DNA from: an uncultured bacterium
GTDB taxonomy: Bacteria; Bacteroidota; Bacteroidia; CAILMK01
Reading direction: 5' to 3'
Assembly (NCBI GenBank): GCA_903829945.1
Contig: CAIKRV010000096.1
Coordinates: forward strand, 1 to 33,774
Length of the DNA: 33,774 bases
Part shown: positions 1 to 33,774 of the stretch, piece by piece
Position numbering within the stretch: the first letter of the stretch is position 1
How the letters are laid out: every line of letters starts with the position of its first letter
The notes under the pieces: generated by a model
Databases searched by the model: none
Seen by the model: the letters and a program-made list of their open reading frames with translations, nothing else
Told to the model about the DNA's origin: nothing
Position numbers and translations under genes: made by a program

Positions 1-191
1 AGAATCATGGCGTAGTTTTCCTGGAACTGCAACCATAACTCACGGAATCCCTCAAACTCATGATGATATTCTCGATTAAATAACCATTGCTTGACCACAT
101 AAACGGAAGGCATTCCGGGGCGTTCGCATAAGTCGAATAGGCTTACCCCCCGGGATAGATCGTTTAGTATTATTTTACAATAGCGATTCAA
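1..191 (-). CDS. Partial gene: HTH protein resembling phage terminase small subunit
   Basis: An open minus-strand frame runs off the left edge, so only the N-terminal part (about 63 codons) is visible. Its core reads roughly L-S-R-G-V-S-L-F-D-L-C-E-R-P-G-M-P-S, then V-V-K-Q-W-L, then E-F-E-G-F-R. This follows the pattern of the N-terminal helix-turn-helix of Sf6-type phage terminase small subunits (G-x-S-L-R-x-I-C-x-x-P-G-M-P-S, then x-W-L and an E-F segment). In those phages the protein recognises packaging DNA. The first in-frame ATG lies inside the motif, so I chose the TTG at 191; the frame stays open upstream to about 248 without an ATG. The DNA just upstream forms an inverted repeat (195-224). 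It could belong to a prophage edge, be a lone remnant, or be a transposase-like HTH. The family assignment rests on pattern memory only. Confidence 0.45.
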   Translation of the reverse strand, partial: MNRYCKIILNDLSRGVSLFDLCERPGMPSVYVVKQWLFNREYHHEFEGFRELWLQFQENYAMI

Positions 192-194
192 AAT

Positions 195-224
195 ATCATC
201 GTTTATAAAAAGCTTAACGATGAT
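195..224 (-). terminator. Inverted repeat, possible weak terminator
   Basis: The arms ATCATCGTT (195-203) and AACGATGAT (216-224) are perfect 9-bp complements around a 12-nt loop. On the minus strand the hairpin lies about 120 bp past the stop of the large T9SS gene and is followed by ATTTTG, which is a poor T-tract. It could be a weak terminator for that gene or an operator for the partial gene at the left edge. Confidence 0.3.
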
Positions 225-347
225 GAAAAGGAAAGTGTCAAAAAATGTCTATAGTTTTTTTTGAAATAGATAATCTACAATTAAATTTTACTTGAAATTT
301 GGGAATGCCATAGAATGTGCGAGCGGGTAAAATGCGCGAGCAGGTCA

Positions 348-3300
348 CTATTGAATTTGAACTACTTTAATAGTAAACGGAGTATTATTTACCATCAATG
401 TCAGGAAATATAAGCCAGGTTTGATCCCAAACATTTTAGCAGATAAAATAACTTGCTGAAGGCCTTCTCTTAGTTCGTGATTCTGTAAAACAGCAACTAC
501 CTTTCCTGTCATATCCTTTAAAATCAAATCTGTTTTAGATGCCGAAGGCAAAGAATAAGAAATTTGAGTTTGATTACAATAGGGATTTGGGACAACATTC
601 AGATTATATTGATTACTATTTGAAGAAGTAAGATTTGAGGAAGTTATTGAAATTGAAATCTGCGAATCCCTAATGATTGCACAACCATTTGCAGAGAGTA
701 TTTCCAGCTTAACATGATAAGAACCATCAACTGCATAAGTATGCGTACCTGTACGGTTTGAACTTGTATTGCTATCACCAAAGGACCATTGATATTTTAA
801 AGTGGAATCATTGCCTTTATAGGAAAGTTCTCTGCCCGCCTTACTTTGCAATGACCATGTCGTATCCATTCCTTTGAAAGTTGTTATTGATTTTCCAAAA
901 CTGTCTTTGCAACCACCGTAAAAGATGAGTTTTAATGAAGCATTATAAGAACCGGAGGATAAATACGAATGTACAGGATTGATTGTACTATCTATATTTC
1001 CATCTCCGAAACGCCAATTATATTTAGGTAATCTACCTGATTTGTAAATTGAAGAATCGGTAAATTGGACTTGGCCATAGCAATTCTCCTTGTAGCCAAA
1101 CTTAGCAAGCCCGGGACTATCAATTTCTGCCCAAACAGGAGTTTTTTTACTATACCCTCCATAACTTCTGATTCGCCAGTTATACAGATACCAATAGTAG
1201 GAATACGTTATACTGTAAAATCCTCCATATAGCGGAATTGTTACATTGGCAAATATAGTTACCGGTGGACTCGCATAAGGGTATTGGGAGCTGTCATCAT
1301 TGTAAGTCAACCCACCTGTAGTTGTTGTAGGATATATCTTAGCATTTTTGCCTTTTGGAATTCTCATGCCGACAGGAATCCTTACCCTTGAATATGGCTT
1401 CCCATTTTGAACAACATTTACAGTAACAGGCGGTATCAAATCCGGAATGTAATCCGGCGGAATAAGTCCATAGTGAAATGTTATTTTTCCGGAATGCGCC
1501 GGATAGATAGTTACCGAATCCAGATCGAACGTATCTGTTGCGTTGATAGCTTGTCCCCAGGAGCAGTTAGTGCAGGTATTAGTGACAGTATCCTTAACAG
1601 GATTTTTTGTGACGACTGAATCATTCGCCGGGCCCAAATTATACGAATTGACATTTGTAAATACAGCAAAATATTTTCTACTGTTGGAAAGAAATGGTGT
1701 AACAAATGTATCCCCAATAAATAACGGGAGCCTGGAATGTAAACTGTCATACCAAAAAGTAGAATAATTCGTATTATTTGTAACAAATAATTTTAAAGTC
1801 CCGGGGCTACACAATCCTGAATTTGACACAATAGGTTGAGGTAAACCCGCATGAATGATAACGGTATCTTTTGTAGAATCATTTTGCGGGACAGAGTCCC
1901 CTGAAAGGGTTGTATATGCCGTGATAAAATACTGATCTCCCGAAAATGAATTGAATGTAGGAATTATATTAAATGTATCAATTTCATCAGGTAAAAGAAT
2001 TGAACGAAGCGTATCTTTTAAAAGTGCTACCACTCCGGATTTTTTTCCAACAATTTTTACTTCAAATGGAATATTGGTTTGCGATACTCTTCCAAAGTTT
2101 TTCATTGCTACCGCTATTTGAGTATTGCTATCACCATAGGCATTGGTTTTTGGTGATAAAACTCCGGTAATTCCAACGTCTTTAATTTTCCAGTCGTAAA
2201 TGCGAAAATCATCGAAAAAAATACTAGTTGCTGCTCCTGTTTTTGAATTGGTATTAGCCCTGAATTTTATAGCAGTGATGCCTTTGTATGGACGTAAATC
2301 AATTTTCACATTTGCCCAGCTACTATAGCTGCCAATATTATATAAGGGAGTATCAATATTATAATACCATTTCCCATTACAATAAACGTCTACATATAAA
2401 ACGCTGTTTGAATCAATCGTCTTCCAATATGGAACGTAATAAGGGGAATTGATCATCCAAAAATCCGCGACAGGATAAGTGGCAGAAGAAATATCAAAAC
2501 AAGGCGTGATAAGATTTATACTATCAAATTTGTTTGGCGGCAATAGTCCTCCGCTGTTTGCAAAACTAACATATGGACAATGGCCCTGAGCTGTTTTTGG
2601 ATAGGTATGGTCGAAAAAATAATACGTAGGATACCTATAGAACGCAGTAAATACAGACCAGTCAAATCCGGCATCGTTAGGATCATTGGTCCATGTGTCA
2701 GGTATTCCCGATTCAAAATTTTCATAATAGGGTGTGGAAATATATTTTTTATTGTAACGAATGCTTGCAAGAGTATCATTCGTGATATTTGAATCCAATG
2801 AGTTTTTGATAAATGCTTTAAAGGTATATCCACCCTTTAAAGCCATATTAGCCGTGCTATTAAAGGTATGAAAAAAAGTGTCTCCGGGAATTAACATACG
2901 CAAAAGTTGAAAAGTATCATTTTCTATTTGCTTTCCGTTCAATGTGTAACCCACAATAACAGTTTTTCCTTTTTGCAAAGTGTCATAGCCGCTATTGCTT
3001 ATTTTGACTCTCACTGATTCGGAACTATCCAAACTGCAGGAACTGGAAGGCCATATATTAGCGACGGATAAATCTATTGGCCAGGCGCGGTCAATCTTAA
3101 CGTAAAAATCACATACACCACTTAATTCGTGGCTATTACATGCGCCGTTTTTTTTGAGATAATTTTTCTTTTTAAATGTTTTAAGATATGAATCATCAAC
3201 TATACGAAGCCTCATCCTATATTGACCGGACAAAACACCCAAAGGGATTTTAAGATTCCCTTTCCAGGCATAGCTTACAGCAAAATTGATAGTGTTACTA

Positions 3301-3656
3301 TCCAGCAATTCGGTAGCATCATCAAATTTTCCATCATTATTAAAATCGATCCATATCCCGTAAGCAAAAGACCTGATTTTGGTTGGCCCTAAGTCATACC
3401 CTCCTTCATATTGATATGTTTTTCCTGCTTTGAGAGTTGTTACACTCCCAAAAGACAAAAAAGCAGTATCATAGCAATCGCTCAAAAATCCTGGGGCAGA
3501 ATAGTCGTTGAATATAAAGCCATCAATACCCAAAAGCCCGCAAGTCCCTGTACTTACAGGTTTACAATAGGTCTGGGATTTTAAAGGTTGTGAAAAACAA
3601 AAGACACTTAATACTATAAGGAGGACGATCTGTTTGGTAGCGGAAAATATATTCAT
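348..3656 (-). CDS. Large secreted GEVED/PKD protein with T9SS sorting domain
   Basis: This 1102-aa secreted protein is probably cell-surface or extracellular. It has a signal peptide (about 1-28, ending near S-Q-T-Y). A GEVED domain follows (about 75-190), recognisable from G-I-W-I-D-F-N-N-D-G-K-F and the later R-M-R-L-R segment. Next come a CARDB-like beta domain (about 195-300), a jelly-roll/MAM-like region opening Y-Y-E-N-F-E-S-G (about 305-490), a second CARDB-like domain and an Ig-like domain. Two PKD repeats with W-R-F-G-D-G and W-S-F-G-D-S lie at about 860-1005. The last 85 residues are a type A T9SS sorting domain (V-V-P-N-P, ending G-L-Y-F-L-T-L). GEVED and PKD domains usually act as binding or spacer modules, and no catalytic domain is visible. 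Substrate and role are unknown. It follows the split T9SS gene on the same strand but is separated from it by a strong terminator, so it probably has its own promoter. Confidence 0.9.
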   Translation of the reverse strand: MNIFSATKQIVLLIVLSVFCFSQPLKSQTYCKPVSTGTCGLLGIDGFIFNDYSAPGFLSDCYDTAFLSFGSVTTLKAGKTYQYEGGYDLGPTKIRSFAYGIWIDFNNDGKFDDATELLDSNTINFAVSYAWKGNLKIPLGVLSGQYRMRLRIVDDSYLKTFKKKNYLKKNGACNSHELSGVCDFYVKIDRAWPIDLSVANIWPSSSCSLDSSESVRVKISNSGYDTLQKGKTVIVGYTLNGKQIENDTFQLLRMLIPGDTFFHTFNSTANMALKGGYTFKAFIKNSLDSNITNDTLASIRYNKKYISTPYYENFESGIPDTWTNDPNDAGFDWSVFTAFYRYPTYYFFDHTYPKTAQGHCPYVSFANSGGLLPPNKFDSINLITPCFDISSATYPVADFWMINSPYYVPYWKTIDSNSVLYVDVYCNGKWYYNIDTPLYNIGSYSSWANVKIDLRPYKGITAIKFRANTNSKTGAATSIFFDDFRIYDWKIKDVGITGVLSPKTNAYGDSNTQIAVAMKNFGRVSQTNIPFEVKIVGKKSGVVALLKDTLRSILLPDEIDTFNIIPTFNSFSGDQYFITAYTTLSGDSVPQNDSTKDTVIIHAGLPQPIVSNSGLCSPGTLKLFVTNNTNYSTFWYDSLHSRLPLFIGDTFVTPFLSNSRKYFAVFTNVNSYNLGPANDSVVTKNPVKDTVTNTCTNCSWGQAINATDTFDLDSVTIYPAHSGKITFHYGLIPPDYIPDLIPPVTVNVVQNGKPYSRVRIPVGMRIPKGKNAKIYPTTTTGGLTYNDDSSQYPYASPPVTIFANVTIPLYGGFYSITYSYYWYLYNWRIRSYGGYSKKTPVWAEIDSPGLAKFGYKENCYGQVQFTDSSIYKSGRLPKYNWRFGDGNIDSTINPVHSYLSSGSYNASLKLIFYGGCKDSFGKSITTFKGMDTTWSLQSKAGRELSYKGNDSTLKYQWSFGDSNTSSNRTGTHTYAVDGSYHVKLEILSANGCAIIRDSQISISITSSNLTSSNSNQYNLNVVPNPYCNQTQISYSLPSASKTDLILKDMTGKVVAVLQNHELREGLQQVILSAKMFGIKPGLYFLTLMVNNTPFTIKVVQIQ

Positions 3657-3684
3657 AGCAAGAGTGTTTAGCTAAGTGGTAGAA

Positions 3685-3717
3685 AAGTCTTCCGGCGTTT
3701 TTACTGCCGGAAGACTT
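3685..3717 (-). terminator. Intrinsic terminator after the split T9SS gene
   Basis: A perfect 12-bp stem (AAGTCTTCCGGC, 3685-3696, with GCCGGAAGACTT, 3706-3717) encloses a 9-nt loop. Read on the minus strand it starts 12 nt after the stop of the 3730 gene and is followed by TTCT. The tail is short, but the stem is strong and well placed. Confidence 0.8.
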
Positions 3718-3729
3718 AATTTTTATGAA

Positions 3730-6700
3730 TTATTGTTTTTCAAATTTAATATGATATACAGAACCATCTTCTCCCACGATCTCAACCATGTATAATCCTT
3801 TTGAGAATTTGTCAGTAGTAATAATATGTTCCCCAGCATTAACATTAGTTATTTTTAAAATGTTCCTGCCTGCAAGATAATAAATATTTATATTTGTTCT
3901 TGTAAATTTCGGCGCATCAGGCAAATTTAAGGTAATATTACCCTCTGATGGATTAGGATATAGTTTTGGGATTGCTTTATCCGATTTATCGTCTTCAATG
4001 CCGGACCTTTTTAACATTGAGGCTGTTGTTCGGCAGGTAGTTAGCCAAGTATTGACCGGAACAGTTAAAGTTGAAGCGGAAGATGTATACGATGAATAAT
4101 TAATATTTACCGGAAAGCCTGATGTTGAAGGCACAACGGTAGGACTATTAACAATATAGGTCATTGTGCCAGCAAATAAGATGTCCGTAGTATTTGAGGC
4201 AAAGTAATTGGAAGCATCATCTCCACAACCACCACCAAGACAAGTTGATCCCTGGGTATTAGTTGTTCCTGATCCTGTTATGCCAATTGAATTACCTGTA
4301 AATTTATTGCAATACACTTCTACATCGAGTACATCAGTAAAGTAGGATGGATTATTAATTCCATTCGCAATGTATCCTGAGCTGGTAGGGGTAATTGGAT
4401 ACACTCGAGGAGCCATGACAATCCCATAAATATTTCCCTGGAATTTATTGTGTTGGATTCTCGATGTTGGATAAATGCCACCCGCTTCTTGGAGAAAAAC
4501 AATACCATTTATGAGACCAGAAAAAATATTTTCGTCGGAATTGTTTGTAGTTCCTACAAATGTTCCGCTATTCCTTGCCTGGATACCTGTATTTAGCAAC
4601 GTTCCTGAAAAATTATTCTTTTCCATTGTCACTCCGGATTGATCTATGTTTATTCCTTGAGTGTATACACCTGTAAATGTATTACTGGAAACATCGGCTT
4701 GGCTATTATATATTTCTATACCACTTCTTTGACAATTCGGCCCAACAGGATTTGATCCCGTGAATGTCGAATTTTGAATATCCGGGGAAGAAGGAGTCCC
4801 TGCCATAGTCACATTGTACATAAGGATACCTTTACTTTCATCAGGATTTATCACAGAATATGGGATGGTTGCGGAAGTACCGGGAGGATATGTTCCACTC
4901 ATCAGGGAATTTGTAGTATTAAATGTACACGCGTTTATATTTCCCGGAAGGGAATAATTGTTGTAATCAACATAGGCTACGTGCACAAAATTATTTGTGA
5001 ATGTTACGTTATTAAGTATAAGTTCACCTCCCTGGTAGGATAGAGCCCCAATCATCGCATCATTTATAGCTCCTCCAGACATTATTAACGAACCTTGTCC
5101 GGAACTATATCCAGGTGCCAAACTGGGATCACCATCTACGGTAATTCCTTGCCACTCGCCACAACTGGTGAATGAAACATTAGTCAGGTTTAATTGCTTC
5201 CCTTTCGCAACGGTGATCTTTACATTATTCCCAACGACAATATTTATTGGTGGACCGGAGCCCCATGTAGTATTTGTAGAAATGGTCATAGAACTTGAAA
5301 TATAATAGCCGGAAGCACCACCAAAAGGGTAAGAAGAAATAGGAACATAACCAACAGGAGTGCAGTTAGCGGTTGTTATATCAGAGACTTTTATTATATT
5401 GGAAGTATATGTCCCTCCACAGGAGGAAACTCCAGTAGCATAATAATATCCTTCACTGGTTGGTGTATAAGTAGATCCTGAAGCAATAGAACCGCTTGTC
5501 CCTACTTTATACCATAAAATTGAACTATAATAACTGGTTATTGTAGGAAGTAGCTTTAAAACAGATGAACCAACATTAAATAATCCGTCCATTATTCTCA
5601 GATCCGGTGTTTGTTGAAAATTAAATCCATCTGAGACTATGTAGCAGGTTGTATTACATGTTCCGCCGGGATAAAAATAAACTCTATAAATACCGGTCAT
5701 CATGTTAGAAGAAGAATAGTAATTTGAAGTGGCTCCCGGAATTGCAATATCTCCGCTTCCATAATTAACATACCACTGGTAAGATGGTACATAGCAAGGA
5801 GGGGCTGGAGGAGGAGCTACTAATGTAGGCGCAGGATAAGCCGATGGTAAGGTAAAGGTTGCAGTAGTTCCCGGGCATGCAATGGATGTACCGCTAATTG
5901 ACAATGGAGTAGTAGGAGATCCCAAACAATCGCCAAAGAAGGCTACATATCCATCCCAATCACCGCCATTAGTTGTTTGAAATGTGGAATTAGAGGTAAA
6001 TTGGGAAGAAGAGGTTGAGTTAGTTTCGCCGACAAAAGCGATATTACCAGTAGACTTATTGTCAGTAATTGCATATCCATAGGATGAAGAGCCGTAATAG
6101 GTTCCATACTGTTGTCCACCGGTATTGTTAAACTTGCAATAAACTGCGCTGCCTGAACATGTGCCACACCCTGTTGATGTGAAAGCTGATTGAAATGCGC
6201 CTGAAGAAACCGGGAAGCCGCTACCATAGCTCTCGCCGGCAACATTGCAGTCTCCATTTTTATCTGTAGTACACGAATTAAATTCATCCTGGTAACTACC
6301 CCCAACATAGGTACTCCATGATCTTCCTCCGGAAGTTGTAAATCTTGAGACAAATCCATCTCCCGATCCTCCATACGTCGGCTGAAATACTCCTCCGCTC
6401 GATGCAATGCCGGTTGCACTAAAGGTAGAACCTACCATATATATACAACTGTTTACACTATTGTAACTTACACCGTTGGCTTCATCATCTCCGGTGCTAC
6501 CGAAATATGTACCCCATGTCTTAGCGCCGGCACTTGTAAGCTTATATAAAAAAGCATCATAAGTTCCTCCTCCGTAAGTTGTTTTATATGTTCCGGCAGT
6601 TGCAATATTTGATGTACTACTTGTGTAGCCGGCAACATAGGCAATTCCTGTTGGATCTACTGATATACTCGTTGCTTGATCATCCCCGGGAGCACTAAAT

Positions 6701-6831
6701 GTTTTTACCCATTTATTTGCGCCCGTCTCATCAAATTTTGCAACCATAACGTCATTCAAACCTCCAAGGTTATAATATCCACACGCATAAACGTATGTGT
6801 GAACCAATGTATTGTCATAATAACAGGACAA
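3730..6831 (-). CDS. C-terminal part of nonsense-split SBBP/beta-helix T9SS protein
   Basis: This 1033-residue segment is in the same frame as the 6841-8316 gene, and the two are separated only by one TAA and three codons. It opens in the middle of an SBBP-type beta-propeller repeat. Further repeats follow, with D-D-Q/E-A, V-A-G-Y-T-S and D-A-F-L-Y-K-L patterns (to about residue 300). Then come an Ig-like region with a proline-rich stretch (about 310-480), a right-handed parallel beta-helix region rich in N-N-x-F and T-F-T-G strands (about 520-900), and a type A T9SS sorting domain (L-Y-P-N-P-S-E-G near 958, final G-L-Y-M-V-E-I). The only upstream start is a TTG (6831), and no signal peptide is present. 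Made alone, this half could not be exported although it carries the export tag. I read it as the distal half of one broken gene of about 1530 residues. Independent translation from the TTG is unlikely. Confidence 0.8.
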   Translation of the reverse strand: MSCYYDNTLVHTYVYACGYYNLGGLNDVMVAKFDETGANKWVKTFSAPGDDQATSISVDPTGIAYVAGYTSSTSNIATAGTYKTTYGGGTYDAFLYKLTSAGAKTWGTYFGSTGDDEANGVSYNSVNSCIYMVGSTFSATGIASSGGVFQPTYGGSGDGFVSRFTTSGGRSWSTYVGGSYQDEFNSCTTDKNGDCNVAGESYGSGFPVSSGAFQSAFTSTGCGTCSGSAVYCKFNNTGGQQYGTYYGSSSYGYAITDNKSTGNIAFVGETNSTSSSQFTSNSTFQTTNGGDWDGYVAFFGDCLGSPTTPLSISGTSIACPGTTATFTLPSAYPAPTLVAPPPAPPCYVPSYQWYVNYGSGDIAIPGATSNYYSSSNMMTGIYRVYFYPGGTCNTTCYIVSDGFNFQQTPDLRIMDGLFNVGSSVLKLLPTITSYYSSILWYKVGTSGSIASGSTYTPTSEGYYYATGVSSCGGTYTSNIIKVSDITTANCTPVGYVPISSYPFGGASGYYISSSMTISTNTTWGSGPPINIVVGNNVKITVAKGKQLNLTNVSFTSCGEWQGITVDGDPSLAPGYSSGQGSLIMSGGAINDAMIGALSYQGGELILNNVTFTNNFVHVAYVDYNNYSLPGNINACTFNTTNSLMSGTYPPGTSATIPYSVINPDESKGILMYNVTMAGTPSSPDIQNSTFTGSNPVGPNCQRSGIEIYNSQADVSSNTFTGVYTQGINIDQSGVTMEKNNFSGTLLNTGIQARNSGTFVGTTNNSDENIFSGLINGIVFLQEAGGIYPTSRIQHNKFQGNIYGIVMAPRVYPITPTSSGYIANGINNPSYFTDVLDVEVYCNKFTGNSIGITGSGTTNTQGSTCLGGGCGDDASNYFASNTTDILFAGTMTYIVNSPTVVPSTSGFPVNINYSSYTSSASTLTVPVNTWLTTCRTTASMLKRSGIEDDKSDKAIPKLYPNPSEGNITLNLPDAPKFTRTNINIYYLAGRNILKITNVNAGEHIITTDKFSKGLYMVEIVGEDGSVYHIKFEKQ

Positions 6832-6840
6832 ACCCGTTAA

Positions 6841-8316
6841 TTATTCATCGTCGTTAGCGCAGGAGACGCTATTTTCTACATATGTTAACCAATTAAATCC
6901 TGTTGCTGGGGTCAATGTCGAACTCGCATCGATTTGTGCCAAAAACCAATCATGTTCACCTAAAGTATGAGAAGGAGGACATGAATTGCCCACTAATGAA
7001 CACCAACATCTTTTGGTAATGAAGGCCCCTGTAGTAGTAGCCATATCAGTACTGGTAGTACTCCCCCCTGCATATAAATGGTGAGTAGTACCACTAATAT
7101 CCAAACATAATGATTTAACGCTTTCAGCTCCAACTCCTGAAAACCAGACAATCCAATCCATATCATTCAACCCATTCTTTACATCATCAAATCTGATGAC
7201 AAAACCGTCTAAGTCAGCAACATAATTGTCATAAATCAAAGCGGCGGGGCTTCCTGCCTTACAAGCATTGGCAGCAACTGTGCAATTTGTTGGCAGGCTT
7301 GTGCTCAAAGTACCCCCTCCTGCAAAAATAATATCCTTACCGGTTGCGTTATTATCATCCAATAGTACCGCATATAAATCATCATGATCATTACCGCCAT
7401 AGAATGTAGCCCATGCCCGTGTAGGGTCTATAATCAGGGTTTCATTTTTATCGTAATTGTTAACTACAAAATTCACAGTATTACCTGTTGCTTTGAAGTT
7501 GCAATTTACCTGTTTTGAGGCATCTTTTTGATAGGCAAATGGGGAGGATTCAACCAATGAACCTAATCTGTTTTTCATACTGAGGCTTCCATCGCTCAAA
7601 AGATTTATATCATCTTGCCCGTTGAATACCATTTTAATTTGATTCGGATTACCGCCGGGATGTATGATAAAATCATATTTTACCTGACCATTGTCCAAAT
7701 GATATACCTTCATGTCTATGAAAGGATATACGTTGGAGAATGTGATTTTTTCATAGCCTTTGCTTATAATGTCATTTTTACCATAGTAATAGGTAGTATG
7801 ACTTTCTCCATCTTTTGAGGCAATAGCGTTAGGATTTGCGCCTTCCAAATCCATGCTAATACCGGCATAATGACCGCGAGGCTTTTCAAGAAGCTTTGCT
7901 TTCTCATTTTTAGTATTGCTCTCAATAGTTGTCCAGAAGTATGTAATAAAATCAGCTCCGAAATAATATTTAACACCATTATATGCGCCATAGAATTTGA
8001 CATCATTTGCAGGTGTTCCATTGTTAAAAGTCAACTGACCTTTGTTTTCAATAAAAAAATTACTTTGGGCTTTCTTTAATGCGGTCTGAATACCTGACTT
8101 TTGATTATTGTCCGGCTCAACGGAGGATTTAACCTTTGTGGGGTCAGCTTTGATTAAACTTTGTGCAGTTTGCGCATATGTATATGCGTTAATGAAGCAT
8201 AAAACGAATACAAATAATTTGCATACGTTTGGTTTTTTTAGCAAATGAATGCCGAGAATGTTGCCATTAAATTGCGAGTAATCGCGGTTTTTTTGAACGA
8301 AATGATTGTTTCTCAT
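6841..8316 (-). CDS. N-terminal part of nonsense-split DUF7948/SBBP T9SS protein
   Basis: This is the N-terminal half of a giant secreted protein. I chose the ATG at 8316, which puts a signal-peptide-like segment near residues 25-49 (L-F-V-F-V-L-C-F-I-N-A-Y-T-Y-A-Q). A TTG at 8376 would lie inside the predicted -7 promoter box. The segment F-F-I-E-N-K-G-Q-L and the following beta-rich region match the N-terminal domain (DUF7948) common in Bacteroidota SBBP proteins. SBBP repeats follow, with the phrases W-A-T-F-Y-G-G and L-Y-A-G-G-S-T-T. The frame ends at a TAA (6843..6841) just after C-A-N-D-D-E, in the middle of a repeat. The next intact repeat downstream reads D-D-E-A-N-G-V-S at the same place. 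The product lacks a T9SS sorting domain, so it would be exported to the periplasm but not surface-sorted. See the finding on the in-frame stop. Confidence 0.85.
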   Translation of the reverse strand: MRNNHFVQKNRDYSQFNGNILGIHLLKKPNVCKLFVFVLCFINAYTYAQTAQSLIKADPTKVKSSVEPDNNQKSGIQTALKKAQSNFFIENKGQLTFNNGTPANDVKFYGAYNGVKYYFGADFITYFWTTIESNTKNEKAKLLEKPRGHYAGISMDLEGANPNAIASKDGESHTTYYYGKNDIISKGYEKITFSNVYPFIDMKVYHLDNGQVKYDFIIHPGGNPNQIKMVFNGQDDINLLSDGSLSMKNRLGSLVESSPFAYQKDASKQVNCNFKATGNTVNFVVNNYDKNETLIIDPTRAWATFYGGNDHDDLYAVLLDDNNATGKDIIFAGGGTLSTSLPTNCTVAANACKAGSPAALIYDNYVADLDGFVIRFDDVKNGLNDMDWIVWFSGVGAESVKSLCLDISGTTHHLYAGGSTTSTDMATTTGAFITKRCWCSLVGNSCPPSHTLGEHDWFLAQIDASSTLTPATGFNWLTYVENSVSCANDDE

Positions 8317-8373
8317 TGACTTAAAAATTATTAGATTGTTAAAAAAACAGTGGAGAATGGGGTCTCCTGTTGG

Positions 8374-8403
8374 CAAATATAGCGTTTTTTGACAATAACC
8401 AAA
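8374..8403 (-). promoter_or_regulatory. Promoter of the split SBBP gene
   Basis: On the minus strand TTTG (8403..8400), an 18-nt spacer and TATATTTG (8381..8374) match the Bacteroidota sigma-70 consensus TTG-N19-TAnnTTTG, one base short in spacing. The transcript would start near 8367, about 50 nt before the ATG at 8316. This supports the ATG over the TTG at 8376. Confidence 0.65.
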
Positions 8404-8538
8404 CTTTTTACATTATTTTATAAAAAACTAAAAGAAACATGAAGTGAACCAAAGGAAAATGCAAATATGACCTCCCAATATACAGCAGCAGATTAAATTA
8501 TGAAATGCGCAATGGGGTAACATGGTATAAAATTGAAA

Positions 8539-8567
8539 TTTGGCTAAGTGATTTAAAAAAATATTTG
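8539..8567 (+). promoter_or_regulatory. Candidate promoter of the small RNA
   Basis: TTTG (8539-8542), a 17-nt spacer and AATATTTG (8560-8567) match the Bacteroidota promoter pattern with one mismatch in the -7 box and a spacer two bases short. Transcription would begin near 8574, at the base of the first hairpin of the candidate RNA. Confidence 0.35.
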
Positions 8568-8573
8568 TAAGCA

Positions 8574-8673
8574 GGAGTTATTTAACTCTATATTCGTACC
8601 GACTTTAAGATTGTTACCGAACAAATGGGCGTTCGGTATAAGGGCTGCCTGTCTTGGCAGCCCTTTTTCTTTT
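8574..8673 (+). ncRNA. Candidate small RNA with three hairpins
   Basis: A promoter-like sequence (8539-8567) is followed by three consecutive hairpins. They are GAGTT/AACTC (8575-8588), TACCGAAC/GTTCGGTA around loop AAATGGGC (8615-8638), and a strong intrinsic terminator (8641-8664 plus T-tract). No plus-strand reading frame longer than about nine codons lies between the divergent gene at 8316 and this terminator, so it has no evident protein gene to serve. The simplest reading is an independent transcript of about 100 nt. It does not show the SRP, 6S, tmRNA or RNase P signatures I know. It could instead be the remains of a lost gene. Confidence 0.35.
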
Positions 8674-8674
8674 T
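8641..8674 (+). terminator. Strong intrinsic terminator with no obvious gene
   Basis: A perfect 9-bp stem (AGGGCTGCC, 8641-8649, with GGCAGCCCT, 8656-8664) has a 6-nt loop and is followed by TTTTCTTTTT. The T-tract is only on the plus-strand side, so it ends plus-strand transcripts. Confidence 0.8.
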
Positions 8675-9307
8675 ACTAACTTACTGTTTTGAGTTTTTTT
8701 GCTAAATCTTGTCCGTATTTCTCAAAAGAGCAAACTTTATTGGATAAAACACTAGCCCCAAATCTATTATTCCCAACTATTTTTAACTATCCGCAACTAT
8801 TTTCAACTCCCCAGCATCTTATTTTTAACTTTGTACTTTAATAGGAACACTTACTATATTATATAGTGCGTTTTACTGGTAAAATTTGATTGACAACAGC
8901 AAAATATCGAATATATTTTTCGTCGGCAAATAAAAGGTTTTAGTCTAATTATTGACGTCATAAGAAGTCAAATGCGATGAGTAATCGTTAGAAGATTTGA
9001 AATTGTCAGCCTAGCGGTGATTCTATAAAATACAATCTTATGAGAAACCAATGTACAAAATCAGGCGGTTTTTAACCGCAATAATCCGCAGGATTATTTT
9101 GAAATTTATCTAAATAAATAAGATTCTTATCCTACATATTTACAAATAAAAAGCAAGTTAAATATTATTTTTATAATTTGAAGTGTTTTTATTAACTTGC
9201 GGTCATCCGCCACGACAGAGCCTGATTATATACACAATGCCTGTCCCGATGCTACTGGAGCTTCCCTTGGGAAGAGGTGGTGCAAGAGATTTATAAAAAA
9301 TATTAAA
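8674..9307. other. Gene-free stretch with phased repeats and palindromes
   Basis: I see no convincing gene here. Four AACT motifs spaced exactly 10 bp (8775, 8785, 8795, 8805) precede an exact -7 box TAACTTTG (8826-8833). The palindrome ACTATATTATATAGT follows shortly downstream. Two adjoining tight hairpins lie at 9065-9079 (GCGGTT/AACCGC) and 9080-9098 (AATAATCC/GGATTATT). Inverted arms GCAAGTTAA (9153-9161) and TTAACTTGC (9192-9200) come next, then the palindrome CTTCCCTTGGGAAG (9261-9274). The segment from about 9197 to 9307 has no stop in the frame of the next gene, but its palindromes make it look non-coding. Confidence 0.6.
8774..8833 (+). promoter_or_regulatory. Phased AACT repeats upstream of a -7 box
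   Basis: AACTAT occurs at 8775, 8785 and 8795, and AACTCC at 8805, so the motif recurs once per helical turn. Equivalently, two 15-bp direct repeats (8774-8788 and 8794-8808) differ at one base. The array covers the place where a -33 element would lie relative to TAACTTTG (8826-8833), and no TTG is present there. This arrangement suits an activator-dependent promoter. The transcript's target is unclear; the next gene starts about 470 bp downstream. Confidence 0.4.
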
Positions 9308-9742
9308 TTGGAAATCAAATTTACAGTAGTTTCATTCATATTATTATTTTTTTTCGGATGTAAAACGGATGTAAGAAGTGGCAAAATGTGCGAAGGAGTG
9401 ATTCAAGGTACAGTTTCTTTTCCTGGAGAAGGTTTGCCTGAAGACATTAAAGTTGGCGCAATTGATACTTTAACAAATAAAACCTATTATATCAAAAATT
9501 GGGATTCATTTGGTTGTTTTACCTTAAATGTACCAATTGGCGTTTATTATGTTTTTGCAGAAACATCTGATTTTCGAGACACATTACACAATACAATTAA
9601 AATGAAAGGATATTTTACTGAATTTACTAAAAAGGGCCTAGATACTTCAAGTGGAAATGCATCCCATAAGCCATTACCAGTAAAGATTAATTGTAATGAA
9701 ATAGTTAAAAATATCAGAGTGGGAGATTTTTGGGTTGATTAA
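9308..9742 (+). CDS. Small putative lipoprotein, function unknown
   Basis: The frame is open from 9197, but its first in-frame ATG falls after the signal segment. I chose the TTG at 9308 (E-I-K-F follows) because it gives a compact signal peptide, V-V-S-F-I-L-L-F-F-F-G-C, with a possible though poor lipobox ending at Cys18. The remaining 125 residues include C-E-G-V-I-Q-G-T-V-S-F-P-G-E-G-L-P, then F-G-C-F-T-L-N-V-P-I-G-V-Y-Y-V-F-A-E-T. This beta pattern resembles a carboxypeptidase-regulatory-like (CarboxypepD_reg) fold. I do not recognise the family. The upstream DNA is palindrome-rich and AT-rich, and no promoter box lies close by. A non-ATG start in such a context also allows a truncated or decaying gene. 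It is followed by 184 bp before the next promoter. Confidence 0.5.
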   Translation: MEIKFTVVSFILLFFFGCKTDVRSGKMCEGVIQGTVSFPGEGLPEDIKVGAIDTLTNKTYYIKNWDSFGCFTLNVPIGVYYVFAETSDFRDTLHNTIKMKGYFTEFTKKGLDTSSGNASHKPLPVKINCNEIVKNIRVGDFWVD

Positions 9743-9895
9743 AATTTAATTGTTTAGATTTAAACCTTTTGCCTCGCATATTACTAATCTTGAAGAGACG
9801 TATAAAACACCATTTGCCCTAAACAAAGTGTTACTTTAAGCGCTAAACATCTAAAAAAATCATTTTAAGTTTTTCTGCTTTTTAAGTTTAAAAGC

Positions 9896-9903
9896 TAACT
9901 TTG
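9896..9903 (+). promoter_or_regulatory. -7 promoter box of the secreted hydrolase gene
   Basis: TAACTTTG is an exact match to the Bacteroidota -7 consensus TAnnTTTG and ends 23 nt before the ATG at 9927. I see no clear TTG at the -33 position. Confidence 0.45.
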
Positions 9904-9926
9904 AACTTTATAAAATTCCCTCTCTT

Positions 9927-11864
9927 ATGAAACCAATTTTTATATTTTTCAGACTTTTAGCACTCCATGTATTATTTCTGTGTGTGACTCACCAAAGTTA
10001 CGGGCAACATACCGGCAGTTATGATACTACCATTGCTTTTATGGGCAGTAACCGTTCGGTATCTGTATATGTGCCTTCCAATTATAGAGGGGCAACTAAG
10101 TATAGACTCATGGTTTGTCTTCACGGACTTGGGGATGTTACTTCTAATTATAGAAATGCTTTAATCAATTCCCTTGCCTGGGGCAGTAATTTCCCAAATA
10201 CCATTTTTGTATGCCCGGAAGCCGTGAGTAATACCGCTGATTTTTTTCAGGGTGATACCGCAGGTTCCATTGTACAAGCAAGTATTGATTTTGCAGAAAA
10301 GCTATATCATGTAGATTCCCAAAACATTATCTTACAGGGATTTTCATTGGGAGGCAGGGCTGCCCTCCGGTATGGACTCAGGCATTATGCAGAATTCAAG
10401 GGACTATTGCTAAATACTCCTGCCATACAGGGGGTTAAAAATGCACTTAACAAGCAATCTTATTATAAGTTCGATTATCAGAATGCCTCAAAAATTCCCA
10501 TATACATCACACACGGAGGGCAGGACATCGCTTATCAGTCTCCTATTGATTCTGCGGTAGCCATGATGGTTCTAAATGATGGGAAGGTCAAGAAATATGA
10601 ATTCCCAAGCATGGGGCATTCAATTCCGAACTTTTCTGGCATGAGTAATTGTATCGCATTTTTTGATAGCAGTGCGGCGAGTCAAGGAGCCGTAGCGAGT
10701 GTTGAAAGGATTTATGCCCCATTACGTACTTGTGCTTCCAGTTTTACCCCCAATATACTGATTAGAAATATGGGCAAGGATACATTGAAAGCTGCAAGCA
10801 TTGATTATATATATAATGGTAGTAAGAACACTTATTATTGGAAAGGCTCCCTTCCTGCCTTTATGCATCAGGTGGTCACTTTGCCGGCCATTAATAGTGC
10901 AACAGATATTCAATCCTTAGTAATTAATATTACTTCAAATACAGTAAGCGAATCAGCAGCAAAATTGACCGATACCTCTTATATCCAATATTCAGCCACG
11001 GGCTCAAAGTTGCCGGTTTTTGAAGGTTTTGAAAATAATTTTCCTGAGAACGGATGGTTGAGCACTTCGGCCGGTGATTATTTTTCCGGGTTCGGGATAT
11101 TTAATTCAGTTGGTAAATATAGCCAGAATAGCTATGCGGACGGGAATACTATTTTTGTATTTGATAATACAGAAATGCATGATGATATTTATTCCCCGGC
11201 ATTGGATTTGAGTACTGAAACCAAGGCTTATCTGCATTTTGACGAAGCCTTTAATTATGATAAATATACTGCGAATGTCCTTGGAAGGGATTCTATATTT
11301 GCTGATACACTTCAAATATTTGTCAGTATGGATTGCGGTAGCCATTGGAAGAGTATTTATAAAAAAGGAGGGTCGCAATTGGCAACTTTTGCCAGTCCGA
11401 TTCTGAATCCTCTTAATATGCAAGCTGATTTAATTTATCCGGCGGATAGCAATTGGAGACATGAGGTTCTTGATTTGAGCGCTTATGCAGGAAATGCCAA
11501 TGTAAGTGTAAAATTCTCTTATATTTCAGCGCTTGGAGGAATTCTTTTCTTAGATAATATCAAATTCCAGGAAACGGCAGTTGGCATTGAAAAAGAAGCA
11601 GCACCTACCCCATCGGCCATAACGCTGTATCCAAACCCAGCCAAGGATAAAATTTATATTCATTCCAATAATGCATCACAAGAAAAAGTAAATCAGATAT
11701 CCATCATGGATGCCTATGGTCGCATTATTTATTTATCAACTTCTAAAATAAGCCTTGCAGAGGATCAAAATATTAATATTGCATCATTTGCCAATGGCAT
11801 TTATTACTTACAAATCGTAACCGGCGATCATATAATAAGTAATAAGTTTACAATCAGCAGATAA
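9927..11864 (+). CDS. Secreted alpha/beta-hydrolase (esterase-like) with T9SS sorting domain
   Basis: This 645-aa secreted enzyme has a signal peptide (1-26, ending S-Y-G-Q) and an alpha/beta-hydrolase domain (about 32-240). The oxyanion segment is C-L-H-G-L-G-D (64-70). The nucleophile elbow is G-F-S-L-G-G with Ser140, and Asp200 (H-G-G-Q-D) and His231 (M-G-H-S) complete the likely triad. This arrangement fits PHB-depolymerase or feruloyl-esterase-type ester hydrolases, but the substrate cannot be read from sequence. A CARDB-like region (about 250-350) and a jelly-roll/MAM-like region (about 360-555) follow. The C-terminal type A T9SS sorting domain (L-Y-P-N-P-A-K-D near 565-580, final G-I-Y-Y-L-Q-I) implies surface attachment or release. 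It has its own -7 box and a strong terminator, so it is probably monocistronic. Confidence 0.88.
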   Translation: MKPIFIFFRLLALHVLFLCVTHQSYGQHTGSYDTTIAFMGSNRSVSVYVPSNYRGATKYRLMVCLHGLGDVTSNYRNALINSLAWGSNFPNTIFVCPEAVSNTADFFQGDTAGSIVQASIDFAEKLYHVDSQNIILQGFSLGGRAALRYGLRHYAEFKGLLLNTPAIQGVKNALNKQSYYKFDYQNASKIPIYITHGGQDIAYQSPIDSAVAMMVLNDGKVKKYEFPSMGHSIPNFSGMSNCIAFFDSSAASQGAVASVERIYAPLRTCASSFTPNILIRNMGKDTLKAASIDYIYNGSKNTYYWKGSLPAFMHQVVTLPAINSATDIQSLVINITSNTVSESAAKLTDTSYIQYSATGSKLPVFEGFENNFPENGWLSTSAGDYFSGFGIFNSVGKYSQNSYADGNTIFVFDNTEMHDDIYSPALDLSTETKAYLHFDEAFNYDKYTANVLGRDSIFADTLQIFVSMDCGSHWKSIYKKGGSQLATFASPILNPLNMQADLIYPADSNWRHEVLDLSAYAGNANVSVKFSYISALGGILFLDNIKFQETAVGIEKEAAPTPSAITLYPNPAKDKIYIHSNNASQEKVNQISIMDAYGRIIYLSTSKISLAEDQNINIASFANGIYYLQIVTGDHIISNKFTISR

Positions 11865-11887
11865 AGATTGTTTTAAAAATATAAGTT

Positions 11888-11919
11888 AGAGGCGTTGCTT
11901 GCAGCGCCTCTTTTTTTTT
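11888..11919 (+). terminator. Intrinsic terminator after the hydrolase gene
   Basis: AGAGGCGTTGC (11888-11898) pairs with GCAGCGCCTCT (11901-11911) with one G-U pair, opening to a 4-nt loop in practice. A run of nine T follows. It lies 24 nt after the stop codon. Confidence 0.88.
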
Positions 11920-12035
11920 GTTGCGGATGGGAAGGACCGTATAATTAAAGATATGGAGATCTCATTTCGTTGAGTATATTTTGAATATCCGTTAATTGTA
12001 TTTTTATTCCCTAAAAAAATACATCTTTGCATGCG

Positions 12036-13067
12036 ATGAGCGAATTGTGTTTTACGATAAATACCCAAAAATTATTACTGAAGTATAATTGGGCCATTTC
12101 CAGAAATACTTCTGCATTTAAAATTAATGCCATTATTTGCTTGAGTGATGGCCTCATACAAGGGTATGGAGAGGCTGCACCCAATATTCGATACGGGGAA
12201 ACGCCGGAGCTTTTATTGGAGCAATTTGAATTATTTAATTCAAAATTTATTTATTCTAATTTTAATGTTAAAGATGCGGATACCGCTATTGAGGCCTTTG
12301 AGGAATATTTATCGGAGTTTGAAATATGTCAGGCCTTGCGTTTCGGCATCAGTGCTGCATTTGCACATTATATCAGCAAAAAATATCAAAAGCCCTTATC
12401 CTATTTATTAGGCATCCGTCCTCCGGATTTGCCTTTGCCCAGTTCCTATTCCATTCCCATTATGGATCCCTCTTTACTGCAAAATTTTTGCGAAACCTTT
12501 CATTTAAAGCGCTTTAAACGTATTAAAATCAAAGTTAAAACTGAAGAGGCAACGGAAATAATTCATGAACTCCGCAAATACCTTGATGCCGAACTATTGG
12601 TGGATGGCAATGAATGCTGGACAGATGTAGAAGCTTTAATTCGTTTTAGCGAGAGCTTGCCTAAACTTAGGGTCGGTCTATTGGAGCAACCTATGCCCGC
12701 CCATATGACGGAAGAGTATCAGTGGCTCAAAAAGCATAGTCCCATCCCCCTCATTGCCGATGAGAGCTGCCTGGCGGCACCTGATATGGATGCTTTGCAA
12801 AGTCAATTCCATGGCATCAATATGAAACTGATGAAAGCCGGAAGCTATCGGAATGGGATAAAAATCCTTCAAGAGGCACAAAAAAGAAAAATGATCCGGA
12901 TGATTGGTTGTATGGTAGAAACCAGTATCGGAATTGCCTCCGCCATGCAGGTGAGCCATGGGGTGCAATATGCAGATTTGGACGGTTTTTTAATTATAAA
13001 AGATGAGCCATTCGGCTTGGTTGAAGAAAAAAACGGCTCACTTTATTTCAATGATAAAAATTTTTAG
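12036..13067 (+). CDS. Dipeptide epimerase (L-Ala-D/L-Glu epimerase family)
   Basis: This enolase-superfamily enzyme (343 aa from the ATG) most likely epimerises L-Ala-D-Glu and related dipeptides during murein-peptide recycling, like YcjG/YkfB. It has the N-terminal capping domain and then the barrel residues in order: K-I-K-V-K (acid/base lysine on strand 2), V-D-G-N-E (first metal Asp), L-L-E-Q-P (Glu), I-A-D-E-S (Asp) and N-M-K-L-M-K (second catalytic lysine). The late D-L-D-G motif is typical of dipeptide epimerases. A TTG at 12027 lies upstream, but I chose the ATG at 12036. The TTG overlaps a near-consensus -7 box (CATCTTTG, 12022-12029), so the mRNA could start almost at the codon. 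The exact dipeptide specificity is uncertain. The next gene follows after 37 bp on the same strand and may be cotranscribed. Confidence 0.88.
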   Translation: MSELCFTINTQKLLLKYNWAISRNTSAFKINAIICLSDGLIQGYGEAAPNIRYGETPELLLEQFELFNSKFIYSNFNVKDADTAIEAFEEYLSEFEICQALRFGISAAFAHYISKKYQKPLSYLLGIRPPDLPLPSSYSIPIMDPSLLQNFCETFHLKRFKRIKIKVKTEEATEIIHELRKYLDAELLVDGNECWTDVEALIRFSESLPKLRVGLLEQPMPAHMTEEYQWLKKHSPIPLIADESCLAAPDMDALQSQFHGINMKLMKAGSYRNGIKILQEAQKRKMIRMIGCMVETSIGIASAMQVSHGVQYADLDGFLIIKDEPFGLVEEKNGSLYFNDKNF

Positions 13068-13104
13068 TCATTTTTGCTGTAAATAACCGCATAAAGGAAA
13101 GAAT

Positions 13105-14553
13105 ATGGGAATTTCTAAAAGATTCAAAGGAGTATATCTCTGCTTAGGCTTCATATTGCTACAGTTTAGTCTGGCGTTTGGCCAGAAAGATGGTAAAGCA
13201 GACTTTGGCGCAGCAGTAGATCAGATTAATTGCGAAACGATGAAATTTATCCATCGCGAGGAAGGGAGAAAGAATGTAGCGGACAAAATGGAGTGTTTTA
13301 CTTTTGAATCCATCTATAAGAGCATCCCGGATGATGAAATCAATTCCACCGGGAAATTATGTAAAGAAATAAATCATGCCAAAGAAAAATACAATCCCAA
13401 GGAGGACTTGGGCAAGCAAATAGATGCCGTTATAGCATTGGCTTATGATAAAATAAAAAAGAAAAAACGCAAGGGCAGCGTAGAGGAATACAAAGCGCAT
13501 TTGGAAGAATACAAAAAAGATGCCTTAGAAAGTTTTACGGCAGCCTCCACGCCCAAAGCTGAGGCAAAAACAGAGGATAAAAAAGATAATCAGCCGAAGG
13601 TGAGTGAAGCACCAAAAACGGATAGCAGCAACGCCGGTGCAGCTACTGCAGCGACGGAAAGCACTAAAAGCAACAATAGCTCCGAAATTCTTCCTGCAGA
13701 AAAAAATGCCAATAGTAATTCCGGAACCATGGTGGGCTGGGCAGCGATTATTTTATCCTTAATCAGTTTAATATTATCCGCATTTGCCTTGATGCGCTTA
13801 AAACATTTTATAGACGAAACTGAGGCCCGTATGGATGAACCTGCACCTGAGCTTAGTCGCCCGGCAGCACCATTGGTGCGCGAATCCCCGGATAATTATA
13901 AATTACTCGAAATGAAATTCAATGATGAATTGCGCAATATGCGTACCTATTTCGAGAATAAAATTGCAGAGTTATCCACACAACATAACGTTGAAAAAGC
14001 AGAAAGCGCCGACGAACCACAATTTGCGAGCTCACACGTTATTGAAGAAGGGCATTATATACCTGAGGAATTGCCGGTTCCGGAACCTTCGGAAGAAAAA
14101 AATGAAGCACCCGCAGAAAACCAACCTGAAGTAAAATTTACTCCGCCTCCGGTGCAAGTAAGTTTATTTGGAGATTTGCCATTGGCGGATCAAGCTGCTA
14201 AAAGCTATGAGGATGAATTGGACACTAATTTATTGCCTTCCTACCGATTTGCCGCCTTGCCGGTAAATGGATTGTTTGATGAAAATTTATTTACAGAGCA
14301 TGCCACGAATGATTCCATATTTGAAATAGAAAGTTATGCCGATGTACCCGGCAGGGCATTCTTTTCGTTTTTAAATTATCCTGAAGTAAGTGCCAAAGTA
14401 TTGGCCAATCCACAGGAATACTTAGACCCTTATAGCCACTATGAAGGAAGCCATGAGGGAAAAAGCAGGATAATACTGGTGGATGAGGGAATTTTGCAAT
14501 TGGAAGATGGACATTGGCATGTAAGTACCAAGGCACATGTTCGATTCGAGTAA
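13105..14553 (+). CDS. Unknown membrane-anchored protein, coiled coil plus C-terminal domain
   Basis: I do not recognise this 482-aa protein. A signal-peptide-like segment (1-26, ending A-F-G-Q) precedes a domain of about 120 residues with cysteines at 43, 64 and 86. A lysine-rich helix (115-140), a low-complexity A/E/K/S/N linker (145-205) and one clear transmembrane helix (209-230, V-G-W-A-A-I-I-L) follow. After that come an acidic coiled-coil-like stretch (about 265-300), a Pro/Glu linker, and a C-terminal region (about 365-482) ending V-S-T-K-A-H-V-R-F. Topology would place the N-terminal domain in the periplasm and the C-terminal domain in the cytoplasm. The start ATG has a purine-rich AAGGAAAG upstream, which is unusual in this window. 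The gene lies 37 bp after the dipeptide epimerase, but nothing else ties it to peptidoglycan recycling. Confidence 0.75.
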   Translation: MGISKRFKGVYLCLGFILLQFSLAFGQKDGKADFGAAVDQINCETMKFIHREEGRKNVADKMECFTFESIYKSIPDDEINSTGKLCKEINHAKEKYNPKEDLGKQIDAVIALAYDKIKKKKRKGSVEEYKAHLEEYKKDALESFTAASTPKAEAKTEDKKDNQPKVSEAPKTDSSNAGAATAATESTKSNNSSEILPAEKNANSNSGTMVGWAAIILSLISLILSAFALMRLKHFIDETEARMDEPAPELSRPAAPLVRESPDNYKLLEMKFNDELRNMRTYFENKIAELSTQHNVEKAESADEPQFASSHVIEEGHYIPEELPVPEPSEEKNEAPAENQPEVKFTPPPVQVSLFGDLPLADQAAKSYEDELDTNLLPSYRFAALPVNGLFDENLFTEHATNDSIFEIESYADVPGRAFFSFLNYPEVSAKVLANPQEYLDPYSHYEGSHEGKSRIILVDEGILQLEDGHWHVSTKAHVRFE

Positions 14554-14773
14554 ATGAAGCTTATTTAATAAGTCAATTTTTTCGTCTCCATAATTCAATC
14601 AAAGCACGTATGATTTGATTAGTAATTTTATCATAAATCACTAATTATCATTTACTTGAATTTTAATTGCTCATTTTATTTGCTTTTAAACGAGTAATAT
14701 TAGAACAATAATGTTTTAAAATATTCATCAAAGCTTCCTTACTTTGTTCCATAATCAAATAATAACACGCAAA

Positions 14774-17047
14774 ATGAACCAATTATCAACTTCAATCCTC
14801 AAAAAAATTCCGACCCTTATCATGGGACTGATTTTTTCCTTGAGCCTGATGGGCACCAAAGCCTATGCCTCTTGCGGCATACATGCAAAGTTGACTTTTC
14901 ATGTATCCGGTTACACCGCATATTTTAATGATTCCTCCTATACCACCGGCACTATCATTGCCTTTCACTATTTAAGATTTGGCGATAGCAGCAGCAGTAG
15001 CACAGTTAGTCCCACACATAAATATAAGCATAAGGGAAAATTTCCGGTAACGCTCTATGTTATGGATTCCACGCATAAATGCATAGACTCCGTAAAAGAT
15101 ACAGTGGTTATTAATCCGAAAAATTGCGGTGCGGCATTTTCTTATACTTATAGCGGACTCAATTATTCCTTCACCAATAGCTCTTATGTGTCCGGAGGCA
15201 AAGCCTCTTATCATTGGTATTTTGGAGATGGCACTACTGATACTGCAGCTAATCCTAAGCACACTTACAGTAGCACTGCAGGTGCTATGACTGTTTCTTT
15301 AGTAGTAGATAACGGATTAGGCTGTAAAGATTCTACCACTGAAATGATTGTTCCTAATTGCGGTATTCACTGTTATTATACTTATGCAGTATCCGGAGCC
15401 TTGGTTCATTTTTATGATTCTTCCTATAGCAGTGGTTCCAAAATTACCAGATACTATTGGAGTTTTGGAGATACCTCCAGTGCAACTACCAAAAATCCGG
15501 ACCATACCTATAAGCATACCGGAAAGTTTGCAGTGGTTCATTATGCTATTGATAGCTTAAGCAAATGCTATGTCAGCTATATTGATACTATTGTCATCAC
15601 AAGTGTGCCTACCACTACTTGCGGACTTCATGCACACAATAAATACAGCATTTCCGGGGCAAGTGTTTCCTTCACAGATTCCTCTTATTCCACCGGTAGC
15701 ACAGGAGTAGCCTCTTATTATTGGGGATTTGGAGATAGCACCAGCTCAACCAGTGCAAATCCTTCCCACACCTATTTACATAATGGAAAATTTTTAGTTG
15801 TTGAATATGTATTTGACAGTGCTAAAAAATGTTATTCCAGAGTAGTAGATAGTATTACAATTACCGGAGTAACTACTTGCGGATTGCATGCAGGCTTTAG
15901 TGATAGTGTAGCAGGAAAAACGGTTTATTTTCATAATACCTCTTATACCACCGGTAAAAGCATAAGCAATTATTATTGGAGCTTTGGAGATTCCACTACT
16001 GCTACCGCTACTTCTCCAAACCATACCTATACTTATAATGGCACCTTTAAAGTGATTCTTTATATTTGGGATAGCGTAAGCAAATGTTCCTCCAGCTATA
16101 GTACCAGCATTACTATTGGTACCAGCACGGCTACTTATGATATTAAAGGATATGTGTATGAAAAGGGCGTGGGTATGGCAGATTATGCTACGGTATATTT
16201 AATTTACTATAAAACTACTGACAGCACTTTAAATTTAATAGACTCAACCAGCATTGTTCCTGCAGATTCCGGAATGTATCATTTCGGTAAAGTGTCCCCT
16301 GGAAAATATTTAGTAAAAGCTGCATTGACTTCCAGCGCTACAAATTATAAAAAATTCCTACCTACTTATTATCATTCTTCCATGCATTGGGATTCTGCAA
16401 AGTATGTAACCATTACTACCGGTACCGGTTATGCAGGAATATTTATGATCGCGGGAAGTAATCCGGGCGGTGCAGGATTTATTGGCGGAAAAGTTAGCGC
16501 CGGTGCCAATAAAGTTGGCGATCCGGTGGCCAATGTAGAAGTACAATTATATGATGCTTCCAATAATTTGGTTGCCTTTACCTATTCCGATATAAATGGA
16601 AATTATTCCTTCAGCAACTTAGCCTATGGCAACTATACCGTATGGCCGGAAGCTTTAGGAAAAATTACTACCTCTGCCAGTATTACCATAGATGCAGGCA
16701 CTCCAAGCATTGGAAATGTAGGCATCACTGTAGATACCAAAGCAATATCTGCTGCCGTTACCGGCATTGAAAATAATAGTCAATTGTATTTTTCAGCAAG
16801 GGTATATCCAAATCCTGCCAAGGAAGGCATCAATATGGATTTCGTAAATCTGGTAAATGCTAAAACCAATATCAGTATTATCGATGCTATGGGTAGAACA
16901 GTATATAGCCAAGTACTCAGCCTCAGCATTGGCAAGCAATCCTTGCACCTCAATACGGAAGCTTTGAATAATGGATTGTATATTATTAAAGTATTGGATC
17001 AAAAAGGAAATTTCGAAAACAACTACCGCTTTATTAAAGCAAATTAA
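14774..17047 (+). CDS. Secreted protein with five PKD repeats and T9SS sorting domain
   Basis: The first in-frame codon after the upstream stop is a TTG (14744); I chose the ATG at 14774, which starts a clean signal peptide (1-32, ending A-Y-A-S). Five PKD-type repeats of 78-87 residues begin at about 34, 118, 196, 283 and 369. Each opens with C-G and contains a W/L-x-F-G-D core and a second cysteine about 66-70 residues later. Two carboxypeptidase-regulatory/SdrD-B-like beta domains follow (about 455-540 and 555-650), with D-I-N-G-N-Y-S-F in the second. The C-terminus is a type A T9SS sorting domain (V-Y-P-N-P-A-K-E, final G-L-Y-I-I-K-V). There is no catalytic domain; adhesion or a surface spacer role is plausible but not shown. 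A TTACTTTG sequence (14739-14746) upstream is one base off the -7 consensus, and a terminator follows the gene. Confidence 0.9.
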   Translation: MNQLSTSILKKIPTLIMGLIFSLSLMGTKAYASCGIHAKLTFHVSGYTAYFNDSSYTTGTIIAFHYLRFGDSSSSSTVSPTHKYKHKGKFPVTLYVMDSTHKCIDSVKDTVVINPKNCGAAFSYTYSGLNYSFTNSSYVSGGKASYHWYFGDGTTDTAANPKHTYSSTAGAMTVSLVVDNGLGCKDSTTEMIVPNCGIHCYYTYAVSGALVHFYDSSYSSGSKITRYYWSFGDTSSATTKNPDHTYKHTGKFAVVHYAIDSLSKCYVSYIDTIVITSVPTTTCGLHAHNKYSISGASVSFTDSSYSTGSTGVASYYWGFGDSTSSTSANPSHTYLHNGKFLVVEYVFDSAKKCYSRVVDSITITGVTTCGLHAGFSDSVAGKTVYFHNTSYTTGKSISNYYWSFGDSTTATATSPNHTYTYNGTFKVILYIWDSVSKCSSSYSTSITIGTSTATYDIKGYVYEKGVGMADYATVYLIYYKTTDSTLNLIDSTSIVPADSGMYHFGKVSPGKYLVKAALTSSATNYKKFLPTYYHSSMHWDSAKYVTITTGTGYAGIFMIAGSNPGGAGFIGGKVSAGANKVGDPVANVEVQLYDASNNLVAFTYSDINGNYSFSNLAYGNYTVWPEALGKITTSASITIDAGTPSIGNVGITVDTKAISAAVTGIENNSQLYFSARVYPNPAKEGINMDFVNLVNAKTNISIIDAMGRTVYSQVLSLSIGKQSLHLNTEALNNGLYIIKVLDQKGNFENNYRFIKAN

Positions 17048-17072
17048 TATTACACTGCTTCTCAACTATTTG

Positions 17073-17108
17073 AGTACAGGCTGCCTACGGGTGGCCTGTA
17101 CTATTTTT
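17073..17108 (+). terminator. Intrinsic terminator after the five-PKD gene
   Basis: AGTACAGGC (17073-17081) pairs with GCCTGTACT (17094-17102) around a 12-nt loop, followed by ATTTTT. It serves the plus-strand gene ending at 17047. Confidence 0.8.
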
Positions 17109-17136
17109 AGGGGTTGAGGTATTATAAAAATACCAT

Positions 17137-17166
17137 AAAAAAAAGGAGCACTTTTCGTGCTCCTTT
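17137..17166 (-). terminator. Intrinsic terminator after yceI-like gene
   Basis: On the minus strand AAAGGAGCAC pairs with GTGCTCCTTT (stem positions 17157-17166 and 17142-17151) around a 5-nt loop, followed by TTTTT and more. It lies 50 nt past the stop at 17216. Confidence 0.88.
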
Positions 17167-17215
17167 ACAAAATTAACATCCGAAAGCAAAAGTCATTTCA
17201 AAGGCTCCTGCTAAA

Positions 17216-17773
17216 TTATGCTGCAGGACTAACCACTTCTACGTCGCAGTCTATAGTTACAGTATCGCTAACAATAGCGCCACCGGTTTCAATAAGCATG
17301 CTCCAGTTGAGTCCGAAATCTTTACGGTTAACTTTTCCGGTAATATGGAAACCTGCACGTTCGTTACCCCAAGGATCTTTCACCATTCCTCCGGATTCAA
17401 CGTTAAGTTCGATATGTTTAGTTACATCACGCAAGGTAAGGTTACCTTCCATTTTATAGTTTTCATCATCAATTTTTGAAATTTTAGTGCTGGTAAATAA
17501 TACTTTTGGGAAAGCTTCAGCATTAAAGAAATCATCGCTTCTTAAGTGCGCATCTCTATCAGCAATTCCAGTAGTAATGGAGGCAGTATCCGCTTCAAAA
17601 TTAATTTGAGAAGTATTAAAATTGTTGCCCTCAGTAGTTACTGTTCCTGAAAATGTTCCAAAGTGACCGGAAGCTTTAGAAACCACCATGTGTCTAACAA
17701 TGAAACGAATATGAGAATGTGCGGGGTCTATGCCCCAGGTGCGGGTTGCTGTTGAATTTGTTTGATTTTCCAT
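17216..17773 (-). CDS. YceI family protein
   Basis: This 185-aa protein has the hallmark YceI segments: W-G-I-D-P-A-H-S-H-I-R-F-I-V-R-H-M at the N-terminus, the F-x-G-T/D-R-D-x-H-L-R-S-D-D-F-F-N region, K-V-L-F-T-S, and N-L-T-L-R-D-V-T-K. YceI proteins are small lipocalin-like barrels, some of which bind polyisoprenoid quinones. Unlike E. coli YceI it has no signal peptide, so it is probably cytoplasmic, as in many Bacteroidota paralogues. An exact -7 box TATATTTG (17818..17811) lies 37 nt upstream, and a strong terminator follows, so it appears monocistronic. A pair of TGACA palindromes lies about 130-165 bp upstream. The physiological ligand is unknown. Confidence 0.92.
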   Translation of the reverse strand: MENQTNSTATRTWGIDPAHSHIRFIVRHMVVSKASGHFGTFSGTVTTEGNNFNTSQINFEADTASITTGIADRDAHLRSDDFFNAEAFPKVLFTSTKISKIDDENYKMEGNLTLRDVTKHIELNVESGGMVKDPWGNERAGFHITGKVNRKDFGLNWSMLIETGGAIVSDTVTIDCDVEVVSPAA

Positions 17774-17810
17774 AATTTTATTTTATACGTTGTAACATTA
17801 TATGTAGGTA

Positions 17811-17818
17811 CAAATATA
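17811..17818 (-). promoter_or_regulatory. -7 promoter box of the YceI gene
   Basis: TATATTTG on the minus strand is an exact TAnnTTTG match, 37 nt before the ATG. No TTG lies at the -33 position, so the promoter may need an activator. Confidence 0.45.
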
Positions 17819-17903
17819 ATGCCTTAAATGATGAAAAGTCTTATAAAAATCAAATTATTTTTTACATAATTGATAATTAATAACTTAAATGAAATATTTG
17901 GCA

Positions 17904-17939
17904 GTCATGACAAATGACAACAGGTTTCATGTCATGACA
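17904..17939. repeat. Paired palindromes GTCATGACA / TGTCATGACA
   Basis: GTCATGACA (17904-17912) and the 10-bp perfect palindrome TGTCATGACA (17930-17939) share GTCATGACA with starts 27 bp apart. They sit between fabG and yceI, upstream of the yceI -7 box. They look like a dimeric regulator site, but the regulator is unknown. Confidence 0.35.
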
Positions 17940-17978
17940 AGAATGAAATAATAAAAATAAATGAAGGCTAAGATTGCA

Positions 17979-18725
17979 TTACATCAACAAACCACCGCAA
18001 ACCTGGATGGTTTGTCCGGTAATATATGAAGCCATATCCGAGCCAAGGAACACCGCCAAATTGGCTACATCATCGGTAGTGCCTGCCTTTTTTAACGGGA
18101 TGGCTTGTTCCCATGACTTGCGAACTTCTCCGGGAAGTTCTGCGGTCATTTCGGTTTCAATAAAACCCGGTGCAATAGCATTGGCACGTATATTCCGTGA
18201 GCCTAATTCTTTGGCGATAGATTTGGTAAAAGCAATAATTCCGGCCTTTGAGGAAGAATAATTGGTTTGACCGGCATTGCCATTGATGCCTACAATGGAG
18301 CTTAGATTTATAAATACACCACTTTTAGCCTTCATCATCGGCTTAATGGCAAACTTACTTATATTAAATACAGATTTAAGATTGGTTTGGATGACTTCAT
18401 CCCATTGCTGTTCAGACATCCTCATCAATAATGTATCTCGGGTAATACCGGCATTATTAACTACAATATCAAGACTTCCAAAGTCAGTTAAAATATCTTC
18501 TATTAGTTTTTCGGCAGCTGCAAAATCAGCGGCATCGCTACGATAACCTTTCGCTTTAATTCCCAGGGCTTCTAATTCTTTTTCAAAAGCCAAAGCCTTT
18601 TCTACAGAGGATAGGTAAGTAAAGGCAATGCTTGCGCCATGTTCAGCATATTTTAAAGCGATACCTTTACCAATTCCGCGACTGGCTCCGGTAATTAGAG
18701 CCACTTTATTTTGAAGAAGTTTCAT
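17979..18725 (-). CDS. fabG: 3-oxoacyl-[acyl-carrier-protein] reductase FabG
   Basis: FabG reduces 3-oxoacyl-ACP to 3-hydroxyacyl-ACP with NADPH in fatty-acid elongation, in the cytosol. The 248-aa length is standard for this short-chain dehydrogenase. It has the cofactor motif T-G-A-S-R-G-I-G (12-19), the N-N-A-G motif, the F-x-x-x-x-x-S-S-I-V-G serine segment and the catalytic Y-S-S-S-K. The ending G-Q-T-I-Q-V-C-G-G is the usual FabG C-terminus. It starts 37 bp after sucD on the same strand, so it may be cotranscribed. An AAACTTTG sequence overlapping the sucD stop could also serve as its own -7 box. Short-chain dehydrogenases have many paralogues, but the conserved motifs and length favour FabG over a general SDR. 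Confidence 0.9.
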   Translation of the reverse strand: MKLLQNKVALITGASRGIGKGIALKYAEHGASIAFTYLSSVEKALAFEKELEALGIKAKGYRSDAADFAAAEKLIEDILTDFGSLDIVVNNAGITRDTLLMRMSEQQWDEVIQTNLKSVFNISKFAIKPMMKAKSGVFINLSSIVGINGNAGQTNYSSSKAGIIAFTKSIAKELGSRNIRANAIAPGFIETEMTAELPGEVRKSWEQAIPLKKAGTTDDVANLAVFLGSDMASYITGQTIQVCGGLLM

Positions 18726-18762
18726 TTTATAAGTAGAAAAATAATTGAATGCGGGACAAAGT

Positions 18763-19641
18763 TTAAGCTACAACGCTCATTACTTTAGCCACTGTAATTC
18801 CTATATCAGCGGGAGAAGCCACCACATGAATACCACATTCACTCATGATGCGCATTTTTGCAGCAGCGGTATCATCCGCACCACCAACAATGGCACCGGC
18901 ATGACCCATTCTACGGCCCGCAGGTGCGGTTTGACCGGCAATAAAACCAATGACAGGTTTGGTACCGAATTCCTTGATCCAACGCGCTGCTTCAGCTTCC
19001 ATTCCACCGCCAATTTCACCAATCATAACGATGGCGTCGGTTTCCTCATCTTCCATTAGCAATTGAACAGCTTCCCTGGTAGTAGTTCCAATAATTGGGT
19101 CTCCTCCTATTCCTATAGCAGTGGTAACCCCGAGTCCCACTTTCGCTACTTGATCAGCAGCTTCATAAGTAAGTGTTCCGGATTTAGAAACAATCCCGAT
19201 ACGACCTTTTTTAAATACAAAGCCCGGCATAATGCCAACTTTACATTGTTCGGCAGTAATAACGCCAGGACAATTCGGACCAATTAATCGACTTCCGGTA
19301 CCTTTTAAATATTCCTTCACGTTTACCATATCAGCCACAGGAATACCTTCAGTGATGCAAACAATTAGTTTGATACCTGCATTAGCAGCTTCCATAATGG
19401 CATCCGCAGCAAAAGCAGGCGGTACAAAAATAATGGAAACATCAGCGCCGGTTTTAATAACAGCGTCTTCTACAGTATTAAAAACAGGTAAATCCAAATG
19501 TAATGATCCGCCTTTGCCGGGAGTAATGCCGCCAACGACTTTAGTTCCGTATGCAATCATTTGTTCAGCATGGAAAGTTCCTTCCTTGCCGGTAAATCCT
19601 TGTACGATAACTTTGGAATCTTTATTTACTAAAACGCTCAT
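18763..19641 (-). CDS. sucD: Succinate-CoA ligase alpha subunit
   Basis: SucD is the CoA-binding, histidine-phosphorylated subunit of succinyl-CoA synthetase, which makes ATP or GTP in the TCA cycle. At 292 aa it is full length. It shows the N-terminal CoA-binding region ([12 protein letters not shown]), the I-G-P-N-C-P-G-V-I motif, [11 protein letters not shown], and the active-site histidine in [10 protein letters not shown]. The partner sucC is not in this window, so the subunits are encoded apart here, as happens in many Bacteroidota. A near-perfect promoter (TTG-N20-TACTTTTG) lies upstream, and fabG follows closely. Confidence 0.96.
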
Positions 19642-19684
19642 AGGGTATATATCTTGGAATGGTGATACAATAAAATTCTTACGG

Positions 19685-19715
19685 CAAAAGTAATGAATTT
19701 CGCCGATAGAGACAA
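19685..19715 (-). promoter_or_regulatory. Promoter of sucD
   Basis: TTG (19715..19713), a 20-nt spacer and TACTTTTG (19692..19685) on the minus strand match the Bacteroidota promoter consensus. The -7 box ends 43 nt before the sucD start codon. Confidence 0.65.
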
Positions 19716-19744
19716 GAAGAGTAAACTAAATAAATACAGTAAAA

Positions 19745-19921
19745 TTAACGGCTGTTGCGCGTCATATTTTGCTGTGCTTTCTTCTTGATAAAATAGAAAG
19801 GGATATAAAGTAAAACAGGGCAAAACAAAAGTGCAACTATTACACTTTTGGCAGCAAAGCCTAAGGCGATAGCAATACTAATTGCAGCACCTAAAGCAAA
19901 TACCATTTTTTCATTTTCCAT
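19745..19921 (-). CDS. 58-aa hydrophobic membrane protein
   Basis: This small minus-strand gene encodes 58 residues starting M-E-N-E-K-M-V-F-A-L-G-A-A and ending K-K-K-A-Q-Q-N-M-T-R-N-S-R. Two hydrophobic segments (about 7-23 and 26-45) separated by A-A-K-S suggest a two-helix hairpin in the inner membrane. The K-K-K and basic tail would favour a cytoplasmic C-terminus. The ATG is preceded by a promoter with consensus boxes (TTG-N18-TAGTTTTG, 19973-19945), which supports a real gene despite its size. It lies upstream of sucD on the same strand, but sucD has its own promoter, so a functional link is unproven. I do not recognise a family. Confidence 0.6.
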   Translation of the reverse strand: MENEKMVFALGAAISIAIALGFAAKSVIVALLFCPVLLYIPFYFIKKKAQQNMTRNSR

Positions 19922-19944
19922 AATATATTATTTTTCCGACGATA

Positions 19945-19973
19945 CAAAACTAGTAAAAATTGACGATACTCAA
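19945..19973 (-). promoter_or_regulatory. Promoter of the 58-aa membrane protein
   Basis: TTG (19973..19971), an 18-nt spacer and the exact -7 box TAGTTTTG (19952..19945) lie on the minus strand. The box ends 23 nt before the ATG at 19921. Confidence 0.55.
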
Positions 19974-20150
19974 AAATAATATTGTTCTCAACTATCATTT
20001 TTTTCAGTCAAAAAAGAACAAATCGTTGATTTTGTGGATATTAATTTATATTCGAAATTAAAAAAAGTAGTTGAATTCTTAAATTCCCAGGTATTATTTT
20101 ATTGTAAAGGAAACATTAAAAAGAAGCTTAAGCACAGAATAAGTAATATA

Positions 20151-20183
20151 AAAAAATAGCCCCGCAATTGCTTACGGGGCTAT
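20151..20183 (-). terminator. Intrinsic terminator after the PKD lipoprotein gene
   Basis: ATAGCCCCG (20156-20164) pairs with CGGGGCTAT (20175-20183) around a 10-nt loop. On the minus strand a TTTTT tract follows. It lies 41 nt past the stop of the gene at 20224. Confidence 0.85.
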
Positions 20184-20223
20184 ACTATATTATATATGAC
20201 TATATTATATATGTTATAAAATC

Positions 20224-20970
20224 TTAGTTACCTACAGACCAATAAACTTTAATTTGGTAGGAATGGCCAGGTTGTGAACCTCTAAGGATAATTGGGTAGC
20301 TAGTTTCTTTACTCATATCTCTGGTCCAGCTCTTCATTAAAGAAAGGTTGGTTAAAGATTGATCTTGAGAAAGTACTAAATAAAAGTTCCAAGCTTCAGG
20401 AGTAATAATATGTGCTGCGGCAGCATCTTTATATTGAATATCCCAAATTTTTTGAGGATCAAATTGAACGAAGTTCATGCTGGCAATTTGAGGTGTTCCC
20501 CCAACAACTTTTTGGAAATTAAAGCCAACATAAGGATTAGCTAAAGAAGTACACCAAGCATTTCCATTGCTATCAGCAGGAGGAATTTGAACCAGCACTG
20601 CGCTATCGAAATAACGATTACCGATAATTACAATTACACTTGCTGTATATTTATGTCCTTTATCGGAAGAATAAACTGTCAATTTAACGGTATAAACACC
20701 TTTGGCCAAATACGCATGGGTTGGCGCCGCAGCAGTAGATGGGCTGGAGCCGTCTCCAAAATCCCAAGAATAACTACCGGTATTTTGAACAGTTGCACCA
20801 AAAGTAATTGTTTCGCTAATATTGAAGGTATTTTTACCTAGAATAATAGTTGCAAATGGAGTTGTAGATTGACCAAAAGTTGCAGGAGGTTGAATTCCAG
20901 GATCATTTTTTGAACAAGAAGCAATGCCTAGAAGACCAAGTGCAAATAAAACTACGAGTATCTTTTTCAT
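20224..20970 (-). CDS. PKD-domain lipoprotein
   Basis: I set the start at the ATG at 20970 (M-K-K-I-L-V-V-L-F-A-L) rather than 51 bp upstream, because it gives a standard lipoprotein signal with the lipobox I-A-S-C (Cys19). The protein (248 aa) has one PKD domain (about 35-120) with Y-S-W-D-F-G-D-G and H-A-Y-L-A-K-G-V-Y-T-V. A C-terminal region of about 120 residues follows that I do not recognise; its end (S-Y-Q-I-K-V-Y-W-S) looks like beta structure. It is probably tethered to the outer membrane. A minus-strand TATTTTTG (21009..21002) 31 nt upstream of the start is an exact -7 box, and a strong terminator follows, so the gene seems monocistronic. No catalytic motif is visible. Confidence 0.82.
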   Translation of the reverse strand: MKKILVVLFALGLLGIASCSKNDPGIQPPATFGQSTTPFATIILGKNTFNISETITFGATVQNTGSYSWDFGDGSSPSTAAAPTHAYLAKGVYTVKLTVYSSDKGHKYTASVIVIIGNRYFDSAVLVQIPPADSNGNAWCTSLANPYVGFNFQKVVGGTPQIASMNFVQFDPQKIWDIQYKDAAAAHIITPEAWNFYLVLSQDQSLTNLSLMKSWTRDMSKETSYPIILRGSQPGHSYQIKVYWSVGN

Positions 20971-21196
20971 GTAAACCAATTTAGTTTTGATTGTAATGTA
21001 GCAAAAATACGAAATTTTCATTAACTGTGTAAATTTTTCAAAAAATTAAGTAATTGATTTAAGTTAACGCTTGCCCCACCTTAAATGTTATAATTACGTA
21101 ATAAAAAGTAATTTTTAACCAAAAACTGCCATATATCAGTAACCACCAACTTGAATAAGTAGTAATTTTGAAGTGTTAACCCAAGCCAAAATAGCA

Positions 21197-21610
21197 ATGT
21201 CAAAAGGAATTCTGATACTAATGAGTATAAGTTTGTGCTGCTTTTTATCCTCATGTAATTACCATAAATATGATGAATTGGTAAAACCTAATATTGGCAA
21301 AACCACGGTGGTATTGCCTGATACAGTTAGTTTCAGCAATAATATTATGCCGATTTTAAATAATAATTGTGCCAGCTGCCATGATGCTACACATTATAGT
21401 GCTTCAGCCAGAGGGATAGCCGTTTACGATTATAGAACCATTTCCAATTTTACTGCTCCGCATGATTCCACCTGCTATTTAATTGCGTGCATTACGCATT
21501 CACCAAATATTTCTCCTGCCCTATTTATGCCCAATAATGGTACCAAATTAAGTGATGCCGATATTGCTTTGATGGTAAAATGGGTTTATGCAGGCGCTAA
21601 AAACAATTAA
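21197..21610 (+). CDS. Cytochrome c-like lipoprotein (single CxxCH)
   Basis: From the ATG at 21197 this 137-aa protein has a lipoprotein signal with lipobox L-S-S-C (Cys20). A GTG 24 nt upstream is less likely because the ATG gives the normal-length signal. A single haem-binding motif C-A-S-C-H (58-62) follows F-S-N-N-I-M-P-I-L-N-N-N, the usual lead-in of Planctomycete/Bacteroidota-type cytochrome c domains. The later F-M-P-N-N-G contains a candidate axial methionine, and L-S-D-A-D-I-A-L-M-V-K-W-V is the typical C-terminal helix. It is likely an outer-membrane-anchored, periplasm- or surface-facing electron carrier or haem sensor. The DUF5777 barrel gene follows after 22 bp, indicating an operon. 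An exact -7 box TAATTTTG lies at 21163-21170. Confidence 0.85.
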   Translation: MSKGILILMSISLCCFLSSCNYHKYDELVKPNIGKTTVVLPDTVSFSNNIMPILNNNCASCHDATHYSASARGIAVYDYRTISNFTAPHDSTCYLIACITHSPNISPALFMPNNGTKLSDADIALMVKWVYAGAKNN

Positions 21611-21632
21611 TTAATATATAGAACACCAAACC

Positions 21633-22517
21633 ATGAGAACTCTTTTATTATCAGTTAGCTTTCTTTTTTGTACGATGTTTTTGCATGCTCAAACAGATCC
21701 TTTTGCCGCTTTGGACAGTGGCATGAAAAGTGAACCTGAATATGCAACCGCAACCTTTAAAGGTACCCGTTTAATAAATTTTCAAACCGTAGAAACTCCC
21801 GGGAAAAACACCTTAGATTTTAGGATTTCTCACAGATTTGGTGATTATAGCACAGGACTCAATAATTTATATGGATTGGACGGACCCGCTAATTTATGGT
21901 TGGGATTAGATTATAGCCCCGATGGAAGATTGGTGGTAAGTGTGGGGCGTGTAAATATTGAGAAGCTCATTACCAGCGGATTAAAATACAAACTATTTCG
22001 TCAAAGTTTACATGGTTGGAAATCTCCTTTTACAGTAACCTTATTGGCAGATTGGAATATCACCACCATACCCGCAGCTTCTGCAACTTATACAGATGAG
22101 TTCCACTATACCACCGACCGATTTAATTTTACTTACCAAGCTATGATTGCAAGGAAATTTAATGAGCGCTTCTCATTACAAATTTCTCCAACCATGATTC
22201 ACTATAATGAAGTGATCGCCATTAGTGATAAAAATGATATTTATGCATTGCCGGTATTAGCTCGTTATAAGTTTAGTAGAAGTGTGGCAGTAACGGCAGA
22301 ATATGGATTTAGAATTAATAAATATTCTCCAACCAATACTTATCAAAACGTAGCGGGAATTGGATTTGATATTGAAACCGGGGGGCACGTTTTCCAGGTA
22401 TTTGTAACCAATGCCGTAGGAATTGCAGAAAGTCAAACCTTACCTTTTACCACTCAAAGTTGGTCTAAGCAACAATTTAGATTAGGATTTAATATTTCGA
22501 GAATGTTCTCTTTTTAA
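21633..22517 (+). CDS. DUF5777 family beta-barrel outer-membrane protein
   Basis: This 294-aa protein has a signal peptide (1-19, ending L-H-A-Q). Its beta-strand-rich body contains T-F-K-G-T-R-L-I-N-F-Q-T-V-E-T-P, then F-R-I-S-H-R-F-G-D and G-L-D-Y-S-P-D-G-R-L. These are the hallmark strings of the DUF5777 family of Bacteroidota outer-membrane barrels. It ends in a strand with a terminal Phe (S-R-M-F-S-F), the usual signal for BAM-mediated insertion. It is cotranscribed with the cytochrome c lipoprotein 22 bp upstream. This pairing suggests a role in electron transfer or redox at the outer membrane, but the family has no established function. A terminator follows directly. Confidence 0.88.
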   Translation: MRTLLLSVSFLFCTMFLHAQTDPFAALDSGMKSEPEYATATFKGTRLINFQTVETPGKNTLDFRISHRFGDYSTGLNNLYGLDGPANLWLGLDYSPDGRLVVSVGRVNIEKLITSGLKYKLFRQSLHGWKSPFTVTLLADWNITTIPAASATYTDEFHYTTDRFNFTYQAMIARKFNERFSLQISPTMIHYNEVIAISDKNDIYALPVLARYKFSRSVAVTAEYGFRINKYSPTNTYQNVAGIGFDIETGGHVFQVFVTNAVGIAESQTLPFTTQSWSKQQFRLGFNISRMFSF

Positions 22518-22543
22518 ACTGAATATTTAAAAAGACAAAAAAT

Positions 22544-22569
22544 AAATGCCTCAATTTTTTGGGGCATTT
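22544..22569. terminator. Bidirectional terminator between convergent genes
   Basis: AAATGCCTC (22544-22552) pairs with GGGGCATTT (22561-22569) with one G-U pair around an 8-nt loop. Plus-strand TTGTTTT and minus-strand ATTTTTTG follow on the two sides. It overlaps the stop codon of the deacetylase gene, so it ends both convergent genes. Confidence 0.8.
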
Positions 22570-23273
22570 TGTTTTGGAAGGATGGCAGCAGTTTTATCCT
22601 CCATTTTCATCAGTTGATCTACTGTAACAAAGGTATAACCTTGTTTTCTAAGAACTTCTACTAATTTAGGCAAAGCTTCTGCTGTATGAGCGCCCCGACC
22701 ATTCACGTGAAATATTAAAATATCTCCCGGAGTGGTTAAACTATCCACTTCTTTAGCAAGCATTTCACTACTAATATTTTTATCAGGATCTCCGCTCGCA
22801 TAGGTCCAATGAACTACTTGCAAACCCATTGATTCCACCGCCTTAAGCGTATTATCATCATAATTGCCGCCCGGGAATCTAAAATATTTAGGCGTTTTGC
22901 CTGTAATCCATCGAATCATTTTTTGATTCTTTGCAATATCCTTATAAAATTTATAGGTACTCAATTTTTCCATATGTTGAATATGGTTTAAGGAGTGATT
23001 CTCAAATTCAAAAAATGGATAATTCTTTATTTTTCTTAGGTCGGTCATATTGCGATAAGCAAACTTACCGGTAAGGAAGAAAGTTGCAGGTATCTTGTTT
23101 TGAACTAAATAATCAATAATACCACAATCTAAGTACGAAGCGTGCCTATTTTCGCAGCCGTCAAAAGTTAAGGCTACTACCTTTTTGGACGTCAGTACGC
23201 GAGTCACCACTTGCGCCTGCGCAACAGGTAAAATCACTAAAAATAGTCCAATAATTAATTTAAAACGCCACAT
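22551..23273 (-). CDS. Polysaccharide deacetylase (NodB-type) family protein
   Basis: This 240-aa secreted or periplasmic protein (signal peptide 1-20, ending A-Q-A-Q) has the NodB fold of carbohydrate esterase family 4. In order are T-F-D-G-C-E (first metal/catalytic Asp region, in place of the classic T-F-D-D-G), A-T-F-F-L-T-G, E-N-H-S-L-N-H (the metal-binding H-x3-H), R-F-P-G-G-N-Y-D (motif 3), H-W-T-Y-A-S-G-D-P and I-L-I-F-H-V-N-G (motif 5). The T-F-D-x-C-E variant occurs in a recognised subgroup, so activity may be retained, probably removing acetyl groups from peptidoglycan or another glycan. The substrate is not defined. It is transcribed convergently with the DUF5777 gene and shares its terminator. 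Confidence 0.85.
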   Translation of the reverse strand: MWRFKLIIGLFLVILPVAQAQVVTRVLTSKKVVALTFDGCENRHASYLDCGIIDYLVQNKIPATFFLTGKFAYRNMTDLRKIKNYPFFEFENHSLNHIQHMEKLSTYKFYKDIAKNQKMIRWITGKTPKYFRFPGGNYDDNTLKAVESMGLQVVHWTYASGDPDKNISSEMLAKEVDSLTTPGDILIFHVNGRGAHTAEALPKLVEVLRKQGYTFVTVDQLMKMEDKTAAILPKQNAPKN

Positions 23274-23383
23274 GATTAATAGAAATACAAAGTTCTTACC
23301 ATATTTTGGATTTATAATCAGCTAAAATACAATTGTTGGTAAATTTTAATAATTGTGGATAAATACTAATTGCTTCGATTCCG

Positions 23384-23391
23384 TAAGTTTG
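23384..23391 (+). promoter_or_regulatory. -7 promoter box of the 176-aa gene
   Basis: TAAGTTTG is an exact TAnnTTTG match, 37 nt before the ATG at 23429. No TTG stands at the -33 distance. Confidence 0.4.
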
Positions 23392-23428
23392 CATTTTATA
23401 ATCAAAACTTGCTAAAATATATAATAAT

Positions 23429-23959
23429 ATGAGCTTATTAGGACCAGGATCAAGAGTGAAACACAAAGAATTTGGCGATGGTGTAGTGGTAAATTCACGC
23501 ACTTCGAGTTATGATATTGTATTTATTAATTTCGGCAGAAAAGAAATCAGTCATACCAGCTTATTGGACGTTATAGAAGAGGAAGAACCATTAGATGATT
23601 TAGTAAGTTTGGTAGAAGTAGAAAGAAGTTTGGTCAGGATTTTACAAAAATATAGTGATGTCCAAGAGACTGTTCCAATGGGGCAAAAATGGATTGGCGG
23701 AACTTTACTCTTACAACCTACCGATAAAAATTTAAAACCCAAAGAAATTCCGATTGAAACATTTTTTCATAAAATTGTAATGTTGCGCGACCGCCTGAGA
23801 ACCTTGGAGCAACGTGTAAATGCAAGTAATTTGAATGATGAAGAAAAAGTAAATTGTCAGCAATACATTACTCGTTGTTATGGTAGCTTAACAACCTTCA
23901 ATGTACTGTTCAAACAACCGGAACATTATTTTGTGGGAGAAAAAGGAAGTAACGATTAG
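23429..23959 (+). CDS. Unknown protein with N-terminal Tudor/KOW-like segment
   Basis: This 176-aa cytosolic protein begins G-P-G-S-R-V-K-H-K-E-F-G-D-G-V-V-V, then D-I-V-F-I-N-F-G-R-K-E-I. That pattern (x-V-x-H-x-x-F-G-x-G-x-V ... F) is shared with the small Tudor-like domain at the C-terminus of UvrD/PcrA helicases, which contacts RNA polymerase. The rest (about 60-176) contains an acidic linker, a segment M-G-Q-K-W-I-G-G-T-L-L-L-Q-P and a helical region with R-D-R-L-R-T-L-E-Q-R-V-N. I do not recognise this part; similar proteins seem restricted to Bacteroidota. A link to nucleic acid or RNA polymerase is only an inference from the N-terminal motif. The gene stands alone on the plus strand and its end almost touches the convergent T9SS gene. 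Confidence 0.7.
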   Translation: MSLLGPGSRVKHKEFGDGVVVNSRTSSYDIVFINFGRKEISHTSLLDVIEEEEPLDDLVSLVEVERSLVRILQKYSDVQETVPMGQKWIGGTLLLQPTDKNLKPKEIPIETFFHKIVMLRDRLRTLEQRVNASNLNDEEKVNCQQYITRCYGSLTTFNVLFKQPEHYFVGEKGSND

Positions 23960-23965
23960 GAACCT

Positions 23966-25990
23966 CTATTTAATAATAATCTTTTCCCACCAAACTTCTT
24001 TGTTGGAAGAAACCTTTAGCAAGTACATTCCGGGGCTTATCCCTGTAAAATCCAAATTCGCTTTACCACTGAGCCCACTGCGTGTTTGGATAAGATTCCC
24101 ATTCATTTGGTATAATGCTGCCGTTGCAAGTATTTGATCAGGCAATTTTAAAGTAAAGGAGCCATTGGATGGATTGGGGAATACACTAATATTTCCACTT
24201 TTTTGCTTTACGATAGGTTCAATACCGGTATATGGGGTAGAACCCATTACTGCCCGAATCATAGGTGCACCGTGGATTTCAGTATTTTGCTTCCAACTGC
24301 CATCAATATTAAAATAAAGATGCGGGTTGGCCTGGTATTGACTTATTTCATCATAATTACGATCTAAACCTACATTTAGGACAAAATCATTATTTTGTAT
24401 CCAACCAATAAAGAAGGTGGTACCTACCGGCAATAGGGTATCCAGCGGGATATAAATATAATCATTGTACCAATTGAGGTAAGTAGAATGGTAATTATCT
24501 AAACGCCATAATATTTTATCATTAGTTTGTCCCGGAGGATTTACCAAATCAATGGATTGCCATACTACTAAAGACCATAAATACGAACTAATATCCTGTT
24601 CACTTTCATTGAAGTGAATTAAAATACCTTGAAGTACATCACTCTGTATAGGATCAAATTCCAAAGCTACCTGACCGCTCTGGGTATTAATTAAGCCTAA
24701 GCCTGCTTCCGCACTACCATCATCATAAGCATACAGATTAGTAAGCTGCATCATGCGGTAAACTTTATCATTTTGGGGAAATAAATTACCGCTTTTAGGT
24801 GCCTTGATAGAATCAATCGTCAAGAAAGATAACGTATCTAAACTTAAATTATTTATAAGTTTAATATTATTGCTGCCATTAGTTTTTACCAAAGAATCTT
24901 TAAAAAGTTTGGTGCGTAAAGGCAGAATATTTTGTGAATTTAAAAAGGAACTAAAAGGATAAATGGCCGCAGCACCATTGGTATCATAAATAGATTTTAC
25001 GGTATTATACCAAGTGGCATTGATGCTATTACTATCAGTTCCATTATTCCTTACGGTATTATAAATATTGGCAGTAATATTAGCAATGAAGCCACCGTTT
25101 TTAGCATTGAGCAAATGCTTGGACGGCATTAAAGAGAAATTAGCCAAAAGCGGCGTCGGTAATTTTTGAATGGCGATATCATTGACTAAAGTATCTCTTT
25201 TTCTGGCCCTATCCAGCCATACGTAATCCAAGTGCCAATGATCCAAATTACCACTTCTATTGCCATAGTTTCTGAATCGAAACTGAAATCCCTTATAAAA
25301 AAACGTATCCCTGACAGGAAGAATTACAAATTGGAATGGCGGCGAAACAGTGACTCCTTTTAGCACTCCGGTACTGGCCCATACATGTTTCCAAGCCATA
25401 GCTTGCTTTTTGGTAGAAGTATCAATGACCGGTATTCCATTGGAATCCACCACAGGGTATAAGAATTCCAATAAAAATGTATCCTGTTCTTTAGGCGCTA
25501 CTCCAAGTCCCCAAGGTTGGCAATAAAAACTAAAATAAACCGTAGTATCCCCTTTGGCAATACCTGATAAATCAATAGGTCTACTGGTTAAGGTATCACA
25601 GGGATTAGAACTTGCCCTGATGGCAAAGGGATCATAGGGACGACCTTCCTGATTTAAGCCATCAAAAGTAGCCACACCAACACTAGGGGCTGAATCCGTC
25701 ATGGTAGTATTTACAAATACTTCATGATCGAGCCATAGGGTATCATAGGGGTATATGCCATGATAACTGGGATCCCATAAATAACGAGCAATGTATGAAA
25801 AATCATCGAAAAAGGGCAGTTGCATGGTATCCAATGCTTTTTTGCTCATCATTCGGTGTTGTTGCCACTGATGAAATTGGGTGCTTTGTGCTTGGTTGGT
25901 CCACAAAGGAACCACTCCCAATCCAGACTTTTGTGCTTGAAGTTGGGTTAAGCTTAAGAGGAAAAAAGAAAGTAACAGTATTCTTTTCAT
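23966..25990 (-). CDS. Secreted T9SS cargo protein, function unknown
   Basis: This 674-aa protein has a clean signal peptide (1-19, ending Q-L-Q-A-Q). Its early part (about 55-270) contains F-F-D-D-F-S-Y, W-L-D-H-E-V-F-V-N and F-R-F-R-N-Y-G-N-R-S-G-N, resembling a jelly-roll/MAM-like beta domain. A second beta-rich region follows (about 290-580). The C-terminus (about 600-674) is a type A T9SS sorting domain with V-F-P-N-P-S-N-G, S-G-K-A-N-L-D and G-M-Y-L-L-K-V. No catalytic or known binding domain is evident to me. It would be displayed at the cell surface or secreted. Its stop is 6 bp from the convergent gene ending at 23959, and the upstream gap of about 130 bp before the exonuclease gene shows no clear promoter box. 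Confidence 0.85.
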   Translation of the reverse strand: MKRILLLSFFLLSLTQLQAQKSGLGVVPLWTNQAQSTQFHQWQQHRMMSKKALDTMQLPFFDDFSYIARYLWDPSYHGIYPYDTLWLDHEVFVNTTMTDSAPSVGVATFDGLNQEGRPYDPFAIRASSNPCDTLTSRPIDLSGIAKGDTTVYFSFYCQPWGLGVAPKEQDTFLLEFLYPVVDSNGIPVIDTSTKKQAMAWKHVWASTGVLKGVTVSPPFQFVILPVRDTFFYKGFQFRFRNYGNRSGNLDHWHLDYVWLDRARKRDTLVNDIAIQKLPTPLLANFSLMPSKHLLNAKNGGFIANITANIYNTVRNNGTDSNSINATWYNTVKSIYDTNGAAAIYPFSSFLNSQNILPLRTKLFKDSLVKTNGSNNIKLINNLSLDTLSFLTIDSIKAPKSGNLFPQNDKVYRMMQLTNLYAYDDGSAEAGLGLINTQSGQVALEFDPIQSDVLQGILIHFNESEQDISSYLWSLVVWQSIDLVNPPGQTNDKILWRLDNYHSTYLNWYNDYIYIPLDTLLPVGTTFFIGWIQNNDFVLNVGLDRNYDEISQYQANPHLYFNIDGSWKQNTEIHGAPMIRAVMGSTPYTGIEPIVKQKSGNISVFPNPSNGSFTLKLPDQILATAALYQMNGNLIQTRSGLSGKANLDFTGISPGMYLLKVSSNKEVWWEKIIIK

Positions 25991-26122
25991 GCAATGCCGT
26001 AAACTAAAAAAATCATAACTTCATTTTTTAGCTATTATTGTATTGAGTTGCAAATTAACCAAAGATTTTTTAGAAATGAAACATTCTAATTAATATGTTG
26101 GGAGAAATGAAAGTATTGCCTC

Positions 26123-26881
26123 CTATAAAATTATAATATCCTCATCAGCAAATGGAGGTAAACTTGAAAAGCGTCTAAAAATCCTGGCAAGATTTATAAC
26201 ATCCTTTTCACAATAAATTCTGATTCGATTTAAATCCTTATCGTAATAATAAACTTTAGCCACATCTTTTCCTGAAATATCATCCTTGGAACTGGGAATT
26301 CCAAAGCAAGCGGAAAGCAAAGCCAAGGAGGTCCTGTCTTTAAAATCACCAAAGCTCCACATCTGCATGGTATCGATCAACCAAGGATTATTCCAGGACT
26401 TAGTGCCGGAGGTATTTAATAAATTAGGTAATTCAATGCCATTAATCATCATTCTGCGGGAGATATATGGGAAATCAAATTCAATTCCGTTGTGGGCACA
26501 AAGCGCATTTTTTCTTGAATCAGAAAAAGCTTTATCTAATAAGGACTTAAATTTTAATAATAATTCCGCTTCATTATCACTGGCAAAGGAAGTAATACGA
26601 AAAGAATTTTCCGCATGAACCCCTAACTTTGGGTCAGGAAAATAACCGGCAGAAATGCAAACAATTTTTCCAAATTCCGCATGTATTCCTGCTTTTTGGA
26701 AATACAATTCTTCAGGAGGCAAGCCTTCTGAGCTATATTTTCTGGATTTATCTCTCCACAATTGTTGGAAAACTTCCGGCATAGCTTCATAATCTACATA
26801 TGCAGGAACGGTTTCAATATCCAAAAAAAGGATTTGATATATATTTTTAGATTCTGCCTGATTGTTGGGTCTATCACTCAT
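26123..26881 (-). CDS. DEDDy 3'-5' exonuclease (PolB exonuclease-like)
   Basis: I chose the ATG at 26881 over an upstream TTG (26911) that overlaps the previous gene. The protein (252 aa) has the DEDD exonuclease residues: Asp21 and Glu23 in F-L-D-I-E-T-V-P, the N-G-I-E-F-D-F-P-Y segment (Asp), and Y-C-E-K-D-V-I (Tyr and Asp, hence DEDDy). The A-H-N-G phrase and the D-T-M-Q-M-W-S-F-G-D region fit the predicted 3'-5' exonuclease family related to the proofreading domain of DNA polymerase B (PF10108). It probably degrades single-stranded DNA or RNA 3' ends in the cytosol. It is the last gene of a four-gene minus-strand cluster after LemA and two TPM proteins, and starts 23 bp after the second TPM gene. 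Cotranscription is likely, but a functional link is not evident. Confidence 0.85.
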   Translation of the reverse strand: MSDRPNNQAESKNIYQILFLDIETVPAYVDYEAMPEVFQQLWRDKSRKYSSEGLPPEELYFQKAGIHAEFGKIVCISAGYFPDPKLGVHAENSFRITSFASDNEAELLLKFKSLLDKAFSDSRKNALCAHNGIEFDFPYISRRMMINGIELPNLLNTSGTKSWNNPWLIDTMQMWSFGDFKDRTSLALLSACFGIPSSKDDISGKDVAKVYYYDKDLNRIRIYCEKDVINLARIFRRFSSLPPFADEDIIIL

Positions 26882-26904
26882 TAAAGTCAACAATAAATTA
26901 AATT

Positions 26905-27681
26905 TTACCAACCACCGCTGGCACCACCGCCACCGGAACTACCGCCGCCAAAGCCGCCGAAGCCTCCTCCTCCACCGCCGCCCCAATCGCCGCCACCTCT
27001 ACCGCCGCCGAAGCCTCCGCCTAGCATAAATAAACCGGTGCCGCCGATAAAATTACCAAAAGATCCGCCGCCGCCTCCATTGCCAAAAATCCTCATTAAA
27101 ATAAATATAAAAATAATCAGAACAATAATGGCACTGCCAAGACCTCTTCCTTCTTTAGTTTTTTTGGATTTAGCAAACTCTTTTGAATTTATTTCCTTTT
27201 TAGCGAGTTTCATTAAAATATTGCTCGCTTCGTCCAGCCCCTGATAATAATTTCCGGCCCTAAAATTAGGACCGATATAATCATGGATTATTTTTGAACA
27301 TATTATATCGGTAATAACGGGTTCCAAGCCGTAGCCTACCTCTATTCTTACTTTTTTATCCTTGATGGCAGCATAAATAAGAATCCCATTATTGCTTTTT
27401 TTATGACCAATCCCCCAAGCATCAAATACACGATTGCTATAATCTTCCAAGGAAGCATCACCTATGGAGCTATCCAAAATAATGGCAATTTGATTGGAGC
27501 TGGAATCATCAAATTGGACCAATTTATTTTCCAAATTTTGACGTTCCGCACTGCTTAATACATTGGCAAAATCATTGACCAATTTATCGGTTTTGGCAGG
27601 AATATCCTTAGCGAATACACTCAGGGAACCCAAGCAAAAAAACAGACACCATAACAGTGTTTTATGCAAAGGATATTTCAT
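26905..27681 (-). CDS. TPM domain protein with glycine-rich tail
   Basis: I set the start at the ATG at 27681 because it begins a proper signal peptide (M-K-Y-P-L-H-K-T-L-L, cleaved near F-A-K-D). The TPM domain (about 25-155) shows L-V-N-D-F-A-N-V-L, N-Q-I-A-I-I-L-D, V-R-I-E-V-G-Y-G-L-E-P and I-G-P-N-F-R-A-G-N-Y-Y. A transmembrane helix (about 180-200) and a tail of glycine and phenylalanine runs follow, ending S-G-G-W. The domain order matches YgcG-like proteins: envelope proteins in bacteria and a thylakoid phosphatase relative in plants. The start lies inside the end of the previous TPM gene (20-bp overlap), so the genes are translationally close. It probably acts at the membrane with LemA; the activity is uncertain. 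Confidence 0.9.
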   Translation of the reverse strand: MKYPLHKTLLWCLFFCLGSLSVFAKDIPAKTDKLVNDFANVLSSAERQNLENKLVQFDDSSSNQIAIILDSSIGDASLEDYSNRVFDAWGIGHKKSNNGILIYAAIKDKKVRIEVGYGLEPVITDIICSKIIHDYIGPNFRAGNYYQGLDEASNILMKLAKKEINSKEFAKSKKTKEGRGLGSAIIVLIIFIFILMRIFGNGGGGGSFGNFIGGTGLFMLGGGFGGGRGGGDWGGGGGGGFGGFGGGSSGGGGASGGW

Positions 27682-28099
27682 CTGATAGTTCATTAATATC
27701 ATCATCTTGATATGGGAATTTATCCCTTAGTTTTTCGCCGGCCATCTTTATACCCTCAATCATACCGGCCGTAAAATTCCCATTTCTAAAGTACTGCTGC
27801 ATTTGATTCCGTATCGTATCCCAAAAGCGATCTCCTACCGCTTGATGAATACCGATATCTCCTAATATTGCAAATTTCTTATCACTGATAGCAAGATAAA
27901 AAAGCACTCCGTTTCTCAATTTGGTTTTATGCAATTCCAACATTGCGAATACATCAGCAGCTCTATCCAATACATCCTTTCCCTGAGTACTGCTTTCAAT
28001 ATGCACTTTTATTTCACCGGAAGTACGGTGCTCAGCATCTTTTACAGCTTGCAGAATTTCTGCAATTTGCTCTGTGGTAAAAAGTTCTTCAGCGGTCAT
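27662..28099 (-). CDS. Short TPM domain protein
   Basis: This 145-aa protein consists of a TPM domain only: I-L-Q-A-V-K-D-A-E-H-R-T-S-G-E-I-K-V-H near the start, N-G-V-L-F-Y-L-A-I-S-D-K-K-F-A-I-L-G in the middle, and F-R-N-G-N-F-T-A-G-M-I-E-G at the end. There is no signal peptide and no obvious membrane segment, so it may be cytosolic, unlike its longer neighbour. Two TPM genes in tandem after lemA is a common Bacteroidota arrangement, usually one secreted and one not. It starts 31 bp after lemA and its last 20 bases overlap the next gene's start. Its biochemical role is not established. Confidence 0.88.
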   Translation of the reverse strand: MTAEELFTTEQIAEILQAVKDAEHRTSGEIKVHIESSTQGKDVLDRAADVFAMLELHKTKLRNGVLFYLAISDKKFAILGDIGIHQAVGDRFWDTIRNQMQQYFRNGNFTAGMIEGIKMAGEKLRDKFPYQDDDINELSDEISFA

Positions 28100-28130
28100 G
28101 GTATGGCTATCCTTTTAGAAAAAATACTCA

Positions 28131-28736
28131 TTATTTAATGTCGAATTTTACATCAGGGGCTTTATCTGCGCCTGCACTGGCTGTAAAATATCCTTTGGTT
28201 TGGAAACCAAACATTTTTGCAGTTAAGTTTTCCGGGAAACTACGAATGGTAGAATTATAATCTTGTACAGCAGTATTAAAATTGCGGCGTTCTACGGCTA
28301 TTCTATTTTCGGTTCCTTCCAATTCACTCATCATGTCATGAAAAGCTTCATTGGATTTTAAATTAGGATAATTTTCTGCTACTGACATGAGTCGGCTTAA
28401 CACATTACCCAATCCATCCTGTGCCAACTGAAATTGTTTAACATTTTCAGGAGTAAGCTTGGAGGCATCTATGGTAACTTTAGTAGCATTGGATCTTGCT
28501 TCCTGTACTGCCACTAAGGTAGATTTTTCAAAACCGGCTTCGGCACTTACTATTTTTACAAGGTTCCCGATCAGGTCCATTCTGCGTTGATAAACGTTTT
28601 CCACTTGACCCCATGCAGCTGATACTGATTCTTCCTTTTTTACCATGGAATTATATCCGCAACTGGTCATGGAAAGTGATAATCCGATAATGACGCCAAA
28701 TAGGCCTAGCTTTTTAAATACATTTTTCATCTTCAT
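28131..28736 (-). CDS. lemA: LemA family protein
   Basis: This 201-aa protein starts with a hydrophobic segment (about 10-25) ending in a lipobox-like M-T-S-C. The LemA signature follows: G-Y-N-S-M-V, then V-S-A-A-W-G-Q-V-E-N-V-Y-Q-R-R-M-D-L-I-G-N-L-V, then A-R-S-N-A-T and the N-Y-P-N-L-K-S-N segment. The two-helix LemA fold lies on the outer side of the cytoplasmic membrane or is lipid-anchored; its role is unknown. An exact -7 box TAATTTTG (28757..28750) lies 13 nt before the ATG, so lemA probably heads the LemA-TPM-TPM-exonuclease cluster (spacings 31, -20 and 23 bp). Confidence 0.92.
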   Translation of the reverse strand: MKMKNVFKKLGLFGVIIGLSLSMTSCGYNSMVKKEESVSAAWGQVENVYQRRMDLIGNLVKIVSAEAGFEKSTLVAVQEARSNATKVTIDASKLTPENVKQFQLAQDGLGNVLSRLMSVAENYPNLKSNEAFHDMMSELEGTENRIAVERRNFNTAVQDYNSTIRSFPENLTAKMFGFQTKGYFTASAGADKAPDVKFDIK

Positions 28737-28749
28737 AATTTATAAAGTC

Positions 28750-28757
28750 CAAAATTA
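28750..28757 (-). promoter_or_regulatory. -7 promoter box of the lemA cluster
   Basis: TAATTTTG on the minus strand matches TAnnTTTG exactly, 13 nt before the lemA ATG. A TTG (28776..28774) lies 16 nt upstream, three bases short of the usual spacing. Confidence 0.45.
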
Positions 28758-28908
28758 AACAAAATTTATTAAGCAATGCATCCCACAAATGCCGTGCCGC
28801 AACCTGCGGAGGTAGAGATTGTAAACATCTGGCTATGCCTCAAAGAATTGAGCCGATGATTTTAAATATTAAATTATAAATACTTATTAATAAACTACTC
28901 CAATAAAA

Positions 28909-29610
28909 TCAGCCCAAAAGTTCGCATTCAAATACTTTCTCGAAATTGCGCTTTACGGCCAGCTTTACTTCCTCAAATGGCAGGGAATATCCCAGTTCTT
29001 TAGCCATCGAGGTTACGGCTTTATCACTTATCCCACAAGGGATAATGAAATTAAAATAATCCAAATCCGTATTGACGTTAAAAGCCCAACCGTGCATGGT
29101 GGTCCAACGGCTGCATTTTACGCCAAAAGCACATATTTTTCTGGCCCTGGGACTATCAGGTTCTATCCAAACACCTGTATATTTTGGCAGTCTGCCCGCC
29201 ATGATGTCATATTCCGCTAAGGTATTTATCATTACTTCTTCCAAAGAGCGCATGTACCATCCTATATCTGTGCGGAATTTTTCTAAATCCAAAATGGGAT
29301 AACCTACAATTTGTTGCGGACCGTGAAAAGTAATATCGCCTCCCCTATTATTATGAAAAAAGGATATCCCTTTTTGCTTTAATTCGGCTTCCGAAATCAT
29401 CAGATGATCCTCAGAACCGCTTTTGCCTAAAGTATATACAGGGGGATGCTCGCAAAATAATAAATGATGCTGCGTTTCCACCATTTCCGATGGCGGCTTA
29501 TTTCTATTTTCTGCTTTTATGGCTAAAATTTCCTCGAACAACTTGGTTTGCAAATCCCAAGCTTGCTGATACTCCATTTTGCCTAAATCTTGAAAATATA
29601 CTTGATTCAT
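28909..29610 (-). CDS. lipB: Octanoyl-[acyl-carrier-protein]:protein transferase LipB
   Basis: LipB moves octanoyl from ACP to lipoyl domains, the first step of endogenous lipoate synthesis, in the cytosol. The 233-aa protein has the family order: E-H-P-P-V-Y-T-L-G, N-N-R-G-G-D-I-T-F-H-G-P-Q-Q, then I-P-C-G-I-S-D-K-A-V-T-S-M, which holds the catalytic Cys and Lys. The M-H-G-W-A-F-N-V-N-T-D-L segment is also typical. The start codon lies four nucleotides after an exact -7 box TAACTTTG (29622..29615), so the transcript may begin at or very near the codon. It follows the unknown 29675 gene by 64 bp. I see no lipA in this window. Confidence 0.95.
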   Translation of the reverse strand: MNQVYFQDLGKMEYQQAWDLQTKLFEEILAIKAENRNKPPSEMVETQHHLLFCEHPPVYTLGKSGSEDHLMISEAELKQKGISFFHNNRGGDITFHGPQQIVGYPILDLEKFRTDIGWYMRSLEEVMINTLAEYDIMAGRLPKYTGVWIEPDSPRARKICAFGVKCSRWTTMHGWAFNVNTDLDYFNFIIPCGISDKAVTSMAKELGYSLPFEEVKLAVKRNFEKVFECELLG

Positions 29611-29614
29611 GCAG

Positions 29615-29622
29615 CAAAGTTA
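29615..29622 (-). promoter_or_regulatory. -7 box touching the lipB start codon
   Basis: TAACTTTG on the minus strand ends at 29615; the ATG begins at 29610. Transcription normally starts a few bases after this box, so the mRNA would have little or no leader. No TTG is found at the -33 position. Confidence 0.4.
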
Positions 29623-29674
29623 GGGCTCAGTACAATACCGCGCACCATAACGGGGACTATCCATTAGGAAACTA

Positions 29675-30343
29675 TTATTGAGCCGGTTTTAAAGGAGTTT
29701 TCTTCATTGGAGGCTTGGTATTGGCCGCAGGATAAGAAATCATTGCTTCCGATTCCATGGCCGCATGCATCACCAAAGGGTTTGGCGGCTGATTGCCTTG
29801 GGCACCCATACCCACATACATTTCCTTTTCGTAATGTTTATATTTTTTAGCAAAAATGGCATTTACCACATTATCAGGTTCCTCCTCATTAGCAAATAAA
29901 TCAGCCACATTGGTAGTGCCGATGACCAAGGCATCGGTAGCGCTAACATGATAATATTTAGGTGTTTCATTAGCTTTAAATCCATCCAGGATAAAGCTAT
30001 CCAAATTTAGTACGGCATTGGCAGGAAGCTTAATGAGGTAGAAACCGGTGCTTCCAGAAAATTTATAAATAGCTGCACAACCCTTACCGCAAGGTCTGAA
30101 CATTTCCATTTTATTGGTTAATACCGCATTGACCCCGTTTTTAGAAAGCATCACCCAACGAGTGGCATTATTAGCATTTTGAAGTATAAGACGCACATAT
30201 ATTTGCATTTCTTTGCCTTTAACGACCTTTTTCTGAAAGACCATTGAAGCGGCCACAGGAGCACTATTAAGGTCCCCGGTATTTTGGGCAAATATTTGAA
30301 TAGCAAAGGCTAATAAAAAGAAGAAGGGCAGTAAAAATTTCAT
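29675..30343 (-). CDS. Secreted protein, function unknown
   Basis: I set the start at the ATG at 30343 (M-K-F-L-L-P-F-F-F-L-L), which gives a signal peptide ending I-F-A-Q near residue 20. The upstream 31 codons lack any recognisable role. The mature part (about 200 aa) has a beta-rich region with S-M-V-F-Q-K-K-V, Q-I-Y-V-R-L-I-L-Q-N-A, two close cysteines (C-G-K-G-C) and a Pro/Lys/Ala-rich C-terminus. I do not recognise a family. Each half of the pattern hints at a periplasmic or outer-membrane-associated protein, but nothing specific. It lies just upstream of lipB on the same strand. I found no TAnnTTTG box in the intergenic space leading to tRNA-Asp. Confidence 0.7.
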   Translation of the reverse strand: MKFLLPFFFLLAFAIQIFAQNTGDLNSAPVAASMVFQKKVVKGKEMQIYVRLILQNANNATRWVMLSKNGVNAVLTNKMEMFRPCGKGCAAIYKFSGSTGFYLIKLPANAVLNLDSFILDGFKANETPKYYHVSATDALVIGTTNVADLFANEEEPDNVVNAIFAKKYKHYEKEMYVGMGAQGNQPPNPLVMHAAMESEAMISYPAANTKPPMKKTPLKPAQ

Positions 30344-30478
30344 TTTGCAGTATTTAAATTTTAGACGAGGCGAATTTACGATAAAAGGACAAAAAGGCGC
30401 ATTAAAAGGTAAAAATGGGCAATCAAGGGGGAACAAATAGCTGAGCAGCAGGAGGAATATTTTTTTTCAGATGAAAAC

Positions 30479-30508
30479 TTGAAAATATGCAAAAGTATTT
30501 TACCTTTG
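30479..30508 (+). promoter_or_regulatory. Consensus promoter of tRNA-Asp
   Basis: TTG (30479-30481), exactly 19 nt, then TACCTTTG (30501-30508) is a perfect match to the Bacteroidota TTG-N19-TAnnTTTG promoter. Transcription would start a few bases downstream, about 15 nt before the tRNA. Confidence 0.85.
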
Positions 30509-30528
30509 CAGTCCAATTTTTTGGAATT

Positions 30529-30602
30529 GGTTCGGTAGTTCAGTTGGTTAGAATGCCGCCCTGTCACGGCGGAGGTCGCGGGTTCGAGTCCCGTCCGGAC
30601 CG
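30529..30602 (+). tRNA. tRNA-Asp (GTC)
   Basis: The 74-nt sequence folds as a tRNA: acceptor GGTTCGG pairs with CCGGACC (one G-U), the anticodon stem CCGCC/GGCGG holds loop CTGTCAC with anticodon GTC, and the T arm is GCGGG-TTCGAGT-CCCGT. The discriminator base is G, as expected for Asp. CCA is not encoded, so it must be added after transcription. It has a perfect promoter upstream and a strong terminator downstream, so it is a single-gene unit. Confidence 0.97.
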
Positions 30603-30603
30603 C

Positions 30604-30633
30604 AAAAGCCTCTCAGAAATGAGGGGCTTTTTT
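30604..30633 (+). terminator. Intrinsic terminator after tRNA-Asp
   Basis: AAAAGCCTCTCA (30604-30615) pairs with TGAGGGGCTTTT (30620-30631) with one G-U pair around the GAAA tetraloop; TT follows directly. It begins one base after the tRNA end. Confidence 0.9.
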
Positions 30634-30849
30634 GGTTTTAATGGCTAAGTTTATTTTAGCTCATTAATTATTACAAATCAAATATAATTAAAAGACAAAA
30701 TACAATTTTGTATAAAGCTTATCATGTAAAATTTATTATTATTTTTTCCATATAGCTGATGGCTCATGGAAAATAAATTACCAATTCACCTGAAAGAATA
30801 TTAGTAGCTTTCCCCCCTCCCCCCTATTTCCCGATATGGCCTTTATTTG

Positions 30850-30857
30850 TAACTTTG
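30850..30857 (+). promoter_or_regulatory. -7 box touching the lgt start codon
   Basis: TAACTTTG ends four nucleotides before the lgt ATG at 30862. TTTC at 30827-30830 is one base off a TTTG -33 element at 19-nt spacing. The mRNA would start at or very near the codon. Confidence 0.45.
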
Positions 30858-30861
30858 CCTT

Positions 30862-31791
30862 ATGCTTTTACAATATATTACCTGGACTGCCAAGCCGGAG
30901 ATTTTTACTGTTGGCTCGCTGAGTATTAGGTGGTACGGTTTGTTCTTCGCTATTGCTTTTTATTTGGGGTATCGCCTCATGGAATTTGTCAATAAAAGAG
31001 AAGGGCTTCCTGAAACTGAAACAGATAGGGTTTCATTACACATGATTATCGGGGTGGTCATCGGGGCTCGCTTGGGGCATGTGTTATTTTATCAGCCGGA
31101 TTGGTATTTTGGTTCTATTCTGGGTTTTAAAGACCCTGCTACGGGACAAGGTTTGGAACCGCACCTATTGGAAATCCTCCAAATTTGGAAGGGGGGCCTG
31201 GCCTCCCACGGAGCTGCGATCGGTATTTTAATTGCCCTTTATTTATATTCCAGAAAACCGCAAATTCCATCCTATTTATGGGTACTGGATAGACTTATTC
31301 TTACCGTTGCCTTCGGAGGATTTTGGGTACGTCTCGGCAATTTGATGAATTCCGAAATTTATGGTCATGAAACTTCCCTGCCCTGGGGATTTCGTTTTGT
31401 CAAAGACCCCGCTGCCGCGCATTTACCTGATAAGGCATCAGTAGCAGGTTGTATCGATTATATGGGTACATCTTTTTGTCCGCGACATCCTACACAATTA
31501 TACGAGGCCCTCAGCTATATGATTATTTTTATCTTGCTAATGCGATATTACCTCCAGCATTCGGGACCCAATAAAGCTAAGAAACCTATGCAGGATGGCA
31601 TGATGTTCGGGATGTTTTTAATTATGCTTTTCGGCATTCGATTTATCGTGGAATTTTGCAAAGAAAATCAAGTGGATTTTGAAAGTAAATTACCCTTGGA
31701 TATGGGTCAACTATTAAGTATTCCATTTATCCTGGCGGGAATATTAATTCTGATTTTGGCTTCAAGAAAAAAGCCGAATGCGGTATTATAA
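30862..31791 (+). CDS. lgt: Prolipoprotein diacylglyceryl transferase Lgt
   Basis: Lgt transfers diacylglycerol from phosphatidylglycerol to the lipobox cysteine of prolipoproteins in the inner membrane. The 309-aa protein has several transmembrane helices and the family motifs: I-R-W-Y-G-L-F-F-A near the start, G-A-R-L-G-H-V-L-F-Y, W-K-G-G-L-A-S-H-G-A-A-I-G (catalytic His region), R-L-G-N-L-M-N-S-E-I-Y-G and H-P-T-Q-L-Y-E-A-L. The ATG fits the usual N-terminus. It lies four nucleotides after a -7 box. Its stop is 6 bp from the convergent DUF481 gene. The lipoproteins encoded in this window would be among its substrates. Confidence 0.96.
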   Translation: MLLQYITWTAKPEIFTVGSLSIRWYGLFFAIAFYLGYRLMEFVNKREGLPETETDRVSLHMIIGVVIGARLGHVLFYQPDWYFGSILGFKDPATGQGLEPHLLEILQIWKGGLASHGAAIGILIALYLYSRKPQIPSYLWVLDRLILTVAFGGFWVRLGNLMNSEIYGHETSLPWGFRFVKDPAAAHLPDKASVAGCIDYMGTSFCPRHPTQLYEALSYMIIFILLMRYYLQHSGPNKAKKPMQDGMMFGMFLIMLFGIRFIVEFCKENQVDFESKLPLDMGQLLSIPFILAGILILILASRKKPNAVL

Positions 31792-31797
31792 ATTATT

Positions 31798-32598
31798 TTA
31801 AAACTTTACCGTTAGTCCTTCATTAAAGCTGAAATAGTATTTTTTGATGGGAACCAAGGGGTTGGTATCATACATGCTATCGTATTCAAAGTCTAATGAA
31901 AAGTGATCGCTGATATCGAAATTGAGTTGTGCAAATTCAGCAATACGCGGGGATTTAAAAAACAAGTCGGGTTGCGCTTGATAAAATACCACCAAAGAAA
32001 AATCGACTTTAGAGCCAAAATACTTTGAAAATCGGATATAGGAAGTTGATTTTATAACGCCTCGTGTCGTATCGTTTTTATTGGGCGGCACATCGTGAAT
32101 ATTTAAAATTCCCTTGTAATTCCAATCCTCAAATTCATACATGAATCCCGTAGCTGCAAATATTCGGAAGGTACCTTTGTCTTTAATAATATAACGAGCA
32201 TTAGCACCGGCCAATAGCCTATTTTGCAATCCTTTTACTTGATCGTATTGGTACTGTGCAAATAATTCCGGATGCAAACGATTTTGGGTAAACATGCGGT
32301 CGCGAAACTGCAGTGAACGAGAATTTAAAGCGGTATTGCTCGGGCCACCGGTTACGATTTCAGAGATGGCATGCATAACTAATACATTTTTAGGTTTTAT
32401 GTAAGCCAATTCAATGGAGCCGTCCTCATCAAAAATATTTGCTTTTTGCTCATCCATATCAATGGTTAAAGCAATACTACCACTAAATACCTTTGGTTTT
32501 TTAACCGTATCTTGGGAGGCTTTATCAATATTCATGAGCTGTGCATGACTTATAAAAGTGATGCTGAAGAATAAATAAAACAGAAAGACATATTTCAT
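31798..32598 (-). CDS. DUF481 family outer-membrane beta-barrel protein
   Basis: This 266-aa protein has a signal peptide (1-19, ending S-H-A-Q) and repeated amphipathic strands with the DUF481 pattern: F-S-G-S-I-A-L-T-I-D, L-H-P-E-L-F-A-Q-Y-Q-Y-D, N-R-L-L-A-G-A-N-A-R-Y and a terminal Phe (L-T-V-K-F). DUF481 proteins (YdiY-like) are predicted outer-membrane barrels; some were noted as salt- or acid-responsive, but the function is unclear. The gene is convergent with lgt and divergent from the VIT1/CCC1 gene, which starts 62 bp away. The shared intergenic region has TACATTTG (32634-32641) on the plus strand. Confidence 0.8.
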   Translation of the reverse strand: MKYVFLFYLFFSITFISHAQLMNIDKASQDTVKKPKVFSGSIALTIDMDEQKANIFDEDGSIELAYIKPKNVLVMHAISEIVTGGPSNTALNSRSLQFRDRMFTQNRLHPELFAQYQYDQVKGLQNRLLAGANARYIIKDKGTFRIFAATGFMYEFEDWNYKGILNIHDVPPNKNDTTRGVIKSTSYIRFSKYFGSKVDFSLVVFYQAQPDLFFKSPRIAEFAQLNFDISDHFSLDFEYDSMYDTNPLVPIKKYYFSFNEGLTVKF

Positions 32599-32660
32599 AA
32601 TGACTGCAAGCTAATAATGTTTTCGGAAAATTATACATTTGAAGTAAAATACATCCTTTC

Positions 32661-33353
32661 ATGAGCAATCACGCAGAACAACATTTTCAGGGCAATGACA
32701 TTGTAAAAGATATAGTTATAGGTATGAGCGATGGTCTGACAGTACCATTTGCCTTGGCGGCGGGCCTTTCAGGGGTACATGATGTACAGACAGTTATAAT
32801 AGTTACGGCAGGGATGGCCGAAATTGCTGCCGGCTCCATAGCCATGGGATTGGGTGGATATTTGGCTGCAAAAGGCGAAGAGGAGCATTATGCGCATGAA
32901 CTTAAACGAGAATACAAAGAAGTAGAAATAGTACCGGAAACCGAAGCGGTGGAAGTTGCCGAGGTTTTTGATGCCTATGGCATCAGTAGAGAAGAAAGTA
33001 TGCCGGTTGTTAATGCCTTGAGAAGAAATCCGGAGGCGTGGGTGGATTTTATGATGAAGTTTGAATTGGGCTTAGAGAAACCGGATCCGCGCAGAGCCTT
33101 ACGCAGTGCGGGTACTATTGCAGGTTCTTATATTGCCGGTGGCATGATCCCATTATTGCCTTATATGCTGAGTAATTCTGCTTCGGGTGCATTATTATAT
33201 TCCATTGGTACGACTTTAAGTGCTCTGCTAATTTTTGGTATCGTGAAAGGGAAATTTACCGGGGTGCCTCCGTTACGTGCGGGATTTCAAACGATGCTTA
33301 TTGGTGGGATTGCTGCCGGAGTGGCATATGGTATTGCAAGGTTGTTTACTTAA
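32661..33353 (+). CDS. VIT1/CCC1 family iron/manganese transporter
   Basis: This 230-aa inner-membrane protein belongs to the VIT1/CCC1 family (Fe2+/Mn2+ transport, generally proton-coupled). Near the N-terminus are the helix signature D-I-V-I-G-M-S-D-G-L-T-V-P-F-A-L-A-A-G-L and the paired motif G-M-A-E-I-A-A-G-S-I-A-M-G-L-G-G-Y-L-A. A Glu-rich metal-binding segment follows (E-E-E-H-Y-A-H-E-L-K-R-E-Y-K-E), and three more hydrophobic helices lie at the C-terminus (about 150-228). In bacteria such proteins usually remove or store excess iron or manganese. An exact -7 box TACATTTG lies 19 nt before the ATG. A repeat mosaic follows the stop after about 13 bp. Confidence 0.9.
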   Translation: MSNHAEQHFQGNDIVKDIVIGMSDGLTVPFALAAGLSGVHDVQTVIIVTAGMAEIAAGSIAMGLGGYLAAKGEEEHYAHELKREYKEVEIVPETEAVEVAEVFDAYGISREESMPVVNALRRNPEAWVDFMMKFELGLEKPDPRRALRSAGTIAGSYIAGGMIPLLPYMLSNSASGALLYSIGTTLSALLIFGIVKGKFTGVPPLRAGFQTMLIGGIAAGVAYGIARLFT

Positions 33354-33366
33354 AAATATTTTCTGC

Positions 33367-33408
33367 ATCTTCTTTTACTTTGATGGAAAATAAGTAAAAG
33401 ATCAAGGC
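33367..33408. repeat. Diverged copy of the terminal repeat
   Basis: This 42-bp segment aligns with 33437-33478 at a 70-bp offset. It keeps the CTTCTTTT, TTGATGGAAA and AAAAGATCAAGG cores with several substitutions. Confidence 0.65.
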
Positions 33409-33426
33409 CTTTTTTGAGGTGTTTTG

Positions 33427-33508
33427 ATTTTTCTCTACCTTCTTTTCCCTTGATGGAAATGAAGCAAAAGATCAAGGCTGTGAATAAAACAGCTAAAATC
33501 TTTCCTAC
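33427..33508. repeat. 82-bp interspersed repeat, copy A
   Basis: This block matches 33693-33774 at an offset of 266 bp with a single mismatch (T at 33460, A at 33726). It contains two nested hairpins: CCTTGAT (33448-33454) with ATCAAGG (33471-33477), and GCTGT (33477-33481) with ACAGC (33489-33493). The design resembles the palindromic intergenic repeats common in Bacteroidota. I cannot say whether it is a mobile element. Confidence 0.8.
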
Positions 33509-33516
33509 CCTTCGCT

Positions 33517-33587
33517 AAACAAAACCAAACTCGCCGATTTGGGCTTCACTTGATTTTTGTCTGTAAGGCTCAAACATGGTTTTGTTT
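33517..33587. repeat. 11-bp inverted repeat between the 82-bp copies
   Basis: AAACAAAACCA (33517-33527) is complementary to TGGTTTTGTTT (33577-33587), separated by 49 bp. It lies in the spacer between the two 82-bp copies. Confidence 0.6.
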
Positions 33588-33692
33588 GGCCGCTCTTGCC
33601 TGCTAAAGTTTTTTTGACGCTGTTTAATTCAAGGCCTTTTTTGAGGGAGTTTGTAATTGATAATTTAGATGGATTTTTTATAGAGGTTTTTT

Positions 33693-33774
33693 ATTTTTCT
33701 CTACCTTCTTTTCCCTTGATGGAAAAGAAGCAAAAGATCAAGGCTGTGAATAAAACAGCTAAAATCTTTCCTAC
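33693..33774. repeat. 82-bp interspersed repeat, copy B (reaches window end)
   Basis: This is the second copy of the 82-bp block, with the same two nested hairpins and one mismatch to copy A. It stops at the window edge, so its true length may be greater. Confidence 0.8.

Follow-up and report, generated by a model that had tools for sequence, protein, structure and literature searches.

A large T9SS cargo gene divided by an in-frame stop codon in an uncultured member of the Bacteroidota: most likely a recent disruption or an assembly error

The closest described relatives of the gene analysed here are proteins of the Bacteroidota that combine a DUF7948 domain (PF25778), SBBP repeats (PF06739) and a type A sorting domain of the type IX secretion system (T9SS; PF18962/TIGR04183), the same domains being present here in the same order. 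A T9SS sorting tail requires prior export by the Sec system. Surface proteins of bacteria may be lost through sporadic nonsense or frameshift mutations, which leave pseudogenes or null alleles, or they may be switched, as in invertons, in which DNA flips between inverted repeats of 10–40 nt to give phase variation (review, PMC11892184). Nothing was found in the literature on SBBP proteins in connection with T9SS, on intragenic invertons with premature stops, or on T9SS phase variation involving homopolymers.

The locus lies on the minus strand of a 33,774-nucleotide stretch of DNA, the whole of which is referred to as the window. A frame opening at ATG 8316 runs for 491 codons to a TAA (6843–6841), continues in the same frame for a further 1,036 codons, and ends at a second TAA (3732–3730). 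The residues around the internal stop read ...S C A N D D E * L T G L S C Y Y..., the stop being followed by TTA ACG GGT (6840–6832) and by a TTG at 6831. Over the second-half stretch the two alternative frames contain 57 and 85 stops, and the openness of its 1,036 codons is therefore not a matter of chance; the GC and GC3 values of both halves are those of the ordinary genes of the window. From the N to the C terminus, the gene specifies a signal peptide (called by eye from the translation), the DUF7948 domain, an SBBP propeller of about seven blades, a long repeat-rich region and the type A sorting tail (Table 1). The first half has no sorting tail, and the second shows matches to SBBP (PF06739) and to Por_Secre_tail/TIGR04183. 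The TAA separates the signal for export from the tail for sorting, no single polypeptide carries both, and the gene as written is not a functional cargo gene. The sequence-only reading had described two segments sharing a frame with a TAA between them, and its coordinates, frame and stop all proved to be as described. The domain search and the translation also agree with its placing of the signal peptide in the first half only and of the sorting domain in the second only and, as neither half carries both, with its statement that neither can complete T9SS export alone.

Table 1. Features of the divided gene and of its flanks (positions in the window)
Feature	Position	Strand	Remarks
First half	6841..8316	(-)	ATG 8316 to TAA, 491 codons; signal peptide and DUF7948
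Signal peptide of first half	about 8173-8244	(-)	N terminus MRNN...LLKKPNVCKLFVFVLCFINAYTYAQ
Alternative start of first half	TTG 8244	(-)	Possible
DUF7948 domain (PF25778), first half	7420..8055	(-)	E 1.3e-49
SBBP beta-propeller repeats	5959..7422	(-)	About seven blades, stop within span; homologue-built repeat profile, SBBP in Pfam
Blade 3	6766..6954	(-)	Divergent, holds the stop; repeat profile
Premature in-frame TAA	6841..6843	(-)	Sole internal stop among the matches listed in the order
15-nt perfect inverted repeat, arm over stop	6837..6851	(-)	Other arm 4089-4103 (+), same gene, 2.7 kb apart
Second half	3730..6840	(-)	1,036 codons, open and in frame with the first half, then final TAA; without signal peptide
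T9SS type A C-terminal sorting domain, second half	3754..3963	(-)	PF18962 and TIGR04183 above cut-off
Promoter match, Bacteroidota type, TTTG-N18-TATATTTG	8374..8403	(-)	Pattern scan; 58-87 bases upstream of ATG 8316
Terminator hairpin	3685..3717	(-)	13-bp stem, after second half

The flanking signals also treat the two frames as a unit. The pattern TTTG-N18-TATATTTG, which we take to be the Bacteroidota −33/−7 promoter type, matches the minus strand of the 33.8 kb window at three places, one of them ahead of the first half; none was found between the halves in the window scan. A promoter match before the first half, a terminator after the second and no promoter match between them point to one gene, and taken with the layout support the view that the two frames are the severed parts of one T9SS cargo gene. 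In annotation they should be joined as a single disrupted gene, the second half as written not being an exported protein.

Two further elements were seen on the far side of the promoter match. Positions 8590–8674 of the plus strand hold a candidate multi-copy small RNA gene (fold z = −4.4; no Rfam family) consisting of a promoter-like TAxxTTTG, a conserved GACTTTAAGATTGT leader, a hairpin with a AAATGGGCG loop, and then a terminator hairpin. Five copies were found in the same genome (that of the window plus L048, L051, L165 and L166), and the other genome of the genus has two (L046 and L049), with some paired changes in the stems among copies. A 47-base intergenic segment (9052–9098) has copies 83–96% identical at three other sites in the genome, and more in G001.

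The blades delimited by the homologue-built profile span residues 299–354, 369–436, ∼455–516, 518–583, 578–651, 646–717 and 721–786 of the joined frame, and the stop, at residue 492, falls inside blade 3, the most divergent of them. The sequence-only reading had proposed that the stop replaces one residue of a repeat without any gap. This now appears insecure: in DDE-AN-GVS, the repeat which that reading itself used for comparison, two residues separate E from G, as against three positions here (stop, L, T), and the shorter spacing is shared by blades 2, 4, 5 and 6. The local AATAAT would fit a small duplication; however, the idea that the TAA is an added codon, drawn from this motif and from the sibling spacing, is weakened by a blade of a paralogue on contig C31, SDDE-CGT-AL, which fits the stop region gap-free. 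As loop length is naturally variable, a substitution and an extra codon cannot be told apart. Folding of 716 residues across the stop, predicted without an alignment, gave no usable model (mean pLDDT 31.7).

When either half was used as a query against 60 related genomes, no internal stop was seen in homologues among the matches listed. The same was true, apart from the window itself, of a search with the stop region in all 12 genomes of the order that were examined. The homologous frames among the matches listed are typically of 800–2,300 codons, and remain open where the premature stop sits; the best are ∼30–48% identical, which makes them distant homologues rather than orthologues. No close orthologue was found in the genus (in which one other genome, 78% complete, was examined), in the family, or in a wider contig collection scanned twice. 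The comparison with homologues that had been proposed earlier thus gave undivided matches, none of those listed ending and restarting at this site, with the proviso that all are distant.

Other genes of this genome were also found to be broken. It contains six DUF7948 genes, of which that in the window is the shortest (523 codons between stops, as against 883–1,353 in the others). Four of the other five are single long frames; the fifth, a DUF7948/T9SS gene on contig C31 (L072), changes frame exactly at a G8 tract (GGGGGGGG, 3556–3563), passing from a frame of 883 codons to one of 1,022 codons which bears the sorting tail. Such tracts are rare, with three in the 2.9 Mb genome, and the frame change may reflect either slippage switching or a homopolymer error. 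Sixty genes with T9SS tails were extracted, and two of the 57 that could be judged were split by frameshifts away from long homopolymers (on contigs C67 and C78). In these the part with the signal peptide is separated from the part with the sorting tail at about 905–945 of L121 (C67) and about 907–960 of L083 (C78). Another 391 kb of the genome was screened by frame geometry, a method bound to miss some breaks, and one clear break was revealed: a TonB-dependent receptor gene with an in-frame TGA in its plug region, on the minus strand of L155 (C40:1-20000; reverse-complement offset 17600). Beyond this genome, an in-frame TGA interrupts a PKD/T9SS gene in a genome of the same family (G003), and a DUF7948 gene is split by frame in one of the same class (G053). 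Such breaks, which differ in type and position, are thus sporadic events in large surface-protein genes. Their clustering in T9SS genes could nevertheless hint at something besides random decay.

The reading we favour, to which we assign a probability of roughly 0.64, is that a single T9SS cargo gene was inactivated when an in-frame stop arose in blade 3, sporadically and in the recent past, leaving a null allele or young pseudogene with no special decoding. For each unit of neutral divergence, about 146 changes that create a stop would be expected in the second half. As none was found, the loss would date back less than ∼2% in neutral divergence; the stop is either recent or an error. Going by established T9SS biology, translation would end after 491 residues, and Sec would export the first product to the periplasm as a fragment whose propeller is incomplete and which, having no tail, the type IX translocon would not take. 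What follows the stop would go untranslated, or might be weakly made from an internal start and kept in the cytoplasm.

The main rival to a recent lesion is that the stop arose in base calling or in the draft consensus, the true chromosome having an intact single gene. That the assembly is a draft of 97 contigs, that another of its broken genes sits at a G8 homopolymer, and that the remainder of the frame is untouched would all fit this explanation, homopolymers being a classical site of sequencing errors. The stop, however, is not in a homopolymer, the genome is 99.99% complete with 0.79% contamination, and the single clear break per 391 kb screened suggests an error rate that is not high; an artefact is thus unlikely, though to be taken seriously. 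Much less probable is stop-codon read-through yielding a small share of full-length protein: the intact frame after the stop and its preserved codon bias would suit it, but a recent lesion also explains the intact frame. TAA is the usual terminator, nothing like a known signal for read-through or recoding was seen, and the Rfam search of the window returned a tRNA only. Nor does any listed relative have a stop at this place, so that the pattern of a conserved stop with an open extension, by which programmed read-through is recognised, is absent. Just as improbable is a natural arrangement of two genes whose products are made separately and then assembled. Both halves are indeed long open frames, and an internal TTG lies 9 bases past the stop, yet the second half has a sorting tail without the signal peptide that such a tail presupposes, no promoter match precedes it, the break lies within a blade of the propeller, and relatives are undivided.

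A switchable surface protein would be a further possibility, the stop representing one state of a phase-variable gene and coming or going through slippage, through inversion, or through template switching between 15-nt inverted repeats. One arm of a perfect repeat of this kind overlaps the stop and the other lies in the same gene. The two form the only exact inverted repeat pair of 15 nt in the window, neither 15-mer has an exact copy elsewhere in the genome, and the C31 paralogue shifts frame at its G8 tract. Against this, there is no slippage tract at the stop, just AATAAT, and such pairs do arise by chance, seven being present in 391 kb and 2% of shuffled genes having one. Inversion between the repeats does not seem able to act as the switch for this stop, since the stop itself is inside an arm and would be kept when the segment flips. 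The overlap, though curious, is probably a coincidence, and a switch at this stop is very unlikely. The broader proposal that several T9SS surface proteins of this bacterium can be turned on and off, through the G8 tract in one DUF7948 gene and through the stop and frameshifts elsewhere, the split halves being off alleles of a varying population rather than dead genes, seems only marginally less doubtful; the occurrence in one genome of several broken T9SS genes, including one that breaks at a rare G8 tract, would be important if their states were found by read data to vary within the population. From the causes listed in the sequence-only reading, a recent nonsense mutation thus emerges as the best supported and a base-call error comes second. 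Phase variation at this site (no slippage tract, and a repeat whose flip cannot remove the stop), read-through (no stop there in listed relatives, no recoding signal) and a two-part gene (a signal peptide in the first half only, no promoter match ahead of the second, undivided relatives) found no support. The feature is real and ordinary in kind, most likely a T9SS gene disrupted not long ago or else an error of the assembly.

Among known systems, sequence comparison led to one relative of solved structure, CylK, a beta-propeller alkylating enzyme (PDB 7fh8, 7ron), which resembles the repeat region in blades 4–6 (E 3e-14). The likeness is confined to the repeats; the domain context differs, and the sequence gives no sign of CylK catalysis. 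The locus recalls invertons in its pair of inverted repeats, here of 15 nt and within the gene; it differs in that a flip would retain the stop. The DUF7948/SBBP/T9SS proteins match the stop-spanning frame over both halves but are undivided, whereas here the stop splits blade 3. When set beside the pseudogenes and null alleles that sporadic nonsense or frameshift mutations leave in bacterial surface proteins, the present, putative case differs in being known from a draft consensus; it resembles them in its single lesion within an otherwise intact frame, and in a lesion site that is not common to its relatives.
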